Shown piece by piece: positions 1 through 64,000 of a DNA stretch of 64,000 nt. The DNA is from Bdellovibrio bacteriovorus str. Tiberius (GTDB lineage Bacteria; Bdellovibrionota; Bdellovibrionia; Bdellovibrionales; Bdellovibrionaceae), in assembly GCF_000317895.1 (NCBI RefSeq), contig NC_019567.1:496001-560000 (forward strand), in the 5' to 3' direction. Every line of letters begins with the position of its first letter. Positions within the stretch are counted from its first letter, which is position 1. The position numbers and the translations under genes are program-made. The notes under the pieces were generated by a model, which worked only from the letters and a program-made list of their open reading frames with translations, searched no databases and had not been told where the DNA came from.

Positions 1-489
1 TTGAATGATGTTTCTGTGGCGCTTCCTCCATCCGGTGGTGGTGATTCCGCAAACACTCCCGCCAAAGTCACTTATGTTGAAATTCCCAATGTGTCTGACA
101 CCGTGGTTGAAGGCGTTGCTGCCAAAGCCAGTGAGCTGGGTCAGTATCGACTGGTGATTGCGACCGATTCAGGCCGCATTCAGCTGGTGGATGAAGTGAA
201 CACGGTGATTCAGGAACGCTGCCTGTCTGCGGGCAGTCTGTCGGAACTGAAAACAATCCTGAGCGGTTCTTCCGTGTGCGCGGCACCGGTGAAATCAGCA
301 GACATGTGCGCGATGAGATACAAGCCGGCGTATGCGTCTTTGTATGCCAATGAAACCCGTGTGAATCTGGGTGAAGAAAAGGATTCCTGCGGGACAGGCC
401 TGAAGGATCTGTGTGGAGGCCTGGCAGATGTGTTCCAGGCCTATGTTTCCCACGTTCGTAACAACTGGACAGCGATGAACTGCGAATAA
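1..489 (+). CDS. C-terminal part of an unrecognised protein, 5' end outside the window
   Basis: The reading frame is open from the first base to a TAA at 487-489, so the visible 162 residues are probably the tail of a longer protein and the true start is not seen. I do not recognise the family. The visible part begins with a Ser/Gly/Pro-rich linker and then has a mixed globular stretch with about six cysteines (for example CAMRYKP, DSCGTGLKDLCGG), which fits an exported, disulphide-bonded protein. A terminator follows directly and the next gene, alaS, converges on it. No function is assigned. Confidence 0.6.
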   Translation: MNDVSVALPPSGGGDSANTPAKVTYVEIPNVSDTVVEGVAAKASELGQYRLVIATDSGRIQLVDEVNTVIQERCLSAGSLSELKTILSGSSVCAAPVKSADMCAMRYKPAYASLYANETRVNLGEEKDSCGTGLKDLCGGLADVFQAYVSHVRNNWTAMNCE

Positions 490-500
490 GTAGATAAAGA

Positions 501-528
501 AAAAGGGCCCCAAGGGCCCTTTTTTTTG
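501..528. terminator. Bidirectional rho-independent terminator between the first gene and alaS
   Basis: The arms AAAGGGCCC and GGGCCCTTT flank a short loop. There is an A-tract on the left and eight Ts on the right, so it can stop transcription from both converging genes. Confidence 0.85.
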
Positions 529-531
529 GTC

Positions 532-3255
532 TTAAAGACCCAGCATGGATTTCACTTTGCCGAAGGCTTCGTTCAGTTGCGCACGGTTTGGTGCCGCCCC
601 TTGAGCAAAGTCCGGACGACCGCCACCTTTGCCACCCATAACACCAGCAACTTCCTTCAGAAGATCACCGGCTTTTGTTTCGCCGGAAATTTCTTTCGAT
701 ACGCTGACGATGATTGGATGACTGCCGTCACCCTGGCCGACAACAACCACGATGCCGGACTGGATTTTATTTTTTAAGTGATCAGTGACTTCCGCCAGAA
801 CCTGACGGTCATCCAATGGAACATCCGCCAGAACCAGTTTCGCAGAAGCGCCGGCCTTGGTTTTGAAGGTCAGTGCGTTGGCTGCCAGGTCATCCACATT
901 CACCTGACCGCCCTGAAGCTTCTTCATTTCCTTTTCAAGCTGCTTCACCTGATCTTTCAGGGACTCCACACGATTTGCCAAAGTGGCATTTTCACCGGTG
1001 GTTTCCAGATGCTTGATGTAGTGCGGGCTTTTTTGGAAGCCGGCAGCAGCCAAAGCATCATCCAGATGGCTCACAGCGCTCATCATGTAAGAAACAGCGT
1101 TGTCAGCCGTAATGGCCTCGATACGGCGAACACCCGAGCTGACGCCCGCTTCTGAAACGACTTTGAACAGACGGATTTCAGAAGTGTTCTTCACGTGAGT
1201 ACCGCCGCAAAGCTCGCAAGAGAAATCACCCATGGTCAGTACACGCACGTCGCTCGCATATTTTTCACCGAACAATGCCATCGCGCCTTTTTCAAGGGCT
1301 GCCTTGTGGGACATCATCTCGGTTTGCACCGGATTGCCGCGGGCGATCTGTTCGTTCACCAGGTCTTCAATTTTTTTGATTTCTTCAGAAGAAACCGGTT
1401 TGTTGTGAGTAAAGTCGAAACGGGTTTTCTGGGAATCAACCAAAGAACCGGCCTGAGTCACGTGAGTGCCCAGAACCTTGCGCAAAGCCGCGTGCAACAA
1501 GTGAGTTGCAGAGTGGTTGGCCGCAGTGTTGCGTCTTTCGACTGGATCCACACCCGTGACAACCGCCGTGCCCACCTTGAAGGAACCGTGTTCGATTTCA
1601 ACGTGGTGAAGGACGATATCGTCGATTTTAGTGGTGTTGATCACGCGGGCACGGTTGGTGTCCTGCATGATGTAACCCACGTCGCCGGACTGGCCGCCGC
1701 CTTCACCATAGAAAGTGGTCGCATTCAGAATCATCAGACCGGTGTCGCCGGTTTTCAGTTCCTGAACTTCGGCCTGACCATTTGAAAGACCCATGACTTT
1801 ACCGTCGCCGATTGTTCCTTCATAGCCCAGGAAGGTCACAGATTTGCCGGACTGAAGATAGTCTTTCGCAAATTTGATCATGTGCGCTTCATCAGCACCC
1901 ATGGATTTGCCTTTCCAGCTGGCTTTGGATTTTGCGCGGTTGTCTTCCATTTCCTTTTCAAACGCGGCCTCGTTCACTTCGATGCCTTGTTCGTTGGCGA
2001 TCACGCGGGTCAAGTCCGCAGGGAAGCCGTAAGTGTCATACATGCGGAAGACAACTTCGCCCGAAAGCTCTTTGATGCCTTTGGATTTCGCTTTTTTCAG
2101 CTCGTCTTCGAGGATCGTGGTGCCTTTGTCCAAAGTGGCGATGAAGCGGTCTTCTTCGTCACGGATGGTGTTCAGGATATGATCGCGGCGGGTCTTAAGT
2201 TCCGGATAAATAGAGCCCATGCTTTCGATCAAAGCTTCCGCCATGCCGGGCAGGAAGGATTTGTCGGCAGAAAGCTTGCGACCGTAACGGATCGCACGTC
2301 GCATGATACGGCGAAGAACGTAACCACGGCCTTCATTGGACGGCAACGCGCCGTCTGCAATCAGGAAGGAAGTGGAGCGGCAGTGATCCGCAAGTACGCG
2401 AAGAGCAGAAGTGATTTCAGCTGCCGCCGGATTTTTCGCCAGAACTTCTTTGTCAGAGATGTATTCGATATTGCCGATCTTGCACGCCAGCTGAATCATC
2501 GGCTGGAACAGATCCGTGTCGTAGTTGTTGAACACGCCCTGCATGGCTGCGGACATACGCTCCAGACCACCACCGGTGTCGACAGATGGCTTTGGCAACG
2601 GAGTCAAAGTGCCCGGAGGATTTTCGAAGTACTGCATGAACACCAGATTCCAGATTTCCACGAAGCGGTCTTCACCGGCTTCGATGCCTTTGAATGGATC
2701 AGAAATGGTGCCGGCTTTCGGGCCGTGATCATAGAAGATCTCGGTGCAAGGGCCGCAAGGACCGGTGTCGCCCATTTTCCAGAAGTTGTCTTTGTCGAAA
2801 CGGAAGATGCGATCGCGCGGAACGCCTTCCTGGTTGTGCCAGATGTCGGCGGCCTCATCGTCAGAGATGTGCACGGTCACATAAAGCTTTTCTTTTGGAA
2901 TCGCCAGTTCCTTTGTCAGGAATTCCCATGCAAAGTGAATGGCGTCTTTTTTGAAATAGTCACCGAAAGAGAAATTCCCCACCATCTCAAAGAAAGTGTG
3001 GTGACGGGCTGTGAAGCCCACGTTTTCAAGGTCATTATGCTTGCCACCAGCGCGCACGCACTTTTGGGAGCTGACTGCACGGGTATAGTCACGCTTCTCA
3101 AGACCCAGGAACGTGTTCTTGAACTGATTCATGCCGGCGTTGGCGAAAAGCAACGTGGGATCATTTTCAGGAATCAGGGAAGAGGACGGAACCGCTTTGT
3201 GTCCGTTCTTCTCAAAGTATTTGATAAAGGCGTTTCTGATCTCAGAGCTTTTCAT
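532..3255 (-). CDS. alaS: Alanyl-tRNA synthetase
   Basis: Class II aminoacyl-tRNA synthetase that charges tRNA-Ala and hydrolyses mischarged Ser/Gly-tRNA-Ala in the cytoplasm. The 907 residues are slightly longer than the usual ~875. The N-terminus (SSEIRNAFIKYFEKNGH, then PTLLFANAGMNQFK) is typical AlaRS motif 1. The editing domain keeps its zinc ligands: H581/H585 in HSATHLLH, and C683/H687 in CGGTH. The C-terminal DHHA1-type domain carries GGKGGGRPDFAQG from residue 874. The gene overlaps the end of recX by 14 bases, so the two are probably co-transcribed and translationally coupled. The call is secure. Confidence 0.98.
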   Translation of the reverse strand: MKSSEIRNAFIKYFEKNGHKAVPSSSLIPENDPTLLFANAGMNQFKNTFLGLEKRDYTRAVSSQKCVRAGGKHNDLENVGFTARHHTFFEMVGNFSFGDYFKKDAIHFAWEFLTKELAIPKEKLYVTVHISDDEAADIWHNQEGVPRDRIFRFDKDNFWKMGDTGPCGPCTEIFYDHGPKAGTISDPFKGIEAGEDRFVEIWNLVFMQYFENPPGTLTPLPKPSVDTGGGLERMSAAMQGVFNNYDTDLFQPMIQLACKIGNIEYISDKEVLAKNPAAAEITSALRVLADHCRSTSFLIADGALPSNEGRGYVLRRIMRRAIRYGRKLSADKSFLPGMAEALIESMGSIYPELKTRRDHILNTIRDEEDRFIATLDKGTTILEDELKKAKSKGIKELSGEVVFRMYDTYGFPADLTRVIANEQGIEVNEAAFEKEMEDNRAKSKASWKGKSMGADEAHMIKFAKDYLQSGKSVTFLGYEGTIGDGKVMGLSNGQAEVQELKTGDTGLMILNATTFYGEGGGQSGDVGYIMQDTNRARVINTTKIDDIVLHHVEIEHGSFKVGTAVVTGVDPVERRNTAANHSATHLLHAALRKVLGTHVTQAGSLVDSQKTRFDFTHNKPVSSEEIKKIEDLVNEQIARGNPVQTEMMSHKAALEKGAMALFGEKYASDVRVLTMGDFSCELCGGTHVKNTSEIRLFKVVSEAGVSSGVRRIEAITADNAVSYMMSAVSHLDDALAAAGFQKSPHYIKHLETTGENATLANRVESLKDQVKQLEKEMKKLQGGQVNVDDLAANALTFKTKAGASAKLVLADVPLDDRQVLAEVTDHLKNKIQSGIVVVVGQGDGSHPIIVSVSKEISGETKAGDLLKEVAGVMGGKGGGRPDFAQGAAPNRAQLNEAFGKVKSMLGL

Positions 3256-3706
3256 AAATAACCTTTCTTACGGTCTCAGAATCGAATCCACGGGAAGCCA
3301 GCAACCGGCCCACTCGGGCTTTTTCATCTCGGGAAAACTTGTGGTCTTCGTCGTACTTATTTTTGACAATCGCCAGCGCCTTTTCAAGCTCCAAAGCACG
3401 ATCTGTCTCAACAGCGGGAAGACCTTTTTCCTTCAGGTAGTTGTTGATGTAATAGATGCCCTTGTTGCGGCGATGAAGCATGTCAGCCAAGCGATGGGCC
3501 AGGTCGACGGGGTCGCCCAGCCAGCGGTTGTCTTTGGCAAACTCAATCGCCTCGTCGATGATATCCCCCACGTCCTCTTCGTCCGAGAACTTCTCTTTCA
3601 GTTTGGTGCGAAGTTCTTTTTCGGAATGGTCCCGCCGCGCGATCATGTCCATGACCTTTTTCTTGGCGTACTGACGGGTTTTGAGGGGATCTTTCTCTCG
3701 GGACAT
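3242..3706 (-). CDS. recX: Regulatory protein RecX
   Basis: A 154-residue all-helical protein of three-helix tandem repeats, the RecX fold that binds along the RecA filament groove and inhibits its activities. Family features visible: an N-terminal repeat with SEKELRTKLKEKF, an acidic stretch, a central NRWLGDPVDLAHRLADMLH (RecX proteins usually have DxxFAxxxxxxR here), and a C-terminal repeat with RLLASRGFDSETVRKVI. In many bacteria the order is recA-recX-alaS; here recX-alaS stay together but recA is about 8 kb away on the other strand. Length matches the family. Confidence 0.9.
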   Translation of the reverse strand: MSREKDPLKTRQYAKKKVMDMIARRDHSEKELRTKLKEKFSDEEDVGDIIDEAIEFAKDNRWLGDPVDLAHRLADMLHRRNKGIYYINNYLKEKGLPAVETDRALELEKALAIVKNKYDEDHKFSRDEKARVGRLLASRGFDSETVRKVIYEKL

Positions 3707-3729
3707 AGGGGAAATTAATACCCCGTTTT

Positions 3730-4890
3730 TTAAGCCTTGCGAAGGATAATTTCAGTCAGTTCGCAATAAGTTCCCAGACGCAGTTGCGGCCCCCAGTAAC
3801 CGGTTCCCTGATTGACATAGAGCTGCATATTTCCCAGGCGGTACAACCCCTTGGCATAGCGTTCAAAGAACACAATCAGCCAGTTCCACGGGAAGAACTG
3901 TCCGCCATGGGTGTGCCCGGAAAGCTGCAAGTCCACCCCCAGCTTTTCCACATGCGGGGCCAGTGAAGGCTGGTGGGACAGCAGAATCTTGAAAGCCCCC
4001 GGGCGCAGCTGGTGGGCGACCTTTTCCAGTTCCGGACCTTCCTGGCGGAAGTGCAGGGCGGCGGGGTCGGGAATGCCGGCGATCTGCAGTTCGGCTTTGC
4101 CAAAGTTCAGGGTGGCGGTCTGGTTGATCAGCACCTGGAACCCCAGGGACCGGAAAGCCTGAAGCCCTTTTGGGGCATCCCAATAGTATTCGTGATTTCC
4201 GGGGACATAAAAGATCCCATGGGTGGCGCGCATCTGTTTCAGGATTTCAAATTCGCGCTGATGTTTTTCAACGAAGCTGTCCAGAATGTCGCCGGTAAAG
4301 ACGACCATATCCGGTTTCATTGCATTGACCTGATCGACCAGCTTTTGCACCAGACGCAGAGGCAGGCTGGGGCTGATGTGCAAGTCAGTGATGTGGACGA
4401 TACGCAGACCTTCCAATTCATACGGCAGGTTGGCAAAACTGATCGGCATGACTTTGGCGCGGGCTCCACGGCGGACAATGGCGTTACCCACAGCAACCAT
4501 CACCACCGGCAGTCCCATCAGGGCCGCAGTGGCTTGTGAGCTGTAAAGCACGTCCAGAGAAATCCAAGTGCCGGTCACCTTATCCGTAAAAGCCAGCAGG
4601 TCCCGCAAAATCACCAGCGTGATCAGAAAATTGATATAAGCCATGACGGTGAGGGAACCGTTCAAAAGACGATCCCGCCATGGATTGACGTCCAGCTTTT
4701 TTTCTTTCCAGAAGAACAGGAATGTTCCAATCACCAAAGCAAATAGGAATGCGAGGAGGCTAACAATCAAAGTTGTTCCCTGCCACGAAAAATCCGTAAA
4801 GCGGGTCAACTGATGAGAGACATAGACGAAGATCGCAAGAATGAGTGTGCTGGCAACAGTACGAAAAATTCCCATGCATTTTTTTATCAT
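3730..4890 (-). CDS. Membrane-anchored calcineurin-like metallophosphoesterase (YkuE/YaeI type)
   Basis: 386 residues. The first ~140 contain three or four hydrophobic helices (around residues 8-25, 40-60, 80-100 and 120-138), followed by a cytoplasmic or periplasmic phosphoesterase domain. Metal-binding motifs are complete: D169-L-H171 in HITDLHIS, GDILD at 200-204, GNHEYY at 231-236, a later LLSHQPS and the terminal GHTHGGQ. Related YkuE/YaeI/LpxG-type enzymes act on phospholipid or lipid A pyrophosphate bonds, but the substrate here cannot be read from sequence. Its start lies 91 bases from the divergent synthetase gene. No strong Shine-Dalgarno is visible, so the start (residue 1 or Met6) is uncertain. 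Confidence 0.85.
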   Translation of the reverse strand: MIKKCMGIFRTVASTLILAIFVYVSHQLTRFTDFSWQGTTLIVSLLAFLFALVIGTFLFFWKEKKLDVNPWRDRLLNGSLTVMAYINFLITLVILRDLLAFTDKVTGTWISLDVLYSSQATAALMGLPVVMVAVGNAIVRRGARAKVMPISFANLPYELEGLRIVHITDLHISPSLPLRLVQKLVDQVNAMKPDMVVFTGDILDSFVEKHQREFEILKQMRATHGIFYVPGNHEYYWDAPKGLQAFRSLGFQVLINQTATLNFGKAELQIAGIPDPAALHFRQEGPELEKVAHQLRPGAFKILLSHQPSLAPHVEKLGVDLQLSGHTHGGQFFPWNWLIVFFERYAKGLYRLGNMQLYVNQGTGYWGPQLRLGTYCELTEIILRKA

Positions 4891-4981
4891 GGTTGGCTTG
4901 TGCTTGCACAGTCCAATGTAGAAACACAGATCGGCGAGTCGAGGAACAAATGCTAATCTTGGAAAGTCGCGGGAGGTTTGT

Positions 4982-6670
4982 ATGAGTTTTCGTAATGAAT
5001 TTGAGCAGGCGAGGGACTTTCTGATTCTGCACCGTTCAGACTATAAACACGCCTACAGCCAATTCCGCTGGCCCCGCTTTGATGATTTCAACTGGGCCCT
5101 GGATTATTTCGATCCCATGGCCGAGGGCAATTCCAAGATCGGTTTGTGGCTGGTCGACGAAGTGGGACATGAAAAGAAGTTCAGTTTCAGCGAAATTTCC
5201 AAACGCTCAAACCAGGTCGCAAACTTTATGCGGGCCCGGGGATTACAAAAGGGCGATTCGGTTTTTCTTTTGATAGAAAACGACGTGGCCCTGTGGGAGA
5301 TCATGCTTGCCGCCATGAAAATCGGCGCGGTGATCGTTCCGAACAATCCCCTACTGTCCCAGCAGGAGCTTACGGATCGTTTGAACCGTGAAAAGATCAA
5401 GATGATTGCCACGACCAAATCCCATACGGAAAAATTTGATGTGACATCTTCCGGAGTGATTTCGGTCGTGGTGGATGCCGAGATGGAAGGCTGGCTCTTT
5501 TATCCGGAAGTTTATAAAGAAAGCGCCGAGTTCGAAGTCACTGAACGCACCAAAGCCATCGATCCGCTGTTTCGCTATTTCACATCTTCCAGCAGTGTGA
5601 AGCCCAAGCTGGTGGAACACAGTCATGCCGGTTTTACCGTTGGGCATCTGTCCACCATGTACTGGATGGGTTTGCATCCCGGTGATGTGCATCTGGGAAT
5701 CAATTCGGCAGGCTGGGCCATGCATGACTGGAATTCATTTATCGCGCCTTGGAATGCCGAGGCCACCATCTTTGTCTTTAAGGAAAAACGCTTCAACGCC
5801 AGTTTGATTCTGGATGTGCTGGATGAATATCCGATCACGTCATTCTGTGCTCCGCCGACGGTGTGGCGTTTGTTATGTCAGGAGGATCTGAAATCCTATG
5901 ACGTTCATTTACGGGAAGCTTTAAGCACCGGGGAGCCTTTGACCGCGGATCTGATTTCGAAAGTGCATCAGGCGTGGGGTCTTTTCATTCGCGATGGTTA
6001 TGGTCAGACCGAATCGGCCACTTTGATTGGGGTGCCGCCGGAAGAAAAAGACAGCTTTGGAACTTCCGGGAAAGCCTTGCCAGGATTCAAAATCGCGCTG
6101 CTTAACGATAAGGGTGAAGAGACCGACAGCGGGGAAATCTGTGTGGATATCTCGGACAACCCCTGGGGGTTAATGTCAGGACTGGATTCTTCACAAAAGT
6201 ACTATCACACCGGAGATTCCGCGTACCTGGACAACATGGGGAACTTTACCTATTGCGACCGTATAGATGGTTTGTTTAAGTCCTCGGATTATCGGATCAG
6301 TCCTTTTGAAATTGAATTTGTCTTGAAAGAATTTCCTGCCATTCGCGAGGCGGTGGTGATTCCGAGTCCGGACCCGATTCGCGAAAATGTTCCGAAAGCG
6401 CTGATCACGGTCAGTAAGGGTGTTGAACCCAGCAAAGAGCTGGCTTTGGACATTATGAACTTTGCACGCATGCGTCTGTCTCCGTTCAAACGTATACGCA
6501 GGGTGGAGTTCATGGAAATTCCCAAGAACACTTCCGGTGAAGTGCTCCGCTCCGATTTGGTGAATTTGGAGCGTGAAAAAAGAAAACGTGGCGACAAAGC
6601 GCCTTATGAATTCTGGGAAGAGGATGCAAAGATCGTCATCCCTGACACGTGGGCGCAAGAACTGCCTTGA
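4982..6670 (+). CDS. AMP-forming acyl-CoA synthetase-like protein with altered catalytic motifs
   Basis: A 562-residue member of the ANL (acyl-CoA synthetase) superfamily, nearest in layout to medium-chain/acetyl-CoA synthetases. Visible core motifs: A5 RDGYGQTES, A7 YHTGDSAYLDNMG and an A8-like DGLFKSSDYRISPFEIE. Two key sites are unusual. The A3 phosphate loop, normally rich in Gly (TSGTTGxPK), reads TSSSSVKPK at 201-209. The A10 lysine needed for adenylation is Glu520 (NTSGEVLR instead of xSGKIxR). It may therefore be inactive, or specialised for a half-reaction. The start is fixed by GGGAGG five bases before ATG. It stands alone between a metallophosphoesterase and a binding protein. Confidence 0.8.
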   Translation: MSFRNEFEQARDFLILHRSDYKHAYSQFRWPRFDDFNWALDYFDPMAEGNSKIGLWLVDEVGHEKKFSFSEISKRSNQVANFMRARGLQKGDSVFLLIENDVALWEIMLAAMKIGAVIVPNNPLLSQQELTDRLNREKIKMIATTKSHTEKFDVTSSGVISVVVDAEMEGWLFYPEVYKESAEFEVTERTKAIDPLFRYFTSSSSVKPKLVEHSHAGFTVGHLSTMYWMGLHPGDVHLGINSAGWAMHDWNSFIAPWNAEATIFVFKEKRFNASLILDVLDEYPITSFCAPPTVWRLLCQEDLKSYDVHLREALSTGEPLTADLISKVHQAWGLFIRDGYGQTESATLIGVPPEEKDSFGTSGKALPGFKIALLNDKGEETDSGEICVDISDNPWGLMSGLDSSQKYYHTGDSAYLDNMGNFTYCDRIDGLFKSSDYRISPFEIEFVLKEFPAIREAVVIPSPDPIRENVPKALITVSKGVEPSKELALDIMNFARMRLSPFKRIRRVEFMEIPKNTSGEVLRSDLVNLEREKRKRGDKAPYEFWEEDAKIVIPDTWAQELP

Positions 6671-6746
6671 GTTTAGTCTTGTTACAAGACTGAAAGGGTG
6701 AGGCCTTCTTGTTCGTTCTTTGTTGAATCGCTGTTATGATTACAGT

Positions 6747-7541
6747 GTGAAAACACGGTTATTTATTTTACCAATCTTGATTCTTTGTTTCTCTATAATG
6801 GCGTCAGCAAAAGACTGCGGACGTCGCTTCCGCATTATTGTGAATAACTATGCGCCGCTGTTTGATGTGAACAATGAAGGTCACATCCATGGTTTGACAT
6901 TCGAGTTCATGAATGAACTGTCGCTTCGTTTGGGTTGTGTTGTTTCGCAAGCGCCGATGGATGCTCCTCGCATGCATGATGACTTTAAAAACTGGCGCGC
7001 GGACATTGTGGGGTTGGTGATTCCTTCTGAAAAATTCCGTTCTTCAGGTGAATATGTTCCGGTGTATTCGACCGTTCGCAAGCTTCTGGTAAACAAAGCG
7101 TTTTATGATCCTGCACGCAGCATCGGTGATTATATCAAAGATGCCCGTATCAAATTCGGTGATCAGATCGGGACCAGATTCTTTTTAAAGCCGGAAGAAA
7201 AGAAAGAGCTTTTCGGCGCCGGTCGCATTGTCGAGTATCCAAGCCCTGCCACGGGCTATCGTCAGGTCAGCTCGGGCCGGGTGCAGGCGATGTTTACTTC
7301 GCCGGCTGTGTACAACTATTACCAAAAGGCGATTCCTGATTTTAATCAAAACGTCGTGGCCGTCCCGGATCCCAACTATGCAATGGAAGGCGGAATTTAT
7401 CTTTCTTTAAGAAGAATTTCGAAGTCCGAGGCAGAGCAAATCAAAAAGGCCATCAGTGACATGAGAAAAGACGGCACTCTTCGCCGGATCGTCGCAAAAT
7501 ACGCCGCTGCTGAAGATATGGTTTATTATAAAGACCTTTAG
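6747..7541 (+). CDS. Periplasmic solute-binding protein, family 3
   Basis: About 264 residues. With the GTG at 6747 as start, the protein opens with a clean signal peptide (MKTRLFILPILILCFSIMAS, then AKDCG), so I prefer it over TTG at 6720. The rest fits SBP_bac_3: an N-terminal lobe with GLTFEFMNELSLRLGC, a middle with FGDQIGTRF and a C-terminal helix with MRKDGTLRRIVAKY. Such proteins bind amino acids or similar small ligands in the periplasm for ABC uptake, or act as sensors. No permease or ATPase gene is adjacent, so the partner and ligand are unknown. No strong ribosome binding site is visible. Confidence 0.75.
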   Translation: MKTRLFILPILILCFSIMASAKDCGRRFRIIVNNYAPLFDVNNEGHIHGLTFEFMNELSLRLGCVVSQAPMDAPRMHDDFKNWRADIVGLVIPSEKFRSSGEYVPVYSTVRKLLVNKAFYDPARSIGDYIKDARIKFGDQIGTRFFLKPEEKKELFGAGRIVEYPSPATGYRQVSSGRVQAMFTSPAVYNYYQKAIPDFNQNVVAVPDPNYAMEGGIYLSLRRISKSEAEQIKKAISDMRKDGTLRRIVAKYAAAEDMVYYKDL

Positions 7542-7555
7542 GTTGCCCGCGAATT

Positions 7556-7589
7556 GGTTCTCGTATTAACTGAAGTTAACTGGAGAACC
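7556..7589 (+). promoter_or_regulatory. Long dyad that buries the ribosome binding site of the SDR gene
   Basis: Outer arms GGTTCTC (7556-7562) and GAGAACC (7583-7589) enclose inner arms TTAACT (7566-7571) and AGTTAA (7574-7579). The GGAG ribosome binding site of the downstream gene (7582-7585, 7 bases before ATG) lies in the outer stem. It may work as an RNA switch or as a DNA operator. Confidence 0.5.
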
Positions 7590-7592
7590 ACG

Positions 7593-8387
7593 ATGAATCT
7601 TTCTGCATATTCCTCTTTGGATCTAAATGGCAAAACCGCTGTCGTGTGCGGAGCTTCCGGTGGCATTGGCGAAGCTGCGGCCCTGCTGCTGGCAAAGCGC
7701 GGAGCTCGCATTATTGCTGTGGCCCGCACAGAAGAAAAACTGCAAAAACTGCTGTCGTCGCTGCCGGGATCGGGTCACCGTTATTTGCTGGCGGATCTGG
7801 GTGACACAGAATCCTTGAAAGCCAATGTTCTGGCGCCCCTGGCATCTGAAACTGTGCACATTCTTTTAAATAACACCGGTGGCCCCAAAGGCGGGCCGCT
7901 TCACAAGGCTTCGATTGAAGAATTTGATCAGCCCTTGCGTGCTCATCTGAAAGCCGCGCATCTGCTGGTGCAGACCGTGCTGCCTTCCATGCAGAAAAGT
8001 CACTATGGCCGTATCATCAACGTGATCTCGACATCCGTGAAAACACCAATCCCGAATCTGGGTGTTTCCAACACCGTTCGTGGCGCAATGGCGAACTGGT
8101 CAAAAACTTTGGCCGGTGAACTGGCGGGCTTTGGTGTGACCGTGAACAACGTGCTTCCGGGATACATCCGCACGGACCGATTCAAAGGTCTGGTGGATGC
8201 TTCGGCGAAAAGTACAAATTCAAATGTGGATGAAGTGGAAGAGGCGTGGAAGAAAACAATCCCGGCAGGACGAATCGGGGAGCCTCAGGAAATGGCCGAG
8301 GCGATTGCCTTTTTAGCCAGTCCCGCCGCCGCTTACATCACCGGAATCAATCTTCCGGTGGATGGCGGCAGAACTCCGTCCCTTTAA
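7593..8387 (+). CDS. Short-chain dehydrogenase/reductase-like protein with a non-canonical active site
   Basis: 264 residues from the ATG at 7593, chosen because GGAG precedes it by seven bases and the Rossmann strand follows at once. The nucleotide loop CGASGGIG (19-26) and LLNNTGG (91-97) are typical of SDRs, and the C-terminal LPVDGGRTPSL is FabG-like. The catalytic YxxxK is missing: its place holds Ser159 and Arg163 (SNTVR). A subgroup of 3-oxoacyl-ACP reductase-like SDRs is known to have this kind of altered tetrad, so this is probably a conserved family trait. Substrate unknown. The gene converges on trpS. Confidence 0.8.
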   Translation: MNLSAYSSLDLNGKTAVVCGASGGIGEAAALLLAKRGARIIAVARTEEKLQKLLSSLPGSGHRYLLADLGDTESLKANVLAPLASETVHILLNNTGGPKGGPLHKASIEEFDQPLRAHLKAAHLLVQTVLPSMQKSHYGRIINVISTSVKTPIPNLGVSNTVRGAMANWSKTLAGELAGFGVTVNNVLPGYIRTDRFKGLVDASAKSTNSNVDEVEEAWKKTIPAGRIGEPQEMAEAIAFLASPAAAYITGINLPVDGGRTPSL

Positions 8388-8393
8388 CGGAAA

Positions 8394-8409
8394 GGGGATT
8401 TAGATCCCC
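8394..8409. terminator. Short hairpin between convergent SDR and trpS genes
   Basis: GGGGAT and ATCCCC pair around a four-base loop, overlapping the trpS stop codon. There is no clear U-tract, so its terminator activity is only plausible. Confidence 0.4.
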
Positions 8410-9395
8410 ACTCCCATGATCGCTTTCATTTCTTTCAACGTCTGACGGGTTTTTTCCTGAGCTTTCAGGGAACCCTCTTTGCAGATTTTCAGAACCGCTT
8501 GCGGATCCTGAGCGTACTGTTCACGGCGTTCACGCATGGGCGCGATGATCGTGTTCAGAACTTCAGTCAGGCGCACTTTCAAGGTGCCATCACCCAGGCC
8601 GCCGCGCTGATAGTGTTCTTTCAATGCTGCGACTTCGTCTTTTCTTGGATCGAAAACATCCAGGAAGCTGAAGACCACGTTGCCTTCGACTTTGCCCGGA
8701 TCCTCGATTTTCAGATGACCTGGGTCGGTGTACATCTTCTGAACTTTCTTTTTGATCACGTCAGCCGTGTCAGAAAGATAGATGGCATTCCCCAGGGATT
8801 TGCTCATCTTCGCTTTGCCATCGATGCCTGGCAGACGACCGGCAACACCAGCCATGCCCTTCACCGGCTTGAAGAAATCAGTTTTGTAGATGTGGTTGAA
8901 ACGCTGGGCGATTTCATTGGTCTGCTCGATCATCGGATTTTGATCTTCACCGGCAGGAACCAGATTCGCTTTGAAGCCCAGAATATCGGCTGCCTGGCTT
9001 ACTGGGTAAGTCAGGAAACCTGCAGGCAGGGATTTTTCCAGATTCTTCTGCTGGATTTCGGTTTTCACGGTTGGATTTCTTTCCAAACGTGCGACGGTCA
9101 CCAGATTCATGAAGTAAGTGGTCATCTCAAACAGTTCCGGCAATTCGGACTGAACAAAGATCGTGCTTTTCGCAGGATCAATGCCGGCCGCCAGATAATC
9201 CAACGTCACTTGTAAGATGTTATCGCGAACTTTTGTGGTGTCATTATAGTTGTCGGTCAAAGCCTGAACGTCAGCGATGATGATGTATTGATCGTGAGAA
9301 TCCTGAAGATCCACGCGGTTTTTAAGAGATCCAACGTAATGACCAAGATGGAGGGGACCTGTTGGGCGGTCGCCCGTAAGAATGATTGGTTTCAT
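8400..9395 (-). CDS. trpS: Tryptophanyl-tRNA synthetase
   Basis: Class I synthetase that charges tRNA-Trp in the cytoplasm. 331 residues, the normal bacterial length. The HIGH signature is HLGH at residues 16-19 (TGPLHLGHYVG) and the KMSKS loop is exact (GKAKMSKSLGN, near residue 195). The conserved binding-site region AGEDQNPMIEQTNEIAQRFN is present. The gene is monocistronic here, converging with the SDR gene; about 400 bp upstream are mostly non-coding except for a possible 23-codon peptide gene. Call secure. Confidence 0.98.
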   Translation of the reverse strand: MKPIILTGDRPTGPLHLGHYVGSLKNRVDLQDSHDQYIIIADVQALTDNYNDTTKVRDNILQVTLDYLAAGIDPAKSTIFVQSELPELFEMTTYFMNLVTVARLERNPTVKTEIQQKNLEKSLPAGFLTYPVSQAADILGFKANLVPAGEDQNPMIEQTNEIAQRFNHIYKTDFFKPVKGMAGVAGRLPGIDGKAKMSKSLGNAIYLSDTADVIKKKVQKMYTDPGHLKIEDPGKVEGNVVFSFLDVFDPRKDEVAALKEHYQRGGLGDGTLKVRLTEVLNTIIAPMRERREQYAQDPQAVLKICKEGSLKAQEKTRQTLKEMKAIMGVGI

Positions 9396-9508
9396 ATATT
9401 TTCTATAGCATTAACGGAAGTGGGTGGGAACAGCAGAAAAGAAAGAAAATAGGTCGGCCCCGAGAGTCTTAGAGGTGAAACCAAACATTTTAGTTTCCGG
9501 CGTTTGAT

Positions 9509-9580
9509 CTACAACTGGATGGCTACCAAGGTGTCTACAAAGTAGACCAAGCTAGCCAGCAGAATCATCCAACGAATCAT
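9509..9580 (-). CDS. Putative 23-residue single-span membrane peptide
   Basis: A small frame in the long trpS upstream gap. On the minus strand a CGGAGG ribosome binding site ends four bases before ATG at 9580, and TAG closes the frame at 9509. The product, MIRWMILLASLVYFVDTLVAIQL, split as MIRWMILLASLV and YFVDTLVAIQL, is almost entirely one hydrophobic helix with a single internal Asp and an Arg near the N-terminus. It resembles regulatory membrane micropeptides. The reading frame also extends upstream to 9700, but the strong ribosome binding site favours the short form. No homologue is claimed. Confidence 0.4.
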   Translation of the reverse strand: MIRWMILLASLVYFVDTLVAIQL

Positions 9581-9791
9581 GGGGCCTCCGTGAGGGCAGT
9601 ATGCGAAAAGGCCACCCATAAGTCGAATCGCTAATTTTGATGGAATCCATAAGTTTTTCGCACTGAGACATAAAGCGAATGCGTCCAAGCTGAAAACCAA
9701 TTGGATAGTGGTTCGTTGTTTATTTTGATCCTGTGAACTTCTTGGCTTTGACCTTGCCTGGCTTGCGGGTGGGTGGCTTTAGTAGTCGGGT
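9581..9791. other. Non-coding gap upstream of the GNAT gene
   Basis: About 210 bp in which I see no convincing gene. It should hold the promoters of the leftward micropeptide gene and of the rightward acetyltransferase; no consensus promoter stands out. Confidence 0.4.
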
Positions 9792-10427
9792 ATGAATTCT
9801 CAAGGCGCTGGGATCTATAACAGTCAGAACGGGTGCTACTATTCGTTTCGCCCCTTTTCCATCGATCGTGATTTTGATGTGTACTACAAGTGGATGCATC
9901 AGAAGTACGTTTCGCAGTGGTGGAATCTGGCGAAAACCCGCCCTGAACTTGAAGCCCATCTGATCAGCGAACTTTCCGACAAACATCAGGATCTTTTCAT
10001 CGGCTTTGTGGATGGTCGCCCGGTCAGCTATTGGGAGCGTTACTGGCTTCAGGAGGACATCCTTGGCAAGTACGTTGAAACCCTGCCATTTGATCAGGGT
10101 TTGCACTTTCTGATCGGAGAAACCGCTTATCTGGGGCGCACTTACACTCCTTCAATGATTGCCGCGTTCTTAAAACTTCAGTTTGAGGAAACCCGCACCC
10201 AGCGTGTTTTTGGCGAACCTGATATCCGCAACCGCAAGGTGCTTCGTTATGCCGAAGAGACCTGTTTTGAAATGCAGGGGATTGTGGAAATGCCCGAACG
10301 CGCTTCTGCGGTGATGGTCTGTCGTCGCGAGAGTTTCTTCGCCAAATACTCGGCCAAACCGGGGAAATTGTGGACCTCTGCAGTCCGGGAATCGGTGCCG
10401 GTTTCTGAACCTTCTTTAATGCTCTGA
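9792..10427 (+). CDS. GNAT acetyltransferase related to siderophore-biosynthesis acetyltransferases (AlcB/IucB type)
   Basis: 211 residues. The layout matches the N-hydroxylysine/aerobactin acetyltransferase-like branch of GNATs: a strand-helix start with FRPFSIDRDFDVYYKWMHQ followed by a Trp-rich stretch (QWWNL), then FIGFVDGRPVSYWERYW, then the acetyl-CoA region GETAYLGRTYTPSMI and the signature EPDIRNRKVLRYAEETCF. The family transfers an acyl group from CoA to an amine or hydroxylamine. No NRPS-independent siderophore synthetase gene lies nearby, so a siderophore role is not shown; aminoglycoside-type or other amine acetylation is an alternative. It is followed 51 bases later by pgpA. Confidence 0.7.
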   Translation: MNSQGAGIYNSQNGCYYSFRPFSIDRDFDVYYKWMHQKYVSQWWNLAKTRPELEAHLISELSDKHQDLFIGFVDGRPVSYWERYWLQEDILGKYVETLPFDQGLHFLIGETAYLGRTYTPSMIAAFLKLQFEETRTQRVFGEPDIRNRKVLRYAEETCFEMQGIVEMPERASAVMVCRRESFFAKYSAKPGKLWTSAVRESVPVSEPSLML

Positions 10428-10478
10428 CGCTTCTCATTCTGCGTTGCAAGGCCTACGGGTCCGGCGTACCTCATCGGT

Positions 10479-10967
10479 ATGGTGACAAACTTTCTGATAC
10501 AACTTGCGACTCTGTTTGGTGTGGGCCGTTTTCCAAAAGGACCGGGCACTGCCGGCACCCTGGCGACCATTCCAATTGTCATTCTTTTAAGCAAAATGGG
10601 CCCTTTGGTTTACATGGGGGCGGTGATTTTGCTGCTCCCAGTCGGAATTGCGGCCTGCGAGGCTTACGAGCGTTCCAAGGGTGGTCATGATCACAAAGAG
10701 ATCGTAATTGATGAGGTTTTGGGTTTTCTAATCACGATGGTTTGGATGCCAATGACATGGCAAGCCATTTTAATCGGTTTTGCCCTGTTCAGATTGCTGG
10801 ACATCACAAAGCCTTTATTCATAGGATATTTAGATAAGAAGATCCAAGGAGGACTTGGAGTGATGATCGATGACGTGGCCGCGGGGATAATTGCGAGCCT
10901 CATCATGCAAGTGATCTACACTCAAACCAACTGGTTGGGCTCTCAGATCGTGGTGATCAGTCAATGA
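10479..10967 (+). CDS. pgpA: Phosphatidylglycerophosphatase A
   Basis: 162 residues of integral membrane protein. It removes the phosphate from phosphatidylglycerol-phosphate, the last step of phosphatidylglycerol synthesis in the inner membrane. The family signature is clear: GVGRFPKGPGTAGTLATIP near the N-terminus, then HDHKEIVIDEVLGFLITM (the EIVIDE metal site), then FALFRLLDITKPLF and GGLGVMIDDVAAGI. Hydrophobic helices separate these. Its stop overlaps the next start as ATGA, which implies translational coupling with the CinA-like gene. Confidence 0.93.
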   Translation: MVTNFLIQLATLFGVGRFPKGPGTAGTLATIPIVILLSKMGPLVYMGAVILLLPVGIAACEAYERSKGGHDHKEIVIDEVLGFLITMVWMPMTWQAILIGFALFRLLDITKPLFIGYLDKKIQGGLGVMIDDVAAGIIASLIMQVIYTQTNWLGSQIVVISQ

Positions 10968-11449
10968 TGCCAAACGATCAGAAGCTTCAAGAACTCATTC
11001 GATCCCTTCGCGACCAAAAACTCACAGTGGGTTTTGCGGAAAGTTGTACTGGAGGTGCACTTTCGGCTTTTTTAACAGAGCAGCCAGGCGTGTCCGACAT
11101 ATTTCTAGGCTCTGTGGTTTCTTACTCTAACGAGGCGAAGGTGGATCTTCTGGGGGTTCGTCGAGACACTCTCATGCAAGAGGGTGCGGTGAGCGAGACA
11201 GTCGCTCGTCAAATGGCGCACGGAGTGCGTCGTCAGCTTAAAACTGATTGGTCTGTGGCAATCACAGGTATCGCTGGTCCGACAGGTGGAACACCGTCAA
11301 AGCCAGTGGGCACTGTATGCATTGCCATCGCTGGACCGGGTTTTGAAGATTCCCGAAAAGAACTCTTTTCAGGCGATCGCAAATCCATCCAGATGACTTC
11401 GGTGGACTACGCAGTGGCTTGGCTGAGTTCAGTTCTCGACAAGAAATAG
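10964..11449 (+). CDS. pncC: CinA C-terminal-domain protein, nicotinamide-nucleotide amidohydrolase
   Basis: 161 residues, a stand-alone CinA C-terminal domain. The family deamidates nicotinamide mononucleotide to nicotinate mononucleotide, recycling pyridine nucleotides released for example by NAD-dependent DNA ligase. Signatures: VGFAESCTGGALSAFLT near the N-terminus, then SYSNEAKVDLLGV, GAVSETVARQMAHGVR and AITGIAGPTGGTPSKPVGTV. The start overlaps the pgpA stop; ATG at 10964 or 10967 are both possible. recA follows 98 bases later, an arrangement close to the cinA-recA order known from Gram-positives. Confidence 0.9.
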   Translation: MMPNDQKLQELIRSLRDQKLTVGFAESCTGGALSAFLTEQPGVSDIFLGSVVSYSNEAKVDLLGVRRDTLMQEGAVSETVARQMAHGVRRQLKTDWSVAITGIAGPTGGTPSKPVGTVCIAIAGPGFEDSRKELFSGDRKSIQMTSVDYAVAWLSSVLDKK

Positions 11450-11486
11450 TAAAAGGCCCCCGGCCTGATTTTTAAACATAATTTGT

Positions 11487-11505
11487 ACTCCGACAGAGTC
11501 GGAGT
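11487..11505. promoter_or_regulatory. First palindrome in the recA leader
   Basis: ACTCCGAC and GTCGGAGT form a perfect 8-bp dyad with a 3-base spacer (AGA). No U-tract follows, so a terminator for the upstream gene is unlikely. Its position fits an operator or a leader hairpin of recA. Confidence 0.5.
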
Positions 11506-11517
11506 GTAAAAAAGCGT

Positions 11518-11533
11518 CGTGGCAGTTGCCACG
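11518..11533. promoter_or_regulatory. Second palindrome, directly before the recA ribosome binding site
   Basis: CGTGGCA and TGCCACG pair around two bases. The right arm touches the GAGAGAGGG ribosome binding region of recA. This could be a leader hairpin that insulates or exposes that site, or an operator. Confidence 0.5.
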
Positions 11534-11547
11534 AGAGAGGGAAACAG

Positions 11548-12681
11548 ATGGCAAACGCTACTGTAGACAACAAAGCGAACTCAGAAAAAATCAAAGCCCT
11601 TGAATTGGCTGTTTCGACTATCGAAAAGCAATTCGGCAAAGGCTCCATCATGCGTTTGGGCGCGAACGAATCTTTGGTTAAAGACGTTGAAGCGATCAGC
11701 ACTGGTGCATTGAGCTTGGATATCGCTTTGGGTATCGGCGGTCTTCCTAAAGGTCGTATCTGTGAAATCTATGGACCAGAGTCCTCTGGTAAAACAACTC
11801 TGTGCTTGTCTGTTATCGCTCAAGCTCAGAAAAAAGGCGGCGTTGTCGCTTTCGTTGATGCCGAACACGCTTTGGATATCAACTATGCCCGTAAACTGGG
11901 TGTGAACACGGAAGATCTTTTGATCTCTCAGCCGGACACTGGTGAACAAGCTTTGGAAATCACTGAAACACTTGTTCGTTCCGGCGCGATTGACGTATTG
12001 GTTGTCGACTCCGTAGCAGCCTTGGTTCCTCGTGCAGAGATCGAAGGTGACATGGGTGATTCCCACGTTGGTTTGCAGGCTCGTTTGATGTCCCAGGCTT
12101 TGCGTAAGCTGACGGCGGCGATCAACCGTTCCAACACTCTTGTTATCTTTATTAACCAAATCCGTATGAAAATCGGTGTTATGTTCGGTAACCCTGAAAC
12201 AACTACGGGCGGTAACGCTTTGAAATTCTATTCTTCTGTTCGTTTGGATGTACGCCGTGTTGGCGCGATCAAAAACGGTGAGGACGTGACTGGTAACCGT
12301 ACTGCGGTGAAAGTTGTTAAGAATAAAATGGCGCCTCCGTTCACCAAAGTTGAATTCGACTTGATGTACGGCGAAGGTATCTCTGAAGAAGGCGATCTTC
12401 TGGATTTGGCAGTGACTGCGAACATGGTTGAAAAATCCGGTGCGTGGTTCTCTATCAACGGCGAGCGTATGGGCCAAGGCCGTGATGCTGCGAAAAACTT
12501 CCTGAAAGAACACCCGGAATACATGGTTGAACTTCGTAAAAAGATCCTTGCAGCAAACGGTATCGGCAAACTTTTGGTTGATACCAACGGCAACAACGGC
12601 GAAGACCACGAAGGTACAGAGCCAGTTGAAATCGAAGCAGAAGATGCTGCTCCGAAAAAAGGTAAAAAGGGCAAGCACTAG
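11548..12681 (+). CDS. recA: Recombinase RecA
   Basis: 377 residues. ATP-dependent strand-exchange protein of homologous recombination and SOS coprotease, acting as a filament on single-stranded DNA. Walker A is GPESSGKTT at 76-84; other landmarks are VDAEHALD, the Walker B-like [19 protein letters not shown], the L2 loop region [22 protein letters not shown], and a long charged acid/Lys C-terminal tail ([17 protein letters not shown], then PKKGKKGKH). Codons are strongly biased to the preferred set, as expected for an abundant protein. I see no TTAC-N3-GTAA LexA box upstream, in line with published work reporting that canonical SOS genes of B. bacteriovorus are not LexA-repressed. Confidence 0.99.
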
Positions 12682-12695
12682 TCCGGCCCGGCCGA

Positions 12696-12706
12696 CTGAA
12701 GCAGCT
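12696..12706. repeat. Post-stop short repeat, copy 1 (CTGAAGCAGCT)
   Basis: One of four copies of CTGAAGCAGCT (or its complement AGCTGCTTCAG) found just after gene ends in this window. This copy lies 15 bases after recA. Confidence 0.45.
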
Positions 12707-12717
12707 GTTTAAATCTC

Positions 12718-12753
12718 AAAGCCCCGTTCCGAAAGGACGGGGCTTTTGTTTTT
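12718..12753 (+). terminator. Rho-independent terminator of recA
   Basis: AAAGCCCCGT pairs with ACGGGGCTTT around a 9-base loop and is followed by TGTTTTT. This is a canonical strong terminator. Confidence 0.92.
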
Positions 12754-12762
12754 CCCCATCCC

Positions 12763-12785
12763 CAAAAGGTACCTGCTTACTTTTG
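12763..12785. repeat. Imperfect GGTAC palindrome, copy 1
   Basis: CAAAAGGTA and TACTTTTG face each other with one base missing from the right arm. It belongs to the same class as the elements at 14778-14798 and 30570-30593. Confidence 0.4.
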
Positions 12786-12813
12786 CAGAAGCTTCGCGTA
12801 AAATTTCTGTACT

Positions 12814-13164
12814 ATGATCAAAATCAAACGCGTTTATGAAAAGCCCAGCAGGGATGATGGTTACCGTGTTTTGGTGGACCGGTTGTGGCCCCGGGGAATC
12901 AAAAAAGAGGATTTGAAATTCAGCGAATGGCCGAAAGAAATCTGCCCCAGCACCGAGCTTCGCAAAGAGTTCGGACACAAGCCCGAAAAGTTCGGGGAGT
13001 TTCGCACAGAATATAAAAAGGAGCTTAAGTCCACCGCGGCCCATGACAAGCTGGCTGAACTGGCCGAGCGGGCTCAAGACGGGAATGTAACTTTGCTTTA
13101 TGCCGCCCGCGATGAAAAAACCAACCATGCTGTCGTTTTAAAGGAAGTTCTGGATAAGCTTTAA
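12814..13164 (+). CDS. DUF488 family protein
   Basis: 116 residues, typical of the short DUF488 (YeaO-like) proteins. Signature residues near the N-terminus: KIKRVYEKPSRDDGYRVLVD followed by RLWPRGIKKEDL, then a WxKEICPSTELRKEFGH-like stretch and the end VTLLYAARDEKTNHAVVL. The biochemical role is unknown; structures of the family show a rubrerythrin-independent alpha/beta fold with conserved charged pocket residues. No clear Shine-Dalgarno precedes the ATG. It is free-standing between the recA terminator and a hypothetical gene. Confidence 0.85.
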   Translation: MIKIKRVYEKPSRDDGYRVLVDRLWPRGIKKEDLKFSEWPKEICPSTELRKEFGHKPEKFGEFRTEYKKELKSTAAHDKLAELAERAQDGNVTLLYAARDEKTNHAVVLKEVLDKL

Positions 13165-13390
13165 GCTGCTGATTTGATTTTGGTTTTTCTCGTCAGGAAG
13201 TGGGGGTAAGATTTCCTCTTTCGGGAATTGCGGTTTTCGATTATATTGGGTTCAAGGCTTCGCGAAAAAGCCTGCACCCGCAAAAGAGAATCTCATTTCG
13301 TGATACGATCTAAATCGTGTCTTCAAAAAATCAAAATTAATTCTTTTGGTTGCCATGGGCGGGGACGGCGACAAGACCAAAGGATGTTCT

Positions 13391-13810
13391 ATGTCAGTAT
13401 CACGTCTTGAATCGTACAAAATAAAAGCCAAGCTTTTGCAAAAAGCCAAACAGAAATCCGGTCAGGATTTTCAGTTAAAGGATGCTTTTGCCCTTATTGC
13501 CAAGACTGCTGGTTTTGCCTCGTGGAATGATCTGAAGGCCACGCTGGAAAACCAGGTGGACTTTTGCAAGAAGGGTCACAGCGCTTACTGGAAAGTCTGG
13601 TATGCGTCCTATGACGAAGCCCGGGCTCATCTGGATTCTGACGGGGGCTATCTGCTGCCTTATCAGAAGGACTTCTTCATCTGTGATGAAAACTTCATTC
13701 AGTGGCTGGGGCTTGAAGTAACCGACGAGGATCTGCTTAAAGTCGGTCGCGACTGGGCGAAGCCTCTGGATGCCGATGCATACTCGCGTCTGTTGAAGAA
13801 AATGAAGTAA
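13391..13810 (+). CDS. Small protein with a Glyoxalase_8-like N-terminal domain
   Basis: 139 residues from the ATG at 13391, preferred over an upstream ATG at 13346 because AAAGGA lies eight bases before it. The first ~50 residues (LESYKIKAKLLQKAKQKSG, then LKDAFALIAKTAGFASWNDL) look like the helical glyoxalase-related domain often found at the start of small proteins, where SYK-AK-L and a final W-x-x-L are conserved. The rest has YLLPYQKDFFICDENFIQWLGL, with no motif I can name. Function unknown. It is followed by one of the AGCTGCTTCAG repeats. Confidence 0.6.
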   Translation: MSVSRLESYKIKAKLLQKAKQKSGQDFQLKDAFALIAKTAGFASWNDLKATLENQVDFCKKGHSAYWKVWYASYDEARAHLDSDGGYLLPYQKDFFICDENFIQWLGLEVTDEDLLKVGRDWAKPLDADAYSRLLKKMK

Positions 13811-13820
13811 GCTGCTTCAG
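13810..13820. repeat. Post-stop short repeat, copy 2 (AGCTGCTTCAG)
   Basis: Begins at the last base of the stop codon of the preceding gene (TAA then GCTGCTTCAG). It has the same register as the copy at 45436-45446. Confidence 0.45.
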
Positions 13821-13906
13821 CTTTCACGGCTGTTCTCAAACCGGCTTCGCCGGAGTAGTGCCGCTGCAGCTCTGCCGGCGTGGCCGACTAGACGAAGTGA
13901 GGGTTC

Positions 13907-13923
13907 ATCACGGACTTCGTGAT
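13907..13923 (+). promoter_or_regulatory. Upstream hairpin in the leader of the Cdh-like gene
   Basis: ATCACG and CGTGAT pair around five bases, just before the hairpin that holds the ribosome binding site. Two tandem hairpins in a short leader suggest RNA-level control. Confidence 0.4.
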
Positions 13924-13929
13924 TTGGTG

Positions 13930-13959
13930 CCTCCGTTTGGATAAATTTCTAAACGGAGG
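13930..13959 (+). promoter_or_regulatory. Hairpin that sequesters the ribosome binding site of the Cdh-like gene
   Basis: CCTCCGTTT (13930-13938) and AAACGGAGG (13951-13959) form a perfect 9-bp stem with a 12-base AT-rich loop. GGAGG in the right arm is the ribosome binding site, six bases before the GTG start. Confidence 0.6.
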
Positions 13960-13965
13960 TCGTTT

Positions 13966-14745
13966 GTGAAAAACCTGTCTTTCGTTTTTGCTGCTGTTGC
14001 TGTTCTGGGGCTTAGCTCCTGCAAATCAAAACCTGTCGTTGAAGTTCCGCGCTCGGATGCTTTGTGGAATATCATCAGCACGCAGTGCCTGCCTTTGCAT
14101 AAAATCGGTGAAGAAAAAAATCCGTGCATCGAAGTGAATATCGCGCAAGGTGAGGAAAAAGGTTATGTCGTGTTCAAAGACCGTGTTGGGGACTTGCAGT
14201 ATCTGCTGATGCCGACCGAAAAAATCACCGGCATGGAAAGCCCGGAAACCCGCGCAGCGGATGCAGCCAATTATTTTGACCTGGCCTGGAAGGCAAGAAG
14301 CTATATGGAAAAAAAGCGCGGCTCTGCCATCCCGGTGGAAGCGGTGTCGCTGGCGATCAATTCCCAGTTCGGGCGCAGTCAAAACCAGCTGCACATCCAT
14401 GTGTCTTGCGTGAAGCCTTCGGTGCAGCAGCAGTTGCAGGAACAATCCGCGAAGCTAAAAAATGGGTGGACTTTGTTGCCGCAACCTTTGCTGGGTCATA
14501 GATACTTTGCCCGCAAGGTCAGCGAAAAAGAGTTGGAAAAAGGCAATGCCTTCCAGATGTTGGCGGACGGAGTTCCGGGTGCCAAAGATCACAGCGGTGA
14601 ATTTGGTTTGGGACTGGTGGCAGTGAAAGTCAAAAAGAAGGGCCACAGTTTGATTTTGCTCACAAGTCGCTTTGAACGAGGCACAAACAATTACGGCTCG
14701 GTCGAAGAGATTCAGGATCACTCTTGCCCGCAATTGGCCCATTGA
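13966..14745 (+). CDS. cdh: CDP-diacylglycerol diphosphatase-like lipoprotein
   Basis: 259 residues starting at GTG 13966, which GGAGG precedes by six bases. The N-terminus is a lipoprotein signal ending LGLSSC, so the protein is probably anchored facing the periplasm. The body matches Cdh (CDP-diacylglycerol pyrophosphatase, a HIT-superfamily hydrolase): DALWNIISTQCLPLH, YVVFKDRVGDLQYLLMPT, and the HIT-type active site NQLHIHVSC. Cdh cleaves CDP-diacylglycerol to phosphatidate and CMP. E. coli Cdh is membrane-bound too. The leader carries two hairpins, one covering the ribosome binding site. Confidence 0.85.
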   Translation: MKNLSFVFAAVAVLGLSSCKSKPVVEVPRSDALWNIISTQCLPLHKIGEEKNPCIEVNIAQGEEKGYVVFKDRVGDLQYLLMPTEKITGMESPETRAADAANYFDLAWKARSYMEKKRGSAIPVEAVSLAINSQFGRSQNQLHIHVSCVKPSVQQQLQEQSAKLKNGWTLLPQPLLGHRYFARKVSEKELEKGNAFQMLADGVPGAKDHSGEFGLGLVAVKVKKKGHSLILLTSRFERGTNNYGSVEEIQDHSCPQLAH

Positions 14746-14777
14746 TTATAGAAATTTAAGTGTTGCAGCGCTTCGGA

Positions 14778-14798
14778 AAAAGGTACCGGGTACCTTTT
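14778..14798. terminator. Perfect GGTACC palindrome, probable terminator of the Cdh-like gene
   Basis: AAAAGGTACC and GGTACCTTTT are exact complements around one G, followed by CGTCTTTTT. The A and T tracts suggest a two-way terminator of an unusual short-loop type shared with 30570-30600. Confidence 0.6.
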
Positions 14799-14874
14799 CG
14801 TCTTTTTGTCGCACCGGTTTATGTCTTTTACCCGAAAAGACCAGCTGGCCCCTTGAGTTTGTTAGTATGGGGCC

Positions 14875-15618
14875 ATGTTGAAAGTGTTACTGACTTTAGT
14901 TCTGGCCATTTCTTTGAAGGCACGTGCCGATGATTATTCGGAGGTGCCGATGCCTCCGCCATTGCCGGAACCGCAGGAACCTCTGTACCTGAACCCGACC
15001 ATTTATTATAAGCCCATCATCAAATTTGACGTGGACAAGTGTCAGCATGAAACCCGCGTTGAAATGTTGTCCCCTGATGACAAAGTGCTGACCCGTCTTT
15101 GTTCTGCCGATTTCAACAACTGTGTCATGCAAGGGGCTTGTTACGTTCACGATGAAGACGGACGTTTCCGTTCTTTCAATTACTTCGCCCGGGGTTCTGA
15201 CGGTATTCCGCGCTTTAAGGAAGTCGACATGCGCAAGTGTCCTTACGGCTATGGCATGCGCAATGTCTGTCTGGATCCGTACTATACGGTGGCTGCGGAC
15301 TTAAGCATCTATAAAATCGGTGACGTGATTTATGTGCCCAGGCTGGATGGGGCCGTCATGCCTAACGGTGTGACTCATGATGGGTTCTTTGTTGTGCGGG
15401 ATGCGGGGGGAGCGATCAAGGGGCCGGGACGATTTGATTTCTATACCGGATTCACGAAACCTTATGCCAAGGAAAATACATTCAACCGGATGGGTTTTGC
15501 CAATATCAAAAACAGCTTTCCATTTCGCATGGCAACCCCGGAAGAGGCCGAAGCGGCAAGAGCGCGCACCGGGTATCCCGGCACGCGTAATATCATCATT
15601 ATTCCACCACGAAGATAA
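14875..15618 (+). CDS. Secreted 3D-domain (double-psi beta-barrel) protein
   Basis: 247 residues with a signal peptide (MLKVLLTLVLAISLKARA) and a Pro-rich start. The C-terminal half fits the 3D domain named after three Asp residues and shared with MltA-like lytic transglycosylases and RlpA relatives: LSIYKIGDVIYVPRLDG, then HDGFFVVRDAGGAIKG, then GRFDFYTG. Several Cys residues in the middle may form disulphides. MltA itself has an extra domain that I do not see, so peptidoglycan cleavage is plausible but unproven. It ends directly against the convergent gene. Confidence 0.7.
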   Translation: MLKVLLTLVLAISLKARADDYSEVPMPPPLPEPQEPLYLNPTIYYKPIIKFDVDKCQHETRVEMLSPDDKVLTRLCSADFNNCVMQGACYVHDEDGRFRSFNYFARGSDGIPRFKEVDMRKCPYGYGMRNVCLDPYYTVAADLSIYKIGDVIYVPRLDGAVMPNGVTHDGFFVVRDAGGAIKGPGRFDFYTGFTKPYAKENTFNRMGFANIKNSFPFRMATPEEAEAARARTGYPGTRNIIIIPPRR

Positions 15619-16047
15619 CTAGGGACCGATGTCCTCTTCCAGGTTGGCGCAGGAAATCTCGGTGTCTGTCTGCCAGCCCATCAGCTTTTTAACCTGACCG
15701 ATCACGCTGATGGAAGTCAAAGTGCCGTCTTTTAAAAGACCCAGCTCCGCAGCTCCACGAGTTGTCAGGCCGCCGTTTTGGTTTTTCGCGCATTCCATTT
15801 TCAAACCTTTAGCTGTATTGGTGATCTGCACGTCGTCGCAGAAAGCTGCAATGTCACCCGTGGATTTATCGTGCAAAATGCCCACAAACGCGCGCTGACC
15901 AGCGATTTCAATGTCGTAAGTAGTGCCGTTGGTGCGGGTTTCCTGAACCACCGAGCAACCTTCCGCATTCGTATACACACGCATTTCCGTGTCCGCTTGC
16001 GCCTGAACACCCGCCATCAATAATGCAACCATCAAAACTTTTTTCAT
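15619..16047 (-). CDS. Small secreted protein of unknown function
   Basis: 142 residues with a classic signal peptide (MKKVLMVALLMAGVQAQA) and a predicted mature periplasmic or extracellular protein of ~124 residues with four Cys (EGCSVVQE, FCDDVQI, MECAKNQ, ISCANLEE). I do not recognise the family. The ATG is preceded by GAGAGGTT at a normal distance. The stop directly abuts the stop of the 3D-domain gene on the other strand. Upstream lies the subtilase gene in the same direction, 39 bases away, so they may share a transcript. Confidence 0.7.
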   Translation of the reverse strand: MKKVLMVALLMAGVQAQADTEMRVYTNAEGCSVVQETRTNGTTYDIEIAGQRAFVGILHDKSTGDIAAFCDDVQITNTAKGLKMECAKNQNGGLTTRGAAELGLLKDGTLTSISVIGQVKKLMGWQTDTEISCANLEEDIGP

Positions 16048-16069
16048 AAGAACCTCTCTTTTTTAAAAA

Positions 16070-16097
16070 TTTCTAATTTCTAATCTCTAATTTCTAT
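16070..16097. repeat. Four-unit 7-bp tandem repeat at the end of the subtilase gene
   Basis: TTTCTAA, TTTCTAA, TCTCTAA and TTTCTAT follow each other. The array contains the last codons and the stop of the minus-strand subtilase, so change in repeat number would alter the protein's end. Confidence 0.6.
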
Positions 16098-18291
16098 ATT
16101 CCAGTGAATCCAGGCGGGACTCAAAATAGTCGATGACCATCGGAGTGCTGCCGTGGGCTTTCAAGCCCTCGATCTTGTTTGCGATATCCTGCAGGGAAAA
16201 ATCCGGATTGAGCTGTTTTCCATTCAGAAACTGTTCTTCCAGGGTCTTTTCTGCTTTATCCAGCGCCAGTTGAACTTCCTGCTCAAACACACTCAAGCCT
16301 CCGCGGGTGTTCATGTAGGATTCCAGCGTCTGGCAGCGATAGGCTATTTCAGTCAGGCGGCAGTCCTGGCGTTCGATGCCCAGTTTTTTGCATTCACGGC
16401 CATCGGCAGAACGGTACTTATTGAAGATGTGTTCACTGTTTTGAACTTCGTAAGGAGCTTGCGGCATCACGCCGTTTTTGGTGAAACCGATGCCAGAACC
16501 TAATTGAGTATAACCATGCACTTCTGAAGCAAATGCCGCAGGCAACACCCGGCCATTGCGGTTCAAACGGCGAAGAGCGATGATGTCTCCGGCTTGCGCT
16601 TGGGCGCGGGAAACCCGGGTGCACAGCGGGGATTCAAGCACGTTGGCAAATTCACTGGCGACCGTGTGGTGAATACCTTTGGAAATTCCCGCCAGATAAG
16701 TGGATGAATTCCAGCAGTTCGGCCCTTCAAGAAGCGCAGAACGCCCTTCCAGCTTTTTCATTTTTCCTTTAAGCAAAGCCGCTTTCAAATCCACATAGCC
16801 GCGGGACTTGATCGGTGCCGGAGCTTTTGTGACTTGGGCCGTTTCAATAAACAGCTGACGTACTTCCGTCGCCGTCAGATACGGAAGTTCAGTCCACAGC
16901 TGCGCAATCAGATTCACCATGTAAGGTGTCGCCATGGAAGTGCCCGAATGTTCAATCAGTCCGCCGCCTAAAGAGGCCGCATTGACTTTCACTCCCGGAG
17001 CCAGAATATCAACGTTGTCCTGACCAAAATTACTGAAATCTGCCATCGTCGCGTTTTCAGGGGTGACCTCTTCAATCGTGGCCGCGTTCAAAGCGCCCAC
17101 TTTCATCACGTTGGGATGTATGAAGCTTGCCGGGTACTGGCGGTTCTTGCTCAGATCCAGATCCTGACCGGCGTTGCCGGAGGCAACCACGAACAGGGTT
17201 TCGGGATTTTCTTCAATCATGGTTTTATAGGCACGAATACCGTCGCGCAGACCCAGCATGTCTTTAGTATCTGCCGGGAAGCCCAGGCTCATGTTCACCA
17301 GACGGATCTGGTGCTTTTTAATGAACGCCGACATTTTTTTGATATATTCAGCGCGCGTGTAGTCTCCGGCAAAACCAACCAAGCCCACATTGTTCAGGCC
17401 TTTGGTTGCAATGTGCGCCACGTGAGTTCCGTGAGAAAGGGGACGGTGGTCCTTCTGCAGTCCGCTGGTGGATTCCGTTGGCAGGCCGATATCACGAACC
17501 TGATCCCATCCAAAGTTATCATCCACCCAGCCGTTGCCATCGTTGTCAATGCCATCGACAGGTTCAGCGGGGTTGTTCCACCATTTTGTAACCAGTTCGT
17601 TGTGATTATAGTCAAAACCGGAATCGATGATGGCGATGACGAACTTGTCCGGATTTTCACGCTGGGACTTTAGCACCTTGATTTCAGCTGGCGATTTGCC
17701 GGCTTCTTTCAGGGATTTTTCAATATCATATTTTTCATACAGGCTGAATTCAGCCACAGTTTTTCCGGCCGGGTCTTTTTCGATAAAGGCATAGGGTTTT
17801 TCGTCGGTGCCTTTGTAGTAAAGGTAAACCGAGCTGGTGATGTTTTCGTTTTTATCCAGATAGTCTTTTTGAACTTCGCGGAAAGGTTCTGTCTGTTCGT
17901 TCCAGCCCACGTATTCCAGAGTGAAAGGGGCTTCTTTGGTGAAGTGCCATTTGCGAATCAGGCGGGAACTTTCAATTTCGGAATTGTTCGCGTCAAGGCC
18001 GGTCCATTCTTCGCGGGCTTGAACCAGTCCATAACTTTCTTTTTCAACCGACAGATCGGTGACGATCACGCGGCCTGCTGCCGGATAAGTAAAGCGTGTC
18101 CAGGCAGTGAAGACGCCATCAATGTTGAAATAACGGCGTTCAACCAGGCGGGTGTCCTGATAGTACGACTCGCGGGAAACTACCCCGTTGCCGAACTTTT
18201 CTTTTTCCACTTTGAGGGCGGCAAAAGCAGTCGATTGTCCCAGTATGAGACAAAACAGCAAAGCTTTCAGCAGCGGGCGGAAAATCGTCAT
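16087..18291 (-). CDS. Secreted subtilisin-like serine protease (S8)
   Basis: 734 residues. A signal peptide (MTIFRPLLKALLFCLILGQS, then TAFA) leads to a ~190-residue N-terminal region without a recognised domain, then the S8 catalytic domain. The triad is complete: D223 in AIIDSGFDYNH, H287 in SHGTHVAH and S452 in SGTSMATP, with oxyanion N373 in SGNAG. The C-terminal ~230 residues carry about seven Cys (GPNCWNSSTYL, SPLCTRVS, RECKKLGIERQDCRL, YRCQTL) and probably form a separate disulphide-stabilised domain. Exported proteases of this kind are abundant in predatory Bdellovibrio and are thought to help digest prey; a housekeeping role is equally possible. Confidence 0.92.
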   Translation of the reverse strand: MTIFRPLLKALLFCLILGQSTAFAALKVEKEKFGNGVVSRESYYQDTRLVERRYFNIDGVFTAWTRFTYPAAGRVIVTDLSVEKESYGLVQAREEWTGLDANNSEIESSRLIRKWHFTKEAPFTLEYVGWNEQTEPFREVQKDYLDKNENITSSVYLYYKGTDEKPYAFIEKDPAGKTVAEFSLYEKYDIEKSLKEAGKSPAEIKVLKSQRENPDKFVIAIIDSGFDYNHNELVTKWWNNPAEPVDGIDNDGNGWVDDNFGWDQVRDIGLPTESTSGLQKDHRPLSHGTHVAHIATKGLNNVGLVGFAGDYTRAEYIKKMSAFIKKHQIRLVNMSLGFPADTKDMLGLRDGIRAYKTMIEENPETLFVVASGNAGQDLDLSKNRQYPASFIHPNVMKVGALNAATIEEVTPENATMADFSNFGQDNVDILAPGVKVNAASLGGGLIEHSGTSMATPYMVNLIAQLWTELPYLTATEVRQLFIETAQVTKAPAPIKSRGYVDLKAALLKGKMKKLEGRSALLEGPNCWNSSTYLAGISKGIHHTVASEFANVLESPLCTRVSRAQAQAGDIIALRRLNRNGRVLPAAFASEVHGYTQLGSGIGFTKNGVMPQAPYEVQNSEHIFNKYRSADGRECKKLGIERQDCRLTEIAYRCQTLESYMNTRGGLSVFEQEVQLALDKAEKTLEEQFLNGKQLNPDFSLQDIANKIEGLKAHGSTPMVIDYFESRLDSLEYRN

Positions 18292-18369
18292 GGATCCCTT
18301 CCTTGTATATGAGGAAGAGATAGCAACGAGGGTGCCAGAAGGTGGCGGTGAAAGTGGGGGATCTGGCTG

Positions 18370-18392
18370 CTGTGGCTGTGTTTAAGCCACAG
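18370..18392. other. Inverted repeat between the glutathione peroxidase and subtilase genes
   Basis: CTGTGGCT and AGCCACAG pair around seven bases downstream of the peroxidase gene. There is no U-tract on the minus strand, so it is a weak terminator candidate at best. Confidence 0.35.
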
Positions 18393-18430
18393 ACAGTCCG
18401 GTGACGTTTATTTGTATGTTCCGCGACGAT

Positions 18431-18916
18431 CTAAGCCAGGGCTTTTTTGACGTCGTCCGCGATGTCTTTGGGCTCGTCCTTCGGAGCAAAACGTTTCAGC
18501 ACTGCTCCGTCTTTTCCAATCAGGAATTTTGTGAAATTCCATTTGATCATTTCAGTTCCCAGCAGACCCGGAGCTTCCTCTTTCATCCACTGATACAGAG
18601 GATCCGCATTGCCGCCGTTCACATCGACTTTGCCCATCACCGGGAAGGACACACCATAGTTCAGTTCACAGAACTGCTGGATCTCTTCATTGGAGCCCGG
18701 CTCTTGTGCGCCGAACTGGTTGCAGGGGAAACCCAGAATGACCAGACCGTTGTCTTTGTTCTGCAGATACAGTTCTTCAAGGCCCTTGTACTGAGGAGTG
18801 TAACCACACTTGCTGGCTACGTTGACCACCAACACCACTTTGTCGCGGTATTGATCCAGGGACACGGGCTGGCCATTGGCGGCTTTGACGGTGAAATCAT
18901 AAAGATGCTTTTTCAT
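18431..18916 (-). CDS. Glutathione peroxidase family (thiol peroxidase)
   Basis: 161 residues with no signal peptide, so cytoplasmic. It reduces hydroperoxides with thiols; bacterial members of this Cys type usually take electrons from thioredoxin rather than glutathione. Visible motifs: peroxidatic C37 in NVASKCGYTPQY, the GFPCNQFGAQEPG loop with a Cys that is a likely resolving residue, and the catalytic Trp-Asn in KWNFTKFLI. GGAGG stands six bases before ATG. The upstream 180 bp are shared with the divergent secreted-protein gene and include a 15-bp dyad. Confidence 0.93.
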   Translation of the reverse strand: MKKHLYDFTVKAANGQPVSLDQYRDKVVLVVNVASKCGYTPQYKGLEELYLQNKDNGLVILGFPCNQFGAQEPGSNEEIQQFCELNYGVSFPVMGKVDVNGGNADPLYQWMKEEAPGLLGTEMIKWNFTKFLIGKDGAVLKRFAPKDEPKDIADDVKKALA

Positions 18917-18955
18917 TGGGACCTCCTCAGAGGGCTTGCGTGTGTAAAAATGCTG

Positions 18956-18970
18956 ATCTCATTCTGAGAC
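18956..18970. promoter_or_regulatory. Dyad element RTCTCAYTCTRAGAY, copy 1
   Basis: ATCTCA-TTC-TGAGAC (palindromic apart from the outer base pair) lies in the divergent region between the peroxidase and the first Gly-rich gene. The same element sits upstream of the two following paralogues. Confidence 0.5.
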
Positions 18971-19092
18971 AGAAGAGGCCCTCTAATCAAGATTATGATT
19001 TGTTAAATTAATTTGAGAACAGGGAACATTAAAACATGAGAATATATTGTGAGGTACTGTAGGAACAGTATGGAAGGACCGAAGAGAAAACC

Positions 19093-20685
19093 ATGGGGAA
19101 CTGGTACTTTGGGTTTATATCCCTTTTATTTTCGGCATTTATGTTGAGCGCGCCGGCGACTGCCGACACTTTTTTAGGTTGCGCTGAATGGTGTGCCTCC
19201 AGATATCTTCCAAAATCCGGTCAGGCTGATCAATCCCAAATGAAAAGATATGACATGTGCGTGGTGCAGACCCAGAATGAAGGGCGCTGCGGTGGCGCAC
19301 CGTCTCGTCCGACGGTGACCAGTCGACCAACCCCGCGTCAGCAGGAGCCTGCTCAGTCCAACTACAATCCTGATCCTGGAACAGTTCCTTGTGGCGGTCG
19401 TTGTCCTGTCAGCGAATGCGTGGATGTGAATGGCAGCGGACGTGATTATCAGTGCCGTATCGACATCATAAATGGAGCGGCTCAGCCCACTGTGAATGAC
19501 TGCACGACACAATATACCGAACTGCTGAACGAATGTTCCAGCGCGGTTCAGGAAACTTCGCACACTTGTGATGAAAAGAATGACTCGGGTATGTCGGGTA
19601 TCGCCAACACGGCTTCACAGCTGGGTTTGATGCTGGGACAGCAGACATCGGGCAGTATTCAGTCAGCCTGTTCGCAGATGGCCAGTTTTTCAGCTGCCGC
19701 CAACGCTGCCGTGGCGGCCTATCGTATGAATTGCAACAGCTCTTTGGGCACTTGTCGCTCGACTTGCGGCAGGCTTGTTGAGTTCGTACAGAACAATCCG
19801 ACCTGTACTGTTCAAGGATTCCAGGGAACAGCAGGCACCAATGCGATGCTGCTGCAAAATGCTGAATCCAAAGCGGAACGCTGCGATCAGTTTGAAAACA
19901 AGGTTCAAGAGGCTTCTCAAGCCATCAACAATGTGGCGGGCACCATGCGAAATGCAGCCAGTTGTGCCGCGGCGACTTCAGGGACAGGGGCGCCAGTTCC
20001 TGAAATCTGCAAAACCAATCCGAATCTTCCAGGATGTGTTGCCACCGGTCCGGTGGATTGTACCAAGCCTGAGCTTGCGGGTACCAAAATTTGTGTGTGT
20101 TCCAAGAATCCGACCGATCCGATCTGTATGTCTGAAAACAGCAGCGGTGGATCCACATTCCTAAGCAGCACTAATCCGGGGGCTCGTTTGAACAGCACGG
20201 GTGTGGAAATGGCAGGTGGCGATTTGCCGTCACTGCCGGGCATTGAGCATGGTAAACGGGGCACGGGTGGTGCTGGCGAAGCTGTCGATGGAAAAATGGG
20301 CGGCGGGGCTGGCATTTCCAGTTCAGGTGGCGGAGGCGGCGGTGCCGCGGGTGCTGGTGCCGGTGAAGGTGCTGCTGAAGGTGAAGACGGTGGTCACGCT
20401 GTGAATGCCGGCTTCTATGGTGGTGGCGGATCCTTCGGAGGATCTGGTTACGGAGGCGGCGGTGGTGAAGGCCGCGGCGGCCAAGGTCAGCCAGGTCGTG
20501 GCGGTGTTGCTGGTAAAAACGGTTCACCGGATTTGCGTCAGTTCCTGCCGGGTGGAAAATATGATCCGAAAGCCCGCGGTGTTGCGGGGACCGGAGGACC
20601 TGATGGTATTACGGGTCCCCATTCAAATATCTGGAAGAAAATTCAGAATCGTTATCAGGTTCTGACGCCGACGTTAATTCCATAA
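19093..20685 (+). CDS. Secreted Cys-rich/Gly-rich protein, paralogue 1 of 3
   Basis: 530 residues. Layout: signal peptide (ends near SAPATADT), Cys-rich N-terminal region, a conserved helical block (CDEKNDSGMSGIANTASQ, ACSQMASFSAAANAAVAAY), a second Cys cluster (ICKTNPNLPGC, CVCSKNPTDPIC), a long low-complexity Gly tract with GGGGG runs, and a conserved tail with LRQFLPGGKYDP and GPDGITGPHSNIWKKIQNRY. The family is not one I recognise. The Gly tract and invariant tail suggest a surface, fibre or matrix protein whose tail acts in export or anchoring. The N-terminal region is longer than in its two neighbours. Weak ribosome binding site; no clear sigma-28 promoter. Confidence 0.75.
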   Translation: MGNWYFGFISLLFSAFMLSAPATADTFLGCAEWCASRYLPKSGQADQSQMKRYDMCVVQTQNEGRCGGAPSRPTVTSRPTPRQQEPAQSNYNPDPGTVPCGGRCPVSECVDVNGSGRDYQCRIDIINGAAQPTVNDCTTQYTELLNECSSAVQETSHTCDEKNDSGMSGIANTASQLGLMLGQQTSGSIQSACSQMASFSAAANAAVAAYRMNCNSSLGTCRSTCGRLVEFVQNNPTCTVQGFQGTAGTNAMLLQNAESKAERCDQFENKVQEASQAINNVAGTMRNAASCAAATSGTGAPVPEICKTNPNLPGCVATGPVDCTKPELAGTKICVCSKNPTDPICMSENSSGGSTFLSSTNPGARLNSTGVEMAGGDLPSLPGIEHGKRGTGGAGEAVDGKMGGGAGISSSGGGGGGAAGAGAGEGAAEGEDGGHAVNAGFYGGGGSFGGSGYGGGGGEGRGGQGQPGRGGVAGKNGSPDLRQFLPGGKYDPKARGVAGTGGPDGITGPHSNIWKKIQNRYQVLTPTLIP

Positions 20686-20699
20686 TCTCACTCTGAGAT
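20685..20699. promoter_or_regulatory. Dyad element RTCTCAYTCTRAGAY, copy 2
   Basis: ATCTCA-CTC-TGAGAT is a perfect 6-bp dyad starting at the last base of the paralogue 1 stop codon and ending 14 bases before the sigma-28 -35 box of paralogue 2. Confidence 0.5.
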
Positions 20700-20713
20700 T
20701 CATTATACTTTAG

Positions 20714-20740
20714 TAAAGTTCCCCTCTGAAATGCCGAACA
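20714..20740 (+). promoter_or_regulatory. Sigma-28 (FliA) promoter of paralogue 2
   Basis: TAAAGTTC (20714-20721), 11-base spacer, GCCGAACA (20733-20740). The enterobacterial FliA consensus is TAAAGTTT-N11-GCCGATAA. The expected start of transcription, about 7 bases on, coincides with the ATG at 20748. Confidence 0.75.
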
Positions 20741-20747
20741 GTTTGAT

Positions 20748-22109
20748 ATGGGAATGAGATCGTTTTTATCAGTGACTATGTTGTTCGCGCTTTTGATGAT
20801 TCTCACTCCCGTGGATGCAGAGGCTCGTCGTTGTCGGGCTCAGTGTGCTGAAGGTTTCACCTGCTTTATGCCGGATCCAACGGATGCCAGTGGTCGTAAC
20901 GACATGTGTGTGGCAGCCAATCAAGTTAACAATACCGATTGTATCTCTCAATACAACCAGCTGGTTGAGCAGTGCCGTGCCCAGGTCACCGACACTTCCT
21001 ATACATGTGATGAAAAAAACGATTCCGGCATGAGTGGTGTTGCTAACACGGCTTCACAGCTTAGTTTGATGTTCGGTCAACAGACGGCAGGAAGTATCCA
21101 GGCAGCATGTTCCAAGATGGCCTCTTTCAGTTCAGCGGCGAATGCGGCCGTGGCGGCGTATCGTTTGACCTGTCAGTCTTCGATAACCAGTTGTCATTCG
21201 GCCTGTGATCAGGTTGTTGAATTTGCTGGCAACAATGCGGCCTGTTTGGATGCGGCTGGCGGTGTAGGATCGGCGGCTCAGATGAGATCATCTGCTGAAA
21301 GCTCCGCTCAGCGTTGCAGTGACTTTGATGCGAAAGTGGCTGAAGCCAATCAGGCGATCAATAACTTTGCAGGCACAATGCAAAATGCCGCTCAGTGTGC
21401 TTCGTTGACGGCGGGTGATTCAGCAGCGATGGAAGAACTTTGTAAAACGAATCCAACGTTGCCAGGTTGTGCCGCGGTGGCTGCCGCGGATTGTACGAAT
21501 CCAGCAAATGCCGGCAGCAAAATCTGTGTCTGTTCCAAGAATCCGACAGATCCGGTTTGTATGAGTGAAAACAGCGCTGCAGGTTCCACCTTTATCAGCA
21601 GCACAAATCCGGGTTCACGTCTGTCGACATCCGGTGCAAGTTTGTCCGGTGGCGATTTGCCAGATCTTCCTTCCATTCTTCCAGGCAAACCAGGTTCTGG
21701 TGGTGCTGGTGAAGCGGTGGATGGCAAACAGGGCGGTGGCGCGGGCATTTCCAGTTCTGGTGGTGGCGGCGGCGGTGGATCCGGTGGTGGCGCCGGAGGC
21801 GAAGAAGGTCTTGAAGACGGCCTGCAAGTGAATGCCGGCTTCTATGGCGGTGGCGGATCCTTCGGTGGTTCCGGTATGGGCGGTGGAGGAGGCGAGCGCG
21901 GTGTCGCCGGCATGGCAGGTCAGGCTGGAGCGGGCAAAGGCAAAGGGGCTCCGGATCTGCGTCAGTTCCTGCCTGGTGGAAAGTTTGATCCGAAAACCCG
22001 CGGTCTGGCGGGCAATGCCGGGCCAGATGGAATTACGGGGCCTCATTCAAATATCTGGCAGAAAATTCAAAATAGATATCAGGTTTTAAGCCCAACGCTG
22101 ATGCCATAG
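20748..22109 (+). CDS. Secreted Cys-rich/Gly-rich protein, paralogue 2 of 3
   Basis: 453 residues with a signal peptide ending near PVDAEARR. It shares with its neighbours the helical block (CDEKNDSGMSGVANTASQ; MASFSSAANAAVAAYR), the Cys motif KNPTDPVCMSENSAAGS, the Gly tract, and the tail FLPGGKFDPKTRGLAG... GPHSNIWQKIQNRY. Identity to paralogue 3 is very high through the central and Gly parts, so this is a recent duplication. A near-consensus sigma-28 promoter ends seven bases before the ATG, predicting an almost leaderless mRNA and motility-linked expression. ATG 20748 or 20754 are both possible starts. Confidence 0.78.
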   Translation: MGMRSFLSVTMLFALLMILTPVDAEARRCRAQCAEGFTCFMPDPTDASGRNDMCVAANQVNNTDCISQYNQLVEQCRAQVTDTSYTCDEKNDSGMSGVANTASQLSLMFGQQTAGSIQAACSKMASFSSAANAAVAAYRLTCQSSITSCHSACDQVVEFAGNNAACLDAAGGVGSAAQMRSSAESSAQRCSDFDAKVAEANQAINNFAGTMQNAAQCASLTAGDSAAMEELCKTNPTLPGCAAVAAADCTNPANAGSKICVCSKNPTDPVCMSENSAAGSTFISSTNPGSRLSTSGASLSGGDLPDLPSILPGKPGSGGAGEAVDGKQGGGAGISSSGGGGGGGSGGGAGGEEGLEDGLQVNAGFYGGGGSFGGSGMGGGGGERGVAGMAGQAGAGKGKGAPDLRQFLPGGKFDPKTRGLAGNAGPDGITGPHSNIWQKIQNRYQVLSPTLMP

Positions 22110-22123
22110 TCTCATTCTAAGAC
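22109..22123. promoter_or_regulatory. Dyad element RTCTCAYTCTRAGAY, copy 3
   Basis: GTCTCATTCTAAGAC keeps the outer GTCT/AGAC arms. It begins at the last base of the paralogue 2 stop codon and ends 17 bases before the -35 box of paralogue 3, the same arrangement as copy 2. Confidence 0.45.
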
Positions 22124-22140
22124 AGTGCCCAGTACCTTGG

Positions 22141-22168
22141 TAAAGTTCCCATGTTGGAATGCCGATCA
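22141..22168 (+). promoter_or_regulatory. Sigma-28 (FliA) promoter of paralogue 3
   Basis: TAAAGTTC (22141-22148), 12-base spacer, GCCGATCA (22161-22168). The -10 box overlaps an upstream in-frame ATG (22159), which rules that codon out as start; the ATG at 22177 lies eight bases beyond the -10. Confidence 0.72.
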
Positions 22169-22176
22169 GACATACC

Positions 22177-23553
22177 ATGGGAATGAGTACTTTGTTCGCG
22201 TTGAAAACGCTATTCACAATTTCGCTATTCTTAGTCGCGAACGAGGCTGTTGCGACGCCGGCCTGTAATATCCAGTGTCCGGCTGGCTCCAGTTGTTTTG
22301 TCAGTCCTGAAGGACAGCAGCAATGTACGCCCAACGACGCCTTTGTCGGTCCTCCAGAACCTACTCGCAATGCGATGGTCAGCTGCAGCTCTCAGTTGCA
22401 AGTGATCATGGAGGAGTGCCGCACGGCGATCTCTGAAACATCTTATTCCTGTGATGAAAAGAATGACTCGGGCATGAGTGGTGTAGCCAATACGGCCTCA
22501 CAACTTAGTTTGATGTTCGGTCAACAGACTGCGGGCAGTATTCAAGCTGCGTGTTCCAAGATGGCGTCTTTCAGTTCGGCAGCCAATGCGGCTGTGGCGG
22601 CATATCGCATGAATTGCCAGTCTTCCATTGGCAGCTGTCATTCTGCTTGTGACAGAGCTGTTGAATTTGCCCAGCAGAATGCCGCTTGTTTGGATGCAGC
22701 GGCTGGTGGCACAGGCGTCAGTCGCCAGGCGCTGGCTTCGGCTGAAAGCTCGGCAAAACGCTGCAGTGACTTTGACTCCAAAGTTCAGGAAGCCAATCAG
22801 GCGATCAATAACTTTGCAGGCACAATGCAAAACGCCGCTCAGTGTGCGGAACAAACCGCAGGTGACAGCACGGCTTTGCCTGAGCTTTGTAAAACCAATC
22901 CCACTCTTCCGGGGTGCGCGGCGATCGCCGCTGCGGATTGTACGAATCCGGCAAACGCGGGCAGTAAAGTCTGTGTGTGTTCAAAAAATCCAACAGATCC
23001 TATTTGCATGAACGAAAACAGTGCGGCTGGTTCAACATTCATCAGCAGCACAAATCCGGGTTCGCGTTTGTCGACATCAGGTGCAGAACTTTCCGGCGGT
23101 GATCTGCCAAGTCTTCCTTCCATCCTTCCGGGCAAACCAGGTTCTGGTGGTGCTGGTGAAGCCGTGGACGGAAAACAGGGCGGCGGCGCGGGTATTTCCA
23201 GTTCGGGTGGCGGAGGCGGCGGTGGTGCTGCCGGCGGTGGCGCAGGCGAAGAAGGCCTTGAAGACGGTGTTCAGGTGAATGCCGGATTCTATGGCGGGGG
23301 CGGATCCTTTGGTGGTTCTGGTGGCAGTGGCGGCGGCGGAGACCGCGGCGCTTCGGGCATGGCAGGTATGGCTGGAGCAAAAGCTAAAGGCGGACCTGAC
23401 TTAAGCAAGTTCCTTCCCGGTGGACAGTATGATCCGAAGTTGCGTGGCCTGGCTGGCAGTGGAGGCCCGGATGGAATCACCGGACCGCATTCCAATATCT
23501 GGCAGAAGATTCAAAACCGCTATCGCGTGATGAGTCCGACTCTTCTGCCGTAA
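22177..23553 (+). CDS. Secreted Cys-rich/Gly-rich protein, paralogue 3 of 3
   Basis: 458 residues from the ATG at 22177, which I chose because the upstream in-frame ATG lies inside the -10 box and because this start gives a clean signal peptide (MGMSTLFALKTLFTISLFLV, then ANEAVATP). Same domain order as paralogues 1 and 2: short Cys-rich head, helical CDEKNDSGMSG block, KNPTDPICMNENSAAGS motif, Gly-rich tract and the tail LSKFLPGGQYDPKLRG... GPHSNIWQKIQNRY. Starts of paralogues 2 and 3 share ATGGGAATGAG. Probably secreted and expressed with motility genes; function unknown. It converges on the aspartokinase gene. Confidence 0.78.
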   Translation: MGMSTLFALKTLFTISLFLVANEAVATPACNIQCPAGSSCFVSPEGQQQCTPNDAFVGPPEPTRNAMVSCSSQLQVIMEECRTAISETSYSCDEKNDSGMSGVANTASQLSLMFGQQTAGSIQAACSKMASFSSAANAAVAAYRMNCQSSIGSCHSACDRAVEFAQQNAACLDAAAGGTGVSRQALASAESSAKRCSDFDSKVQEANQAINNFAGTMQNAAQCAEQTAGDSTALPELCKTNPTLPGCAAIAAADCTNPANAGSKVCVCSKNPTDPICMNENSAAGSTFISSTNPGSRLSTSGAELSGGDLPSLPSILPGKPGSGGAGEAVDGKQGGGAGISSSGGGGGGGAAGGGAGEEGLEDGVQVNAGFYGGGGSFGGSGGSGGGGDRGASGMAGMAGAKAKGGPDLSKFLPGGQYDPKLRGLAGSGGPDGITGPHSNIWQKIQNRYRVMSPTLLP

Positions 23554-23565
23554 ATCAGCAAATAA

Positions 23566-24753
23566 TTAAATCAATGGATGAAGGCACTCGATAACCTGCT
23601 TGCGCAGGGGTGCCTCAACAAGAACGGTCAGGCTCATGGCGCTGATCAGAATCTTTTGTGTTTCCAGATTCTTGCCGGTCAAAGTGTCCAGAACCTTCTG
23701 GGTCATTTCCGGAGAAGTCGCACCCGTGCAAGTCAGAGTGACTGTGGAATAATCTGTTGGCAGCAGGGTGAAGTCTGTATGCTTTTCCAGCTCTTTTTTC
23801 ACGGCAAACATGATCTCTTGCGGGCCAGTCAAAAAGATTTCGGTTTTATCCAGACTGGTTTCGCAGCTGAGCAGTTGTGGGAAGGCAATCTGGTTTTTAT
23901 CCAACAAGTTTTGCAGACCCTGAAGGGCTTTGGCTGGATTCTTTTCGCGGCAGTGAATGCCCAGAACCAGTTCGTGAGAGTTCAAAGAAAGAGCTTTGCA
24001 GGATTCAAACATATTCAATCCTTTTTTGACGATGGTTCCGTCAGAGGTTTTGCTGGAGGCCGGGCCGATGTAAAGGGTCACATCACGCATTTTCGCAAGT
24101 TCCACCGAGCGATAGTGCAGAACTTTGGCGCCCCAGAACGTCATCTCCATCAATTGGTCGTAATTAAGTTCACTTAAAGGGCGTGCGGATTTCACGATGT
24201 TCGGATCGGCAGTGAAGACCGCCGGAACGTCTTTCAGAATCTCGCAGCGTTCGGCATTGAAGGCCGCCGCCATGGCAACAGCCGAGGTGTCAGAACCGCC
24301 ACGTCCCAGGGTGGTGATTTCTTTGGTGACCGGGGACACGCCCTGGAAACCTGCCAGAATCACCACGCGGTTGTTTTTCAAAGCCTCATCCAGGCGCATG
24401 GGTTTGACGTCTTTGATGAACGCATTGACGTGAGAATCATCCGTGAAAATTCCGGCCTGGCTTCCGGTGAAGCTGATCGCGGGACAACCCAGATCATTCA
24501 AGGCCATGCTGACAAGGGACATACTGATGCGCTCTCCTACGGTCAGCAGCATGTCCATTTCACGGCGTTGAGGATGACCAGAAACCTGGTTGGCAAGATC
24601 GATCAGGGAATTGGTGGTTTTGCCCATGGCACTGACCACCACGATCAGAGAGTTTTCTTTCGACTGGGCGGCAATGCGGGAAGAAACAGATTTGATCTTT
24701 TCAGGATCCGCTAAAGTGGCGCCGCCGTATTTCTGAACAATCAGAGGTTTCAT
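23566..24753 (-). CDS. lysC: Aspartate kinase
   Basis: 395 residues. Phosphorylates aspartate, the first step toward Lys, Thr, Met and diaminopimelate for peptidoglycan. The N-terminal kinase core begins VQKYGGATL (family KFGGTS), followed by VVVSAMGKTTNSLI, and the key GRGGSDTSAVAMAAAF and EILKDVPAVFTADP motifs. The C-terminal ~130 residues hold two ACT-like allosteric domains (LVLGIHCREKNPAKAL; VTLTCTGATSPEMTQKVL). Its start overlaps the stop of the transglycosylase gene by four bases, so the two form an operon that links wall turnover and precursor supply. Confidence 0.93.
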   Translation of the reverse strand: MKPLIVQKYGGATLADPEKIKSVSSRIAAQSKENSLIVVVSAMGKTTNSLIDLANQVSGHPQRREMDMLLTVGERISMSLVSMALNDLGCPAISFTGSQAGIFTDDSHVNAFIKDVKPMRLDEALKNNRVVILAGFQGVSPVTKEITTLGRGGSDTSAVAMAAAFNAERCEILKDVPAVFTADPNIVKSARPLSELNYDQLMEMTFWGAKVLHYRSVELAKMRDVTLYIGPASSKTSDGTIVKKGLNMFESCKALSLNSHELVLGIHCREKNPAKALQGLQNLLDKNQIAFPQLLSCETSLDKTEIFLTGPQEIMFAVKKELEKHTDFTLLPTDYSTVTLTCTGATSPEMTQKVLDTLTGKNLETQKILISAMSLTVLVEAPLRKQVIECLHPLI

Positions 24754-25745
24754 TCCAAAGCAACTTTCCGAGAGTGCTGATAGACGTAAGTGGAAACCAT
24801 TCTTCCAGCTCCTTTCGGAACGCGAATGAAGTGTTTCTCAATCTGACGAGGAATGTATCCCAGATACAGCTCGGCGTTCAAATCTTTTAATGCTTTTCTG
24901 GTGACTCCCAAATGATCCGCCAAAGGCTCCAGGTCGGTGCCACCAGGCACAAGGACGACGTCATATTCCAATGGGTCCATTTTTTCCAGATCGCGGAAAC
25001 CATATAGGTTCGGCGCTTTGGCAATCAGCATGGCTGCCAGGATCTTGGGAACGTAGTCCTGGGTTTCTTGAGGAAGAGCATCCAATTTGATGAGTGCCCA
25101 GTAATCTTTGGTGCCGTATTTTTTGATGCGACGGCGCAGACCATTTTCACCCATGTTGTAGCTTGCCGCCACCAGATACCAGGAACCAAATTCTGAATGC
25201 AGATCCTTCAGATAGCGAATGGCTGCCAGGGTGGATTTCTTCAAATCACGGCGCTCATCCAACCACCAGCTTTTGCTCAGGCCATATCGGGTTCCCGTGG
25301 ATTCGATAAACTGCCATGGGCCCACAGCATCAGCCGTACTGATGGCGTTCGGGGCAAAGCCGCTTTCGATCATCACCATATAAGCAAGATCCGATGGCAG
25401 ACCCGCACGTTTCAGTTCTTCCTGAATGAAGGGCATGTACTTGTACGAGCGCTGCATCCAGGTCCGGAACCACTTGTTGCCGCTTCCCTGGAAGTAAGCC
25501 ACCCACTGACTGACTTTTTTGTTGTAGGTGACGGGAAGATCAAAGATCAGATTGTCGGATTGAACGTGTGTGGACTTGGCTGTGAGGGCTTTTAATTTTT
25601 CTTTCAGGCTGAGCGCCTGATTCACTGGAGCAGGGGATGCCGTGGTCGCTGCGGTAGCCGGGGTTGCTGATGCCACAGAAGCCGCGCCAGCTCCAGTGCT
25701 CAGTTGAATGATGCCAATAAAAAGAAGTGCAACCCACGTACTCAT
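24750..25745 (-). CDS. Membrane-bound/periplasmic lytic transglycosylase (SLT domain, MltD-like)
   Basis: 331 residues from the ATG at 25745, preferred over an earlier in-frame ATG at 25934 because it starts a good signal peptide (MSTWVALLFIGIIQLSTGAG). After an Ala/Thr-rich linker comes the SLT lysozyme-like domain: catalytic Glu in YMVMIESGFAPNAIS, then ADAVGPWQFIESTGTRYGL, and LVAASYNMGENGLRRRI. The end (HLGVTRKALKDLNAELYLGY) looks like a partial LysM or similar wall-binding module. It cleaves glycan strands of peptidoglycan. The 4-base overlap with lysC indicates translational coupling. Confidence 0.9.
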   Translation of the reverse strand: MSTWVALLFIGIIQLSTGAGAASVASATPATAATTASPAPVNQALSLKEKLKALTAKSTHVQSDNLIFDLPVTYNKKVSQWVAYFQGSGNKWFRTWMQRSYKYMPFIQEELKRAGLPSDLAYMVMIESGFAPNAISTADAVGPWQFIESTGTRYGLSKSWWLDERRDLKKSTLAAIRYLKDLHSEFGSWYLVAASYNMGENGLRRRIKKYGTKDYWALIKLDALPQETQDYVPKILAAMLIAKAPNLYGFRDLEKMDPLEYDVVLVPGGTDLEPLADHLGVTRKALKDLNAELYLGYIPRQIEKHFIRVPKGAGRMVSTYVYQHSRKVALE

Positions 25746-25966
25746 AGAATCAATTATGAAGCCGATTCTTTGACACTGTCGACAAAGATCTGACAATTCC
25801 CTGGCACCATCGACGAAGGTCAATGCAGCGGCCAAATCGAAAAAAACTTGAGCCCAGATTTTTTTTCCTGAACAAAGGTCTGGCTTGGAACCTTTTTCCC
25901 AGACCAAGATCCGTCCTGTCAAAAGATGGCACACGCCTTGCTGCTCAACACTGTGGAGGGGTTTTC

Positions 25967-26782
25967 ATGGCGATAAAAGGGGTCTACACAGCACTCAGTG
26001 GGGCGATGGCTCAAAGTACAAAGCTGGATACAATCGCCAATAATTTGGCGAACGTGAACACACCTGCGTTCAAACGTGACCAGCAGCTCTTCCAGGAATA
26101 TCTGACGGCCAACGAAAAGATGCCAGAGACCACGCAGATCCCGCGCGATGTGGCGGCGATTGAAAGCTTCTATAACATGCAAGGCGGCGACAAGTCGTAT
26201 GTCGACACCAAAGGTACTTTCACTGACTTTTCTCAAGGTGGTTTGAAACCGACAGGCAACAGTCTGGATGTGGCTATTGATGGCAAAGGTTTCTTTGAAA
26301 TCGCCACTCCGGGCGGCGTGAAGCTGACTCGTTCCGGTAATTTTACATTGGATGGCAACGGACAGCTGGTTACCAAAGAAGGTTATCCTGTTCTTCGTCA
26401 GGGTGAAGCCGGTTCCGATCCTGCCGGCCGGGTGATTCGTTTCACGGGCAATGGTGCTGTGGCTATCGCCGATAATGGCGATGTGTACGAAGGCACTGAA
26501 AATCTGGGCAAACTGTCATTGGTGAACGTAAACAATCCCGATTCACTGCAAAAGACCGGCAGCTCTCTTTATACATTCAAACCCAATATCGCTCCAGACA
26601 TGCAGAATATTGCAAACCCAAGTTTGAAACAGGGGTTCCTGGAAACTTCGAACGTCAACATCGTTCAGGAGATGACAGACATGATTTCCACCAATCGTGT
26701 CTTTGAAAGCACACAAAAGGCCATCAGTGCTTACGATCAGATGGCCGACAAAATGATCAATGTGGTGGGAAAAACAAATTAG
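25967..26782 (+). CDS. flgF: Flagellar basal-body rod protein FlgF
   Basis: 271 residues. Proximal rod component of the flagellum, exported by the flagellar type III apparatus. The ATG at 25967 follows GGAGGGG and gives the family N-terminus MAIKGVYTALSGAMAQSTKLD, split here as MAIKGVYTAL and SGAMAQSTKLD, with the rod/hook ANNLANVNTPAFKRD motif. The C-terminal coiled-coil motif SNVNIVQEMTDMISTNRVFES is conventional (SNVNIVQEMTDM, ISTNRVFES). It is the first gene of a rightward flagellar run and lies 61 bases before flgG. Call rests on order and on sequence that differs from the more FlgG-like next gene. Confidence 0.9.
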   Translation: MAIKGVYTALSGAMAQSTKLDTIANNLANVNTPAFKRDQQLFQEYLTANEKMPETTQIPRDVAAIESFYNMQGGDKSYVDTKGTFTDFSQGGLKPTGNSLDVAIDGKGFFEIATPGGVKLTRSGNFTLDGNGQLVTKEGYPVLRQGEAGSDPAGRVIRFTGNGAVAIADNGDVYEGTENLGKLSLVNVNNPDSLQKTGSSLYTFKPNIAPDMQNIANPSLKQGFLETSNVNIVQEMTDMISTNRVFESTQKAISAYDQMADKMINVVGKTN

Positions 26783-26843
26783 CTGCTTAGGATTTGCAGC
26801 CGGTTTTTGAAATTTTTTATTAAGCCAACGGAAGGATTCGTGA

Positions 26844-27629
26844 ATGCTTAAGAGTTTGAACACAGCAGCTACAGGGATGGCGGCACAACAGACCAACATG
26901 GATGTTATCGCCAATAATATCGCCAACGTTTCGACGGCTGGCTTTAAAAGATCCCGCGCTGAGTTTGAAGACCTCATGTACCAGACCCAAAAGGAGCCAG
27001 GGACGGCTTCGGGTTTGAATGCTTATTCCCCGAATGGGGTTCAGGTCGGTTTGGGTGTGCGTACGGCGGGCGTGCAAAAGGATTTTGCCGGCGGCCAGGC
27101 GCAGATCACCAAGAATCCTCTGGATCTGCAAATTGAAGGTTCCGGTTTCTTCCAGGTGCTGACGGCGGATGGTGAAACAGCCTATACCCGTGACGGCGCC
27201 TTCAAAAAAGATCCTAACGGACGTTTGGTCGACAAAAACGGAAATGCCCTGCAGCCGGAAATCACCGTGCCGGCCAACGTTTCCGGTATCGAGGTGGCAC
27301 CCACAGGCGAAGTGCGTGTGATCACGGGTCTGAATGATGTACCTCAGACGATTGGTCAAATTGATGTGGTGAACTTTGTGAATCCGGCGGGCTTGAAAGC
27401 CATGGGTAAGAATCTGTTCACGCAGACTCCGTCCAGCGGTCAGGCGATTGCCTCCCGTCCGGGTCTGAATGGCACAGGCTATCTTGCACAAGGGCAGCTG
27501 GAATCCAGCAACGTGAACATTGTGGATGAGATGGTCAATATGATCACTGCCCAGCGTGCGATGGAAACCAACTCCAAAGTGATGCAGGCGTCCGATCAGA
27601 TGCTTCAAGCCATTAACAATCTGAGATAA
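26844..27629 (+). CDS. flgG: Flagellar distal rod protein FlgG
   Basis: 261 residues, the standard FlgG length. It forms the distal rod between the proximal rod and hook. N-terminus MLKSLNTAATGMAAQQTNMD, then VIANNIANVSTAGFKRSRAEFEDL; middle GVQVGLGVRTAGVQKDFAGG; C-terminus SNVNIVDEMVNMITAQRAME followed by TNSKVMQASDQML. All are typical. ATG follows GGAAGGATTCGTGA, a modest ribosome binding site. Three bases separate its stop from the flgA start. Confidence 0.97.
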   Translation: MLKSLNTAATGMAAQQTNMDVIANNIANVSTAGFKRSRAEFEDLMYQTQKEPGTASGLNAYSPNGVQVGLGVRTAGVQKDFAGGQAQITKNPLDLQIEGSGFFQVLTADGETAYTRDGAFKKDPNGRLVDKNGNALQPEITVPANVSGIEVAPTGEVRVITGLNDVPQTIGQIDVVNFVNPAGLKAMGKNLFTQTPSSGQAIASRPGLNGTGYLAQGQLESSNVNIVDEMVNMITAQRAMETNSKVMQASDQMLQAINNLR

Positions 27630-27632
27630 TTG

Positions 27633-28562
27633 ATGAAGAAGATTTTCTTGCTCGCATTTCTGGTAAGTCTTCAGGCCTTCGCAAGGCCTGAGATCTCTAT
27701 TCCTTCCAGTGTGGAGATTTCTCAGCGTGAGCTTTTGCGTCTGGGTGACATTGCGACCGTCACGGGCGGCACCGAAGAGCTGGTGAATGCTCTGGATGCT
27801 GTGGTTCTGCGCGAGGACTGCCGGGAATTGTTGTTAAGCCAGCATTTGAATTCCAGCGAAATTCTGGTGAAGATGCGTGCGGCATTGAACAGTCAGGAAA
27901 ATCTGCGTCGTCTGAATCCTCAATTCAAGGTGCCTTCCCAGGTGCAGGTGACTTTTGCTGCCACGCCGGTGTCGCGCCAGGAAGTTGAGAGAAAAGTTCA
28001 TAATATTCTAAAAGCGCGCTGCAATGAGTGTGAATATCAGATCAGCATCCAAAGCACGCCACGTCCGGCGTCAAAGCTGTGGGATCTTGATTTCACTCAG
28101 CTTTCCGCCAAGGGCGGCTTTTTACTGCCACTTCGCGATGGCGATCAGCGCCAGATCAAATGGATTTCCGGCACAATTCGCGTTTCAAAATTAACCCCTG
28201 TAACGACCCGTTTGATCTTACAAGGAGAGAGAGTTCAAGCAGATGACCTGCGCATGTCCATGACGGACGTGACTTTTGCCAAGGATGGCAGTTTGCGCAT
28301 GGAGGATATCCAGGGTCAGATGGCAGCTCGCTCACTTCCCGTTGGAAGCACCGTATGGGCTTCTGATCTCAAACGTGAACCGGCAGCTAAGAAGGGACAG
28401 ATCGTTAAAGCTTTGCTTGGCGATGACAGTTTCGAGATCTCCGTCAACATGATGGCGGAGGACAGTGGCTTTGTTGGGGATCTTATCAAGGTAAAAAATC
28501 TGGAAACCCAAAAAGTTCTGTCCGGTCTGGTCACTGAAAAAGGTGTGGTGAAGTTGCAATGA
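27633..28562 (+). CDS. flgA: Flagellar P-ring assembly chaperone FlgA
   Basis: 309 residues from ATG 27633 (a TTG three bases earlier is less likely). Periplasmic chaperone that promotes polymerisation of FlgI into the P ring. A signal peptide (MKKIFLLAFLVSLQAFA) precedes the mature protein. The C-terminal SAF domain is recognisable: LILQGERVQADDLRM, then SLPVGSTVWASDLKREPAAK and VTEKGVVKLQ at the end. It is longer than E. coli FlgA (~219) because of an extended N-terminal part. The stop overlaps the flgH start as ATGA. Confidence 0.88.
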   Translation: MKKIFLLAFLVSLQAFARPEISIPSSVEISQRELLRLGDIATVTGGTEELVNALDAVVLREDCRELLLSQHLNSSEILVKMRAALNSQENLRRLNPQFKVPSQVQVTFAATPVSRQEVERKVHNILKARCNECEYQISIQSTPRPASKLWDLDFTQLSAKGGFLLPLRDGDQRQIKWISGTIRVSKLTPVTTRLILQGERVQADDLRMSMTDVTFAKDGSLRMEDIQGQMAARSLPVGSTVWASDLKREPAAKKGQIVKALLGDDSFEISVNMMAEDSGFVGDLIKVKNLETQKVLSGLVTEKGVVKLQ

Positions 28563-29308
28563 TGAAGATGATTTCTTCTTTCTCAGTTTTGGTTTTGATG
28601 GTGTTCACTGCAGGTTGCGCAACCATGCAGGATTTCATGGCGTCTTTGGACGGCCCGAAAGAGGCACCGGCGCTGAAGGATATCAACACGGCGCCAAGAT
28701 ATTCTGACAACCAGAACATGGGTGTGCCGACGGATCGTCAGTACAAACGCATGACGAAAAACCGCATGGAAGAAGAATCCGACCTGGGCGCCAATGCCGG
28801 TTCCACATGGGTGATGGAAGGCCAGGGGGCTTATCTGTTTGCGCAAAATAAAATGCGCAAAGAAGGTGACCTGTTGAATGTGACTTTGGATGGCCCGGCC
28901 AAAAAACAGGTCGACACCAAGGTGTCTGTGATCAAAAAACTTTTGAAGCAGCTTGAAGAGCAGCAGCAACAGCAGCTAAACAACTCTTTGGCGCAAAATG
29001 GGGATGAGGCATCCCGTGCTCCGGCGTCAGTTGAAGCCAAAAAGCCGGAACCTGCGAAGGTGGAAGAAAAGGATGACGGGGCCGCCGATGTGGCGAACAT
29101 CCCAACCCGTATCGTTGAAAAAATGGCCGATGGCAACTATCGCATCAAAGGTCAGCAGCCGTTCATGATCGGCAAGCGTGAATACAAAGTCATCGTGACG
29201 GGTTTGATCCGTCCGGAGGATTTTAATGATGCGGGCATCAACTCGGATAAACTTCTGGATCCACAGTACGATGTGGTTTCTTTAAGAAAGACAAAGAGCA
29301 ATGAATAA
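28559..29308 (+). CDS. flgH: Flagellar L-ring lipoprotein FlgH
   Basis: 249 residues. Outer-membrane L-ring protein through which the rod passes. Lipobox VFTAGC puts the lipidated Cys at residue 20. The family core is visible as GSTWVMEGQGAYLFAQNKMR, then KEGDLLNVTLDGPAKKQVDT, and the end VTGLIRPEDFNDAGINSDKL. Between these there is an unusual Gln run (EEQQQQQLNN) and Ala/Lys/Glu-rich linker not found in enteric FlgH. It overlaps flgA by 4 bases and flgI by 8, a tightly coupled operon. Confidence 0.93.
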   Translation: MMKMISSFSVLVLMVFTAGCATMQDFMASLDGPKEAPALKDINTAPRYSDNQNMGVPTDRQYKRMTKNRMEEESDLGANAGSTWVMEGQGAYLFAQNKMRKEGDLLNVTLDGPAKKQVDTKVSVIKKLLKQLEEQQQQQLNNSLAQNGDEASRAPASVEAKKPEPAKVEEKDDGAADVANIPTRIVEKMADGNYRIKGQQPFMIGKREYKVIVTGLIRPEDFNDAGINSDKLLDPQYDVVSLRKTKSNE

Positions 29309-30308
29309 AATCACAAACTTTCTGATTCTTTCCGCTGTCTTGTTTTTCTCTTTGATCGAGTCAGCCAATGCCGCTCGCCTGAAGGACATCGCCAGCATTC
29401 GTGGCGTGCGTGAAAATCAGTTGATTGGTTACGGTATCGTGGTCGGCCTTAAAGGCACCGGCGACGGTAAGAATGAATTTATGAGCAAGAGCATGGTGCG
29501 CATGCTGGACAAGCTGGGAATGAAACTGGACAACGTGGATTTCTCAAGCAAAAACGTGGCGGCGGTGATCGTGACAGCGACCATGCCGGCGTTCGGCAAA
29601 GCGGGCAACCCGATCGACATCACAGTCAGTGCGATCGGTGAGGCGTCTTCCTTGCAGGGGGGCACATTGTTGCAGACGCCTCTGCGTGCTGCCAATGAAC
29701 AGGTGTTTGCGGTGGCTCAGGGAAGTATCGTGATCGGTGGCGATGGCAAAGATTCGCACACCACTGCGGGCCGTATCCCGAATGGTGCAACGATTGAGCG
29801 TGATATGACAGCGGATTTTTCCTCCAGAAAAATGTACCGTCTGACGTTGATCAATCCGGATTTCACCACAGCGGCGCGCTCTATTCTGACGATCAATAAA
29901 GAGCTGGGTGGTCACTATGCTTCGGCAAAGGATTCCGGCACGATTGATATCATCACACCGTTTGCTTATGAAAATCGCGGTGTGGAGCTTCTGGCGACGA
30001 TTGAATCCATTGAGATCAATCCCGACATGAAAGCCCGTGTTGTTGTGAATGAAAAAACAGGAACGATTGTTATCGGTGACAAAGTGAAGATCTCACGCGT
30101 TGCTATCTCACACGGAGCACTGTCAGTGAAAGTGGGCGATGGCAAAAAAGGTGCGGAAGAAAAAGTGGCGGTTCTCGACAGTGGTGTCAGCGTCGGTGAA
30201 CTGGTCCAGGCACTTAACAAGCTGGGAGTCTCGCCTAAGGACCTGATTACAATACTTCAGTCCATAAAATCAGCTGGAGCTTTGCACGGGGAACTCGAAG
30301 TTTTATGA
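29301..30308 (+). CDS. flgI: Flagellar P-ring protein FlgI
   Basis: 335 residues with a signal peptide (ends near IESANAAR). It forms the periplasmic P ring embedded in peptidoglycan. Strong family signatures: RLKDIASIRGVRENQLIGYG, then IVVGLKGTGDGKNEFMSKSM; TATMPAFGKAGNPIDITVSA; LLQTPLRAANEQVFAVAQG; IGDKVKISRVAISHGALSV and the end LNKLGVSPKDLITILQSIKS. Slightly shorter than usual. It ends the flgA-H-I overlap chain; a 309-bp non-coding stretch follows before flgJ. Confidence 0.97.
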   Translation: MNKITNFLILSAVLFFSLIESANAARLKDIASIRGVRENQLIGYGIVVGLKGTGDGKNEFMSKSMVRMLDKLGMKLDNVDFSSKNVAAVIVTATMPAFGKAGNPIDITVSAIGEASSLQGGTLLQTPLRAANEQVFAVAQGSIVIGGDGKDSHTTAGRIPNGATIERDMTADFSSRKMYRLTLINPDFTTAARSILTINKELGGHYASAKDSGTIDIITPFAYENRGVELLATIESIEINPDMKARVVVNEKTGTIVIGDKVKISRVAISHGALSVKVGDGKKGAEEKVAVLDSGVSVGELVQALNKLGVSPKDLITILQSIKSAGALHGELEVL

Positions 30309-30345
30309 GATTTCTGTTTCAGAATGACACAGCATTTAATACAAT

Positions 30346-30600
30346 CAAAGTTATAGTTTCAGACACATGGACGTGTTTGAAACGCGGGGAGGGTGAGAAA
30401 GAGATCGCGAACCATGGAAGGTCAAGAGTCAAAAGTTTCTCGCAGGAAACAGGAGCAATAGGTCAGCAGAGATCACGGAGTGATCAACACGAGCCGAAGC
30501 TACACTCTCAGAATCGAGTGCAGGATGCACATGATTCTCCGACTCTAACTCCCCTTTTTTTCTCTTTCAAAAAAGGTACATCCGTACCTTTTTCTTTTTT
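30346..30600 (+). ncRNA. Candidate CsrA-binding RNA between flgI and flgJ
   Basis: The 309 bases between flgI and flgJ hold no convincing gene but strong RNA structure. Hairpin 1 (30356-30383) has 11-bp arms, one G-U pair and the loop AUGGAC; its ACATGGACGT at 30365-30374 is an exact match to the core CsrA consensus ACANGGANGU. Hairpin 2 (30471-30485) is GATCAC-GGA-GTGATC. Hairpin 3 (30518-30530) is GTGCA-GGA-TGCAC. A weaker ACC-ATGGAA-GGT is at 30411-30422, and further GGA triplets lie at 30388, 30445 and 30452. A terminator ends it at 30600. TACAAT at 30340-30345 could be a -10 box. It may be a CsrB-like sponge or the CsrA-controlled leader of flgJ. Limits are approximate. Confidence 0.45.
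30570..30600 (+). terminator. Rho-independent terminator before flgJ (GGTAC type)
   Basis: AAAAAGGTAC and GTACCTTTTT pair perfectly around ATCC and are followed by CTTTTTT. It separates the flgI-side transcript from flgJ, or acts as an attenuator in front of it. Confidence 0.8.
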
Positions 30601-30617
30601 GATCTAGGAGTCTCGCA

Positions 30618-31325
30618 ATGAGCGATGTGGGATCCGGCGGTTTTAAACCCATTGGCAATCGTATGATGGGGCGGCCTGAACAAAAGGCGCCTGAGCAGAA
30701 GCTGCGCGAAGTTTCTGACATGTACGAAAAACATTTCCTGCGGGAGATGATGAAAGCCATGCGTTCCACCGTCAAAGAAGGCGGCTTCATTCAGTCCAAT
30801 CAGGCTGAAAAAATTTTCCGTGAACAATTGGACGACCAGTATGTTGAAAAGTGGGGCGAACGCGGTGGTATCGGTTTGTCCAACATGATCTATGATCAGC
30901 TGATGAATAAATTCGGTGTGGCCATGGGTGTCCGTGCACCTGTCACAAAGCCTGTAGGACCTTTGGCTATGGATGAAAAAAGCAACCTGGCTTTGAAGCC
31001 ATTCCAGCATCCAGGAAAGAAGCAGGCCCTGTCTTACCGTATCGACACTGAATCAGCCCCTGGAGCGGCTTCCGAGGTGAAGGCCCCTTGGGACGGAGTG
31101 CTTCTTGGCAAACGCAGTCTGGCTGATGACCAGACCCTGGTCGAGATCGGTCACGACAATGGTCTAAAGAGCCAGATGGTTTTCAAAGGCGGACTGTCAA
31201 AAGTTTCGACAGGGGAAAAACTGCAAGCTGGCGACACCCTTGGCTTTTTAAGTCCAGAGGCGAAATCACTCTACTGGACCATCGAACCACAGAGTGAACC
31301 TAGACCAGAAACTGTCTCAGAATGA
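30618..31325 (+). CDS. flgJ: FlgJ-like rod-assembly protein with a degenerate M23-like C-terminal domain
   Basis: 235 residues. Residues ~25-100 match the FlgJ rod-capping domain (LREVSDMYEKHFLREMMKAM; REQLDDQYVEKWGERGGIGL). The enteric C-terminal glucosaminidase is absent. In its place, residues ~152-225 follow the M23/LytM beta-sheet pattern: VKAPWDGVLLGKR, TLVEIGHDNGLKSQMVF, LQAGDTLGFLSPEAKSLYWT. All metal and catalytic residues are lost: no HxGxD, no YAHL, and LYWTIE where active enzymes have HLHFE. It is therefore probably a structural or activator module. AGGAG lies seven bases before ATG. A terminator stands just upstream. Confidence 0.82.
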   Translation: MSDVGSGGFKPIGNRMMGRPEQKAPEQKLREVSDMYEKHFLREMMKAMRSTVKEGGFIQSNQAEKIFREQLDDQYVEKWGERGGIGLSNMIYDQLMNKFGVAMGVRAPVTKPVGPLAMDEKSNLALKPFQHPGKKQALSYRIDTESAPGAASEVKAPWDGVLLGKRSLADDQTLVEIGHDNGLKSQMVFKGGLSKVSTGEKLQAGDTLGFLSPEAKSLYWTIEPQSEPRPETVSE

Positions 31326-31366
31326 TTTGGTGTAATTGTCCCATTGTGATACTATTGAATGAACAG

Positions 31367-31388
31367 AAGAGTGTGTTTTTACACTCTT
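31367..31388 (+). promoter_or_regulatory. Hairpin between flgJ and flgM
   Basis: AAGAGTGT and ACACTCTT pair perfectly around GTTTTT, six bases before the flgM ribosome binding site. It might be a weak terminator or a structure that presents that site. Confidence 0.5.
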
Positions 31389-31393
31389 TCGAC

Positions 31394-31402
31394 GGAGGAG
31401 GA
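31394..31402 (+). promoter_or_regulatory. Triple-GGA ribosome binding site of flgM
   Basis: GGAGGAGGA five bases before the ATG is a very strong Shine-Dalgarno and also offers overlapping CsrA-type GGA sites. Confidence 0.6.
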
Positions 31403-31407
31403 TCTCG

Positions 31408-31737
31408 ATGAAGATCACGCACAATAAAGTCGGTCAAAATTTGAATCTTACTGATTCTTCCAGAGCTGACAACGCCGCTGGTATCAAAGGCAAAGCGGAT
31501 AATATCGGCGCGGCGAAAGCTGACGTTCTGACTTCCTCCAATCTTGGCGAATCTTCACGTGTGGAACTTTCTCCTCGTGCACAAGAAGCAAAACGCATCA
31601 AGGAACTTGCCTTGGCAACTCCGGATGTTGATGAAGCTAAAGTTGCAAAATTCCGTGCACTGATCGACGAAGGCAAATACAAAGTTGACGCCAAAGCCAT
31701 CGCCGACAAAATGGTCGACGAACATTTGGAATTTTAG
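31408..31737 (+). CDS. flgM: Anti-sigma-28 factor FlgM
   Basis: 109 residues. FlgM binds FliA (sigma-28) until the hook is complete and it is exported. The disordered N-terminal half is rich in Ala/Ser/Lys (MKITHNKVGQNLNL...). The C-terminal half has the family signature VELSPRAQEAKRIKELALAT followed by PDVDEAKVAKFRALIDEGKY and the final KAIADKMVDEHLEF helix. It sits in the hook-junction cluster directly before flgN, flgK and flgL, the common arrangement. Its presence agrees with the sigma-28 promoters found elsewhere in the window. Confidence 0.9.
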   Translation: MKITHNKVGQNLNLTDSSRADNAAGIKGKADNIGAAKADVLTSSNLGESSRVELSPRAQEAKRIKELALATPDVDEAKVAKFRALIDEGKYKVDAKAIADKMVDEHLEF

Positions 31738-31883
31738 TCGCCGCCCCAGCGGGCAGGGCTCCGCCTCAGCGGGCAGAGTTGAAGGCCCGGTAGGGCCTGA
31801 AGCTGAAGCAGCTCCGCTCCGGCAAAGCCGGAGTAAAAAAGCTGCCAGAACATAAATCTTAACCGCCCACGGCGGCATCAAGG
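31738..31883 (+). other. GC-rich structured gap between flgM and flgN
   Basis: A 20-bp unit is repeated in tandem (31741-31760 and 31761-31780, 17 of 20 identical, sharing CAGCGGGCAG). A hairpin CTCCGGC-AAA-GCCGGAG lies at 31817-31833 followed by TAAAAAA, and one copy of the CTGAAGCAGCT repeat lies at 31803-31813. CCGCC-CAC-GGCGG precedes flgN. Confidence 0.5.
31803..31813. repeat. Post-stop short repeat, copy 3 (CTGAAGCAGCT)
   Basis: Exact copy of the 11-mer, 65 bases after the flgM stop and next to a CCGG-type hairpin, as copy 2 is. Confidence 0.45.
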
Positions 31884-32414
31884 ATGATGAAGATGATGGA
31901 TGCAACAATCGAAAGAGCGTTTCACAAGTTAGAATCAAATCTCGAAGAACTTACCAAAATCTACCGTTCACTGCTGGATATCGTTCGCAAAGAAAAAGAA
32001 ATTCTTTTGAAGGCGGATCGTGAAGCATTGGATGAAAGCAACAAACTGAAAGAAGAGTTGCTGTTCAAGCTGCGCGCTCAGGATTCCCTGCGTTCCCGCT
32101 ATGCGATGGAACTGGCGACCCTGGTGGGTGCAGATGTTGAAAATCCACGTTTGCTGGAGCTTGCACAAAAACTTGCAGGCACTCCGGCTGCCGACCGTCT
32201 GCGCACGCAGCACGCGGCGCTGGATATTCTGATCAAACGCATCACTGAAATTAACAAAGACAACGAAGAATACACAAAGTCTGCTCTGTCGACATTGAAC
32301 GGCGCTTTGAATAATATCAAAGACACGCTTTCCGGCAAGAAAACTTACGGAGGCAAAGGCCAGGTAAAACAAGGCCCACAAGTCGCAGGCAACTTCGTTT
32401 CGAAAGAAGCGTAG
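31884..32414 (+). CDS. flgN: Flagellar export chaperone FlgN
   Basis: About 176 residues, nearly all helical. FlgN binds the C-terminal ends of the hook-junction proteins FlgK and FlgL in the cytoplasm and delivers them to the export apparatus. The pattern fits: ERAFHKLESNLEELTKIYRS, EKEILLKADREALDESNKLK, RITEINKDNEEYTKSALSTL; conservation in this family is low. Four Met codons (31884, 31887, 31893, 31896) compete for the start; the AAGG at 31880-31883 favours the later two. Position between flgM and flgK supports the call. Confidence 0.82.
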   Translation: MMKMMDATIERAFHKLESNLEELTKIYRSLLDIVRKEKEILLKADREALDESNKLKEELLFKLRAQDSLRSRYAMELATLVGADVENPRLLELAQKLAGTPAADRLRTQHAALDILIKRITEINKDNEEYTKSALSTLNGALNNIKDTLSGKKTYGGKGQVKQGPQVAGNFVSKEA

Positions 32415-32475
32415 TCCGCCGAAGGGGCGGAGCCCCGAAGGCGGATAAACGGAAACCACCGGAGATGAGGATAGG

Positions 32476-33885
32476 ATGTCTAAAATCTCGGCTATGATGG
32501 ATACGGGCAAACGCTCTCTGATGAACTCTCAGACGGCGTTGCAAACGGTCGGTCATAACATCGCCAATAAATCGACTGAAGGTTTCTCTCGTCAAAGAGT
32601 GGAGCTTCAGACGAACACGCCTATCACTGAAGGAAATCTTCAGATCGGGATGGGTGCCCGGGCAGGGGTCGTTACCCGCGTCAACAATCCATGGCTTGAA
32701 AAGCAAATCCAGCGCGAAGGCATGAGCATGGGCTTCCAGGACTCCCGTGCGGATGCTCTGGGTCGTGTTGAGCAGATTTACAATGAACAAAACAACAAGG
32801 GTTTGAATCAGTACATGACTGATTTCTTCAACTCTTTCCGTGAACTTTCCAACAACCCTGAAAGTTTGGCTTCCCGTACGATGGTGCGTGAATCCTCTGT
32901 GGCGCTGACCAAAGATTTCGGTCGCGTGGTGGGTCAGTTGAAGGCGGTTCAGGAAGACCTTGATGGTCAGATCAAAACGACCGTCGAAGAGGTCAACCAG
33001 TTGTCCAAAGAGATCGCCTCCCTGAACGAAAAGGTTCAGATGGTTGAGGTGCAGGGAACCCCTGCCAATGACGAGCGTGACCGCCGTGATCTTTTGTTGA
33101 AAAAACTGGGTGAAAAAATCGACATTTCCTGGGCTGAAGGCAGAGACGGCATGGTGACGGTGACTGCGGGTCGCACGGCGATTCTGGTTTCCGGTATCGG
33201 TTCTTCTGAATTGAAAGCCCGTCAGACGGATGCCCGTGACCGTGTGGAAGTCTTCTTTGAAGGCAGCAGTTCCACATCTGCGAACATCACCGAACAAATC
33301 ACCGGGGGCCGCATTGGTGGTGCCCTGGATGTGCGTGACAAGGTGATCGAGGATCTTTTGGGGCATGTTGATAACATGGCCTACACTTTGGCTAAAGAGG
33401 TCAATACCGCTCATATCGAGGGGTTTGATAAAAGCGGCCGCAATGGTGTTTTGTTCTTTGATATGCCTGATCAGGTAAAAGGCGCCGCATCGGTTATCGG
33501 TCTGAATAAGACTGTCTTTAACGATGTGGGAAGAATCGCGACTGGAGCCCAGCCGGGTGCTGCCGGTGACAACACCGTGGCCAATGTGATCTCGGCTTTG
33601 CAATATCGTCAGGTGATGGATGGTGGCACCTCCACATTGGATGATTACTACAGCACGCAGGTGGGGCAGATCGGTGCGGTGGCCCAGCGTGCGGTGAAAG
33701 CTCAGGAGTCACAGAAGAATGTGATTTCCCAGCTGACCAATATTCGTGAAAGCATTAGTGGCGTCAGCCTTGATGAAGAAACCACGAAGATGATCGAATT
33801 CCAAAAGACTTACGATGCGTCTGCGCGTTTGATCAAAACCGCCGACGAAATGTTTGATACAGTACTGAATCTAAAACGGATGTGA
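32476..33885 (+). CDS. flgK: Flagellar hook-associated protein 1, FlgK
   Basis: 469 residues. Forms the first hook-filament junction ring. The N-terminal helix region reads RSLMNSQTALQTVGHNIANK followed by STEGFSRQRVELQT; the C-terminal coiled-coil has the family end VSLDEETTKMIEFQKTYDAS, then ARLIKTADEMFDTVLNL. Shorter than enteric FlgK (~547), with the loss in the variable middle domain. Gene order flgM-flgN-flgK-flgL is standard; three bases separate it from flgL. Confidence 0.97.
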   Translation: MSKISAMMDTGKRSLMNSQTALQTVGHNIANKSTEGFSRQRVELQTNTPITEGNLQIGMGARAGVVTRVNNPWLEKQIQREGMSMGFQDSRADALGRVEQIYNEQNNKGLNQYMTDFFNSFRELSNNPESLASRTMVRESSVALTKDFGRVVGQLKAVQEDLDGQIKTTVEEVNQLSKEIASLNEKVQMVEVQGTPANDERDRRDLLLKKLGEKIDISWAEGRDGMVTVTAGRTAILVSGIGSSELKARQTDARDRVEVFFEGSSSTSANITEQITGGRIGGALDVRDKVIEDLLGHVDNMAYTLAKEVNTAHIEGFDKSGRNGVLFFDMPDQVKGAASVIGLNKTVFNDVGRIATGAQPGAAGDNTVANVISALQYRQVMDGGTSTLDDYYSTQVGQIGAVAQRAVKAQESQKNVISQLTNIRESISGVSLDEETTKMIEFQKTYDASARLIKTADEMFDTVLNLKRM

Positions 33886-33888
33886 TGA

Positions 33889-34974
33889 GTGAGAATCGCG
33901 GATAAGATGTCTTTCAATCAGGTAAACCAGAATCTGACCAAGAACCGGTCAGAGATGGCTGATTTGCAGAATCAGGCTGCGACTCAAAAGCGTATCAACA
34001 AGCCGTCGGATGACCCTTTGGCTTCGGCGCGTGTTCTGACGGCGCGAACCGAAGAACGCGGCAACACTCAGTTCATTAAAAACATCAATAACGCCCGAAG
34101 CTTCCTGGAGTTTTCGGATCAGTCCCTGAGCGAACTGACCGAGATCCTGGTGCGCGCAAAAGAACTGGCAGTCAGCCAGTCGAATGATGCCAGCGGTAAC
34201 GAAGAAAGCCGAATGGTCACTGCCAGCGAGATCGAGCAGATCTACAATCAGTCCATCCAGATCGGTAACCGCAAGCTGGGTGAAAGATATATCTTCGGGG
34301 GTCAGAAGACCCAGAATACGCCATTCAATCAGACCGGCGAGTACTTTGGTAACGACTCGGACATGAAGATTCAGACCCAGAAGGATTCCTTCGTGGCGAT
34401 GAACCTTCCGGGCAGCAAAGTGTTCTTGGGCCGTGGTTTGGGCGGGGACGGGATTGTTCGTGCCCAGTACGAGACTCCTACGGATGTAGAGTCCCTGAAG
34501 GACTTCCAAAATCAGGAAATCGAGCGTCAACAGATCAATGAGGAAGTGGACTCCAACTTCCTGACAACACGTGGTCCTGCGTCAGAGTCGGGCCGCCAAA
34601 GCCGCGCTGACAGGCAGGATCCGGTGACGGGCTCTGTGGGCGTGAATTTGTTCTCGACGCTTAAGAATCTGGAGATTTCCCTGAAAACCAACGATAAATC
34701 GGGGGTTCAGGAGGCTTTGGATACCCTGGATCAGGCTATTTCCCAGGTGGTTTTGGCTCGTTCCGAAGTTGGGTCCAGAATTATGGCCGTCAATAGCACC
34801 AACGATTCCCTGCAAAAGGCCGTGGTGGACAATAAAGTAACGGCTTCCCAGCTGGAAGATGCCGATGCTTTCCAGGTTATTTCCGACATCAATAAGACCG
34901 ATAGCACCCTCAAAGCGACTCTCGAAACGTCCGGTAAGCTTATTCAGCCAAGCCTTCTTGACTTTCTAAGATAA
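33889..34974 (+). CDS. flgL: Flagellar hook-associated protein 3, FlgL
   Basis: 361 residues starting at GTG 33889, which gives the expected N-terminus MRIADKMSFNQVNQNLTKNR. It forms the second junction ring and joins the flagellin. The N-terminal flagellin-like helix contains KRINKPSDDPLASARVLTAR and the C-terminus LARSEVGSRIMAVNSTNDSL. A middle segment SGRQSRADRQDPVTG has low-complexity charge. Its stop is 60 bases before csrA, a gap with a sigma-28-like promoter. Confidence 0.95.
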   Translation: MRIADKMSFNQVNQNLTKNRSEMADLQNQAATQKRINKPSDDPLASARVLTARTEERGNTQFIKNINNARSFLEFSDQSLSELTEILVRAKELAVSQSNDASGNEESRMVTASEIEQIYNQSIQIGNRKLGERYIFGGQKTQNTPFNQTGEYFGNDSDMKIQTQKDSFVAMNLPGSKVFLGRGLGGDGIVRAQYETPTDVESLKDFQNQEIERQQINEEVDSNFLTTRGPASESGRQSRADRQDPVTGSVGVNLFSTLKNLEISLKTNDKSGVQEALDTLDQAISQVVLARSEVGSRIMAVNSTNDSLQKAVVDNKVTASQLEDADAFQVISDINKTDSTLKATLETSGKLIQPSLLDFLR

Positions 34975-34984
34975 AAATAATACC

Positions 34985-35011
34985 TACAGTTCCGCTTAAA
35001 ACTACCGATAA
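34985..35011 (+). promoter_or_regulatory. Sigma-28-like promoter of csrA
   Basis: TACAGTTC (34985-34992), 11-base spacer, ACCGATAA (35004-35011): two mismatches in total to TAAAGTTC-N11-GCCGATAA. The predicted transcript would have a ~17-base leader containing AAAAGGAG before the ATG at 35035. Confidence 0.65.
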
Positions 35012-35034
35012 CGACTGCAGCAAAAGGAGTTGTC

Positions 35035-35262
35035 ATGCTGGTTCTCACACGGAAGTTGGGTGAAAGCATCGCTATCGATGACCACATCAAAATCAGAGTA
35101 GTTCAAATTAAAGGTAAACAGGTCCGTCTAGGCATCGAAGCGCCCAAAGATACCAAAATCCACCGTGAAGAAGTTTACGTTGCGATCCAGGACCAGAATC
35201 AGCAATCTGCTACCACAGATGCCGATAAAACACGCAATATCGCTAAGTTGTTGAAACCATAG
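35035..35262 (+). CDS. csrA: Carbon storage regulator CsrA
   Basis: 75 residues. A homodimeric RNA-binding protein that recognises GGA in hairpin loops and blocks or stabilises mRNAs. MLVLTRKLGESIAIDDHIKI is the family start, with the RNA-contacting VRLGIEAPKDTKIHREEVY (R44-type residue present) and a short variable tail. In flagellated bacteria outside the gammaproteobacteria it represses flagellin synthesis and is held by FliW. AAAGGAG is well spaced before ATG, and a sigma-28-like promoter precedes it. The partner gene fliW is 266 bases downstream. Confidence 0.97.
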   Translation: MLVLTRKLGESIAIDDHIKIRVVQIKGKQVRLGIEAPKDTKIHREEVYVAIQDQNQQSATTDADKTRNIAKLLKP

Positions 35263-35284
35263 TAGGTTTTTAATACTTGTGAGC

Positions 35285-35320
35285 AAAAAGGCCTGTGGCA
35301 GAGATGCCGGGCCTTTTTTC
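35285..35320 (+). terminator. Rho-independent terminator of csrA
   Basis: AAAAAGGCC pairs with GGCCTTTTTT around a loop that itself can fold (GGCA-GAGA-TGCC). A six-T tract follows. Confidence 0.88.
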
Positions 35321-35527
35321 GTTTCTAACGACGTGGGTGTTTTGTCCTCGGTAGGGACGTCTTTCTCTTTGCAGTGGCCGCTGTCAGCCTGAAGCGCCCA
35401 GTCACGTCTACTAGATTTTAATTGAGTCTCCCTAGATTTAGGTCCAGATTTATAGATGTATTCACCATCATAGCGCCTTGGTGTGTCTAAAATAAGGGTG
35501 AATCCTGAGTACCTTTTGGGAGGATGA
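35321..35527 (+). other. Non-coding gap between csrA and fliW
   Basis: About 207 bp without a convincing gene. It contains a short direct repeat CTAGATTT (in TCTACTAGATTTTAATTG and CCCTAGATTTAGG) and a GTACCTTTTGGGAGG stretch that serves as the fliW ribosome binding region. fliW must have its own promoter here because of the csrA terminator. Confidence 0.4.
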
Positions 35528-36055
35528 ATGATCATTTCAACATCGAGATTCGGCCAAGTTGAGCTGAAACAAGAAGATGTTCTGACTTTCACCGAAGGCC
35601 TGTTGGGCTTCGCTGATTTGCGCAAGTTCGTCCTTCTTGACGATCCGAATGATGAAATCTTCGCGTGGTTGCAAAGCTGTGAAGCCCCTGCAATTGCATT
35701 CCCGGTACTTGAGCCTGAATTGTTTGCTCCTCAGTACAAAGCAACCCTGACCAAAGGTGATATGGAAGCTTTGAAACTGACGGCTCAGGACAAAGCTCGC
35801 TACTTCTCTATCGTGACTATTCCGGATGATCCTACTTTGATGACTGCGAACCTGAAAGCTCCAGTCGTTGTGAACATTGAAGCCCGTACGGCTCGTCAGT
35901 GTGTTCTTCAGGATAACAACCTGGCTATCCGCGAGCCTATCTTCACCAAGCTGCAACAGCGTGTGGTGCAGAATCCGGCTGTCGCAATCAAAAATCAATC
36001 CACCGGGATTGATGTGGCGACCAAGCTGCATGTTGTTCGCGACGCTGAACTTTAA
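35528..36055 (+). CDS. fliW: Flagellar assembly factor FliW
   Basis: 175 residues, slightly longer than B. subtilis FliW (~143). FliW binds CsrA to relieve its repression of flagellin, and is itself displaced by free flagellin, giving a three-part switch. Family pattern: FGQVELKQEDVLTFTEGLLG, then FADLRKFVLLDD, FAWLQSCEAPAIAFPVLEP, SIVTIPDDPTLMTANLKAPV and VLQDNNLAIREPIF. GGGAGG stands four bases before ATG. It ends at a two-way terminator shared with a leftward gene. Confidence 0.94.
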   Translation: MIISTSRFGQVELKQEDVLTFTEGLLGFADLRKFVLLDDPNDEIFAWLQSCEAPAIAFPVLEPELFAPQYKATLTKGDMEALKLTAQDKARYFSIVTIPDDPTLMTANLKAPVVVNIEARTARQCVLQDNNLAIREPIFTKLQQRVVQNPAVAIKNQSTGIDVATKLHVVRDAEL

Positions 36056-36076
36056 TCTTTAAAGATTCAGAAAATG

Positions 36077-36104
36077 AAAAGGAGCCCCAAGGGCTCCTTT
36101 TTTT
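36077..36104. terminator. Bidirectional terminator between fliW and the coiled-coil protein gene
   Basis: AAAAGGAGCCC and GGGCTCCTTTT pair around CAA, with A- and T-tracts on both sides, between two converging genes. Confidence 0.9.
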
Positions 36105-36121
36105 ATTTGTGCGCAAGTCAT

Positions 36122-37072
36122 CTATTCCAAAGCGCTGAGTTCGGCGTTTTTTTCAATCAAAGAGGATTCCAGGCGACGGATCTGCTGTCGCTGTTGTTCG
36201 ACGGCACGCTGGGTTTGCAGCAACTGGCGGCGCAGGGAAAAGTCGTTGGTGGTGGTTTCATAGATGTTCTCTTGCAGGGACTGGATCTGGGAACGGCGGA
36301 TGGCGATTTCTTCCTGCAGGTTGCTGCGGTCCTGATTCAGATCCGACAGGGCCTGTTCGCGGGCTTGCTGCACGCTTTGTGGGCCTTGCAGAGCTTGCGA
36401 GGAAAGCAGCAGCTTTTCGTTTTGCATAAGTTCCATCTGCTGCTGTTGTTGCAACAGCAGATTATTCAGGTCATCCAGACGTGCCTGTCGTGCCGTCAGG
36501 TCGTTGGTGTTCTGCTGCCAATAGATGATTTCATCCTGAGTCTGGCGAATGTAGTTTTCTTGCGAGCGAATGTTTTCATCAATCTGATTGCGCGCCACCT
36601 GGGCCTGACTGCTTTGCAGGCGCAGGGCTTTATCGGCCCGGCGGTTGATGTCTTCGGCCAGGCGGTCATAGGAATTTAACTCGCTGACGAAGTTTTGCAG
36701 TTCCAGACTGCTGCTTTGAAGTTCCGAGGAAAAGGTGTCAGCAGTCGGGGCCTGGCTTTCTTCCTGCTGTCGTGCCCGCAGGCTTTCCAGCGACTGCTGG
36801 GATTGCTGCAGGCTTGCGTTGGCTTCTATCAGCTGCTGCTGCAGGGTCAGAGCTTCTTGCTGCAGACGGGCCTTGGTTGCGGTGACAGTGCGGTTTTCAG
36901 GCGGGGGGGACACAACAACGGGGATCGAGGCGGGACGACGGGCCCGGGTCAGCTCGGCTTGTTCAACCAAGGCATCTTGGGTGGTTTTAATTCCCTTATA
37001 GGAAAAATAGAGCCAGATGGATGCGCCGATAATCACGGCCAGACCCAGCAGGAAAAAGTTCTTTCGTGTCAT
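36122..37072 (-). CDS. Membrane-anchored coiled-coil protein of unknown function
   Basis: 316 residues. One transmembrane helix near the N-terminus (FFLLGLAVIIGASIWLYFSY), a short Pro-rich linker (SIPVVVSPPPENR), then ~250 residues of nearly unbroken heptad, Gln/Glu/Leu-rich coiled coil (QQQLIEANASLQQSQQSLES; LEEIAIRRSQIQSLQENIYE-like repeats). The layout suggests an inner-membrane protein with a long periplasmic or cytoplasmic rod, possibly a scaffold. It does not match a named flagellar gene I know. Its neighbours are fliW (convergent) and rmuC (same strand, 109 bases upstream). Confidence 0.75.
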   Translation of the reverse strand: MTRKNFFLLGLAVIIGASIWLYFSYKGIKTTQDALVEQAELTRARRPASIPVVVSPPPENRTVTATKARLQQEALTLQQQLIEANASLQQSQQSLESLRARQQEESQAPTADTFSSELQSSSLELQNFVSELNSYDRLAEDINRRADKALRLQSSQAQVARNQIDENIRSQENYIRQTQDEIIYWQQNTNDLTARQARLDDLNNLLLQQQQQMELMQNEKLLLSSQALQGPQSVQQAREQALSDLNQDRSNLQEEIAIRRSQIQSLQENIYETTTNDFSLRRQLLQTQRAVEQQRQQIRRLESSLIEKNAELSALE

Positions 37073-37180
37073 GAGGCCCCTTGAACAGGCTAAGTTTCCA
37101 GGGGATCAGGCTCAATCAAATGCAGTGATATTTGCGGTGGAACAAGTGGGGGCTTTGCGCGAACACAGAGCCCGCGGCCT

Positions 37181-38419
37181 TTAGGCCTGTTCCAGCTGGG
37201 GCAGGGATTTTTCAGTCTTGGCACCCAGGCGTTTCAGGTCTTCGACCTGATCGATCAGATTGCCGCGTCCTTCAGAAACTTTCTTCAAAACATCTTCATG
37301 GGCTTTCTGGGCGGCGCCCAGTTTTTCGCCCAAGTGCTGAAGGTCCTTCAGCAGACCTGCGAATTTTTCATAAAGCAGTCCACCGCGTTTGGCGATTTCC
37401 AAAGCGTTCTTTTCCTGACGATCCTGTTTCCACAAAGCTGCCACAGTTCTTAGGGTCGCCAGCAAAGTCGTCGGGCTGACGATGGCGATGTTTCTTTCCC
37501 ACGCGTACTGGAAGATTTCAGGCTTCAGCTTGAAGGCCAAAGCAAATGCCGGCTCCAAAGGCATGAACAGAATCACAAAGTCCGGGGAAATCAGTTTGTC
37601 AGCCGCGTGGTATTTCTTTTCAGAAAGACCGTCGATGTGTTTTTTCAGGGATTCAATGTGCAGTTTTCCCAGACGTTCCTGTTCTTCAGCGGTTTCGGCG
37701 GAAGAATACTGCTCGTAAGCGATCAACGTCATTTTGGAATCGACGATCAGATGTTTTTCATCCGGCAGGTTCACGATCACATCCGGGCGCAGGATCTGAC
37801 CGTCTTCGCCACGCAGATCCATGTCAGTGCCCTGGATCACGTATTCTTCACCTTTGCGCAGGCCGGATCTTTCCAGAATGTTTTCCAGAATCAGCTCGCC
37901 CCAGTTGCCCTGGGTTTTCACTTCGCCCTTAAGGGCTTTTGTCAGATTCTGGGTTTCAGCGGACATGACTTTGTTCAGTTCCATCAGCTTCGTCAGCTCG
38001 CCACGCAAAACGCCGCGCTCGGAACGTTCGGTGGAATAAGTTTCTTCCACTTTCTTTTCGAAGTCCTTGATGCGTTCTTTCAGCGGCTCCAGCACAGAAG
38101 AGATGTTTTTGTGATTCTGGTCGGTGAATTTGGCGGACTTTTCTTCAAAGATCTTTTGCGCCATCACCTCAAACTGGGTGTTCATGCGCTGGGAAAGCTC
38201 TTCCTGTTGTTTACGGGCGTCCACCATCAGGCTTTTTTGTTCTGACAGGCTTTGTGAAAGAAGATCAGCTTTCATCTGGGCCGTGGACAGGTCGGCTTCC
38301 AGTTGGGATTTTTCAGAGGCAAACTGCGCTTTCAGCTTGAAATACACCAGCAGTCCGGAAATCACCGCGCCGGCAGCAAAAGCCATCAAAGTCATGCCAT
38401 TCATAAAAACCCCCTTCAT
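37181..38419 (-). CDS. rmuC: DNA recombination protein RmuC family
   Basis: 412 residues. N-terminal transmembrane helix (MTLMAFAAGAVISGLLVYF), long coiled coil, then the RmuC nuclease-like domain: GNWGELILENILERSGLRKG, PDVIVNLPDEKHLIVDSKMT, LIAYEQYSSAE, and IAIVSPTTLLATLRTVAALW. RmuC limits inversion at short inverted repeats in E. coli; its biochemistry is not settled. AAGGAGG lies eight bases before ATG 38419; a second ATG (38404) also has a ribosome binding site. Divergent from menA. Confidence 0.94.
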   Translation of the reverse strand: MKGVFMNGMTLMAFAAGAVISGLLVYFKLKAQFASEKSQLEADLSTAQMKADLLSQSLSEQKSLMVDARKQQEELSQRMNTQFEVMAQKIFEEKSAKFTDQNHKNISSVLEPLKERIKDFEKKVEETYSTERSERGVLRGELTKLMELNKVMSAETQNLTKALKGEVKTQGNWGELILENILERSGLRKGEEYVIQGTDMDLRGEDGQILRPDVIVNLPDEKHLIVDSKMTLIAYEQYSSAETAEEQERLGKLHIESLKKHIDGLSEKKYHAADKLISPDFVILFMPLEPAFALAFKLKPEIFQYAWERNIAIVSPTTLLATLRTVAALWKQDRQEKNALEIAKRGGLLYEKFAGLLKDLQHLGEKLGAAQKAHEDVLKKVSEGRGNLIDQVEDLKRLGAKTEKSLPQLEQA

Positions 38420-38508
38420 TCGGAAAACCTCCTTCTTTTGCCCTTAGAAATTCTTTTGGTCACGCGAAAAGAATCTGATACAAAGAGGTTGGATTTTAAC
38501 CCTTAACA

Positions 38509-39408
38509 ATGCGATGCAAAATGACCTCTGCGACCCAGATTAAAAGTATTCTTCTCGCTTTTCGCCCTAAAACTTTGACTGCTGCCCTGGTGCCCTGTGT
38601 GGCGGGGACGGCTCTGGTAAAGGCCATTGGTCTTTCCTGGGATGGCTGGGTTTTGTTTTACGCATTGATGGCTTCTTTCCTGATTCAGATCGGGACCAAT
38701 CTGGTGAACGATGCCGTGGACTTTAAAAAGGGTGCGGATACGGAAAAACGCATCGGCCCTCAGCGTATCACCCAAGCCGGCATTTTGACGGCCAATCAGG
38801 TGATGCTGCTGGGTTCGCTTTGTTTCGCCTTGGCCGTGATGTGCGGGATCCCGCTGGTGCTGAAAGGCGGCTGGGTGATCGTGGCCATTGGGGTGGCGTC
38901 GGTGCTGATGGGTTATTCCTATACGGCGGGCCCATTTCCGTTGGCTTACCTTGGATTGGGCGATCTGTTTGTGATCATCTTCTTTGGTTTGTTGGCGGTG
39001 ACGGGGATTGTGTTCCTGAATACCGGTGAATGGCTGTCTGAAGCGTTTGTATTGGGCCTGCAGATCGGTTTGCACGCGACAGTGCTGATTGCGATCAACA
39101 ACTTGCGCGATCATGCCGGTGATCGTCTGGTGAACAAAAAAACCCTGGCGGTGCGTTTTGGTGTGAAATTCTCTCGCTGGGAAATTGCGGCCTTGGCATT
39201 CCTGCCGTTTGTTCTCAATCTGTACTGGTGGTTTGAAGGTTACAAGATCGCGGCGATTGTCTCGATGTTTGCTTTGCCTTTGGCAGTGAAGATCACAAAA
39301 AATGTTTTCGCCACGGAGCCAAGTCCGGCATACAATAAATTCCTGGGGCAGGCAGCGGGATTGCATCTGCTCTTTGGACTTCTTATTGCGATTGGATTTG
39401 CCTTTTGA
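38509..39408 (+). CDS. menA: 1,4-dihydroxy-2-naphthoate polyprenyltransferase
   Basis: 299 residues of UbiA-superfamily membrane enzyme that joins the polyprenyl tail to DHNA, giving demethylmenaquinone. Opening LLAFRPKTLTAALVPCVAGT; first Asp motif IGTNLVNDAVDFKKGADTEK; second motif INNLRDHAGDRLVNKKTLAV; eight or nine hydrophobic helices. ATG at 38509 or 38521 could be used. It heads the menA-menC-menE operon, overlapping menC, so the assignment to menaquinone is firm. Confidence 0.95.
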   Translation: MRCKMTSATQIKSILLAFRPKTLTAALVPCVAGTALVKAIGLSWDGWVLFYALMASFLIQIGTNLVNDAVDFKKGADTEKRIGPQRITQAGILTANQVMLLGSLCFALAVMCGIPLVLKGGWVIVAIGVASVLMGYSYTAGPFPLAYLGLGDLFVIIFFGLLAVTGIVFLNTGEWLSEAFVLGLQIGLHATVLIAINNLRDHAGDRLVNKKTLAVRFGVKFSRWEIAALAFLPFVLNLYWWFEGYKIAAIVSMFALPLAVKITKNVFATEPSPAYNKFLGQAAGLHLLFGLLIAIGFAF

Positions 39409-40397
39409 TCAAGATCAGCTACAGCCCCTACACTCTGAAGCCTGTCCAGTCCCTGAATGCCGCCACAGCGGCCACCGCGCGTGAAGGGATTCTGCTGAAG
39501 GTTGAGTGGAATGACGGGCTTTATGGCTTTGCGGATCTGCATCCGTGGCCTGAGCTGGGGGATCTGTCCCTGGAAGAACAGCTTTCTGATCTGCGTATGG
39601 GGCGCATGACCACACAGATTGAGCAAAGCATCTGGCTGGCCCGTCGAGACGCGCTTCTTCGCAAAGAAAAGAAACACGTCTTTGATGGCGGCGAAAAAGT
39701 CAAAAACAACTATCTGCTTTCCCACTTTCAGGACCTGAAGCCCGGTTTTTTGGATGGACTGAAAAACGAAGGCTACACCACCGTCAAAGTCAAAATGGGC
39801 CGTGACCTGCAAAAAGAAGCAGACATGTTGACCCATATCGCAGCTTCCGGCATGCGCATGCGCCTGGATTTCAATGCGTTGGGAAGCTGGCAGACTTTTG
39901 AAAAGTTCATGGTGAATCTGCCGCTGACGGTGCGTCCGCTGATTGAATACGTTGAAGATCCCTTTCCGTTTGATTTTCACGCCTGGGGTGAAGCCCGCAA
40001 GCTGGCCAAAATCGCGTTGGACAATCAGTACGACAAAGTGCCGTGGGGCAAGATTGCTTCAGCGCCTTTTGATGTGATCGTGATTAAGCCCGCAAAGACC
40101 GACGTCGACAAGGCGGTGGCCCAATGCCAGAAGTGGAACCTGAAACTGGCGGTGACCAGCTATATGGATCATCCGGTGGGTGTGGTGCATGCCGTGGGTG
40201 TGGCGATGGAATTAAAAGACAAGTACGGGGATATGATTCTTGAATCCGGCTGTCTGACTCATCGCCTGTACCAGATGGATTCTTTTGCGGCCGAGCTTTC
40301 CACCCAAGGACCGTATCTTTTGAAGAACAAAGGCACCGGCGTGGGCTTTGATAAATTGCTAAAGGACCTGACGTGGTATCAGCTCAAAGTCCGATAG
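39405..40397 (+). CDS. menC: o-Succinylbenzoate synthase
   Basis: 330 residues, enolase superfamily. Dehydrates SHCHC to o-succinylbenzoate in menaquinone synthesis. The start is TTG at 39405, overlapping the menA stop. Catalytic residues of the barrel are visible in order: KVKMG (catalytic Lys pair), RLDFNA (metal Asp), IEYVEDPF (metal Glu), IALDNQYDK (metal Asp) and DVIVIKPAK (second Lys). The short capping domain fits the divergent proteobacterial MenC type. It overlaps menE by 25 bases. Confidence 0.92.
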   Translation: MIKISYSPYTLKPVQSLNAATAATAREGILLKVEWNDGLYGFADLHPWPELGDLSLEEQLSDLRMGRMTTQIEQSIWLARRDALLRKEKKHVFDGGEKVKNNYLLSHFQDLKPGFLDGLKNEGYTTVKVKMGRDLQKEADMLTHIAASGMRMRLDFNALGSWQTFEKFMVNLPLTVRPLIEYVEDPFPFDFHAWGEARKLAKIALDNQYDKVPWGKIASAPFDVIVIKPAKTDVDKAVAQCQKWNLKLAVTSYMDHPVGVVHAVGVAMELKDKYGDMILESGCLTHRLYQMDSFAAELSTQGPYLLKNKGTGVGFDKLLKDLTWYQLKVR

Positions 40398-41536
40398 ATC
40401 TTCATTGTGAATCCAACGAAATCCTGCTGAATCCACGCTGGCCTGAAACGGACTATCAGGCTTTGTACCGTCTTGCGGAAAAAAGCCAGAGCGAGAAAAA
40501 TCTGAAAAGTCATGTGTGGATCGCAACATCCGGTTCCACCGCAAACTCCATTTCGGCGACCAAGCTTGTGGCCTTGTCGAAACAGGCCCTGATGGCGTCG
40601 GCGCGGGCAGTGAATCTTCATTTGCAAAGTTCTGCCAAAGATGTGTGGACTCAGGTACTGCCGCATTTTCATGTGGGTGGGTTGGGTATTGAAATCCGCG
40701 CGCACCTAAGCGGCGCTAAGGTCGTCAACGCCCTGAAGGACGGGCGCTGGGACGTTCAGCACTTTTACGATGTGCTGGTTTCTGAAGGCTGCACTTTGTC
40801 GGCTTTGGTGCCGACGCAAGTTTATGATCTGGTTTCCCATGGTTTGAAGGCGCCAGCGACTTTGCGAGCGATCGTCGTTGGTGGCGGAGCCTTTGAAGCG
40901 GACCTATACAAAAAAGCGCGCGCACTGGGGTGGCCGGTGCTGCCAAGTTATGGGATGAGCGAAACCGCCTCCCAGATCGCCACGGCGTCTTTGGACAGTC
41001 TGAAACAAGATGAGTTTCCACCCGTGGGTTTGTTGACTCATGCGAAGGCCCGCCAGAATGATGGCGGTTATCTTGAAGTATGGGCGGAATCTTTATTCAC
41101 TTGTTATGCGCAGAATACCGAAACGGGTTCGCGCGTATGGGATCCAAAAACGGCGGACGGATGGTTTACGACGGAAGACAAGGGCTCGGTCGTGCATGAC
41201 AGTCTGCTGATTGAAGGCCGCAGCAAAGACTATGTCAAGATCGGTGGCGAAGCGACCAATGTGGCAAGACTTCGTTCGGTGCTTGAATCCTGTGCCTTGC
41301 ACTTGAATCCGCATTGGCCCACTCAAGTGACATTGTTGGACGTGCCTTCTGACAGACTGGGCGCTGAAATTCATCTGGTCAGTCTTTTATCTGAAGCCGA
41401 CACGGACAAAGTCCTGAAGCTGTATTCAGAAAAAGTGCTTCCCTTTGAAAAAGCACGTAAAATTTATTATATGAACGAAATCCCGCGCAGCGATTTGGGA
41501 AAGATCCTGTGGGCGGAGCTGAGGAGAAAACTATGA
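40373..41536 (+). CDS. menE: o-Succinylbenzoate-CoA ligase
   Basis: 387 residues from GTG 40373, which is inside the end of menC. It activates o-succinylbenzoate with ATP and CoA. It is short for the ANL superfamily (usual 450-500), lacking much of the N-terminal subdomain, but the core motifs are kept: A3 WIATSGSTANSISATKLV, A5 LPSYGMSETASQI, A8-like EGRSKDYVKIGGEATNV and A10 IPRSDLGKILWAEL with its lysine. The operon context makes MenE the best call. It overlaps the next start by 4 bases. Confidence 0.88.
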   Translation: MVSAQSPIDLHCESNEILLNPRWPETDYQALYRLAEKSQSEKNLKSHVWIATSGSTANSISATKLVALSKQALMASARAVNLHLQSSAKDVWTQVLPHFHVGGLGIEIRAHLSGAKVVNALKDGRWDVQHFYDVLVSEGCTLSALVPTQVYDLVSHGLKAPATLRAIVVGGGAFEADLYKKARALGWPVLPSYGMSETASQIATASLDSLKQDEFPPVGLLTHAKARQNDGGYLEVWAESLFTCYAQNTETGSRVWDPKTADGWFTTEDKGSVVHDSLLIEGRSKDYVKIGGEATNVARLRSVLESCALHLNPHWPTQVTLLDVPSDRLGAEIHLVSLLSEADTDKVLKLYSEKVLPFEKARKIYYMNEIPRSDLGKILWAELRRKL

Positions 41537-41850
41537 AGCGCGAAGAAAACCCCTGGTCCCAAGGCATCGTTCTGATCTGCACGAAGTGCCACAAGTCCAT
41601 CAGTCCCAAGTTGCTGGAAGAAGAAGGCAACAGCGCTGATAATCTGAAAATGTTCCTGAAAAAATCATTCAAGGAAAGTGGTGACGGTTCCAAGATCCGT
41701 GTGGTGACAACCAGTTGTCTGGATCTTTGCATTGACGACACTCAGGCCGTGACGTTTGCTTCCACTAAAGGTGAAACAGAAACTTTCGCGATCCATCCGG
41801 AAAAGGACCGCGAAAAGCTTCTGAAACATCTGCACGAAAAGATCAAATAG
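41533..41850 (+). CDS. Thioredoxin-like [2Fe-2S] ferredoxin domain protein
   Basis: 105 residues from ATG 41533, preceded by GAGGAG. Four cysteines, C16 and C19 (ICTKCHKS) and C62 and C66 (SCLDLC), have the spacing of the thioredoxin-like 2Fe-2S ferredoxin family. The rest (KIRVVTT...ETFAIHPEKDREKLLKHL) fits that small fold. A redox partner role is likely, but the partner is unknown. Its start overlaps menE by four bases, so it belongs to the menaquinone operon. It ends three bases from a convergent gene with no terminator between. Confidence 0.75.
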   Translation: MKREENPWSQGIVLICTKCHKSISPKLLEEEGNSADNLKMFLKKSFKESGDGSKIRVVTTSCLDLCIDDTQAVTFASTKGETETFAIHPEKDREKLLKHLHEKIK

Positions 41851-41853
41851 CTA

Positions 41854-43785
41854 TTATTGGAAGGTTCCGTTGAAGGCGGAGCCTGACACTCCAGCGACTG
41901 CGGAAACAGTGAGGTCCAGCATCTTGCCGTTCAGGCCGGCAGTTTGTATATACAGAACAGCCGCCCCCATGCCTGATCCCACGGTGATGTAGTTTGATGA
42001 AGCCGCTACGCTGCAGCTCGGATCCGCAAAGATCACATTGCTGCCTGGTGTGGGTGTGATGGAAATTGAAATCGGTGCACTGTAGGTCTGGTCGGCGATA
42101 CGGAAGATCCCTGCTCCATCAGCCACTCCAATAGAGATCGCTTTGCATGCTCCGGCAGTCATATCTATAGGCACAATTTTAAATTGCGTGATCGGAGTTC
42201 GAATATTCACGATTGGCGTGTGGTTGGTCAATCCCGATGCATTCACGTTGAAGTGATAAGTACCTGCATTGGCAGCTCCCGCACGGAAATACACTTTCTT
42301 AAGAGCCGTATTCTTGGCTACGACAGCAGTTGTTGTTGGTGTTGCACAGGATTCATCAGCATAGAACTGACCCAGATTGCTTTCCTGGGTTGCCAGGTTG
42401 ACCGTCAAAGCCCCGTTGACTGGCAGCATGGTGCCGTTTGCGTTCATAGTCACAACATTATAGGCATTGCAATAGCCGTTGGCGATATCACGCGGTCCCC
42501 AGAAGTCGAGCTTCGCAGCGATGGACTTGCTGCTGAGATCCACACGGAAATTCAGAGGGACTGCATCGTAATAATAGGTGTTTCCAGTCGCCCCGGTAAT
42601 GGTGAGGTTTACAGAGGCCATGGTGTCTGTTGATGAGGCTTCAGAGAACTTCACATAGCCGACAATCAGGGAATTATAGCTGCTGAAAGTGTAACTGGAG
42701 GTGACAGTGCCGCAGGAAGCATCGGTATAGAACTTCATGCGCGCATCACTGGCGACCAGATCCAGAGTGCCGCCGAATTGATCGTAGGCTGGACTGTTGT
42801 TGAAATTATTGGATCTTAAGCGGATCGGATAACAGATATTCTTGTAGATCTGGAACATGTGCTCTTCCAGAGACAACCAACGATATGTGGAGGAAGCTTC
42901 GGAGTTTCGCAAAGTCACTGCTGCCGCCGTTGTGCTTGCGCGCAGGGCTGAGGTGTTGATGATCTTGAAATTCAATACAGCATCCAGCGGGGTGGATGGG
43001 AAACGATAAATGATTTCTGTATAATCAGAGCCGGCCGGAATGGTGAAGGTGTCAGTGATATTGGAATCACTGTGACAGTCGCTCCAGTTCTTATAGGCAG
43101 TGATTCCTGAATAGGTGGAACCTGCCACTGTTTTGCTGAGCTTGAAGCTGACATCCGTCGTGTGGGTGGCGCGCTGGCCGTTTTCGGTATTTAAGAAAGC
43201 CATGAAGGAGCTGCATTGGTCTGAACCCGCAAAGCCGCGTGGCCAGTTCTTTTCAAGAACCACCAATGCCGCCACCCCCGAGTTTGTGCCGGTTCCCGGG
43301 TTGTTGGCATCACCATCCACCAGAGTCAGTGTTTCAGTGTCACCAATCACGGAAGAACCTTTTATATAGATATAGTCCACATCGCTACCGGAGGAGCCGG
43401 TCGAAATCCCCCAGATATTCTGAAGATCATTCTTGGTCAGGTAAATATCAAAGCTGCCATCAGCGCAGTCAGAATCATTGGCAAGGCCGGCAGACAAAGT
43501 GGTGTCGGTCAAATCTGGTGAAGACGGCGGTTGGTGCCACACGCTTTTATCAAAGCTGACCAGGATCGTACCCACTCGCGTGTCGCAGTTTCCCTGCACG
43601 CGTGCATAGTTCTGACTGTCGAAGTCCTGATCAAACGGACTGCCGCCTTTAAGGGAAGGAGCCGGAAGCTTCTTACCCAGGGTTGAAAGCTGCATCTCGG
43701 GCTCTTTACACCCAGTCAGTGCAAACACTGTCAGGATAAAAACTATGAGATTCTTGCCACTTACGTTCATCATGACTTTACTCAT
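41854..43785 (-). CDS. Large putative lipoprotein of unknown function
   Basis: 643 residues with a lipoprotein signal (NLIVFILTVFALTGC), so probably attached to the outer or inner membrane and facing the periplasm or surface. The body is rich in Ser/Thr/Ala/Gly and beta-strand patterns, with scattered Cys (CDTRVGTI, DDSDCADGS-like and SCGTVTSSY), and looks like repeated beta-sandwich or Ig-like modules. No named domain recognised. Either ATG 43785 or the one 15 bases on may be used. A perfect 9-bp dyad lies just upstream in the divergent promoter region. Confidence 0.7.
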   Translation of the reverse strand: MSKVMMNVSGKNLIVFILTVFALTGCKEPEMQLSTLGKKLPAPSLKGGSPFDQDFDSQNYARVQGNCDTRVGTILVSFDKSVWHQPPSSPDLTDTTLSAGLANDSDCADGSFDIYLTKNDLQNIWGISTGSSGSDVDYIYIKGSSVIGDTETLTLVDGDANNPGTGTNSGVAALVVLEKNWPRGFAGSDQCSSFMAFLNTENGQRATHTTDVSFKLSKTVAGSTYSGITAYKNWSDCHSDSNITDTFTIPAGSDYTEIIYRFPSTPLDAVLNFKIINTSALRASTTAAAVTLRNSEASSTYRWLSLEEHMFQIYKNICYPIRLRSNNFNNSPAYDQFGGTLDLVASDARMKFYTDASCGTVTSSYTFSSYNSLIVGYVKFSEASSTDTMASVNLTITGATGNTYYYDAVPLNFRVDLSSKSIAAKLDFWGPRDIANGYCNAYNVVTMNANGTMLPVNGALTVNLATQESNLGQFYADESCATPTTTAVVAKNTALKKVYFRAGAANAGTYHFNVNASGLTNHTPIVNIRTPITQFKIVPIDMTAGACKAISIGVADGAGIFRIADQTYSAPISISITPTPGSNVIFADPSCSVAASSNYITVGSGMGAAVLYIQTAGLNGKMLDLTVSAVAGVSGSAFNGTFQ

Positions 43786-43805
43786 CGACAGGTCCCGTGG
43801 CCCCC

Positions 43806-43830
43806 TAAAGATTCAAACTGAGAATCTTTA
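43806..43830. promoter_or_regulatory. Perfect 9-bp dyad in the divergent promoter region
   Basis: TAAAGATTC (43806-43814) and GAATCTTTA (43822-43830) are exact complements around 7 bases. It lies between two genes that point away from each other, so a terminator is unlikely and an operator is plausible. Confidence 0.5.
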
Positions 43831-43926
43831 CCAACTTTTGTCGGATGTAAGATTGCCGCATCATTCTGAGCTTACAATCCTTGAGTCCCCTCACATAAAC
43901 GGCCATATTAGGGATGAGGTCTCGCT

Positions 43927-44592
43927 ATGAAACAGATGGTACTTTTCGTTTTGATGTTGGTTTCGGCTCCAGCCCACTCGATTCCGGTTCCGGATCCAAT
44001 CCCGGGTCTGCAGGCGGCGTTGCAGTTCTGCCTTGCGATCGAGGACGACAGTGAAATCCCCCCATGCGTCCGCCTGGAAAGCGGTGCCAACTGGGTGACT
44101 AAAGAGGCTTTACCTATTTGCCGCAATCAAAATTTTGATGCCGACCGTGTGAACTGTCTGGCGGGTATTGTGAACCGAGATATCCGTCCCGAGGAAGTGG
44201 ACGTTTGTGAGTCTTTGACTTTTGATGATGAAAAGGCCCGTTGTCTTGCCGACATCCGAAGACCTTTTCCGTACCGCACGCGCCTGAAAGTGGACCCTCG
44301 CCCGGGGTTGCAGGCGGCAAGCCGTTTGTGCCAGTCCTTCTTTCATGATGAAGACAAACGTCGTTGTCTGAACGAAATGTCCGCCGCGGAATTATTTACC
44401 GTGGAGGCGGTGGGATTCTGTGCGGATCGTTTTAGTGATGACGAAAAGATTCAGTGTCTGGGAAAGCTTCGTAACAAGTTTATTGTGCGCGAGGAAGTTC
44501 TGATGTGTGACCGGGTCTTTGATGATGGCGGGAAGCTGTCGTGTCTTCAAGGAGTGCAGCGCAAGTATCAGTTGCGCCCGGGCGGCCGTTGA
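43927..44592 (+). CDS. Secreted protein with six C-x11-C repeats
   Basis: 221 residues with a signal peptide (MKQMVLFVLMLVSAPAHS). The mature part contains six segments with exactly eleven residues between two Cys: FCLAIEDDSEIPPCV, ICRNQNFDADRVNCL, VCESLTFDDEKARCL, LCQSFFHDEDKRRCL, FCADRFSDDEKIQCL and MCDRVFDDGGKLSCL. The last five share acidic residues before the second Cys and a following Leu. This points to a helical-hairpin repeat held by disulphides. I do not know the family. GGTCTCGCT before ATG is a poor ribosome binding site. A terminator follows. Confidence 0.75.
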   Translation: MKQMVLFVLMLVSAPAHSIPVPDPIPGLQAALQFCLAIEDDSEIPPCVRLESGANWVTKEALPICRNQNFDADRVNCLAGIVNRDIRPEEVDVCESLTFDDEKARCLADIRRPFPYRTRLKVDPRPGLQAASRLCQSFFHDEDKRRCLNEMSAAELFTVEAVGFCADRFSDDEKIQCLGKLRNKFIVREEVLMCDRVFDDGGKLSCLQGVQRKYQLRPGGR

Positions 44593-44630
44593 AAAAGGCC
44601 CACCTGACTGCGTTGTCGGGGGACCTTTTT
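44592..44630 (+). terminator. Terminator after the C-x11-C repeat gene
   Basis: AAAAAGG pairs with CCTTTTT, extended by GC pairs with a one-base bulge, directly at the stop codon. It may also serve the convergent L,D-transpeptidase gene. Confidence 0.7.
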
Positions 44631-44721
44631 CGCTCCGACGTGCTAGGAGCACGCCTGTGCTTCAAAGGGACCCCTCCGCCTTGCAGCTGTGCCTTTTTGA
44701 ACGGCCTTCAGTTGCTTGGTC

Positions 44722-45336
44722 CTATTTGGTTGGGCTGATTTTACAGACTTCGACCAGGGTTCTTTCTTTTACCAGGGAATAAATTTCTTCGATCTCGGCG
44801 TTGGTCACGGCGATGCAACCCAGTGTCCAGTCATACGGGTGGATTTTGCTGATGCGCTCGTATTTCTGCGGGTTGGATGGCAGACCGTGAATCATGATGT
44901 CGCCACCTGGGTCTTTACCCTGGGACTTTGCATAAGCGATATCCGCTTTGTTCGGATAGTCCACATGCAGGGACTTGGTGAACTGGCTCTTTGGGTTTTT
45001 ATAATCGATGGAATAGATGCCTTCGGGAGTTTTGCCGTCACCCTGGAACTGCTTGTGGCCGATGAAGTTCCAGCCGAATGCCACCGTGTAGGTTCTTAGC
45101 AAAGTGTCGCCGGAAACCAGATACAGCTGGCGTTTGTCTTTGGAAACCACAATACGTTCGATCTTCAGACCTTCACGTTGAATACGCTCAACCGATTCGC
45201 GGCTGCGATCCAGCAACTTGTCGATTTGGGTCATGTCATCGCAGTACTTGTAGGAACGGTCCGTGGCTTTGGAACCGGCGAAAGACTGCAGGGAAACAAG
45301 CGTCAAAGCAATAAGGGGGAAGATGAGTTTTTTCAT
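44722..45336 (-). CDS. Periplasmic L,D-transpeptidase (YkuD/ErfK family)
   Basis: 204 residues with a signal peptide (ends SLQSFAGS). It makes 3-3 peptidoglycan cross-links or attaches proteins or amino acids to the wall. YkuD motifs: RIVVSKDKRQLYLVSGDTLL, TYTVAFGWNFIGHKQFQGDG, KTPEGIYSID, then the active site IMIHGLPSN...DWTLGCIAVTN with the nucleophilic Cys. No LysM or other wall-binding module. B. bacteriovorus is known to use L,D-transpeptidases to remodel prey walls, but this gene's role cannot be read from sequence. Its leader has a hairpin that buries the ribosome binding site. Confidence 0.92.
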   Translation of the reverse strand: MKKLIFPLIALTLVSLQSFAGSKATDRSYKYCDDMTQIDKLLDRSRESVERIQREGLKIERIVVSKDKRQLYLVSGDTLLRTYTVAFGWNFIGHKQFQGDGKTPEGIYSIDYKNPKSQFTKSLHVDYPNKADIAYAKSQGKDPGGDIMIHGLPSNPQKYERISKIHPYDWTLGCIAVTNAEIEEIYSLVKERTLVEVCKISPTK

Positions 45337-45363
45337 GAGGTCCTTTGTAACACAAGGGACCTC
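45337..45363 (-). promoter_or_regulatory. Hairpin sequestering the ribosome binding site of the L,D-transpeptidase
   Basis: Twelve pairs with one G-U: GAGGTCCTTTGT (45337-45348) and ACAAGGGACCTC (45352-45363), loop three bases. On the minus strand the AAAGGA site lies in this stem and the stem touches the ATG. Confidence 0.6.
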
Positions 45364-45435
45364 ACTTCTTAGAATTGCAATGATGGAATTTGCTGGATAA
45401 CGGTAAGAAATGCCTGACTGTCTAAGACTTTGACA

Positions 45436-45446
45436 CTGAAGCAGCT
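45436..45446. repeat. Post-stop short repeat, copy 4 (CTGAAGCAGCT)
   Basis: On the minus strand the YkgJ-family gene ends TAA then GCTGCTTCAG, identical in register to copy 2 after position 13810. Confidence 0.45.
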
Positions 45447-45901
45447 TACTTGCCCCAGCCTTGTTCGCTTTTGATTTGTTCGCGGATTTGTTGCTCGATT
45501 CGCTCAGCCGGGATCACAGGGCCTTTACCCACGCCGGGGCAGAAGGCTTTGACGTCCTTGGCCCAGGATTTGGCGTTCATAACCTCGGGCCAGAACGGCC
45601 AGGTACGGCATTGGGTCGGGCGGGCCTCATAGACGCTGCAGCCTTTGCCTTTCAGGAACATACAATCCGGGTTTTTCGGGTCTTCTTTCAGGTGCCAGAT
45701 ACCGCCGGTCATATCACAATATTTGCGGGTGAAATCGCCTGTGCGCATTTTCAGGTGTTTGGCAAAACGCTGGCGGTCCTCCAGGCTCAGGTACACAAAG
45801 CCGTATTCGCCGTGGGAAGTGCAGCATTTGCCGGAACCTGTGCATTCAAAACGAACGCCTTCGCGCCACCATTCTTTTCCTGTGAATTTAAACTCTTCCA
45901 T
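45446..45901 (-). CDS. YkgJ family cysteine cluster protein
   Basis: 151 residues. The family has a conserved set of Cys thought to bind zinc or an iron-sulphur cluster. Visible: FECTGSGKCCTSHGEYGFVY, SLEDRQRFAKHL, PDCMFLKGKGCSVYEARPTQ, CRTWPFWPEV and FCPGVGKG. No signal peptide, so cytoplasmic. Function unknown; some relatives are called Fe-S oxidoreductases without proof. It lies ten bases downstream of the thioesterase gene on the same strand and is probably co-transcribed with it. Confidence 0.88.
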   Translation of the reverse strand: MEEFKFTGKEWWREGVRFECTGSGKCCTSHGEYGFVYLSLEDRQRFAKHLKMRTGDFTRKYCDMTGGIWHLKEDPKNPDCMFLKGKGCSVYEARPTQCRTWPFWPEVMNAKSWAKDVKAFCPGVGKGPVIPAERIEQQIREQIKSEQGWGK

Positions 45902-45911
45902 GCGCGCTCCT

Positions 45912-46340
45912 CTAGCAGCCTTGACCGGTGGATTCCAGATAAGGCTCCAGACGGGATTTCATCAGCGACGGCAGGGTCGCCTTTTGTTTTGTCTTTCCAT
46001 CAATCACGGAATGAACCATGGTGACGATGGCGTGGGTTTTGTCTTTTTGGGTGAAGACGTACTTCATTTTAAAGGAAGTCTCACCAAAACTTGCGACGGA
46101 CACATTCACGTCATAGGTTTCGCCGGGGATGAATGGCGCCAGAAAGTTGGATTCTGTGTGGCGCAGGGGAATCAGCAGGTCGCGGGTGGAAAACCACTCG
46201 TTCCAGGTGTAGCCGGCGTCGACGATGAATTCTTCAAAAGCATCGTGGGCGAAACCAAAAATATTTCCGAAAAACATGATTCCCGCAGGGTCGGCATCCC
46301 TGAAGGTCATGGTCTTTTTCGTGCGAAAGACTTTATTCAT
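45912..46340 (-). CDS. Hotdog-fold acyl-CoA thioesterase, possible DHNA-CoA hydrolase (MenI)
   Basis: 142 residues of the 4-hydroxybenzoyl-CoA thioesterase branch. The catalytic motif is FRDADPAGIMFFGNIFGFAH (Asp then Gly-x-x-x-x-x-Asn), followed by HDAFEEFIVDAGYTW and LLIPLRHTESNFLAPFIPGE. This layout, including the IPLxHxxxxFLxPIxxGE part, resembles the cyanobacterial 1,4-dihydroxy-2-naphthoyl-CoA hydrolase. The neighbours include prenyl diphosphate synthase and UbiA-like genes, and the menA-C-E operon lies 4.5 kb away with no other hydrolase seen. MenI is therefore a reasonable inference; a generic acyl-CoA thioesterase is the alternative. Confidence 0.72.
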   Translation of the reverse strand: MNKVFRTKKTMTFRDADPAGIMFFGNIFGFAHDAFEEFIVDAGYTWNEWFSTRDLLIPLRHTESNFLAPFIPGETYDVNVSVASFGETSFKMKYVFTQKDKTHAIVTMVHSVIDGKTKQKATLPSLMKSRLEPYLESTGQGC

Positions 46341-46432
46341 AATGTCTCGGACTTTACGGCCTTGAAGCCCTTGACAGCAAGCAGATAAATCGCGAAGTTA
46401 GCGGGACTATTCGACCTCTTCAGGAGTTAAAA

Positions 46433-47389
46433 TTGCAACGCAGCGTCATTGATCTTAAAGTCTATGATCCAAAGGATTTTCCGGCGTACCTGCCAAAGCT
46501 GAACAAGCTTTACGAGGACCTGTTTTCCGGCGGCAAAGGCTTCCGCGCAAAATTGATCCGCATGATGTCGGCTCACCTGGGCATTGAACCTAAAACTGAG
46601 CTGCTCTTGTCCCAGACAATCGAATTCATTCATAACGCCTCTTTGCTTCATGATGATCTGATCGACCGCTCTCATCTTCGCCGTGGCAAGACAGCTGCGT
46701 GGCTGAAATACACGCCGGAGTACGCGGTTCTGGCGGGTGACTATCTGCTGGCGCGTGTGATGGTGAACCTTTCCGGTCACGGGAACATCAAGCTGGTTCA
46801 GTACACAGCGGAAGTGATTTCTGATCTTTTGGAAGGTGAATGGCTGCAGGACTCTGTGGTGGGTGATTTCTTCGTCACTATGGAACAGCTGGATCGTATT
46901 CACAATCTGAAGACCGCAAGTCTGTTTAAGTGGTGCATTCGTGCGCCGTTCATCGCGCAGGAACGCTACGACGAGGAACTGCACAACATTCTTTCTGAAA
47001 TGGGCACGCTGCTGGGGCAGTTGTTCCAGCGCAGTGATGATCTTCTGGATTACGACATCCGTAACGACGAAGGCAAAGCGATCCTGGGTGATTTGAAATC
47101 CGGTTATCTGAATTCCTTCGGGGCGTTCATGTGTGCCGGGGCCACTCGCCATGAAATCGACCATATCGTGAAATCCAAAACTTTGGAGCAGTACTACGAA
47201 AACGTCGGCGGCAAAGCGCGCTTTGACCAGAAACTGGCGGAATTCGATGAAATCAACCGCGGCCTGATCAAAATGTATGATCACCATCTGGAGCGCCTGC
47301 AGTCCCTGTTGAAACCGGGCGAAGAAAAGCTGATTGATCAACTGCGCCCGCTGACCGAGATTTTGTACTGGAGAAGGAAACCTTCGTGA
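46433..47389 (+). CDS. Long-chain trans-polyprenyl diphosphate synthase
   Basis: 318 residues starting at TTG 46433, after CAGGAG. It condenses isopentenyl diphosphate units to make the quinone tail. Both Asp-rich motifs are intact: LLHDDLIDRSHLRRGKTAAW and QRSDDLLDYD. The residue five places before the first motif is Ala, a small side chain that in this family allows long products such as C35-C40. KFGG-like KGFRAK binding residues are at the N-terminus. Its last codons overlap the UbiA-like gene by four bases. Likely supplies the tail for menaquinone. Confidence 0.93.
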   Translation: MQRSVIDLKVYDPKDFPAYLPKLNKLYEDLFSGGKGFRAKLIRMMSAHLGIEPKTELLLSQTIEFIHNASLLHDDLIDRSHLRRGKTAAWLKYTPEYAVLAGDYLLARVMVNLSGHGNIKLVQYTAEVISDLLEGEWLQDSVVGDFFVTMEQLDRIHNLKTASLFKWCIRAPFIAQERYDEELHNILSEMGTLLGQLFQRSDDLLDYDIRNDEGKAILGDLKSGYLNSFGAFMCAGATRHEIDHIVKSKTLEQYYENVGGKARFDQKLAEFDEINRGLIKMYDHHLERLQSLLKPGEEKLIDQLRPLTEILYWRRKPS

Positions 47390-48453
47390 GTGAACTGATC
47401 ACGCTTTCCAAAAAAGACGCCCAGTTTGAATCCTATTTGCTGGGGACGTTCTCCAAAACTCACCGGGCTCTGCCGCAGCAGACCCTGAACGTCAACTCTG
47501 CTTCCGAGCTGGTGACGTTTCGTGTGCTTCCGTTAAGCGAGATCACCAAGCCTTCTTTCTGGGCCAAGATGTCCCAGATCTACAAGGTGCGCACGTTCCT
47601 TCTGATTTTCCTGCCGCTGTTTTTGATTCTGACCAAGAACATTGACGATCACACCATGCAGGATCCGGTGACCACCGCGATCGCGACCATCGGTGTGTTG
47701 CTGGCGTTTATCTCCATTAACTTGCGCAACGACTATATGGACCACATGAAGGGTGTTGACCGTGTGCTGGAACGTTCCGGCAGTCGCGCCATTCAAAATG
47801 GCTGGATCACAGCCGCACAGGTTAAACATCTGTCGTCCTTCTTCCTTTTCATTGCGCTGGTGTGTGCGGTGCCACTGGTGTTTGCGTTCCCGCAGCTGGC
47901 GGGGATCTTTGCTGTCAGCCTGACGGTGGGATTATGGGCTCAGTTTAAAAAACAAAATTCCTTCAAGTACCGTATCGGGGGCGAGTTCGCTCTGTTTGTG
48001 ATGCTGGGGCCGCTTTTGACGGTGGGCTTTCAGATCGCGATGGGTGTTCCTGGCGATATCGAAGCTTTCTGGCTGGGCTGTGTGTGGGGTTGGCTGGTGC
48101 TGTTCGTAGTGCACCTTAGAAACTTCATGAACATCTTCCCAAGCAGTCAGGCGGGTTTCACCAATACCGTGAACTGGCTGGGTTTTGATAAGGCCCGTCG
48201 CCTGATTGCCGGCTGGTGGATTTTGTTCCTGATTTTCAATCTGACTTACCATCTGAATTACGCCGGTTTTTACTGGGGCGTTTATCTGACGGTGGTTCTG
48301 GCATTTGCATCCGTGGGCTTCATCTATAAACTGAAAAATATCTCAAGCCCTGTGGGCAGCGAGATGCGCAAGGTGTTCCGCGCCGGTTTCTATCTGTTCC
48401 TGATCGCCATTGGCATGTGGGTTTTTGAGTGTCTTTGGTATCTGCTTCGCTAG
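47386..48453 (+). CDS. Divergent UbiA-family prenyltransferase-like membrane protein
   Basis: 355 residues with about eight or nine membrane helices. The first UbiA Asp motif is clear: INLRNDYMDHMKGVDRVLE (NDxxD). The second motif, which in MenA of this genome reads NNLRDHAGDR, here reads HLRNFMNIFPSS, without the Asps. An ~60-residue N-terminal extension is also unusual. It could be an aromatic prenyltransferase with altered metal binding, or a UbiA-fold protein with another role. Coupled to the prenyl diphosphate synthase by a 4-base overlap, and to rsmJ by a 25-base overlap. Confidence 0.78.
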   Translation: MSELITLSKKDAQFESYLLGTFSKTHRALPQQTLNVNSASELVTFRVLPLSEITKPSFWAKMSQIYKVRTFLLIFLPLFLILTKNIDDHTMQDPVTTAIATIGVLLAFISINLRNDYMDHMKGVDRVLERSGSRAIQNGWITAAQVKHLSSFFLFIALVCAVPLVFAFPQLAGIFAVSLTVGLWAQFKKQNSFKYRIGGEFALFVMLGPLLTVGFQIAMGVPGDIEAFWLGCVWGWLVLFVVHLRNFMNIFPSSQAGFTNTVNWLGFDKARRLIAGWWILFLIFNLTYHLNYAGFYWGVYLTVVLAFASVGFIYKLKNISSPVGSEMRKVFRAGFYLFLIAIGMWVFECLWYLLR

Positions 48454-49193
48454 ACGGCGGCCTTCGCATTTGTGTTCGGGCTTCCGCTCAGGAAGTCCAT
48501 GACAAGGCTGTCGAGTGGGCGTCTTTTCTAAAGGCGCCACTGAATCCTGAAAGTCCTGAACAATACTTCTTTCATTTCTTTGTCGAGCCCGAGGGCGTGT
48601 ATGTGCGCGATCAGGAAAAGCGCCTGCTTGAAATCGATTTTGATAAAAACCATCTGGATTACGAGCGCAAAGGTCATCGCGGCAAAAATGAACTGATCGC
48701 CAAGGCACTGGGCGTGGCCAAAGGCGCACGCCGAATTCTGGATCTGTCTGTCGGTATGGGTATCGACAGTGTGTTTTTGACCCAGCTGGGATTCTCGGTG
48801 ATCGGGGTGGAGCGTTCTCCGGTGTTGTACGCTCTTTTGAAGGAAGCCTTTGCCAGCACCAAAAAGGACTATCTGAAATCCTATGAACTGCACTTTGCCG
48901 ACAGCCTGCAGTTTCTAAAACAGAACAAGGGTCTGCTTGAAGTGGACGCCATTTATTTTGATCCGATGTATCCGCACAAAAAGAAATCCGCACTTCCCAA
49001 GCAGGAAATGGTGGTCTTCCGTGATCTGGTTGGTCACGACGATGACGCCAGTCTGGTTCTGCAAGAGGCCCTGACGTGGCCGGTGAAGCGCGTGGTGGTG
49101 AAACGTCCGATGCAGGCTGAAGAGCTGCTTCCGGGTGTTCGTCATTCTTACGAGGGAAAGGTGGTTCGCTATGATACTTATGTGGTTGGGTAG
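48429..49193 (+). CDS. rsmJ: 16S rRNA (guanine-1516-N2) methyltransferase RsmJ
   Basis: 254 residues from GTG 48429, inside the end of the UbiA-like gene. SAM-dependent methyltransferase that modifies helix 44 neighbourhood base G1516 of 16S rRNA. Signatures: KGHRGKNELIAKALGV, ILDLSVGMGIDSVFLTQLGF (SAM loop), VIGVERSPVLYALL, and the RsmJ-specific IYFDPMYPHKKKSALPKQEM followed by VFRDLVGHDDDA and VKRVVVKRP. N-terminal extension as in the family. Overlaps the next membrane-protein gene by 23 bases. Confidence 0.92.
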   Translation: MSLVSASLDGGLRICVRASAQEVHDKAVEWASFLKAPLNPESPEQYFFHFFVEPEGVYVRDQEKRLLEIDFDKNHLDYERKGHRGKNELIAKALGVAKGARRILDLSVGMGIDSVFLTQLGFSVIGVERSPVLYALLKEAFASTKKDYLKSYELHFADSLQFLKQNKGLLEVDAIYFDPMYPHKKKSALPKQEMVVFRDLVGHDDDASLVLQEALTWPVKRVVVKRPMQAEELLPGVRHSYEGKVVRYDTYVVG

Positions 49194-50340
49194 TTTTGTC
49201 ATGATGATGCTGGGGCTTTATCTGTCACAAAAGTACGTGGCGGTGGTTTTCTCTGGCCTGCAAAAAAGTTTTCTGGAAAAGGGGTTGGACACAACTCTGG
49301 GGAAAATGTTCATCCGCGCTTTGGATGTGGTGGTGCTGGAAGCATCCCCGCAAAAGTCTTTGTACTCGGGAATGGCGCTTTTAAATTTGCGTGTTCTGGG
49401 AACTCGTCCCAGTGCTTTGCTGATGTGTCTTAGCACCCTGGGTGCGTGGTGGGTGTTGATTCTGGGTTTGTTGTTCATGAGCTTTAACGGTTACTTCCTG
49501 CTGGGGCTTGCTGGCGTGGGTCTGCTGACGGTTTTTTTGTCCGTGCAGATTAAAAACATTCTGGGCTGGGTTCTGGGAACGGGGCTTTTCCTGGTGGGTG
49601 GTGAAACCATGCTTCGTAATGCCAGTGTGTTGATGACGACCCTGGGGCAAAGTGATCTGGCTTACTTCCTGGCGGATGGCCGTTTTCCGACGGTGATTGC
49701 ATTGTTCTGTCTGGCGGCTTTGATCAGTTTGATTGTGCAGCTGGAATTCTGGTCCCTGGCATTGGCTTTGGGGTTGCTGTTGACCAACACCATTTCTTTC
49801 AACGCGGCCCTGGGCTTGGTTGCGGGGGAGCGTGTGGGTCGCATGCTTTTCTTCTGGTGGCAAAGCCGCTCGTTGAATCAGGAATGCCGTCGCATTGGGA
49901 CTCAGTTTGCGATGGTTTCGGCCAGCGGGGCGTTCCTGGGTATGATGATCGCGGGTGAAGTCCGCACTTTGCTGAATCTGGGTTTCACCAGCGGGACAGC
50001 CGCGGCACAGGATAAAACCCTGCAGTTTGTTCTGTTGTTTGCTTTGATTTTGGGTGTGCAGTGGGTGGCGCAGATGATCTGGGGTCATTTCGGCGGCAAC
50101 GTGAAGGTTGATGAAATGCAGGCGTCCCGCTATTTTGGTCCGACCTGGAAACGCTGGGAGCTTCTGTCCGCCACCGTGATGTCCTGGGCCCGTGAAAAAG
50201 TCCACAAGCGACACAGCGAGATCCGCTATCACCTGCAGGGTCTGGGCAGTTTGAAAGAAGGGCAGGTGCCCGAGCACATTCAAGCCCGACTAAAGGCCGA
50301 AGAAGAACAGCTCAATATGTTCCTTCACGACTGGGCGTGA
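49171..50340 (+). CDS. Multi-pass membrane protein of uncertain family
   Basis: 389 residues from ATG 49171 (GGTGG six bases upstream), preferred over an upstream ATG that would lack membrane character. Around seven or eight hydrophobic helices fill residues 1-290 (GSFVMMMLGLYLS, WWVLILGLLFMSFNGYFLLG, ALALGLLLTNTISF), followed by a charged C-terminal cytoplasmic tail with helix-forming Arg/Glu. The repeated short helix-loop with GxxxGR-type ends faintly recalls Na+/phosphate cotransporter proteins, but the signature residues are missing and I do not assign it. It overlaps rsmJ and is followed 23 bases later by the SpoIIE-like gene. Confidence 0.6.
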   Translation: MILMWLGSFVMMMLGLYLSQKYVAVVFSGLQKSFLEKGLDTTLGKMFIRALDVVVLEASPQKSLYSGMALLNLRVLGTRPSALLMCLSTLGAWWVLILGLLFMSFNGYFLLGLAGVGLLTVFLSVQIKNILGWVLGTGLFLVGGETMLRNASVLMTTLGQSDLAYFLADGRFPTVIALFCLAALISLIVQLEFWSLALALGLLLTNTISFNAALGLVAGERVGRMLFFWWQSRSLNQECRRIGTQFAMVSASGAFLGMMIAGEVRTLLNLGFTSGTAAAQDKTLQFVLLFALILGVQWVAQMIWGHFGGNVKVDEMQASRYFGPTWKRWELLSATVMSWAREKVHKRHSEIRYHLQGLGSLKEGQVPEHIQARLKAEEEQLNMFLHDWA

Positions 50341-50363
50341 AAAAGAATTTAATATAAGCCGTC

Positions 50364-51257
50364 ATGGCAAAAGAACAAGACGAACTCAAAGAGCGAATTT
50401 CAGAACTGGAACATGAACTGGCGGTGAAAGAGGCAGAGCTTCACCGTTACCGCCTTGAGCTTTCCAAGGCCAATGGCGCCCTGGAAAAGATGATTGCCCA
50501 GATCAGCCAGGAGCTGAAGCTGGCGCAGGTCATGCAAAAGTTTCTTTCGCCCACTGAACTTCCCAATGTCCAGGGTTTTGAGTTCAGCACCAAATTCCTT
50601 CCCGGCACTCGTTCGGGGGGTGACTACTTCGATATCTTTGAACACGAAGACAAACTCAAGTTCGGCATTCTGATTTCCAGTGCCAGCGGTTACTCGCTGT
50701 CTTCGGTGTTGTTGTCCGTGATCATTAAAATTTCTTCGCAGATCGAGGCCCGTCGCGGTTTGGAGGCCCACAAAGTGCTGGCGTTGCTGGCCAAGGAAGT
50801 TGTGCCGTCCATCCAGAATGAAGACAAAGCCAGCGTGTTCTACGGGATCGTGGATCGCCGCAATTTTGAAATGCAGTACTGCTCTGTCGGGAACATCGAC
50901 GGCTTCATGCAGGTCTATGGTCAGGACAGTCTGGTGGAGCTTCTGCCGACCGGTCCAAGTCTGGGCAAGGACTTTAACACGGAGCCACAAAGCCGGGTGA
51001 TCCAGCTCAATCCGCGGGATCGTCTGATTATGGCGACCGAAGGTTTGAAGCTGTCCCAAAATTCCCTGGGGGTGAACTGGGGTGGACACGGGATTTCCGA
51101 GGCGATTTCTCGGGCCCCGAAGCAGGGTGTGCATGAGCTGCGCAACGAGATTCTGCTCTCGAATGAGCGATACTCAGGTAAACAGGATCCCGTCCGGGAC
51201 CAGACACTGATCGTCACCGAAGTTAAAGACAGAGTCATCAAGCTCGCCAGCCGGTAA
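50364..51257 (+). CDS. SpoIIE/RsbU-like PP2C domain protein with altered metal-binding residues
   Basis: 297 residues. A ~60-residue coiled coil (LKERISELEHELAVKEAELH) leads to a SpoIIE domain: LPGTRSGGDYFDIFEHED, later YCSVGNIDGFMQVY, LPTGPSLGKDF and RDRLIMATEGLKLSQNSLG, ending PVRDQTLIVTEV. Active PP2C phosphatases of this type coordinate metals with Asp in a DVSGHG motif; here it reads SSASGYS. The terminal TDGL is TEGL. GGDYFD and the final Asp are kept. It may be inactive or strongly altered, perhaps a partner-binding protein. Linked with the upstream membrane protein gene. Confidence 0.75.
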   Translation: MAKEQDELKERISELEHELAVKEAELHRYRLELSKANGALEKMIAQISQELKLAQVMQKFLSPTELPNVQGFEFSTKFLPGTRSGGDYFDIFEHEDKLKFGILISSASGYSLSSVLLSVIIKISSQIEARRGLEAHKVLALLAKEVVPSIQNEDKASVFYGIVDRRNFEMQYCSVGNIDGFMQVYGQDSLVELLPTGPSLGKDFNTEPQSRVIQLNPRDRLIMATEGLKLSQNSLGVNWGGHGISEAISRAPKQGVHELRNEILLSNERYSGKQDPVRDQTLIVTEVKDRVIKLASR

Positions 51258-51361
51258 AGCAGGGTCGTTGGACCGAATGCCGGTGGTTCCGAGAAACTGA
51301 TTGTTACTATGTTTTCAGTCGCGGGGTTTGTAAGACCTAGGATCGGGAACCGCGTGACAAC

Positions 51362-51389
51362 TTGTGAAAACTCCTGTTAAGTCTACAAT
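51362..51389 (+). promoter_or_regulatory. Sigma-70-type promoter of gltA
   Basis: TTGTGA (51362-51367), 16-base spacer, TACAAT (51384-51389), about 42 bases upstream of the gltA start. Confidence 0.55.
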
Positions 51390-51431
51390 GTTTAAAAAAG
51401 AAGTATTTGATAAGTCAGAAAGGAAACTACG

Positions 51432-52571
51432 ATGGCTGAAGTAAATATCTATGAAGGCGCCTTGGACAAGGGTTTGGAAGGCGTTGTTGCATGTACGACG
51501 AAAGTATCTTTTATCGTCGGTGATTCTCTAAATTTCCGTGGTTACACGATCGATGATCTTGCTGCGAATTCAACTTTTGAGGAAGTAACTTATCTTCTTT
51601 GGAACGACAAACTTCCAAATGCTCAAGAGCTGGCGGCATTCTCCACTCAACTTCGCAATGAAATGGCTTTGAGCCCTGATTTCATCAAAGTTTTGAAAGC
51701 AATCCCTACCAATGTTCACCCAATGGGTTGGTTGCGTACGGCTGTTTCTTTGATGGCGCACTGGGATTCTGATGCTAACGACAACGGCGCTGAAGCAAAC
51801 TTGCGCAAGTCTGTTCGTTTGACAGCGAAAATGGGCACTCTTCTTTGCGCATTCGATGCAATCCGCAAGGGTAAAGAGCCTGTGGCTCCTAAAACTGACA
51901 AATCCATGGCTTGGAACATGATGTACATGCTGGGCGGCGGAGCTGAGCCAAAAGCTGAGCACGTAAAAGTGATGGACACTTGCTTGATCCTTCACGCTGA
52001 CCACGAGCTGAACTGCTCTGCGTTCGCAACTCGCGTAACGGCTTCTTCATTGTCTGACCTTCACTCTGCGATCGTGTCTGCGATTGGCGCGTTGAAAGGT
52101 CCTTTGCACGGTGGTGCGAACGAACAAGTGATCCTGATGCTGCAAAAAATCGGCAACATGGAAAAAGCCCAACAGTTCGTTAAAGACGCTTTGGCTGCAA
52201 AAGAAAAAGTTATGGGTATCGGTCACCGCGTTTACAAAAACGGCGACCCTCGCGCTCGTATCCTGCGCAGCATGTCCGACAAGTTGACTAAAGATGCTGG
52301 TATTCACCACATGTACGAAATGTCCACTTTGATCGACGATACCATGTTCAACGAAAAAGGTTTGATGCCGAACGTGGACTTCTACTCTGCAACTGTATAC
52401 TTCTCTATGGGCATCCCGACAGATTTGTTCACTCCGATCTTCGCGGCTTCCCGTATTTCCGGCTGGTGCGCACACGCTTTCGAGCAGTACGCAAACAACC
52501 GTATCTACCGTCCTCGTGGCAAATGGGCAGGCAAAGAGGGTCTGAAATGGACTCCGGCCAACCAACGCTAG
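51432..52571 (+). CDS. gltA: Citrate synthase (possibly also 2-methylcitrate synthase)
   Basis: 379 residues, the short Gram-positive/archaeal-like type. Joins acetyl-CoA and oxaloacetate at the entry to the TCA cycle. Catalytic residues: His in GPLHGGANEQV, His in GIGHRVYKNGDPRA and Asp in PNVDFYSATVYF; also LILHADHELNCSAFATRV. FRGYTIDDLAANSTFEEVTY is the N-terminal signature. Codons are strongly optimised, as for recA, suggesting high expression. AGGAAA is well spaced before the ATG, a sigma-70 promoter precedes it and a terminator follows, so it is monocistronic. 2-methylcitrate synthase activity cannot be excluded. Confidence 0.95.
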   Translation: MAEVNIYEGALDKGLEGVVACTTKVSFIVGDSLNFRGYTIDDLAANSTFEEVTYLLWNDKLPNAQELAAFSTQLRNEMALSPDFIKVLKAIPTNVHPMGWLRTAVSLMAHWDSDANDNGAEANLRKSVRLTAKMGTLLCAFDAIRKGKEPVAPKTDKSMAWNMMYMLGGGAEPKAEHVKVMDTCLILHADHELNCSAFATRVTASSLSDLHSAIVSAIGALKGPLHGGANEQVILMLQKIGNMEKAQQFVKDALAAKEKVMGIGHRVYKNGDPRARILRSMSDKLTKDAGIHHMYEMSTLIDDTMFNEKGLMPNVDFYSATVYFSMGIPTDLFTPIFAASRISGWCAHAFEQYANNRIYRPRGKWAGKEGLKWTPANQR

Positions 52572-52594
52572 GAATTTCGGTTTAAGATCGAATG

Positions 52595-52626
52595 AAAAAG
52601 GGAGCTGCAAAGCTCCCTTTTTTTAT
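52595..52626. terminator. Bidirectional terminator between gltA and the S1 protease gene
   Basis: AAAAAGGGAGCT and AGCTCCCTTTTT pair around GCAA, with more Ts following. It lies at the meeting of two converging genes. Confidence 0.92.
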
Positions 52627-53456
52627 TTGTCGGAATGATCAGACAGAATTTTCAGATTTTTATGGATCCAGTCCATTTGATTGGCCACGTTGACATAGGC
52701 CGCCCGGCCATAACAGTCATTCGAAGGGATCGGGTCCGCTTTGTATTTGAAAGTGGCGTGGGTGATGCCGATGATCACGGGCTCACCGTTTTCATCCGCC
52801 TTCAGCAAGGGTCCGCCGGAATCACCCTGGCAGATGCCGATGCCATTTTTCTGGTTTCCGATCAGATGGGTTTCATTGATCTCAGAAATGATGGTCGGGG
52901 TTGAATGCAGGATGCCCCGTTCTTTGACCCGGGCGCCGTCAGACGTTTTGCCATAGCCGATGGCCAGATAGTTGGTTGGTTGTTCCAGAGTTGTTACAGG
53001 CTGCAGTCCCAGGATTTTCAGGCGTGTTGGTTTGGGATCGCGGATCTTGATCAGGGCGATGTCATCAGCTCCCAGTTTCGATGTGTCCCGAACAAAGTTT
53101 TCGTGTGGGATGATTTTGTCTATGCGAAGGACTTTTCTTTTTTCCTCCAGGGGATTCAAGCCATAGGCAATATCATAAGTGGCGCCTTTTTCATCCACAC
53201 AGTGGGCGGCAGTCAGAATCACATCTTCAGCAATGAAAGCGCCGGTGCAGATGCCCGAGCTTTTGAAAAGAAAAGATCCTTTGCTCCCGCGTATCATGAC
53301 GACCCAGTTGGCGCGGGGATCGGTGTTGGTGACACGACGGCCACCGACGATGGCAGAGTCATCATCGTCAGGCAACGAGTGCTCGAACGCGGTCTCTTGT
53401 GCAGATGGCGCGCAGGCACTCAGTAAAAATAGAAAACTCAGGAAGCACTTCTTCAC
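52623..53456 (-). CDS. Trypsin-fold serine protease (S1) with lipoprotein signal
   Basis: 277 residues from GTG 53456. Lipobox FLLSAC puts a lipidated Cys at 15. A tetra-Asp (30-33) precedes IVGG (36-39), the zymogen layout of animal trypsinogens. Catalytic triad: ILTAAHCVD, ADDIALIKI and GICQGDSGGPLL. The residue matching chymotrypsin 189 is Gly, so Lys/Arg specificity is not expected; aromatic or small residues are more likely. Three bases separate it from the upstream metalloprotease-like lipoprotein, an operon of two surface hydrolases that could act on prey proteins. Confidence 0.92.
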   Translation of the reverse strand: MKKCFLSFLFLLSACAPSAQETAFEHSLPDDDDSAIVGGRRVTNTDPRANWVVMIRGSKGSFLFKSSGICTGAFIAEDVILTAAHCVDEKGATYDIAYGLNPLEEKRKVLRIDKIIPHENFVRDTSKLGADDIALIKIRDPKPTRLKILGLQPVTTLEQPTNYLAIGYGKTSDGARVKERGILHSTPTIISEINETHLIGNQKNGIGICQGDSGGPLLKADENGEPVIIGITHATFKYKADPIPSNDCYGRAAYVNVANQMDWIHKNLKILSDHSDK

Positions 53457-53459
53457 AAA

Positions 53460-55157
53460 TTATATCTCGCAGGAATTAAGGGCTTTGGAGTTTTGCGCAG
53501 ACACCAGTTTTTTGCAAGTGTCTGGGATTGTTTCTTTACGAACTTGCGCAATTTGCAAGGCGCGGTACAGACCTGAGGAATGCACAGCTTCGACACCTTC
53601 AACAATTTGAACTTTCAAAGACGGATCTTTTTCTTCAGAAGCGAAGAAGCATCCATAGTTCGATTGTTTTTTAGGCAGAACGTTTTGCAGTTGTGACACA
53701 ACCTTAGCTGCCAGCACGTCCGAGAAATCTTCATTCAGGAACTGGGTGGATCCCTGCTTGTCTGTCAGGCAGGCTTTCGCGGTTTCAAACTGTTTTGCAT
53801 GCGCAAACACGTGGTGGGCGAACTCGTGCGCCAGAATGGAAATTCCATAAGTCGGCAGTTTCACAGACATCCAGCTGACCTTGATACCGATAAGTCCCGG
53901 GCTGGCAAAATCAGAAATACCCAGGTTTACCAGATCATCACAAAGCATGTCGTTTTCACCCAGGGTCTGCGACAGCAAAGCACCCAGCATCAGTGTTGTG
54001 GATGCGTCCATTTTTAGAAGCATCTCCACTTGCAATTTGTCGGTGCGGGCTCTGTCGGTCAGTGATTGAGCCAGGGATTTGGACAGATCATTGATGGACT
54101 CAGGCATATAGACGCTGATCTTTTTCACGATTTCATATGCGGGATCCTGAGAGTTCAGGTTTTTCAAAACCTGTTCGCGCACCACTTCCACTTTTTCCTG
54201 GAAGGCAGTCACGTCTTTGACTTCCGGATACAGATTGAGCCCTTGGTACATGCGCACTTCGCAGGCTGATTTCAGACCGGGAGCTTCAGCAAGACGCTTT
54301 TGCAGGCGGGTTTTCAAATCGGACTTCGCCAGATTGGTGCGGATGGTTTCGGCCTGCAGGGGCAGAGCATCGGCAATAGCCGTCTCTTTCAAGGTCAGTG
54401 TGTGCACCAAGCGCACGCTGTAAGAACTTTGAATCAGATCCTTCAGTTCAGTTGCGTCGGCAGTGCCACCGGCTTTCAAGCGGGCGATGACCCCGTGGTC
54501 CAGGTCGATAAATCGGAAGCCGATGGCCTTATTTAAAGTCTCCTGCATTTCAAGGACAAGGTTGATTTCGGCACGGGCTGCATCCATCACAGTTTTTTCC
54601 GGATGCATTGCCAACAGATAGGCCTGAGGTCCCTGCAGGTGCGCCCGGTCGTTGGCCTTTGCAAAGTCATATTCGCCAATCTTGGCAAAGATCGCTTTTC
54701 GGTCAGATTCTGAAATGTCTTTTCCGCTCAGGATATAGATGACTTTGATCAAACGCATTTGCGTTTCGTTCAGTTCTGCATTGGCAAATTCAGATTCTTT
54801 CGCCTGCAGTTGATTCAGGGTGGTGGTGTGCAGTTGCACCTTGGCATTGATCACTTCTTTTAAGCGGCCGTCCAGATGTTGCTGGTAATAAGCCTTCTGA
54901 GTGTCACTTGGTTGGGCTGCCTTCGCCATCAAATTTGCGTAGGAGATCTCTGTCGACTGAGAGGCGCACAGATCCTGATAACACAGTTGTTCTGAGGTCA
55001 TTGCGGCTCTTTCCGCCTTTTGTTTTTCAGTCAGGGGAACTGCGGTTTTGGTGGCCTTGGCAGTGCGCACGGGATTGTTGGACTGCTTTTTACATGCAGC
55101 CAGATTTACGCTGACGGCAACCAAACCCAGAGTCAGAAGTGATTTTGACCATCTCAT
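53460..55157 (-). CDS. Lipoprotein with HExxH metalloprotease motif
   Basis: 565 residues from ATG 55157, chosen because GGGAGG precedes it by seven bases; an in-frame TTG at 55172 overlaps that site. Lipobox SVNLAAC. A long helical, Gln/Ala/Leu-rich N-terminal region of about 400 residues leads to a zinc-protease core TYGISILAHEFAHHVFAHAK with downstream NEDFSDVLAAKVV, whose Asp/Glu may be the third metal ligand. The rest is of no named family I know. The next gene on the same transcript encodes an S1 protease; GTG 53456 is reached after three bases. Confidence 0.75.
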   Translation of the reverse strand: MRWSKSLLTLGLVAVSVNLAACKKQSNNPVRTAKATKTAVPLTEKQKAERAAMTSEQLCYQDLCASQSTEISYANLMAKAAQPSDTQKAYYQQHLDGRLKEVINAKVQLHTTTLNQLQAKESEFANAELNETQMRLIKVIYILSGKDISESDRKAIFAKIGEYDFAKANDRAHLQGPQAYLLAMHPEKTVMDAARAEINLVLEMQETLNKAIGFRFIDLDHGVIARLKAGGTADATELKDLIQSSYSVRLVHTLTLKETAIADALPLQAETIRTNLAKSDLKTRLQKRLAEAPGLKSACEVRMYQGLNLYPEVKDVTAFQEKVEVVREQVLKNLNSQDPAYEIVKKISVYMPESINDLSKSLAQSLTDRARTDKLQVEMLLKMDASTTLMLGALLSQTLGENDMLCDDLVNLGISDFASPGLIGIKVSWMSVKLPTYGISILAHEFAHHVFAHAKQFETAKACLTDKQGSTQFLNEDFSDVLAAKVVSQLQNVLPKKQSNYGCFFASEEKDPSLKVQIVEGVEAVHSSGLYRALQIAQVRKETIPDTCKKLVSAQNSKALNSCEI

Positions 55158-55402
55158 TTTGAGACCTCCCAAAAAAGTTCAACAGCTGTAGATCTTTTAT
55201 GCGATGAACTCGCATTGGATTGCAGCCGGGGAACGATGTTGTTACTGAGAATGATAAGGAGCAAAGTCGGAGCCAGTTTTTTGTGGCAAAACATCCAGTT
55301 TGTTTTGTTTTGGAAATCTTCAAGTCCGTCGACCAGACCCAGCCTAACAATGCCGCAAGAACGGAGACAAAATTAATTTAAAAGAAGACATGAGGAGGGG
55401 TT
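55158..55402. other. Divergent promoter region between two secreted-protein genes
   Basis: About 245 bp between the metalloprotease-like lipoprotein (left) and an L,D-transpeptidase (right). It must hold both promoters. I see no gene and no strong palindrome. Confidence 0.5.
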
Positions 55403-56920
55403 ATGGAGTTGGTGCGTCTCATGGGTTTCTTGACTGTTCTGAGCCTTGCTTTGAGTGCGAACGCGCAGAATTCAAAGGACTACTTGGTCGTTGTGGACAG
55501 AATTCCGGTAAGTGAACTGCGCTGGGTGATGACACAGTCAGGGGATCACGGAGTCAATGCGAAGAGCTACTGGTCGGATTCAATGGAGCAAACTTTTTTG
55601 GTGGATCCGTTAAATCCCGCTTTGCGAAATCAGGCGAGTATTAATTATTTGCGCCTGTTGCAGAATGTTTCCACCGGCATCGTCGATCCGGCACTGGTGG
55701 GCGTGGATGTGAAACTGACCAAGAAAAAATTCCCGACACCTGTTGAGCTGCAGACAGCTTTGGCTGCCGCCGGGCAAAACCCCAACGTCCTGTTGGAGTC
55801 CATGTCTTCACAAATGCCCCAGTATCTGGCATTGCGTGACAGCCTTCGCAAAATGAACAATGCCTGCGTGAATAATCTTTGGCCCGCACTGCCCAAAGTT
55901 AAAAAAACTTTGAAGCTGGGTGGCAAAGACCCGATTGTGATTCCACTAAAGATCCGTATCGCTCAACTGGGCTATCCTATGGCCAGCTTTGACAACGTTT
56001 ATGATGAGCAGATGGTGGCTGCGGTGAATGATATTCAGTGGAACCTGCGGTTTAAACCCGACAGCAAGATTTCTCCGGGAGGAAAAACCTGGAAATATCT
56101 GAATGTGTCCTGTCAGGACCGTATGCGACAGATCCGCCTGGATATGGAAAAGCTGCGCTGGTTCCCTCAATACGTGGAAGAACGCTATATCTTTGTGAAC
56201 CTGGCGATGTCCTATTTCAGTCTGGTCGATAAAAGCGGCGGAGGTTTCTATTCGATGAGCTTCCGCACCATCAACGGCCGGCCTGAAAGAAAATCACCGA
56301 CCATGAAAGACAAAATCGTTTACATTGTGATCAACCCATTCTGGGTGGTGCCACCGACGATCTTCCGCGAAGACAAGGTTGAAGAGATCAAGAACCTGTG
56401 GCCATGGGAAATTCGTCAATACTTTGATTCCCGCCATTATCAGGTCTGGAACAAGTCATTCACCCAAAGAATCGATCCGGCCACTATTGACTGGTACAAT
56501 ATGGATCCCACTCAGGATGCCAATATTTATATCCGTCAAAGCCCGCACCGCATGAATGCGCTGGGTTCACTGAAATTCATGATGACCAATTCCTATGCGA
56601 TCTATCTGCATGATACGAATCAGCGGGAATTGTTTGCCGAGCCTCATCGACTGCTTAGTTCCGGTTGTGTGCGGGTGGAAAAACCCGTGGATCTGGCAGA
56701 ATACCTGATGAAGGGAACCGAGTGGGACCGTGCCGCGATCGAACGCTATATGGCAAAACCGGGGGAAGTGCTGGATAAAGACACCAAGGTTCAACTGAAA
56801 CAGCAGATACCGGTCTATATGGTGTTCCTGACATCGCAGCTGAGTTCTGATGGAATTCTGCGCTTTGCCGAGGACTCTTACAGACAGGGCACCCGTTTGT
56901 TAAGACTGGGTGCCTGGTAG
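55403..56920 (+). CDS. Large L,D-transpeptidase of the YcbB/LdtD type
   Basis: 505 residues with a signal peptide (ends SANAQNS). The layout matches YcbB: an N-terminal helical region, a putative peptidoglycan-binding part (KIRIAQLGYPMASFDNVYDE), then the catalytic domain with RYIFVNLAMSYFSLVDKSGG, INPFWVVPPTIF and the active site NSYAIYLHDTNQRELF... LLSSGCVRVEKPVDLAEYLM, whose Cys is the nucleophile. It makes 3-3 cross-links in the periplasm. With the YkuD gene at 44.7 kb this is the second L,D-transpeptidase in the window. GAGGAGG lies before the ATG. It converges with the Met/Gly-rich gene with no terminator between. Confidence 0.9.
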   Translation: MELVRLMGFLTVLSLALSANAQNSKDYLVVVDRIPVSELRWVMTQSGDHGVNAKSYWSDSMEQTFLVDPLNPALRNQASINYLRLLQNVSTGIVDPALVGVDVKLTKKKFPTPVELQTALAAAGQNPNVLLESMSSQMPQYLALRDSLRKMNNACVNNLWPALPKVKKTLKLGGKDPIVIPLKIRIAQLGYPMASFDNVYDEQMVAAVNDIQWNLRFKPDSKISPGGKTWKYLNVSCQDRMRQIRLDMEKLRWFPQYVEERYIFVNLAMSYFSLVDKSGGGFYSMSFRTINGRPERKSPTMKDKIVYIVINPFWVVPPTIFREDKVEEIKNLWPWEIRQYFDSRHYQVWNKSFTQRIDPATIDWYNMDPTQDANIYIRQSPHRMNALGSLKFMMTNSYAIYLHDTNQRELFAEPHRLLSSGCVRVEKPVDLAEYLMKGTEWDRAAIERYMAKPGEVLDKDTKVQLKQQIPVYMVFLTSQLSSDGILRFAEDSYRQGTRLLRLGAW

Positions 56921-56932
56921 TTGGCTGAAAAC

Positions 56933-58738
56933 CTAGCGCCCGGCAGGAATCGTTGTGGTGGTAGTTGAATTGATGATCGGCACCGGTGCCAGGGAACTGG
57001 TGCCGGTAGAGTAAATCGGAGTCGGGCCCAGTGAAGTGCTGGAGCTGAGTGTGCCACCCAGATAACTTGTGCCGCCGTACTGGACTTGCTGAATTCGGTA
57101 CATTAGATTGTACATCTCTTGCTGCAGGGAAGAAACAGTCTGATATTTCTGCACCATCTGTTGCTGGTACTGCTGCTGGTACTGCTGCTGATACTGCATC
57201 GCTGTTTGGTATTGTTGCATCTGCATTTGCATCATCTGCTGCTGCAAAGCCATCGACGAAGAATCATATCCCGTCATTGAACCCATCATGGAGCCCATCA
57301 TCGAGCCATAGCCCATCATGCTCCCAGTGTAAGTTCCCATCATTCCGCCATAACCCGCCATGCCCCCAAGCATTGAACCGTAGCCAGTCATCGAGCCCAT
57401 CATAGAACCATAGTTACCCATCATGCCGCCGTAGCCGACAAGACCACCAACCATACTGCTCATCATCGATCCCGGGTAAGCACCCATCATCGAGCCGTAG
57501 CCGGCCATGGATCCCATCATGTTGCCATAACCACCCATCATGCCGCCCATATTCATCCCATTCATGCCCCACGGGCCCATGCCCGAGGCGTACATTCCGC
57601 CACCCATCATGTTGCCCATCATGCCTGCGGGGTATCCGAAAGCTCCACCCATGCCGGCATTTCCGTACATGCCACCCATGCCATAGGCGCCCGTCATGCC
57701 CATGGCACCATTCATGTTGCCCGTGCCGTTCATACCACTGCCGCAGCCGAAGCTGCCCTGACCGGTGCCCCCGCTGACGGCGCCGTAAAGACCCGCCATC
57801 AGATAGGGGTATCCATAACTTAAAGCCGGGTAAGACTGCGTCGGCCAGCCGGCGTTGGAGTTGTACTCTGCCACCATCTGGTTTTGTTTGTAACCCATAT
57901 ACGAAGCGAACAATCCTGTGCCCACGTTGGCGATCACATTGGCCCAATCTGTTTTCGGAGCGGAGGCCTGGGATCCATTTCCTTGAGCAATACACTCGAC
58001 ACAAACGCCACCCTCGGTGTCCGAGGAAGCAAGGCCGTTGCGGCGGTCTTCCAACGCGTCGGCTTTGGCGTCTTTCAGATCTTGTTTCAGGTTGGTGATC
58101 TGGCCTTCCATGCGTTCGATTTCACGTTGCAGTTTTTCGGACTGGGAATACTGCTTGCGATAATCAGACAGCCCTTTTTTGCAAGTGGTGGCATCACTGC
58201 CACGGCCGCCGTCAGTTTCACGGTACTTTGAATTAGAGCAAACTGAACCGCTGACAGAACCCGCTTTGCCACGGTCACAGTACTGTTTCCATTCTGCGGT
58301 GGAAAAACCATACACTGGAATCATGTCGGCGTTGGGTGCTGCGGCTTCGCCACCTTCTTCACCCTGGGCAACAAATTCCCCGGATTGCTCCTGCAGGCCT
58401 TTGTATTCTTCGCAGCGGCGTGAATTTTCCATGTGTTCAAAGATGAAATCGGCATAGTCGCTGGAAATGGATTTTTCCACATCGGTGCGGGTCCGTTGCA
58501 GGGTGCGGTCGATCTTTTTCTTTTCCGCTTTTTTGGTTTTCAGCTGTTGCTGGGCTTCTTGCAGTTCCGCCTGAATTTCTTTGGTGCCGTCGTCGATGCT
58601 GGTGGCACCGTTGCCGGCGCGCATTCCGGTTGAGCAGCTTTGCATGCCGCCGTACATTCCAGTGCCCCACATTGAAGTTTGTGCCGTGGCCATCACCGGT
58701 CCGAGAAGTAAAATTGTCAGAAGAATTTTTTGTAACAT
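56933..58738 (-). CDS. Secreted Met/Gly-rich repeat protein
   Basis: 601 residues with a signal peptide (ends MATAQTS). Residues ~55-235 are charged and partly coiled coil with several Cys; from ~300 the sequence becomes Met-, Gly- and Tyr-rich with repeated GYGSMMG and GNMMGSM units up to ~490, then a Gln-rich part (QYQQQYQQQYQQQ) and a Ser/Thr tail. More than 60 Met residues are packed into about 200 positions, suited to metal binding or oxidant scavenging or a flexible matrix. I do not recognise a family. A 23-bp sequence upstream is also found upstream of the adjacent regulator gene. Confidence 0.75.
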   Translation of the reverse strand: MLQKILLTILLLGPVMATAQTSMWGTGMYGGMQSCSTGMRAGNGATSIDDGTKEIQAELQEAQQQLKTKKAEKKKIDRTLQRTRTDVEKSISSDYADFIFEHMENSRRCEEYKGLQEQSGEFVAQGEEGGEAAAPNADMIPVYGFSTAEWKQYCDRGKAGSVSGSVCSNSKYRETDGGRGSDATTCKKGLSDYRKQYSQSEKLQREIERMEGQITNLKQDLKDAKADALEDRRNGLASSDTEGGVCVECIAQGNGSQASAPKTDWANVIANVGTGLFASYMGYKQNQMVAEYNSNAGWPTQSYPALSYGYPYLMAGLYGAVSGGTGQGSFGCGSGMNGTGNMNGAMGMTGAYGMGGMYGNAGMGGAFGYPAGMMGNMMGGGMYASGMGPWGMNGMNMGGMMGGYGNMMGSMAGYGSMMGAYPGSMMSSMVGGLVGYGGMMGNYGSMMGSMTGYGSMLGGMAGYGGMMGTYTGSMMGYGSMMGSMMGSMTGYDSSSMALQQQMMQMQMQQYQTAMQYQQQYQQQYQQQMVQKYQTVSSLQQEMYNLMYRIQQVQYGGTSYLGGTLSSSTSLGPTPIYSTGTSSLAPVPIINSTTTTTIPAGR

Positions 58739-58770
58739 GGTCCCGCCTTATTTACACATTCAGGATAGCG

Positions 58771-58793
58771 GGCAAGTATTGAGCGATTGTGGA
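58771..58793 (-). promoter_or_regulatory. 23-bp shared upstream element, copy 1
   Basis: GGCAAGTATTGAGCGATTGT followed by GGA, 33-55 bases upstream of the Met/Gly-rich gene. It differs at two positions from the copy at 59568-59590. Confidence 0.55.
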
Positions 58794-58839
58794 GTTAGGA
58801 CCTCACGGTTTAAAGTGAGATCCTGTGGAGGGCGGGGAT

Positions 58840-59514
58840 TTAGACGGCTTTTTCCAGGCGATAACCCTGGCCATAAACGGAATTGATTTTCACCATGGTG
58901 ACACCGTTTTTGGTCAGCTTGGAACGGATGTGACTGATATGGGAATCCACGGTGCGATCATAGATTTCCTCGCCTGAAGCCAGGCGTTCAATCAGCTGTT
59001 CGCGGGTCACAATTGTTTCCGGGTGTTCAAAGAACGTCGTCAGAATTTCAAATTCACGGCGATTCAGATTGATCAGCGCCTCACCGTTTTTTAGCACCTG
59101 CTGATTTTTGATCAGAGTCAGGCCGGCAAAGCGAACCAGATCCAAAGTGGCCTTGTTGTCAGCCAGCTGGTTGCGGATGCGGGCGATCAGTTCGCGTTGG
59201 CTAAAAGGTTTGCGAACATAATCGTTGGCACCCTGGTCAAAGCCCTGAACAACACTTTCTTCGTCAGTGCGTGCGGTCAGGAAAATCACGGGATTTTTCT
59301 GGTCTTGGGTGCGCAGCCAGTTGCAGAACTCCATCCCGCTGCCGTCAGGAAGGTTGATATCCAGCAGAAACAAATCGGCTTTGCATTCCGCGCTTTGGCG
59401 TTTGGCATCAGCAAGGGTTTGCACCCACTCTACTTTATAGTTTTCAAGTTCCAACTGCAGTTGGACGGCTTTGCCAATTACTGGGTCATCTTCAAGCAGA
59501 AAAATAGTGCTCAT
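58840..59514 (-). CDS. OmpR/PhoB-type response regulator
   Basis: 224 residues. N-terminal receiver: acid pair in FLLEDDPVI, phospho-acceptor D52 in LLDINLPDGSG, then ILTART-like VIFLTARTDEES and the Lys in DYVRKPFSQRE. C-terminal winged helix with NLNRREFEILTTFFEHPETI, VTREQLIERL, RTVDSHISHIRSKL and INSVYGQGYRLE. The kinase gene is not adjacent, so it is an orphan here. Copies of one 23-bp element lie upstream of this gene and of its leftward neighbour, the Met/Gly-rich gene, hinting at autoregulation and a target next door. A dyad AGCCTA-CCA-TAGGCT lies ten bases before the start. Confidence 0.95.
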   Translation of the reverse strand: MSTIFLLEDDPVIGKAVQLQLELENYKVEWVQTLADAKRQSAECKADLFLLDINLPDGSGMEFCNWLRTQDQKNPVIFLTARTDEESVVQGFDQGANDYVRKPFSQRELIARIRNQLADNKATLDLVRFAGLTLIKNQQVLKNGEALINLNRREFEILTTFFEHPETIVTREQLIERLASGEEIYDRTVDSHISHIRSKLTKNGVTMVKINSVYGQGYRLEKAV

Positions 59515-59567
59515 ATAGTCTCCAGCCTACCATAGGCTACGTGGTTATCTCAGGTCTTATTCTTACT

Positions 59568-59590
59568 GGCGAGTATTGAGCAATTGTGGA
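59568..59590 (-). promoter_or_regulatory. 23-bp shared upstream element, copy 2
   Basis: GGCGAGTATTGAGCAATTGT followed by GGA, 54-76 bases upstream of the response-regulator gene. 21 of 23 bases equal copy 1, same orientation with respect to the following gene. Confidence 0.55.
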
Positions 59591-59702
59591 AGCTGGGCCA
59601 ATGTCCCGGTTTGGAACGGGGACCCGGGGTGTTGAAGCTGGTCAAAGCCTTTGGGTTCAGGCATGATTTCCCAGAGTTTTTCAGTAAATGTAAGGAGACC
59701 TC

Positions 59703-60104
59703 ATGGCTTCAGTTTTCACCAAAATTATCAACGGCGAATTTCCCTGCTACAAAATCTATGAGGACGACAGCATCCTGTCCTTCCTGGCGCTGGATCAGGT
59801 CAATTTGGGACATACGCTGGTGATCAGCAAAGAAGAAATCAATCATTGGACAGAAGTGCCGCCAGAAACCTACGCTCATCTTCACAAAGTATCCCAGAAA
59901 ATCGGTAAAGCTATTTTGAAGGCGTCTGGTTCTCCGCGGGTGGGTCAGATTGTCGCGGGCTTTGAAGTTCCGCACTATCACCTGCACCTGATCCCGGCAT
60001 GGTCTATTCCGGATCTGGATTTCAAACGCGCTCAGCGCCGTTCCGATGCTGAGATGAAGCAGATCCAGGCAGAAATCATCAAACACCTGGAAGCGATGAA
60101 ATAA
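59703..60104 (+). CDS. HIT family hydrolase
   Basis: 133 residues, a histidine-triad nucleotide-binding/hydrolase protein (Hint or Fhit-like branch). Landmarks: [20 protein letters not shown] at the start, [19 protein letters not shown], then [13 protein letters not shown] with the HxHxH triad. It likely hydrolyses AMP-linked or dinucleoside polyphosphate compounds. ATG is preceded by AAGGAGACCTC. The pyrophosphatase gene is 13 bases downstream, so both may be one transcript with DUF1653 and the monooxygenase. Confidence 0.93.
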
Positions 60105-60117
60105 AAACGGAGGCCCT

Positions 60118-60678
60118 ATGAATCCCTGGCATGATTTGAGTCCCGGAAAAAAAGCTCCGGAAGTGGTGACCGCGCTGATTGAAATTCCCGCGGGATCCAA
60201 AACCAAGTTTGAGCTGGATAAGGTTTCAGGCCTTCTGAAAGTGGACCGTGTGCTTTACAGCTCGGTTCACTATCCCGCCAACTACGGCTTTATTCCGCGC
60301 ACTTATTGTGGCGACCATGACCCGCTGGACATTCTGGTGTTGGGTCAGGCGCAAGTTTATCCGCTCAGTATCATGCGGGCCCGTCCGGTGGGTTGCATGC
60401 GCATGCTGGATCAGGGCGAGATGGACGACAAGGTCATTGCGGTTCACGAAGATGATCCCGAGATGGCGCACATCCATTCCATCAAGGACCTGGCTCCGCA
60501 CCAGTTGAAAGAAATCCGCAACTTCTTTGAAATCTACAAGGGTCTTGAAAACAAAAAGGTCGAAGTCGAAGGCTTCCACGATCTGCCGGAAACCCTGAAG
60601 ATCATTAACGAGGCTTTTGATCTGTACAAACAAGAGCGCACCAATTTGTTGAAACAATCCGAAAGTCATCATGATTAA
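60118..60678 (+). CDS. ppa: Inorganic pyrophosphatase, soluble type I
   Basis: 186 residues. Splits pyrophosphate to drive biosynthesis, with Mg2+, in the cytoplasm. Signatures: [35 protein letters not shown] followed by LDILVLGQ, and [14 protein letters not shown]. The Asp-rich DHDPLD and GEMDDK segments hold the metal-binding residues. Length and architecture are normal. Acceptable ribosome binding site (GGAGG) before ATG. It overlaps the next gene by 8 bases. Confidence 0.97.
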
Positions 60679-60910
60679 AGAAACCGCCCATGACATCGTT
60701 GCTGGTGGCATCTACCAGCATTATTCCGGAAAGCAGTATCGTGTGATCGGCGTGGGTCGGCACAGCGAAAGCCTGGATGAGATGGTGTTTTACGAATCTT
60801 TGTACAACAACTCGGTCGGACGTCTGTGGTGCCGGCCTTTACCGATGTGGAATGAAACCGTTGAAGTCGACGGGCAGAAGGTGCCGCGCTTTAAATTCCT
60901 GTTCAAGTAA
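60671..60910 (+). CDS. DUF1653 family protein
   Basis: 79 residues. Short DUF1653 proteins have a compact beta-rich fold of unknown role. Matching landmarks: [20 protein letters not shown], then [14 protein letters not shown] and the end [16 protein letters not shown]... VPRFKFLFK. The start overlaps the ppa stop by 8 bases (translational coupling), so it is made with pyrophosphatase. No signal peptide or membrane span. Confidence 0.85.
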
Positions 60911-60921
60911 CGAGGTTGATC

Positions 60922-61947
60922 ATGTCTGAAGCCCACTGGAAGCTAACAAGTATCCCTGTGATTCAAGGCCCGATGGCGGGTGGGTACACGACAGCCGAAC
61001 TGGTTTCAGCCGTCAGCAATATCGGGGGCTTGGGTTCTATCGGGGCCGGATACATGTCGCCGGATTCTTTGCGGTCACTTATTAAAAAAGTAAAATCACT
61101 GACGGCAAATCCATTCGCAGTAAACCTGTTTATTCCGACATCGCCGGTTATGGATCAAGCGCAGCTGGAAAGAATGAAAAAGCATCTGTTACCATACTAC
61201 CGACTGGTGGGAATGGATTCAGTGCCGGAACTTTCCTATGACCCGGATCTTTTTCAAAAGCAATTTTCCGTTGTGCTGGAAGAAAAAGTCCCCGCATTCA
61301 GCTTTACGTTCGGATGCCTGAAGCCTGCTGAAATGGCGGCCCTGAAAGCGCAAAATGTTTTTGTCATGGGCACTGCCACCAGTATGGAAGAAGCTTTGTA
61401 TCTGCAAGAGCAGGGGTGTGATGCCATTGTTGCCCAGGGGCTTGAAGCCGGAGGACACCGCGGCTCTTTCCTGGAGGGAAAGTTCCCGTTGTTGCCGGCA
61501 AAACAACTGGTACTGGAAATGGCGCCAAAGTTGAACATCCCGGTCATCGCTGCCGGGGGCATCGTGACCAGGGCCGATATGCATACCATGCTTTCCAGCG
61601 GAGCAAATGCGGTCCAGATCGGAACGGCTTTTCTGGTTTGTCAGGAAAGTGGAGCTTCCCGGGAATACCGCGAGCTTCTGTTAAAAGGAAAACCCGAGGA
61701 CACAGAACTGATTAAAGTTTTCAGCGGACGGTGGGCCCGGGGATTGAGCAATCGATTCTCAAGCGAGATGAAGGTTCACGAAGCTGACACGCCCGATTAT
61801 CCGATTCAACACTGGTTGACGGCGGCACTTAGAAAGAAAGCTCAGGAAAGTGGTCATACCGAACTTCAGTCCCTGTGGGCGGGTCAGGGTTTGGGGGCTT
61901 TGCGGGCCTGTGCTGTGGCCGAATATATGGCCACATTAACCCGGTAG
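60922..61947 (+). CDS. Nitronate monooxygenase family flavoprotein
   Basis: 341 residues from ATG 60922, 11 bases after the DUF1653 stop, with ACGAGG before it (a TTG at 60916 is less likely). An FMN-binding TIM barrel related to 2-nitropropane dioxygenase/nitronate monooxygenase. Signatures: PVIQGPMAGGYTTAELVSAV, SNIGGLGSIGAGYMSP, CDAIVAQGLEAGGHRGSF (catalytic His region), IPVIAAGGIVTRADMHTML and ANAVQIGTAFLVCQESGAS. It could oxidise nitronates or detoxify nitro-compounds; relatives also act as enoyl-ACP reductases. Substrate not inferable. Confidence 0.9.
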   Translation: MSEAHWKLTSIPVIQGPMAGGYTTAELVSAVSNIGGLGSIGAGYMSPDSLRSLIKKVKSLTANPFAVNLFIPTSPVMDQAQLERMKKHLLPYYRLVGMDSVPELSYDPDLFQKQFSVVLEEKVPAFSFTFGCLKPAEMAALKAQNVFVMGTATSMEEALYLQEQGCDAIVAQGLEAGGHRGSFLEGKFPLLPAKQLVLEMAPKLNIPVIAAGGIVTRADMHTMLSSGANAVQIGTAFLVCQESGASREYRELLLKGKPEDTELIKVFSGRWARGLSNRFSSEMKVHEADTPDYPIQHWLTAALRKKAQESGHTELQSLWAGQGLGALRACAVAEYMATLTR

Positions 61948-61974
61948 AATTTTCAAATTATTCAGGAGTTTCCG

Positions 61975-61987
61975 CCACCTAGGGTGG
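61975..61987. other. Short hairpin after the monooxygenase gene
   Basis: CCACC-TAG-GGTGG is a 5-bp stem without a T-tract; a weak terminator or leader structure. The rest of 61948-62108 shows no gene; it includes an AGGCC...GGCCT pair just before the porin start. Confidence 0.35.
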
Positions 61988-62108
61988 TCTTATCATTAAG
62001 TTTTCAGTTGGCGTTCAAGGCCTTCTCACTTATCCCTAAATAAGGTGGGGGGTCTTTACAGTTTCCGGGGGCAGGCCTACAAACGGGCCTCACTGGAGAT
62101 CTTGATAA

Positions 62109-63458
62109 ATGAAATGGGCCCTTGCACTTATTTTTGCCATGTCTTCTGCTGCCCAGGCACAGGAGAAAACCACGACCACAACCACGACTGTGATTCAAAG
62201 CACGTCGACCACCGAGAACACGCCAAAGATTGAAACCAAGGCGGAAGAAGCTCCGGTACTGACTCAAGTGGCGACTGTCACTGAAGTCAAAAAAGAATAC
62301 CCGCAATTTGAATTCACTTCTTACGGTTATATCTCTTTCAGCCAAGCAGAGACATTCAAAACTGTTCAGAACCTTGATCCGATCGTTCGTCGTTCCATGG
62401 ATTTGGCAGAGTTCGCGTTTGAAGGTGAATATAAACTGACTGACAGCTCCAAAATTGAATTCGAAGTTGAAATCGAACACGGTGGTGTCGGTACGACGAT
62501 CGAATTCGACCCCTTCGAAGAGTTCGGTGAATTCGAACAGGAAATCGAAAAGGGCGGTGAAGTTGTTCTTCATGAAATCTACTACAAAAAGGATTTCAAA
62601 AAAACAGACACGGCAGTTCGCATCGGTAAGTTCCCCTTGTTCATCTCTTTGGGTTCTGTTCTGACCAAACCACACAAGTATCCAACCATCCTGGCTTCTG
62701 ATCTTGAAGGTCGCATGATGCCACTGGGCTGGACGGAAACCGGTGTGGGTCTTGAACAGAAAATCAAATACGGATTCACGGCACGCGCGGCATTGGTGAA
62801 CGGTTTGAACTCTGAGTTCTTCCGTACCTATTCCTGGGTTGGGGGCGGTTACCAGCGTCACTTCGAAAGCATGAACGCCGACAATCTGGCGACTGTTTTC
62901 AGTCTTGAGTGGGGCAATATCTCCAAGGGCACAGGCATCGCCTATGCCCAGTACGCGGGTGACAGCACTGACAACCGCTACAAGGTCGACAAACTGAAAG
63001 TTCCGGCTGAAGTTCGTATCACCACGGTGATGGGTAACTACAAATGGAAAGGCATCGGTATCGCGGCTGAGTACATCGAAGGTTCTTTGGACAATTCAGA
63101 CAAAGTTTCTGCGGCCAACGCCACTTTGGGCGGTCTGGCGAAACCAAAGGCGTTTGCGCCATTGGGTCACAAGGCAAAACTTGAATCCGTGCAGCTTTCC
63201 TATGATTGGGAAACTCCGGGCCTGGTGTTCTTCCTGAAAGCAGAGCACGTGAACACTTTTGCTGATGTTCAGGGCAGCATCGTTAAAAATCCACGTTACG
63301 ATGTCAGTCGCCGTTCTGGTGGTTTCATGTGGATGTGGGATACAGCGGCCTTCATGAAGGTGCAGTATGCCCGCGACAAAACCGAACTGGAAGGTTTGCC
63401 TGAAACCTACCAGGCCAACGTGGCCTTCGGTTTCGATCTGTCCGCTTTTGAAAAGTAA
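62109..63458 (+). CDS. Outer-membrane porin-like beta-barrel protein
   Basis: 449 residues with a signal peptide (ends AMSSAAQAQ) and a Thr-rich linker. From about residue 75, alternating hydrophobic/charged strands of barrel type predominate: QFEFTSYGYISFSQ, DLAEFAFEGEYKLTDSSKIE, AAEYIEGSLDNSDKV, ending with NVAFGFDLSAFEK. An acidic run FEEFGEFEQEIEKGGE may lie in an outer loop. Similar to porin/phosphate-selective-type barrels, but ligand is unknown. Next gene (34 bases) is an imelysin-family protein, so the pair may work together at the outer membrane, perhaps in metal handling. Confidence 0.8.
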   Translation: MKWALALIFAMSSAAQAQEKTTTTTTTVIQSTSTTENTPKIETKAEEAPVLTQVATVTEVKKEYPQFEFTSYGYISFSQAETFKTVQNLDPIVRRSMDLAEFAFEGEYKLTDSSKIEFEVEIEHGGVGTTIEFDPFEEFGEFEQEIEKGGEVVLHEIYYKKDFKKTDTAVRIGKFPLFISLGSVLTKPHKYPTILASDLEGRMMPLGWTETGVGLEQKIKYGFTARAALVNGLNSEFFRTYSWVGGGYQRHFESMNADNLATVFSLEWGNISKGTGIAYAQYAGDSTDNRYKVDKLKVPAEVRITTVMGNYKWKGIGIAAEYIEGSLDNSDKVSAANATLGGLAKPKAFAPLGHKAKLESVQLSYDWETPGLVFFLKAEHVNTFADVQGSIVKNPRYDVSRRSGGFMWMWDTAAFMKVQYARDKTELEGLPETYQANVAFGFDLSAFEK

Positions 63459-63492
63459 TTTAATTTTTTATTAACAACCAAGGAGACTTAAA

Positions 63493-64000
63493 ATGAAAGC
63501 TCTTAAAATGATGTTGGCAGCAGTAGCGTTCGCAGGTGCGACGGCTCAAGCTGCAACAAACAAAGAAATCATCAATCACGTTTCTTACAATGTGATTCTT
63601 GCGACTTACAACGACCTGGCGGCTAAAACTGCGGAATTATCTGCAGCAGTTGACGCTTTGGCAGCTAACACCAATCAGGAAAATCTGGATAAAGCTCAAG
63701 CCGCTTGGCGTGCAGCTCGTATCCCTTGGGAAAGCTCTGAATCTTTCCTGTTCGGTCCAGTTGATTCTTTGGGTATTGACCCCTTGCTGGACACTTGGCC
63801 TTTGAACAAGCTGGACTTGGACTCTGTTATGTCCTCCAACCGCAAGATCACAGTTGATCTGGTTCGTGCATTGGGTACCAACCTTCAGGGTTTCCACACT
63901 TTGGAATATCTGTTGTTCGGTGACGGCAAAGTTACCAACACAAAACCAGCAGCTTCTTTGACTGCGAAACAGCTTGAGTACTTGAAAGCATCTGCTCAAT
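63493..64000 (+). CDS. Imelysin-family periplasmic protein, cut by the window end
   Basis: 169 residues visible; the frame is open at the last base. The start follows AAGGAGACTTAAA, and a signal peptide (ends GATAQA) gives a periplasmic protein. Imelysin landmarks: AWRAARIPWESSESFLFGPV, then LGIDPLLDTWPLN, and the GxHxxE motif as GFHTLEYLLFG with G133, H135 and E138. Family members (ICMP/IrpA/Algp7) are periplasmic or surface metal-linked proteins, many involved in iron or copper uptake; peptidase activity is disputed. Co-oriented with the porin 34 bases upstream, probably one transcript. Confidence 0.9.
   Translation, partial: MKALKMMLAAVAFAGATAQAATNKEIINHVSYNVILATYNDLAAKTAELSAAVDALAANTNQENLDKAQAAWRAARIPWESSESFLFGPVDSLGIDPLLDTWPLNKLDLDSVMSSNRKITVDLVRALGTNLQGFHTLEYLLFGDGKVTNTKPAASLTAKQLEYLKASAQ

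Follow-up and report, generated by a model that had tools for sequence, protein, structure and literature searches.

The flgI-flgJ interval and its transcript

The window analysed here, that is, the whole stretch of 64,000 nucleotides from Bdellovibrio bacteriovorus str. Tiberius (NC_019567.1, positions 496,001 to 560,000), carries a run of flagellar genes in which flgI and flgJ are separated by the gene of a small RNA. The features of the region are the following, in window coordinates (flgM was also confirmed by Pfam in the window):

29301-30308 (+): flgI, stop codon at 30306-30308 (PF02119)
30305-30607 (+): open frame that begins on the flgI stop (ATGA) and crosses the RNA; a translated spacer is more probable than a conserved protein
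30315-30331 (+): dyad resembling an operator, TGTTTC-N5-GACACA, overlying the -35 region
30340-30345 (+): -10 element TACAAT just 5' of the mapped start (sequence and published start)
30351-30557 (+): APsRNA1, a 207-nt CsrA-sponge-like RNA (published HD100 coordinates, identical locus)
30555-30561 (+): conserved T run that forms the 3' end of the RNA and its terminator (alignment; published 3' end)
30570-30593 (+): second intrinsic terminator, found only in B. bacteriovorus-like strains
30618-31325 (+): flgJ, rod-binding domain (PF10135), with a weak M23 peptidase match
35035-35262 (+): csrA, the only copy in the genome (PF02599)
35528-36055 (+): fliW (PF02623)

A DNA search recovered the element in 41 of 60 relatives, in one of them at positions 499,333-499,641 of a genome that is identical to the window over the 213 bp around the RNA and that we take to be HD100. 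When the published coordinates of APsRNA1 of B. bacteriovorus HD100 were mapped onto the window, the RNA occupied 30351-30557 of the plus strand, its start falling just 3' of the -10 element and its end within the conserved T run. APsRNA1 was described by RNA-seq as a plus-strand RNA of 207 nt with a mapped start site (HD100 499,375-499,581), at an RPKM of 50,451 in the attack phase versus 3,181 in the growth phase, a 16-fold increase in the attack phase; no function was assigned to it, and no homologue was reported outside B. bacteriovorus (Karunker et al. 2013, Table 2, PMC3627812). The sequence-only reading of this DNA had proposed an undescribed Csr sponge RNA. A separate transcript with its own start was already in print, so the word "undescribed" had to be given up (PMC3627812), while the sponge part of the proposal gained from the retention of GGA hairpins among homologues. 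The transcript is thus a known one, and what is new is its character as a GGA-hairpin RNA family. A search of the open-licence literature gave no subsequent work on APsRNA1 and no paper tying Bdellovibrio to CsrA.

By the published RNA-seq coordinates, the RNA is a separate transcript with its own start and intrinsic terminator, as are sponges of the CsrB/RsmZ type. At its conserved 3' end, the T run comes after the CUCCCC strand of a long-range helix. The strong terminator that had been placed at around 30600 does exist (30570-30593), but it was discarded as the end of the RNA, since it is not conserved and the published end lies earlier, at 30557. A FliA promoter was also considered for APsRNA1 and dropped, as no FliA site is called for it in the published table (PMC3627812).

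The dyad over the -35 region, in the form TGTTTC-N5-GAMACA, was retained 5' of the RNA in most members of families f1 and f10, and it was also kept in genus g6, in which a long distance separates the RNA from flgI. Allowing at most one mismatch, TGTYTC-N5-GARACA gave 47 matches in the genome versus 18 for the reversed control. From these sequence comparisons, the dyad may be the site of a regulator that sets the levels of the RNA, and its matches seem to mark a putative regulon that includes the sRNA promoter. Inspection of the upstream stretch by eye revealed no GacA/UvrY palindrome (TGTAAG-N6-CTTACA). The matches to TGTYTC-N5-GARACA (loci L149-L178) were often intergenic, and many of them lay 5' of genes for exported proteins.

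GGA hairpins, covariation and distribution of the RNA

The fold of the RNA in the window comprises five hairpins and two long-range helices, listed here with their conservation among the 95 homologues of the structure test described below:

30356-30383 (+): SL1, 11-bp hairpin with loop AUGGAC, GGA at 30369-30371; GGA kept in 91/95, compensatory changes at 9/11 pairs
30411-30422 (+): SL2, ACC-AUGGAA-GGU, GGA at 30416-30418; GGA kept in 93/95, 97.5% of cells paired, near-invariant stem
30435-30450 (+): SLA, GUUUC-UCGCAG-GAAAC, GGA at 30445-30447 at the loop edge; GGA kept in 93/95, 94.2% of cells paired
30471-30485 (+): SL3, GAUCAC-GGA-GUGAUC, GGA at 30477-30479; GGA kept in 83/95, compensatory changes at 6/6 pairs
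30510-30538 (+): SL4, inner stem GUGCA-GGA-UGCAC at 30518-30530 and outer stem AGAAUC/GAUUCU; GGA kept in 94/95, 97.9% paired
30386-30391 with 30549-30554 (+): long-range helix GGGGAG/CUCCCC; 84% of cells paired
30426-30430 with 30541-30545 (+): long-range helix GAGUC/GACUC; 77% of cells paired

Three of these hairpins (SL1, SL3, and the inner stem of SL4) had been pointed out from the letters alone, with coordinates that proved correct throughout, together with a weaker fourth one that corresponds to SL2; the SL1 sequence (GTTTCAGACACATGGACGTGTTTGAAAC) has the core ACAUGGACGU, which is, as had been stated, an exact match to the CsrA consensus. SLA is a fifth GGA hairpin that was absent from that list. 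The 207-nt transcript contains 7 GGA in total, and its folding is stronger than that of dinucleotide shuffles (z = -4.3). Multiple loop-exposed GGA motifs are a mark of the sponge class, and three GGA-loop hairpins with stems of at least 5 bp within 207 nt, the strict count reached by the RNA, were found in 0.05% of dinucleotide shuffles (P 0.0005; shuffle mean 0.14). Chance hairpins were ruled out by these shuffles and by the conservation among homologues. The strict count was also reached by another 207-nt stretch, on the plus strand in the 11051 region of the window, which has three GGA-loop hairpins as well.

The structure test was carried out by scoring a 47-pair structure on 95 homologues, in an alignment that was fitted to the covariance model. 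In this set, 88.5% of the cells were paired and 615 were doubly changed, versus 191 in shuffles (0/500 shuffles), and sliding the partners by 1-3 columns lowered the pairing to 37-54%. An unfitted MAFFT alignment gave a similar picture (90.2% paired, 153 doubly changed cells versus 39, slid controls at most 47%), and RNAalifold, unaided, recovered SL1, SL2, SLA, SL3, and the inner SL4. The inner stem of SL4 illustrates these changes, appearing as GUGCA-GGA-UGCAC, GCGCA-GGA-UGCGC, GCACA-GGA-UGUGC, or GUACA-GGA-UGUAC, and the cores of SL1 were mostly ACAUGGAUGU, ACAUGGACGU, ACAUGGAAGU, or ACAGGAUGU, near the known CsrA consensus. The GGA of SL3 is the least strict, being UGA in a few species, and the nearly invariant stems of SL2 and SLA provide little covariation support. 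Even where the RNA of genus g3 has become scarcely recognizable, new stems still show GGA (UUCAUGGAUGAA, AUCACGGAUGAU, UCGCACGGACGCGA). Compensatory changes around a constant GGA, anticipated in the sequence-only reading, were found across the homologous regions, with hairpins and GGA loops retained. As judged from these alignments, the structure of the RNA is under selection, and GGA is the part of it that is retained.

A covariance model built from 37 relatives was then run on 141 genomes of the order, and it detected the element in 105 of them, belonging to 52 of 66 genera and to all ten families. Each of these 105 genomes had a single copy, and the search for extra copies elsewhere in the genome gave none. 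Outside the order, three genera of one sister family carry the RNA, and it was not found in the rest of the phylum. Among good genomes, 83 of the 93 flagellated ones had the RNA versus 0 of the 10 without flgI (Fisher 8e-9, with genomes that are not independent of each other). The ten good flagellated genomes missed by the search all belong to genus g3, and closer reading of this genus revealed a diverged copy with GGA hairpins still present at four loci (L132, L134, L135, and L137). At every locus where both neighbours could be checked, the RNA lies between flgI and flgJ. Its distribution in sequence searches indicates that this is an ancient RNA family conserved across the whole order.

Two further g3 loci, L136 and L138, have cleanly lost the RNA, with flgI and flgJ almost adjacent and with csrA and fliW kept, and they represent natural knock-outs. 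Many members of the genus (loci L006-L024) have in common a short element with GGACAGTCCTCGC, which is situated 5' of flgJ within about 200 nt past the RNA and is sometimes preceded by a GGACTCT/AGAGTCC hairpin; it had no Rfam match.

The partner that a sponge of this class calls for, csrA, was found in 132 of the 141 genomes and in 103/103 good ones, as a single copy in nearly all. The presence of csrA and fliW downstream, previously put at about 4.5-5 kb, was confirmed by Pfam at 4.4-5 kb 3' of the RNA in the window. FliW was encoded in 95 of the 103 good genomes; the sole good genome with the RNA but without a fliW match is a fragmented assembly, and reduced genomes lacking fliW had csrA and no RNA. 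The alignment of the window's CsrA with solved CsrA/RsmE proteins extends across the HREE segment, which contacts RNA, and the protein has a C-terminal tail like that of FliW-binding CsrA proteins, the part bound by FliW in Bacillus. A second, diverged copy of FliW was noticed on another contig of one member of the genus (G020:C2:79365-79736).

The retained GGA motifs could also belong to a structured RNA of the attack phase whose main role is a different one, either as a base-pairing sRNA or as the ligand of another protein, and which would use its GGA loops for that role. The segment 30386-30468 speaks for such a role, as its primary sequence is strongly conserved beyond the loops and beyond what the GGA hairpins alone require, and this leaves room for another possible partner or an antisense role. 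However, GGA is present in 5/5 hairpins, the core of SL1 is the CsrA consensus, and the RNA is present only where csrA and flagella are present, so we regard a different main role as improbable.

The open frame across the RNA and the link to flgJ

The frame overlapping the flgI stop (NTGA) was open through the whole RNA in 48 of 94 loci, while the two alternative frames were open in 3 and 2 loci. In the window, the flgI-stop frame passes both terminators. This frame often ends overlapping the flgJ start, and in some species, it is joined to flgJ. In the open loci of family f1, the distances from the flgI stop to the RNA differ by multiples of 3. In addition, a parsimony count over every aligned member of genus g1 gave 3 new stops in the flgI-stop frame versus 12.1 expected, compared with 19 versus 15.5 and 15 versus 10.9 in the other frames, and no sampled g1 member has a stop in the flgI-stop frame. 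Stop depletion was assessed on this count because a column-shuffle test is biased, as open sequences are preselected and linked columns are broken.

The open frame, the depletion of stops in that frame only, and the length differences in multiples of 3 are what could be expected from a protein gene between flgI and flgJ, or from an N-terminal extension of FlgJ, with the hairpins being incidental. Nevertheless, variable sites are evenly distributed over the codon positions of the frame (24, 30, and 25), which argues that conservation does not act on the peptide; no Pfam match was obtained for the frame, its start codon precedes the RNA's own start, and selection acts on base pairs and GGA. Moreover, hairpins and frame are offset differently from one lineage to another, and roughly half of the loci, whole families among them, lack the open frame, often because flgI ends in TAA or TAG immediately 5' of the RNA or because the RNA is more distant; hence, the frame is not essential for the role of the RNA. 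Protein coding as the main function was rejected on the equal variation of codon positions and the conservation of base pairs, and a protein gene with incidental hairpins appears highly improbable. We infer as the simplest account that translation is kept open across the RNA, sparing the operon mRNA from being cut at the sRNA terminator.

The main rival to sponge action, with which it is compatible, is action in cis: a CsrA-bound leader or attenuator of flgJ, through which the state of CsrA or FliW would gate the passage of transcription and translation into flgJ. On this view, the terminated leader would be what accumulates as the 207-nt RNA, with sponge activity as a possible side effect. 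The sequence-only reading had already offered this alternative, and the absolute synteny with flgJ at all loci checked fits it, as do a terminator that precedes flgJ and a stop-free frame that overlaps or fuses with flgJ in some loci; the invariant placement of the RNA ahead of flgJ is likewise compatible with action in cis. Against it, the separately mapped 207-nt RNA weakens the proposal, as the authors of the RNA-seq study removed signals joined to the downstream gene and still called a separate sRNA (PMC3627812). Besides this, the gap between the RNA and flgJ reaches 200-500 nt in many species, five GGA hairpins distant from the flgJ ribosome site exceed the needs of a leader, and the two g3 loci lacking the RNA still have flgI and flgJ. 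On balance, we consider a leader of flgJ an unlikely explanation.

A candidate CsrA sponge in a FliW lineage

The RNA resembles CsrB/CsrC and RsmX/RsmY/RsmZ of Gammaproteobacteria in having its own promoter, a terminator, and loop GGA on covarying stems, and its size is RsmZ-like. In contrast, it is unrelated to CsrB/RsmZ by sequence or covariance model, its host has FliW, its gene is nested in a flagellar operon and overlapped by an open frame, the dyad TGTTTC-N5-GACACA takes the place of a GacA box, and its GGA sites are 5-7 versus 22 in CsrB. The Rfam models CsrB, CsrC, PrrB_RsmZ, RsmX, RsmY, and TwoAYGGAY gave no match at gathering score, and looser cut-offs gave nothing relevant at E <= 10 for the window or at E <= 1 for six distant homologues. 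The Rfam motif TwoAYGGAY, which has two hairpins and is found in other lineages, shares with APsRNA1 its AYGGAY hairpin loops and a suspected CsrA ligand role. Another parallel is the flaA mRNA leader of Campylobacter jejuni, which antagonizes CsrA in a species with FliW and likewise has GGA stem-loops and a flagellar context, although it belongs to a CsrA-repressed mRNA and has two stem-loops, whereas APsRNA1 is a separate non-coding RNA with five (PMC4894983). From its resemblance to CsrB/RsmZ, the absence of Rfam matches and of the GacA palindrome, and its presence in a FliW lineage, APsRNA1 is probably a CsrB/RsmZ-like RNA of separate origin.

Our preferred reading is that APsRNA1 would be a small RNA that titrates CsrA, to which we assign a probability of roughly two in three; judged on sequence, this sponge reading is well supported by the comparative evidence. 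The five GGA hairpins would bind CsrA dimers, and the abundant RNA of the attack phase would draw CsrA off its mRNAs, among them those for flagellin and for further genes of motility or predation, on top of the effect of FliW. The strength of the titration would depend on CsrA levels, and the low number of GGA sites compared with CsrB speaks against the sponge reading. A flagellin leader elsewhere in the genome (L180; G000:C1:406119, ~1380-1500) appears to resemble CsrA-controlled flagellin leaders in its GGA hairpin, GAGUUUC-AAGGAUC-GAAACUC, and in the GGA that it carries at the ribosome site; this is a motif observation only, and the fold of this leader was no better than shuffles.

A more speculative extension, with the odds somewhat against it, is that translation would choose between two states of the same DNA. 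In the many lineages in which a start codon overlaps the flgI stop, ribosomes could continue from flgI through the RNA towards flgJ, and their passage on the polycistronic mRNA would melt the hairpins and the terminator. The sequence would thereby serve as a stop-free, translated flgI-flgJ spacer in the operon mRNA, and as an untranslated, terminated, folded CsrA sponge alongside FliW when transcribed from the regulated internal promoter.

Mimicry by sRNAs and FliW have been described as mutually exclusive curbs on CsrA (review, PMC7366521), and a combined action of FliW and sRNAs in any one species "remains to be determined" (review, PMC7652899). The RNA that was described in B. bacteriovorus only is seen here as an order-wide family with GGA hairpins (PMC3627812), and the co-presence of FliW and a candidate sponge throughout the order, including the genetically tractable B. 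bacteriovorus, makes their joint action directly testable. The overlapping stop-free frame suggests how a terminator-bearing sRNA gene can fit inside an operon. For the predator itself, the analysis provides a candidate function for an RNA that is abundant in the attack phase, and CsrA may be linked to the switch between hunting and growth.
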